Notes under the pieces: model-generated
Databases searched by the model: none
Told to the model about the DNA's origin: nothing
What the model saw: the letters and a program-made list of their open reading frames with translations, nothing else
Position numbers and translations under genes: made by a program
Assembly: GCA_002780065.1 (NCBI GenBank)
Contig: PEWQ01000122.1
Span: 1 to 6,413 of the forward strand
Reading direction: 5' to 3'
Source of the DNA: Candidatus Hydrogenedentes bacterium CG07_land_8_20_14_0_80_42_17
Lineage (GTDB): Bacteria > UBA8481
Length of the DNA: 6,413 nucleotides
Part shown: positions 1 through 6,413 of the stretch, in pieces
How positions within the stretch are numbered: position 1 is the stretch's first letter
How the letters are laid out: every line of letters starts with the position of its first letter

Positions 1-56
1 TTGGAAAGTGCAAATTGAAAATTTTATTTTTCCAATTTTCATTTTTCAATTATTTC
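1..56. repeat. Left arm of inverted dispersed repeat
   Basis: The reverse complement of this AT-rich stretch matches 2576-2617. The outer block (GAAATAATTGAAAAATGAAA and three more bases) and the inner block ending AATTTGCACTTTCCAA are identical, and the left arm carries about 14 extra bases between them. The two arms therefore face each other across the hydrolase gene. Runs of the kind 'caattttcatttttcaatt' recur in intergenic DNA of many environmental bacteria, so this may be a dispersed intergenic repeat rather than an element end. The arm begins at the window edge and may extend further left. Confidence 0.7.
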
Positions 57-108
57 GCACGTTCTTTGGGAGATAGGCTGGAGACAAGGAAAAAAATAGA
101 TAAAAAAA

Positions 109-135
109 CTCAGTGTCTCTGTGTCTGCGTGGTTC
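109..135. repeat. CTCAGTGTCTCTGTGTCTGCG-type intergenic repeat tract
   Basis: This is a low-complexity stretch built on repeated GTCTCTGTGTCT words and ending in GTGGTTC. From memory, closely similar tracts occur as dispersed intergenic repeats in many environmental bacterial genomes. Only one copy is seen here, so the repeat status rests on recognition and not on an internal match. Its reverse complement starts GAACCACG, sharing the AACCACG core with the repeats at 5275-5341. Confidence 0.4.
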
Positions 136-191
136 AAAAATGCTACTTGCACGAGCTCGCTTAATAAAACAATAACCCTATTATTTTCTCA

Positions 192-205
192 TGTAAGCGG
201 TTGCA
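192..205 (+). promoter_or_regulatory. LacI-family-type operator upstream of the hydrolase gene
   Basis: The 14-mer TGTAAGCGGTTGCA fits the palindromic pattern TGnAAnCGnTTnCA, typical of LacI/GalR-family repressor sites, at every fixed position. It lies 29 bases before the ATG at 235 and overlaps the candidate -35 box at 201-206. A bound repressor would therefore block RNA polymerase. Sites of this kind commonly control carbohydrate-use genes, which matches the glycoside hydrolase downstream. No regulator gene is present in the window, so the cognate repressor is unknown. Confidence 0.55.
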
Positions 206-228
206 AAATGATTTAAATAGAATATTAT
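201..228 (+). promoter_or_regulatory. Candidate sigma70-type promoter of the hydrolase gene, possibly leaderless
   Basis: TTGCAA at 201-206 (4 of 6 bases of the -35 consensus) is followed after 16 bases by TATTAT at 223-228 (5 of 6 of the -10 consensus). Six T residues separate the -10 box from the ATG at 235, so transcription would start at or beside the start codon. There is no Shine-Dalgarno sequence upstream of that ATG, in agreement with a leaderless message. The region is very AT-rich, so chance -10 matches are easy; another TATTAT lies at 179-184 but has no usable -35 box. Confidence 0.4.
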
Positions 229-234
229 TTTTTT

Positions 235-2577
235 ATGAAAATTATTAATTTTTGTATTAAGAAGTCATACGTCATCGGTATTTTTTTAACTTTCTTCGCT
301 TGCGGTGCGGCGGAATCTCAAGATTTGAAGCCTTACATTATTGAAGCAAAGGCTCTCACATTTGAATCAAATTATTACACGCCTGAATTTGCATTTGACG
401 GAGATTATTTGACTCGATGGTCTTCATTATGGAAAGACAACCAATGGATTATCGGAAGATTTTACGCTCCATGCAAAATCGAAGAGATCTCAATTAAATG
501 GGAAGCGGCTTATGCAAAAGATTATGTAGTCGAAACTTCAATGGATCAAAAAGATTGGACGGAACTTGTTCACCGTACAGCATTCACCGGCGGAACCGAT
601 ACGATTTCGCTCTCCACTCCGGTTGAAGCGAGCTATCTGAGAATCAGGTGCGTCAAGCGCGAAACCGAGTGGGGAAATTCCATATTTGAAATTGACGTAA
701 AAGGTATTCCCGGAGGTTCTAAACCTGAAAAGAGTTTAATTGGATTTGAAGCTGCACCCTCACCGTGGGATGCCGGATGCCGGGAAATAAGAGACAAATT
801 AGTTCGTCAAGCTTCTTCAGATCCTAAAACGTCTTCAGAAATGTCCGACGATGAATTTCTTGAATTAGTTTCGAGAAGGGCATTTGACTTTTTCTGGTAC
901 GAAACCAATCCTGAAAATGGATTAACTCTTGACCAAGCCGAAAATTTCCGCTCAAGCGAGCGAATGAAAATTGCATCAGTCGCCAATACAGGGTTTGCTC
1001 TAACTGCCTATGCTATTGGCGCCAAACGCGGCTGGGTCACAAAGACAGAGGCTGTTGAACGAGTAAAAACTACATTGAAATTTTATCTCTCAGAAAAAAT
1101 GAAACATGAAAAAGGATTTTACTATCACTTTCTAAATATTTTTTCAGGCGAACGTGAAGAAGGAACCGAACTCTCCTCGATTGACTCAGCGCTCTTTCTG
1201 TGCGGAGTCATAACTGTTCAGGAAGCATTCAAAGACGATCCCGAAATTATTAAACTTGCAGACGAAATAATCAATCGAGTTAATTGGAAGTGGATGCTGA
1301 ATGGTCATCCATATTTGGTCAGTCACGGAGTAAAAGACGGAAAGTTTCTAAATGCAAGATGGGGTTCCACCACAGAAGGTATTCTTTGCTACATTATCGG
1401 ACTCGGTGCTTCGAACAATCCCTTGCCTACGAGCTCGTGGGACGCATTTGACAGGCATTTGGACGAATACAGCGGTTATGAGTTGGTCACGGAGTATGCG
1501 GCTCAATCGATATTCAGGTTCCAGTATCCGTGTCTCTGGTATGACTTCAGAAATAAGCATGACAAATTCTGCGACTACTTTGAGAATGGAATCGAGGCAA
1601 CGCTTGCGATGAGACAGTATTGCATCAGCAACGCAGACAAATATCCAAAATCTTACGGTCCATTGATGTGGGGATTAGGAGCGGCGAACGGGCCGGAAGA
1701 TAAATATTTAATCTATGGATTCCCTCCCGGCACTCCAGAAGCGCCTGTAGACGGCACAGTTGTCATTTACGGAATTGCAGGTTCAATTTCTTTTGTGCCG
1801 GAACTAGCTGTCTCCGCTCTTCGATACATATACGATAATCACCACGAGTCTTGGGGTAAATACGGATTCACAGATTCAATTAATCCGACTTTAGGCTCTG
1901 TCACTCAGCGAGTTGTAGGATTGGACGAAGGAACAATATTAATCGCAATCGAAAATTTCCGTTCAGGTTATGTATGGGATCTTTTCATGAGCCATCCGGT
2001 AATTCAAAGGACGACAAAAGCAATTCAATGGACAACGAGACCCAATCCATATTTTAAAAATGGTCCAATAAATTTAACCGGAATATGGAAATTCAAAAAG
2101 GGCGAAGAGGATTTTTCAGGTATCGGCATTAACGATTCTGACTGGACAAACTTATTTGCTCCTGACAGATGGGAGAATCAGGAGATGAGTCTTTCGAAAT
2201 TCGACGGAACTGCATGGTATCGTCGAACATTTGAGTTAACTTCAGAACAATTAGCCGCATGGAAAAGGGGCAAGGTAGTTCTGCATATCGGCGCAATAGA
2301 CGAAGAAGACGAAGCTTATGTAAATGGCGTCAAAGTGGGAGAAACCAAAGGCGAAAACACTTGGAGACAAGAACGTATTTACAATATTCCGTTCAATATA
2401 TTGAAAGCTGGAAAAAATTTAATTGCAATAAAAGTTACGGACAAGGAAAAATTCGGAGGAATATGGCGGCGGCCGTTACGAATAGGACCATACATCGAAG
2501 CTGATTGGCAACCGAAAAAAAATAAAGTTTTTTTATTTCATGCCCTCAACCGTGCCGTTCTCCCAAAAAACGTTTGA
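235..2577 (+). CDS. Predicted lipoprotein glycoside hydrolase, glucoamylase-like (GH144-type) with F5/8C-like and jelly-roll domains
   Basis: Residues 1-22 form a basic then hydrophobic signal peptide ending F-F-A-C, so Cys23 is a probable lipidation site and the protein is probably anchored in an outer or cytoplasmic membrane. Residues about 45-157 look like an F5/8 type C (discoidin) carbohydrate-binding domain. Residues about 205-600 match the glucoamylase-like family (PF10091, GH144 side): FLELVSRRAFDFFWYETNP, an ASVANTGF segment, AYAIGAKRGWVT, GFYYHF, ELSSID at 312-317, LWYDFRN, YGFPPGTPEAPVDGT, AAGS-like IAGS, GLDEGTI and IENFRSGYVW. Characterised GH144 members are endo-beta-1,2-glucanases with an (alpha/alpha)6 barrel; the exact substrate here is inferred, and the acidic residues in ELSSID and nearby are only candidate catalytic positions. 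Residues about 612-752 resemble the sugar-binding jelly-roll of family 2 hydrolases (GIWKF, DSDW, WYRRTF, AYVNG, NLIAIKV). The start is fixed by the signal peptide. The gene stands alone behind a LacI-type operator, has no Shine-Dalgarno sequence, and appears intact. Confidence 0.85.
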   Translation: MKIINFCIKKSYVIGIFLTFFACGAAESQDLKPYIIEAKALTFESNYYTPEFAFDGDYLTRWSSLWKDNQWIIGRFYAPCKIEEISIKWEAAYAKDYVVETSMDQKDWTELVHRTAFTGGTDTISLSTPVEASYLRIRCVKRETEWGNSIFEIDVKGIPGGSKPEKSLIGFEAAPSPWDAGCREIRDKLVRQASSDPKTSSEMSDDEFLELVSRRAFDFFWYETNPENGLTLDQAENFRSSERMKIASVANTGFALTAYAIGAKRGWVTKTEAVERVKTTLKFYLSEKMKHEKGFYYHFLNIFSGEREEGTELSSIDSALFLCGVITVQEAFKDDPEIIKLADEIINRVNWKWMLNGHPYLVSHGVKDGKFLNARWGSTTEGILCYIIGLGASNNPLPTSSWDAFDRHLDEYSGYELVTEYAAQSIFRFQYPCLWYDFRNKHDKFCDYFENGIEATLAMRQYCISNADKYPKSYGPLMWGLGAANGPEDKYLIYGFPPGTPEAPVDGTVVIYGIAGSISFVPELAVSALRYIYDNHHESWGKYGFTDSINPTLGSVTQRVVGLDEGTILIAIENFRSGYVWDLFMSHPVIQRTTKAIQWTTRPNPYFKNGPINLTGIWKFKKGEEDFSGIGINDSDWTNLFAPDRWENQEMSLSKFDGTAWYRRTFELTSEQLAAWKRGKVVLHIGAIDEEDEAYVNGVKVGETKGENTWRQERIYNIPFNILKAGKNLIAIKVTDKEKFGGIWRRPLRIGPYIEADWQPKKNKVFLFHALNRAVLPKNV

Positions 2578-2617
2578 AATAATTGAAAAATGAAAATTTC
2601 AAATTTGCACTTTCCAA
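2576..2617. repeat. Right arm of inverted dispersed repeat
   Basis: This stretch is the inverted partner of 1-56. It begins inside the stop codon of the hydrolase gene and ends CACTTTCCAA, the reverse complement of the first bases of the window. It lacks about 14 bases found in the middle of the left arm. Short related words (TTTCCAATTTGCAATTTCAA) continue to about 2630, so the repeat family seems to be built of shuffled TTTCAA/TTTGCA/TTTCCAA units. Confidence 0.7.
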
Positions 2618-2640
2618 TTTGCAATTTCAAATATAATAAC

Positions 2641-2734
2641 TCTTCTTGGAGGCCGCCTGTGCTAGCGACGTATGCTTATCGAACGCGTGCGGGGGGCGTC
2701 CATTGGCGCGTAGCGCACGCGCCTCAAGATGAGA
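2641..2734. repeat. GC-rich palindromic intergenic element (REP/MITE-like)
   Basis: A sharply GC-rich patch interrupts AT-rich intergenic DNA. It contains a perfect hairpin, GGCGCGT at 2705-2711 and ACGCGCC at 2717-2723 around the loop AGCGC. Its ends are imperfect inverted repeats: TCTTCTTGGAGGC at 2641-2653 against GCCTCAAGATGAGA at 2721-2734. The base composition and nested palindromes suggest a small mobile or REP-like repeat. An open frame crossing it (2590-2799) has no coding character. No target duplication was identified. Confidence 0.45.
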
Positions 2735-2770
2735 TGCAATTTTTCAGCAAACATCGATTTCGTTTTTTAG

Positions 2771-2800
2771 TTGTAATTAAACAAAAATTAACGTTATGAT
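2771..2800 (+). promoter_or_regulatory. Candidate sigma70-type promoter of the fapA-like operon, possibly leaderless
   Basis: TTGTAA at 2771-2776 (4 of 6) and TATGAT at 2795-2800 (5 of 6) are separated by 18 bases. The -10 box ends exactly six bases before the ATG at 2807, so transcription would begin at the A of the start codon. No Shine-Dalgarno sequence precedes that ATG. The same six-base spacing is seen at the hydrolase gene, which makes both calls more credible. No operator-like palindrome is evident here. Confidence 0.45.
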
Positions 2801-2806
2801 TAGATC

Positions 2807-4177
2807 ATGGTAGCGAACACCGAGAGTGCGGCTGTTAAAATCAGTTCGGATCGAATGTCTGCCGAACTGATTATTTATAACATTTCTCCATTGCCTTCTA
2901 TATTGGAATTGCGTTCTTTGCTTGCATCCCGCGGAGTCATTTTCGGAATAAAAGACGAATTGCTTGAGAATGCTTTAAAGGCACATGGCACATGGTTTAA
3001 AGTGGCGGAAGGGCTTCCTGCTGCTGCTCCTGTTCACGGACATGTTCAGAATCATTTCGATGTATCCAGCCAACCTAGAATCGCCGTAAGCGAGAGCGGA
3101 CAAGCCAACATGAAAGAACTCGGTCTTCTCGAAAATGTCACGGTAGGATTTATTCTAGCCACTCTAATTCCGCCAAAGTATGGAATTCAAGGTCGAAATG
3201 TCTGCGGCGAGATTTTATATCCTGAAGAGCCTCGAACAGCAACTCTTCTATCGGGAAAAAATGTAACTGTCAGCACTGACGGAACCGAGCTCATTTCTGA
3301 TATTGACGGCAGAGTAGTTCTTGATCGCGACGGACGGATTTCCGTCGAAAACATTTACGTGGTAAATGGAGACGTCGGGCCGGCAACCGGCAACGTAAAC
3401 TTTCTCGGCACCGTTGTAATCAGCGGAAAAGTCTGTTCTGATTACAGAGTAAAAGCCGCGCAAAAAATTCTCGTTTCAGGTTCAGTGGAAGGCGCAATTA
3501 TCGAAGCCGGTCAGGAAATCACGGTGAAAGGCGGAGTAGCCGGAGGCGGCCATGCTCTTCTGCAATCTCCCGGAGATATCCATCTCAAATTTGCTCAAGA
3601 CTCCAAAATATTCTGCGGCGGTTCGCTCTTCGTAGATCACGATCTTATCCGCGTAACTGTAGTCGCGGCACAGTCAATTCAAGTCAAAGGCGCTATTATC
3701 GGTGGAGTTGTGACTGCTCCGACAATAACCGCAGGTCGCATCGGTTCCGAAACCGAAGTTCATACCATTGTCGAATTCGGAATCTCATCTCGATGCAAAC
3801 TGATATGTTCAAACCTTGAGCAAGAATTTATTACAGCAAGAGATAACCTAATTAAATTGCGAAAAAAGCTACAGCCTTTAGTAGCTCACTACAATGCCAG
3901 AAAGATCATGACTGTTGAAGAAAAGTCTACAATGGAATCGCTCGAGAATGCGGTTTCCGAGCTCGAAACTAAAGTGCTTTCTTTATCCGCATCAGTCAGA
4001 GACGCAATATCGAATCCGAGTGCTGACGTTCGAGGTGAAGTTAGAGTTGCAGGCGCAACTTATCCTGGAGTAATACTCTCAACAAATCGACAAGTGCGGG
4101 CAGTGACTCATGAGGTAAAAAATCTTGCGGCAACTGCATCTGAAGGCAAGATGTCAGGTGGAGGAAGCGAATCATGA
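2807..4177 (+). CDS. FapA (DUF342) family protein with C-terminal coiled coil
   Basis: The 456-residue product matches the FapA/DUF342 family (PF03961). It has an N-terminal segment from about residue 11 (VKISSDRMSAELIIY), the P-x-x-G-x-x-G-x-x-V-x-G region IPPKYGIQGRNVCGEILYP at 121-139, and then a long run of short beta-strand repeats with Gly turns from about 185 to 325: NGDVGPATGNVNFLGTVVI, VSGSVEGAIIEAG, VKGGVAGGG, VKGAIIGG and RIGSETEV. These fit a right-handed beta-helix. Residues about 335-400 are charged and helical, probably a coiled coil, followed by the family's closing strand (ATYPGVILS at 417-425). There is no signal peptide or membrane helix, so it should be cytoplasmic. Family members have been linked to flagellar assembly or placement, but many lie outside flagellar loci and are uncharacterised, and no flagellar gene is seen here. 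The start at 2807 is chosen because it precedes the conserved N-terminal strand and sits six bases after a -10 box; Met17 (2855) would cut into the domain. The stop overlaps the next start codon. Confidence 0.8.
   Translation: MVANTESAAVKISSDRMSAELIIYNISPLPSILELRSLLASRGVIFGIKDELLENALKAHGTWFKVAEGLPAAAPVHGHVQNHFDVSSQPRIAVSESGQANMKELGLLENVTVGFILATLIPPKYGIQGRNVCGEILYPEEPRTATLLSGKNVTVSTDGTELISDIDGRVVLDRDGRISVENIYVVNGDVGPATGNVNFLGTVVISGKVCSDYRVKAAQKILVSGSVEGAIIEAGQEITVKGGVAGGGHALLQSPGDIHLKFAQDSKIFCGGSLFVDHDLIRVTVVAAQSIQVKGAIIGGVVTAPTITAGRIGSETEVHTIVEFGISSRCKLICSNLEQEFITARDNLIKLRKKLQPLVAHYNARKIMTVEEKSTMESLENAVSELETKVLSLSASVRDAISNPSADVRGEVRVAGATYPGVILSTNRQVRAVTHEVKNLAATASEGKMSGGGSES
4160..4164 (+). 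promoter_or_regulatory. Shine-Dalgarno site for the overlapping downstream gene
   Basis: GGAGG lies nine bases before the ATG at 4174, inside the last codons of the FapA-like gene. It is a strong ribosome site, in contrast to the two upstream genes, which have none. This fixes the start of the 362-residue protein and supports translation by re-initiation or coupling at the ATGA overlap. Confidence 0.75.
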
Positions 4178-5262
4178 GCGAAAAGGAAATTGTCCTCAAC
4201 CTTGGGAAATTCGCGCTCGAAGTGCGCAAGGAAATTAAAGGACTTTCTAATAAAGTGGTCTGGTGGCTGTATGGCAGGGATTACGATTACGTTCAAGGCG
4301 GAGATGAAGGAGAAGAACTAGAGTATGAAGTGAAAAGAGTTCCGAAGGCCAGACAAGATTGGGAGAGTTATGTTCTTCTGTATGGCGCAGGAGCAATGCA
4401 GGGGCACATGTCGGGCAAAGCCGAAAGAAAGGTCGGAGGAGGCTATACAGGGAGATTAGACGATGACAAGAGTATTCAGTTCATCCACCAATTGTTTGCC
4501 GATAATTGTTCGAGTTTAAAGATTCAGTGTGGTCTCGGTTATCCTGCGCTTTCCGAACGAGTCAAGCTAATGGTTGAAGAGCCACAACGTACTGCTGCAA
4601 TTCTATTTTTTCAGGAATATCTAAGAAGTGTCTATCGTGCCATTGCAGGCGCTAACGCAGAGATACTTATCGAGCATCTTGAAACACTGCCCGGCAAGAC
4701 AGAACCGAAAGAACTCCTGGAGCGTTGGAAAGAGATCGAGTTAAAGTTGAAACGCGAAAAAAGGCCTGCTGTCTATGATGTCAAAGACGGAAAATTTTTC
4801 GTATATGAAAAAGTCGGAAAGAAGAAGAGATTGATCAATGGTTGGCTGTTTGGAATAAAGGACGAAGGTGCGCTTGAAGACGAGACAGATGCTAAAGAAG
4901 ATGAATCAAATTATGTATTCAAAATCGAGAATGCTCCGTTTCATACCCGAATGAATGCGCTCTTGACTGAGGCTTATAGACTGTTAGAGGATGAGAAGGG
5001 CGAGCTTGTAGCGCTGGCGGCAGAACATCAAAACGGAACATTAAACAAAATACTTTCAATGGTTCAAAAATTCTCGGAGCTTGCGGAATCCAACATGCTG
5101 GAAGAGAGCCAAAAACCTGGTGCCAGAATTATTGCAGACAAAATGGAGAAGATAGCTTCTTTAGTCTCAAAAAACTCTATGATAGTTTTGCGTATAGGAA
5201 TCGACGTCGAGCAGGTCAGAAACTGCAGTATTCAACTGCAAAAGTTGAAGAGAAAATTGTAA
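4174..5262 (+). CDS. Unrecognised 362-residue soluble protein coupled to the FapA-like protein
   Basis: I do not recognise this protein. It is highly charged and shows no signal peptide or membrane segment, so it is probably cytoplasmic. Visible parts: an N-terminal amphipathic helix (about 8-32); an Asp/Glu-rich stretch (43-52) followed by a basic one (54-60); a Gly-rich segment (GAGAMQGHMSG at 71-81, VGGGYTG at 87-93); a mixed helical region (98-195) with KEIELKLKREKRP; a compact beta-like stretch (VYDVKDGKFFVYEKVGKKKR at 200-219, then LINGWLFG); an acidic linker (229-244); and a long helical C-terminus (255-360) with a possible coiled coil. The ATG overlaps the FapA-like stop codon in ATGA and has a good ribosome site, so the two are one operon and are probably made in linked amounts. 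A partner or adaptor role for the FapA-like beta-helix is inference only. The frame is clean, with no sign of decay. Confidence 0.8.
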   Translation: MSEKEIVLNLGKFALEVRKEIKGLSNKVVWWLYGRDYDYVQGGDEGEELEYEVKRVPKARQDWESYVLLYGAGAMQGHMSGKAERKVGGGYTGRLDDDKSIQFIHQLFADNCSSLKIQCGLGYPALSERVKLMVEEPQRTAAILFFQEYLRSVYRAIAGANAEILIEHLETLPGKTEPKELLERWKEIELKLKREKRPAVYDVKDGKFFVYEKVGKKKRLINGWLFGIKDEGALEDETDAKEDESNYVFKIENAPFHTRMNALLTEAYRLLEDEKGELVALAAEHQNGTLNKILSMVQKFSELAESNMLEESQKPGARIIADKMEKIASLVSKNSMIVLRIGIDVEQVRNCSIQLQKLKRKL

Positions 5263-5274
5263 TCAAATAAATGC

Positions 5275-5341
5275 TAACCACGAATGAACACAAATTTTAA
5301 TGGCTCATTATTTTTAACCACGAATTGGCACTAATACACAA
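5275..5341. repeat. Two copies of a TAACCACGAAT-type repeat, 40 bases apart
   Basis: TAACCACGAATGAACACAAA starts at 5275 and TAACCACGAATTGGCACTAA starts at 5315. The first eleven bases are identical and the remainder is diverged but similar. From memory, AACCACGAATgnACACgAAT units are common dispersed intergenic repeats in environmental bacteria. They sit directly after the operon and before the insertion-sequence remnant. Confidence 0.55.
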
Positions 5342-5466
5342 TAATTTTTTATTTAAATTTGCTGGAGTTTCCCTAAAGCTTTTGATTTATTCTTTGTTGT
5401 AACCGTTCGGTTAAACCCATCTTGTAATGGGCTCATCACGCCTCAGAATGTGGGCGAAGGTTCAAT

Positions 5467-5691
5467 ATGAATGTTGAGATGTTGAAGAGCGAAAGAAGCA
5501 TTGGACGGGAATAATCAAATGGTATGAAGAGAGCAGGATGTCCCTGAGAGCATTCTGTATTGCGGAAAATATTCCGAAGTCTGCTCTGCGGCATCAGCTC
5601 AAAAAATCGAAAATCTTCGAGCATGCTGAAAACAATTCGAGCAGAACAATTTCTCCATTCATTGAACTCGGAACTTCAATGCAGAATTCAT
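5467..5691 (+). pseudogene. tnpA: IS66 tnpA remnant (helix-turn-helix protein)
   Basis: The frame read through 5481-5691 gives VEERKKHWTGIIKWYEES, then RMSLRAFCIAENIPKSALRH and QLKKSK, the usual W-x(5)-WyesG-lSlraFC-x-x-x-x-i-x-x-s-x-l-x-x-w-l-k-k layout of the IS66 OrfA helix-turn-helix domain, which in intact elements binds DNA. FIELGTSM near the end resembles the F-x-E-L stretch in the C-terminal half. The frame has a stop at 5475 and no start codon before 5538. The upstream ATG at 5467 opens in another frame (MNVEMLKSERSIGRE then stop), which suggests a frameshift. The end is fused to tnpB sequence by deletion. Confidence 0.6.
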
Positions 5692-5847
5692 CAGGATCCC
5701 TTCTCTGGACAGCTCTTCATCTTTTGAAACAAAAACTCGACGTAAATCAAAATCCTGTATTGGAATCGTAACGGATTTGCGATCTGGTACAAGCGCCTTG
5801 AGAAAGGCCGATTCCAGTTTCCATCCACTCTACTCGATGAAAGATAA
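5692..5847 (+). pseudogene. tnpB: IS66 tnpB remnant (Orf2-type protein)
   Basis: Reading from 5692 gives QDPFSGQLFIF, stop, NKNST, stop, [20 protein letters not shown], then GRFQFP, ending at a stop at 5845-5847. DPFSG-x-LFVF and [22 protein letters not shown] are hallmark segments of the IS66 TnpB protein (PF05717). In-frame stops at 5725-5727 and 5743-5745 show decay, and the N-terminal half is missing. The identification is strong because several hallmark blocks fall in one frame in the right order. Confidence 0.8.
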
Positions 5848-5992
5848 ATATTATAGATACCACATTAAGAGATGCTTATCAGAGCCTGAAAGGAACGCGG
5901 TTGACGTTATCGGAATTAACCCAACTTCAACACTTTCGAAGCCGAAATGAGGTTGGTAGCCAAATAGAGGCTGAGTAGACAAAAAGTCGCCA

Positions 5993-6136
5993 CTACATTT
6001 TCAATCTCGGATTGTGAATCCACTGAGGTGCTGCGAGTCGCTTGGGCACGGTGAGTCCGAAGCGTTGCAGAAGATCTCGAAGTTCCGGACCAGGTGTGCT
6101 GACGCATGACAAACGAATCTCTCTGCCGCGATTAAT
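5993..6136 (-). pseudogene. C-terminal scrap of a transposase, possibly IS1634-like
   Basis: Read from 6136 down, one reverse frame gives INRGREIRLSCVSTPGPELR, then DLLQRFGLTVPKRL and a short tail before a stop at 5995-5993. The pattern of a charged strand, S/T-T-P-x-x-x-L-x-x-L-L-x-x-x-G-L-x-x-P and a basic end resembles the C-terminus of DDE transposases such as those of the IS1634 family. The frame has no start codon, and the rest of the protein should lie beyond 6136 but is not recognisable there. The piece is more GC-rich than its surroundings, which fits a foreign origin. The family assignment is from memory and weak. Confidence 0.35.
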
Positions 6137-6139
6137 GGA

Positions 6140-6299
6140 TTGTGTACAATATTTTCTGCAAAAAGAAAGAGAGCCATGATATTTCTATTAACAACTTTTT
6201 AAGAATGTGTGCAACTTAAGAGTCACTATCTTAATGTGAGTTTAGTGAAGGAATCAAATGGCTTTTTTTAAACGAATTTGCAGAAAATTATTGACACAA
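6140..6299. repeat. Imperfect inverted repeat around the start of the partial gene
   Basis: The reverse complement of 6140-6177 reads ATGGCT, a gap, TTGCAGAAAA, TATTG, TACACAA. The stretch 6258-6299 reads ATGGCT, a gap, TTGCAGAAAA, TTATTG, ACACAA. Three blocks match in the same order with small indels, about 80 bases apart (6178-6257). The right arm is the first 14 codons of the partial gene. This could be a large stem-loop, a duplicated and inverted gene start, or a chance match in AT-rich DNA. Confidence 0.4.
6248..6252 (+). promoter_or_regulatory. Shine-Dalgarno site of the partial gene
   Basis: AAGGA, within GAAGGAA, lies five bases before the ATG at 6258. It decides the start of a reading frame that is otherwise too short to judge. 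No good -35/-10 pair was found upstream. Confidence 0.5.
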
Positions 6300-6413
6300 C
6301 TAGGAAACGGATTTTCGGCAATTTGTTCAAGTCTATGGTGGACATTTATTGGTCTAGAAACTTTGTGGAAAAAGAGCCAATACAAAAGCAAGGCGATGCA
6401 AATCACAATCAGA
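6258..6413 (+). CDS. 5' part of an unrecognised gene, cut by the window edge
   Basis: The frame from the ATG at 6258 stays open for 52 codons to the last base. The product begins MAFFKRICRKLLTQ, a basic amphipathic start, followed by a hydrophobic stretch at about 20-33 (SAICSSLWWTFIGL) and then a basic segment (KKSQYKSKA). This could be a membrane anchor or a weak signal anchor. The Shine-Dalgarno sequence five bases upstream supports the start. The first codons form one arm of the inverted repeat described at 6140-6299. I cannot assign a family from this fragment. Confidence 0.45.
   Translation, partial: MAFFKRICRKLLTQLGNGFSAICSSLWWTFIGLETLWKKSQYKSKAMQITIR

Follow-up and report, generated by a model that had tools for sequence, protein, structure and literature searches.

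A FapA-family gene and an overlapping gene of no known family are kept as a pair in two Hydrogenedentota genomes

Locus organization

The window (i.e. the whole stretch of DNA analysed, 6,413 bases, which is the entire contig PEWQ01000122.1 of Candidatus Hydrogenedentes bacterium CG07_land_8_20_14_0_80_42_17, hereafter the host) carries on its forward strand a gene for a glucoamylase-like protein (PF10091; 235-2577; N-terminal F5/8 type C (discoidin) domain and C-terminal GH2-like sugar-binding domain), followed by ORF1 (2807..4177), which encodes a FapA-family protein of 456 aa, and by ORF2 (4174..5262), which encodes a predicted soluble orphan protein of 362 aa. The glucoamylase gene is flanked by an AT-rich inverted repeat (1-104 and 2528-2631; 74% across its 104 nt and 86% across the inner 37 nt), and a similar AT-rich repeat was observed in another of the compared loci (L041, near 4900-5172). 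Between the glucoamylase and FapA genes lies a GC-rich patch with internal palindromes (2641-2740) in AT-rich surroundings. The stretch downstream of the pair (5436-6413) holds no credible gene; short frames overlap there on either strand, an inverted repeat is present (6140-6162 / 6277-6299), and the stretch may represent the remains of a mobile element. No Rfam families were detected in the window.

The stop codon of ORF1 and the start codon of ORF2 overlap by ATGA, and a Shine-Dalgarno-like GGAGGA (4160..4165, forward strand) lies inside the 3' end of ORF1, its GGAGG 9 nt upstream of the ORF2 ATG (junction GGTGGAGGAAGCGAATCATGAGC); both the overlap and the strong ribosome site described by the first-pass annotation are thus present. 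Upstream of ORF1, a -10-like hexamer TATGAT (2795..2800, forward strand) is situated 6 nt before the ATG and is preceded by a -35-like TTGTAA (2771-2776), and the same TATGAT is found 9 nt before the aligned FapA ATG (L049, near 1520-1560) of Candidatus Hydrogenedentota bacterium J006 (same order, another family; hereafter J006). As promoter-like sites in the region occur overall at chance level, this candidate leaderless promoter is only suggestive of a leaderless transcript beginning at ORF1. The position of the J006 hexamer also suggests that the FapA start in that genome lies 26 residues after the first in-frame ATG.

A FapA-family protein outside the flagellar locus

The first gene had been predicted, from its letters, to encode a FapA-like beta-helix protein with a coiled coil, and the Pfam matches agree with this prediction: residues 9-173 of ORF1 match FapA_N (PF20250; 109.7 bits vs a cut-off of 27, E 1.3e-31) and residues 182-448 the FapA beta-solenoid (PF03961; 164 bits vs a cut-off of 31, E 7.1e-48), the latter match spanning profile positions 1-271 of 272 and containing a helical or coiled-coil insert. 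Judged by these domains, ORF1 is a full FapA-family protein (FapA itself being an already known family), predicted to fold with a FapA_N head on a beta-solenoid bearing a helical hairpin. It resembles flagellar FapA (DUF342; Vibrio vulnificus, and bb0267 of Borrelia burgdorferi) in having both domains at full length, in the same order and with the helical insert, but differs from it in lying outside a flagellar locus, in belonging to a separate subfamily and in being coupled to a partner that none of the other compared FapA loci contains. General beta-solenoid character is also common to ORF1, the bactofilins and the C-terminal domain of MinC; a bactofilin identity was rejected (PF04519, 11 bits vs a cut-off of 27.9), and Pfam gave no MinC_C match.

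FapA-family genes are numerous in both genomes (six in the host, eight in J006). The flagellar copy of the host (L038:5464-7155) adjoins FlhF-like, FlhG-like and FliA-like sigma factor genes, an arrangement around FapA that has been described previously (PMC11607428), and the equivalent locus of J006 has in common with it the FlhF-like gene, small genes between and after, and FapA. Within this operon a small protein (129-136 aa, hydrophobic in its N-terminal half) is kept between FlhG and the sigma factor (L038 3208-3597, L043 3189-3599) and may, by position, be FlgV-like. The expansion of the family in host and J006 (L038-L048) further includes Jag_N-FapA fusions and copies situated beside histidine kinases, Hfq and a bifunctional nuclease.

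When 35 FapA domains were placed in a tree, which does not resolve the deep branching order among the groups, the window copy and its J006 ortholog formed a clade of their own (support 100/100) with a long stem, separate from the flagellar, Jag_N-FapA and kinase-linked pairs and from one further ortholog pair. By this placement the window FapA is an old subfamily distinct from flagellar FapA: it neither clusters with the flagellar copy nor lies beside FlhF, FlhG or sigma-28 genes. The first-pass annotation had remarked on the lack of flagellar neighbours, which holds true for the window, although the neighbourhood ends with its 6,413-base contig. The 13.2 kb contig that carries the pair in J006 likewise shows no clear flagellar gene; one large surface-type protein encoded on it matches the Ig-like domain of FlgD, the hook-capping protein, but only below threshold.

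When 39 FapA-family copies from many phyla were tabulated, an open frame was found to start close downstream in 34 of them, some of these short frames not being credible genes. For several copies the downstream gene belongs to signalling or motility (histidine kinase, response regulators, CheB, FliW, MotA/ExbB family, Hpt, CBS), and for others it encodes Hfq, a bifunctional nuclease or an FtsA/PilM-like protein; no relative of ORF2 was found beside any other copy in the table. The window pair is thus similar to the kinase-linked, CheB-linked and Jag_N-FapA paralogs, in which another module comes close after the FapA copy or is fused to it, and dissimilar in that its partner belongs to no known family, the modules there being kinases, response regulators and further domains already known. 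In Vibrio vulnificus, FapA is reported to be bound by EIIA(Glc) under glucose control and thereby kept away from the flagellated pole (PMC7914778). Given this precedent and the variety of downstream genes, the data fit a view, drawn by analogy, of FapA as a docking platform that may be coupled to different modules by lineage.

The same observations allow a rather unlikely reading in which the pair is a motility accessory, i.e. a second FapA that acts on the flagellum or pole with a lineage-specific helper and has moved away from the flagellar locus. The host does possess FlhF, FlhG, a FliA-like sigma factor and FapA (with the equivalent locus in J006), the FapA that has been characterised is a protein of the flagellar pole (PMC7914778), and MotA-like, FliW and CheB genes adjoin other FapA copies; on the other hand, a separate FapA already occupies the host flagellar operon, the window copy is of another subfamily, and the surroundings of the pair are free of clear flagellar genes in both genomes.

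A partner protein of no known family

The annotation from sequence had been unable to place the 362-residue protein in any family, and the searches bore this out: ORF2 had no match in NCBIfam or PADLOC, nothing above the cut-off in Pfam, a chance-level match only in PHROGs (E 0.3) and, against the PDB, no match as a single sequence and chance-level matches only as a two-row profile. CATIP_N was rejected as a relative (17.5 bits vs a Pfam cut-off of 27; absent from the J006 ortholog). As regards a role in defence, which may still apply, neither ORF1 nor ORF2 had a match in the PADLOC library of 2023. ORF2 has a pI of 6.3 and a C-terminal part (about residues 256-361) rich in helix. Its AlphaFold2 models, built from two sequences, were of low quality, with a mean pLDDT of 54.8 with the window protein first and of 48.1 with the ortholog first; values of about 87 were reached only within portions of the C-terminal region. 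Comparison of the first model with the PDB returned mainly unrelated helical proteins aligned on residues 274-362 (best Z 7.6), and we consider these matches to the modelled C-terminal helices to be generic and uninformative.

The N-terminal two thirds are better conserved between the window protein and its J006 ortholog; polar residues R60, D62, E64, H78, D98, H105 and R151 are invariant in both, and the protein carries the motifs GAGAxQGHM and FIHQ. This conservation would suit an enzyme of an unclassified family, with ORF1 serving only as its platform or activator, a reading that we hold to be improbable, as no fold, family or catalytic motif was recognised and invariance across two sequences says little.

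The distribution of ORF2 is narrow. A profile of the protein turned up no convincing relative among 384 other genomes and none among 176 genomes from five further phyla (some of them already among the 384); phage and plasmid records had no tblastn match, and viral contigs likewise contained none. A scan of ~85,000 species genomes with two strict peptide patterns, which distant relatives would escape, recovered only J006. The weak G217 and G108 profile matches (53 and 83 residues) were set aside as chance, since one of the proteins concerned has 398 aa and lacks a FapA neighbour and the other is a methyl-accepting chemotaxis protein. A single-gene comparison (YebC) aimed at finding the nearest phylum did not point clearly to any. 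Within the genomes searched, the ORF2 family looks lineage-restricted, with relatives in unsampled lineages being possible; it is single-copy in the host, and the pair is carried by two genomes only. Wide occurrence of ORF2 without a FapA neighbour, or a match to a known unrelated family, had been named as counting against the pair; where found, ORF2 stood only beside the window FapA subfamily, and the profile and family searches placed it in no known family.

Conservation of the pair in J006

A comparison of gene neighbourhoods had been proposed as the means of recognising a conserved pair, and it revealed the same two genes on contig RFFU01000016.1 of J006 (identity along the proteins 45% for FapA and 41% for ORF2); their order is unchanged, and they overlap by 4 bases (GTGA) with an AGGAGG before the GTG. 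Conservation at this level speaks against either frame being a chance one. The coupling of the two genes, originally read from the window, has therefore gained support from a second genome in which overlap and ribosome site are kept. The flanks, on the other hand, differ: upstream lies a glucoamylase-like gene in the window and an AAA-ATPase-like gene in J006, where a Yip1-domain gene is found downstream of the pair. At the other FapA loci, the neighbours shared by host and J006 are mainly those of flagellar and FapA-linked operons, and the neighbours not associated with FapA are mostly not common to both genomes. Since the flanking genes have been replaced at 41-45% identity while the pair and its overlap were kept, the pair is probably under selection to stay together, and the two proteins probably work together. 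That ORF1 and ORF2 are merely co-transcribed and act independently, the pair being kept by short evolutionary distance, is an explanation to which we attach little weight: overlapping genes are common in bacteria and the pair occurs only in two related genomes, but complete replacement of the flanks argues against it.

Proposed function

Overlap and co-conservation show joint expression and not binding. With this in mind we favour, tentatively and at a confidence somewhat short of even, the reading that a non-flagellar FapA paralog and its dedicated partner are encoded by one two-gene operon and constitute one cytoplasmic complex of a scaffold with its client or adaptor. As products of such an operon, ORF1 and ORF2 would be made together and most likely enter one cytoplasmic complex, in which ORF1 would be the docking scaffold and ORF2, soluble and for the most part helical, would bind to it as a client or adaptor. 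ORF2 might then pass a signal to, or place, some cellular machine, much as happens with flagellar FapA once EIIA(Glc) has bound it and kept it from the pole. Physical binding and the roles of scaffold and adaptor are inferred from these considerations, and a cytoplasmic location is likewise inferred for both proteins, as hydropathy showed nothing in either that looks like a transmembrane segment.

Within the phylum sample (two genomes, the host and J006), a bolder version of the scaffold-and-adaptor reading may be put forward as speculation, at about the same low likelihood as the motility accessory: a duplicated FapA would have given up its flagellar duties and would now, together with a new protein family, organise another process as a phylum-specific complex, for instance polar placement, the export of a surface polymer or signalling. 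The original suggestion of an undescribed two-protein system remains plausible on the sequence evidence. It is upheld with respect to the conserved pair and the partner without a family, and it is qualified by the fact that FapA is a known family of which the window gene is one of six host copies.

The usual view takes FapA for a single flagellar protein. In this phylum, however, genomes carry six to eight genes of the family; these fall into several old subfamilies, most of them tied to a different module, which suggests a general role for FapA as a docking scaffold. Among the FapA copies compared here, the one in the window offers the clearest example of a dedicated partner that belongs to no known family, and on this pair the idea of a general scaffold would become testable through the binding of two proteins.
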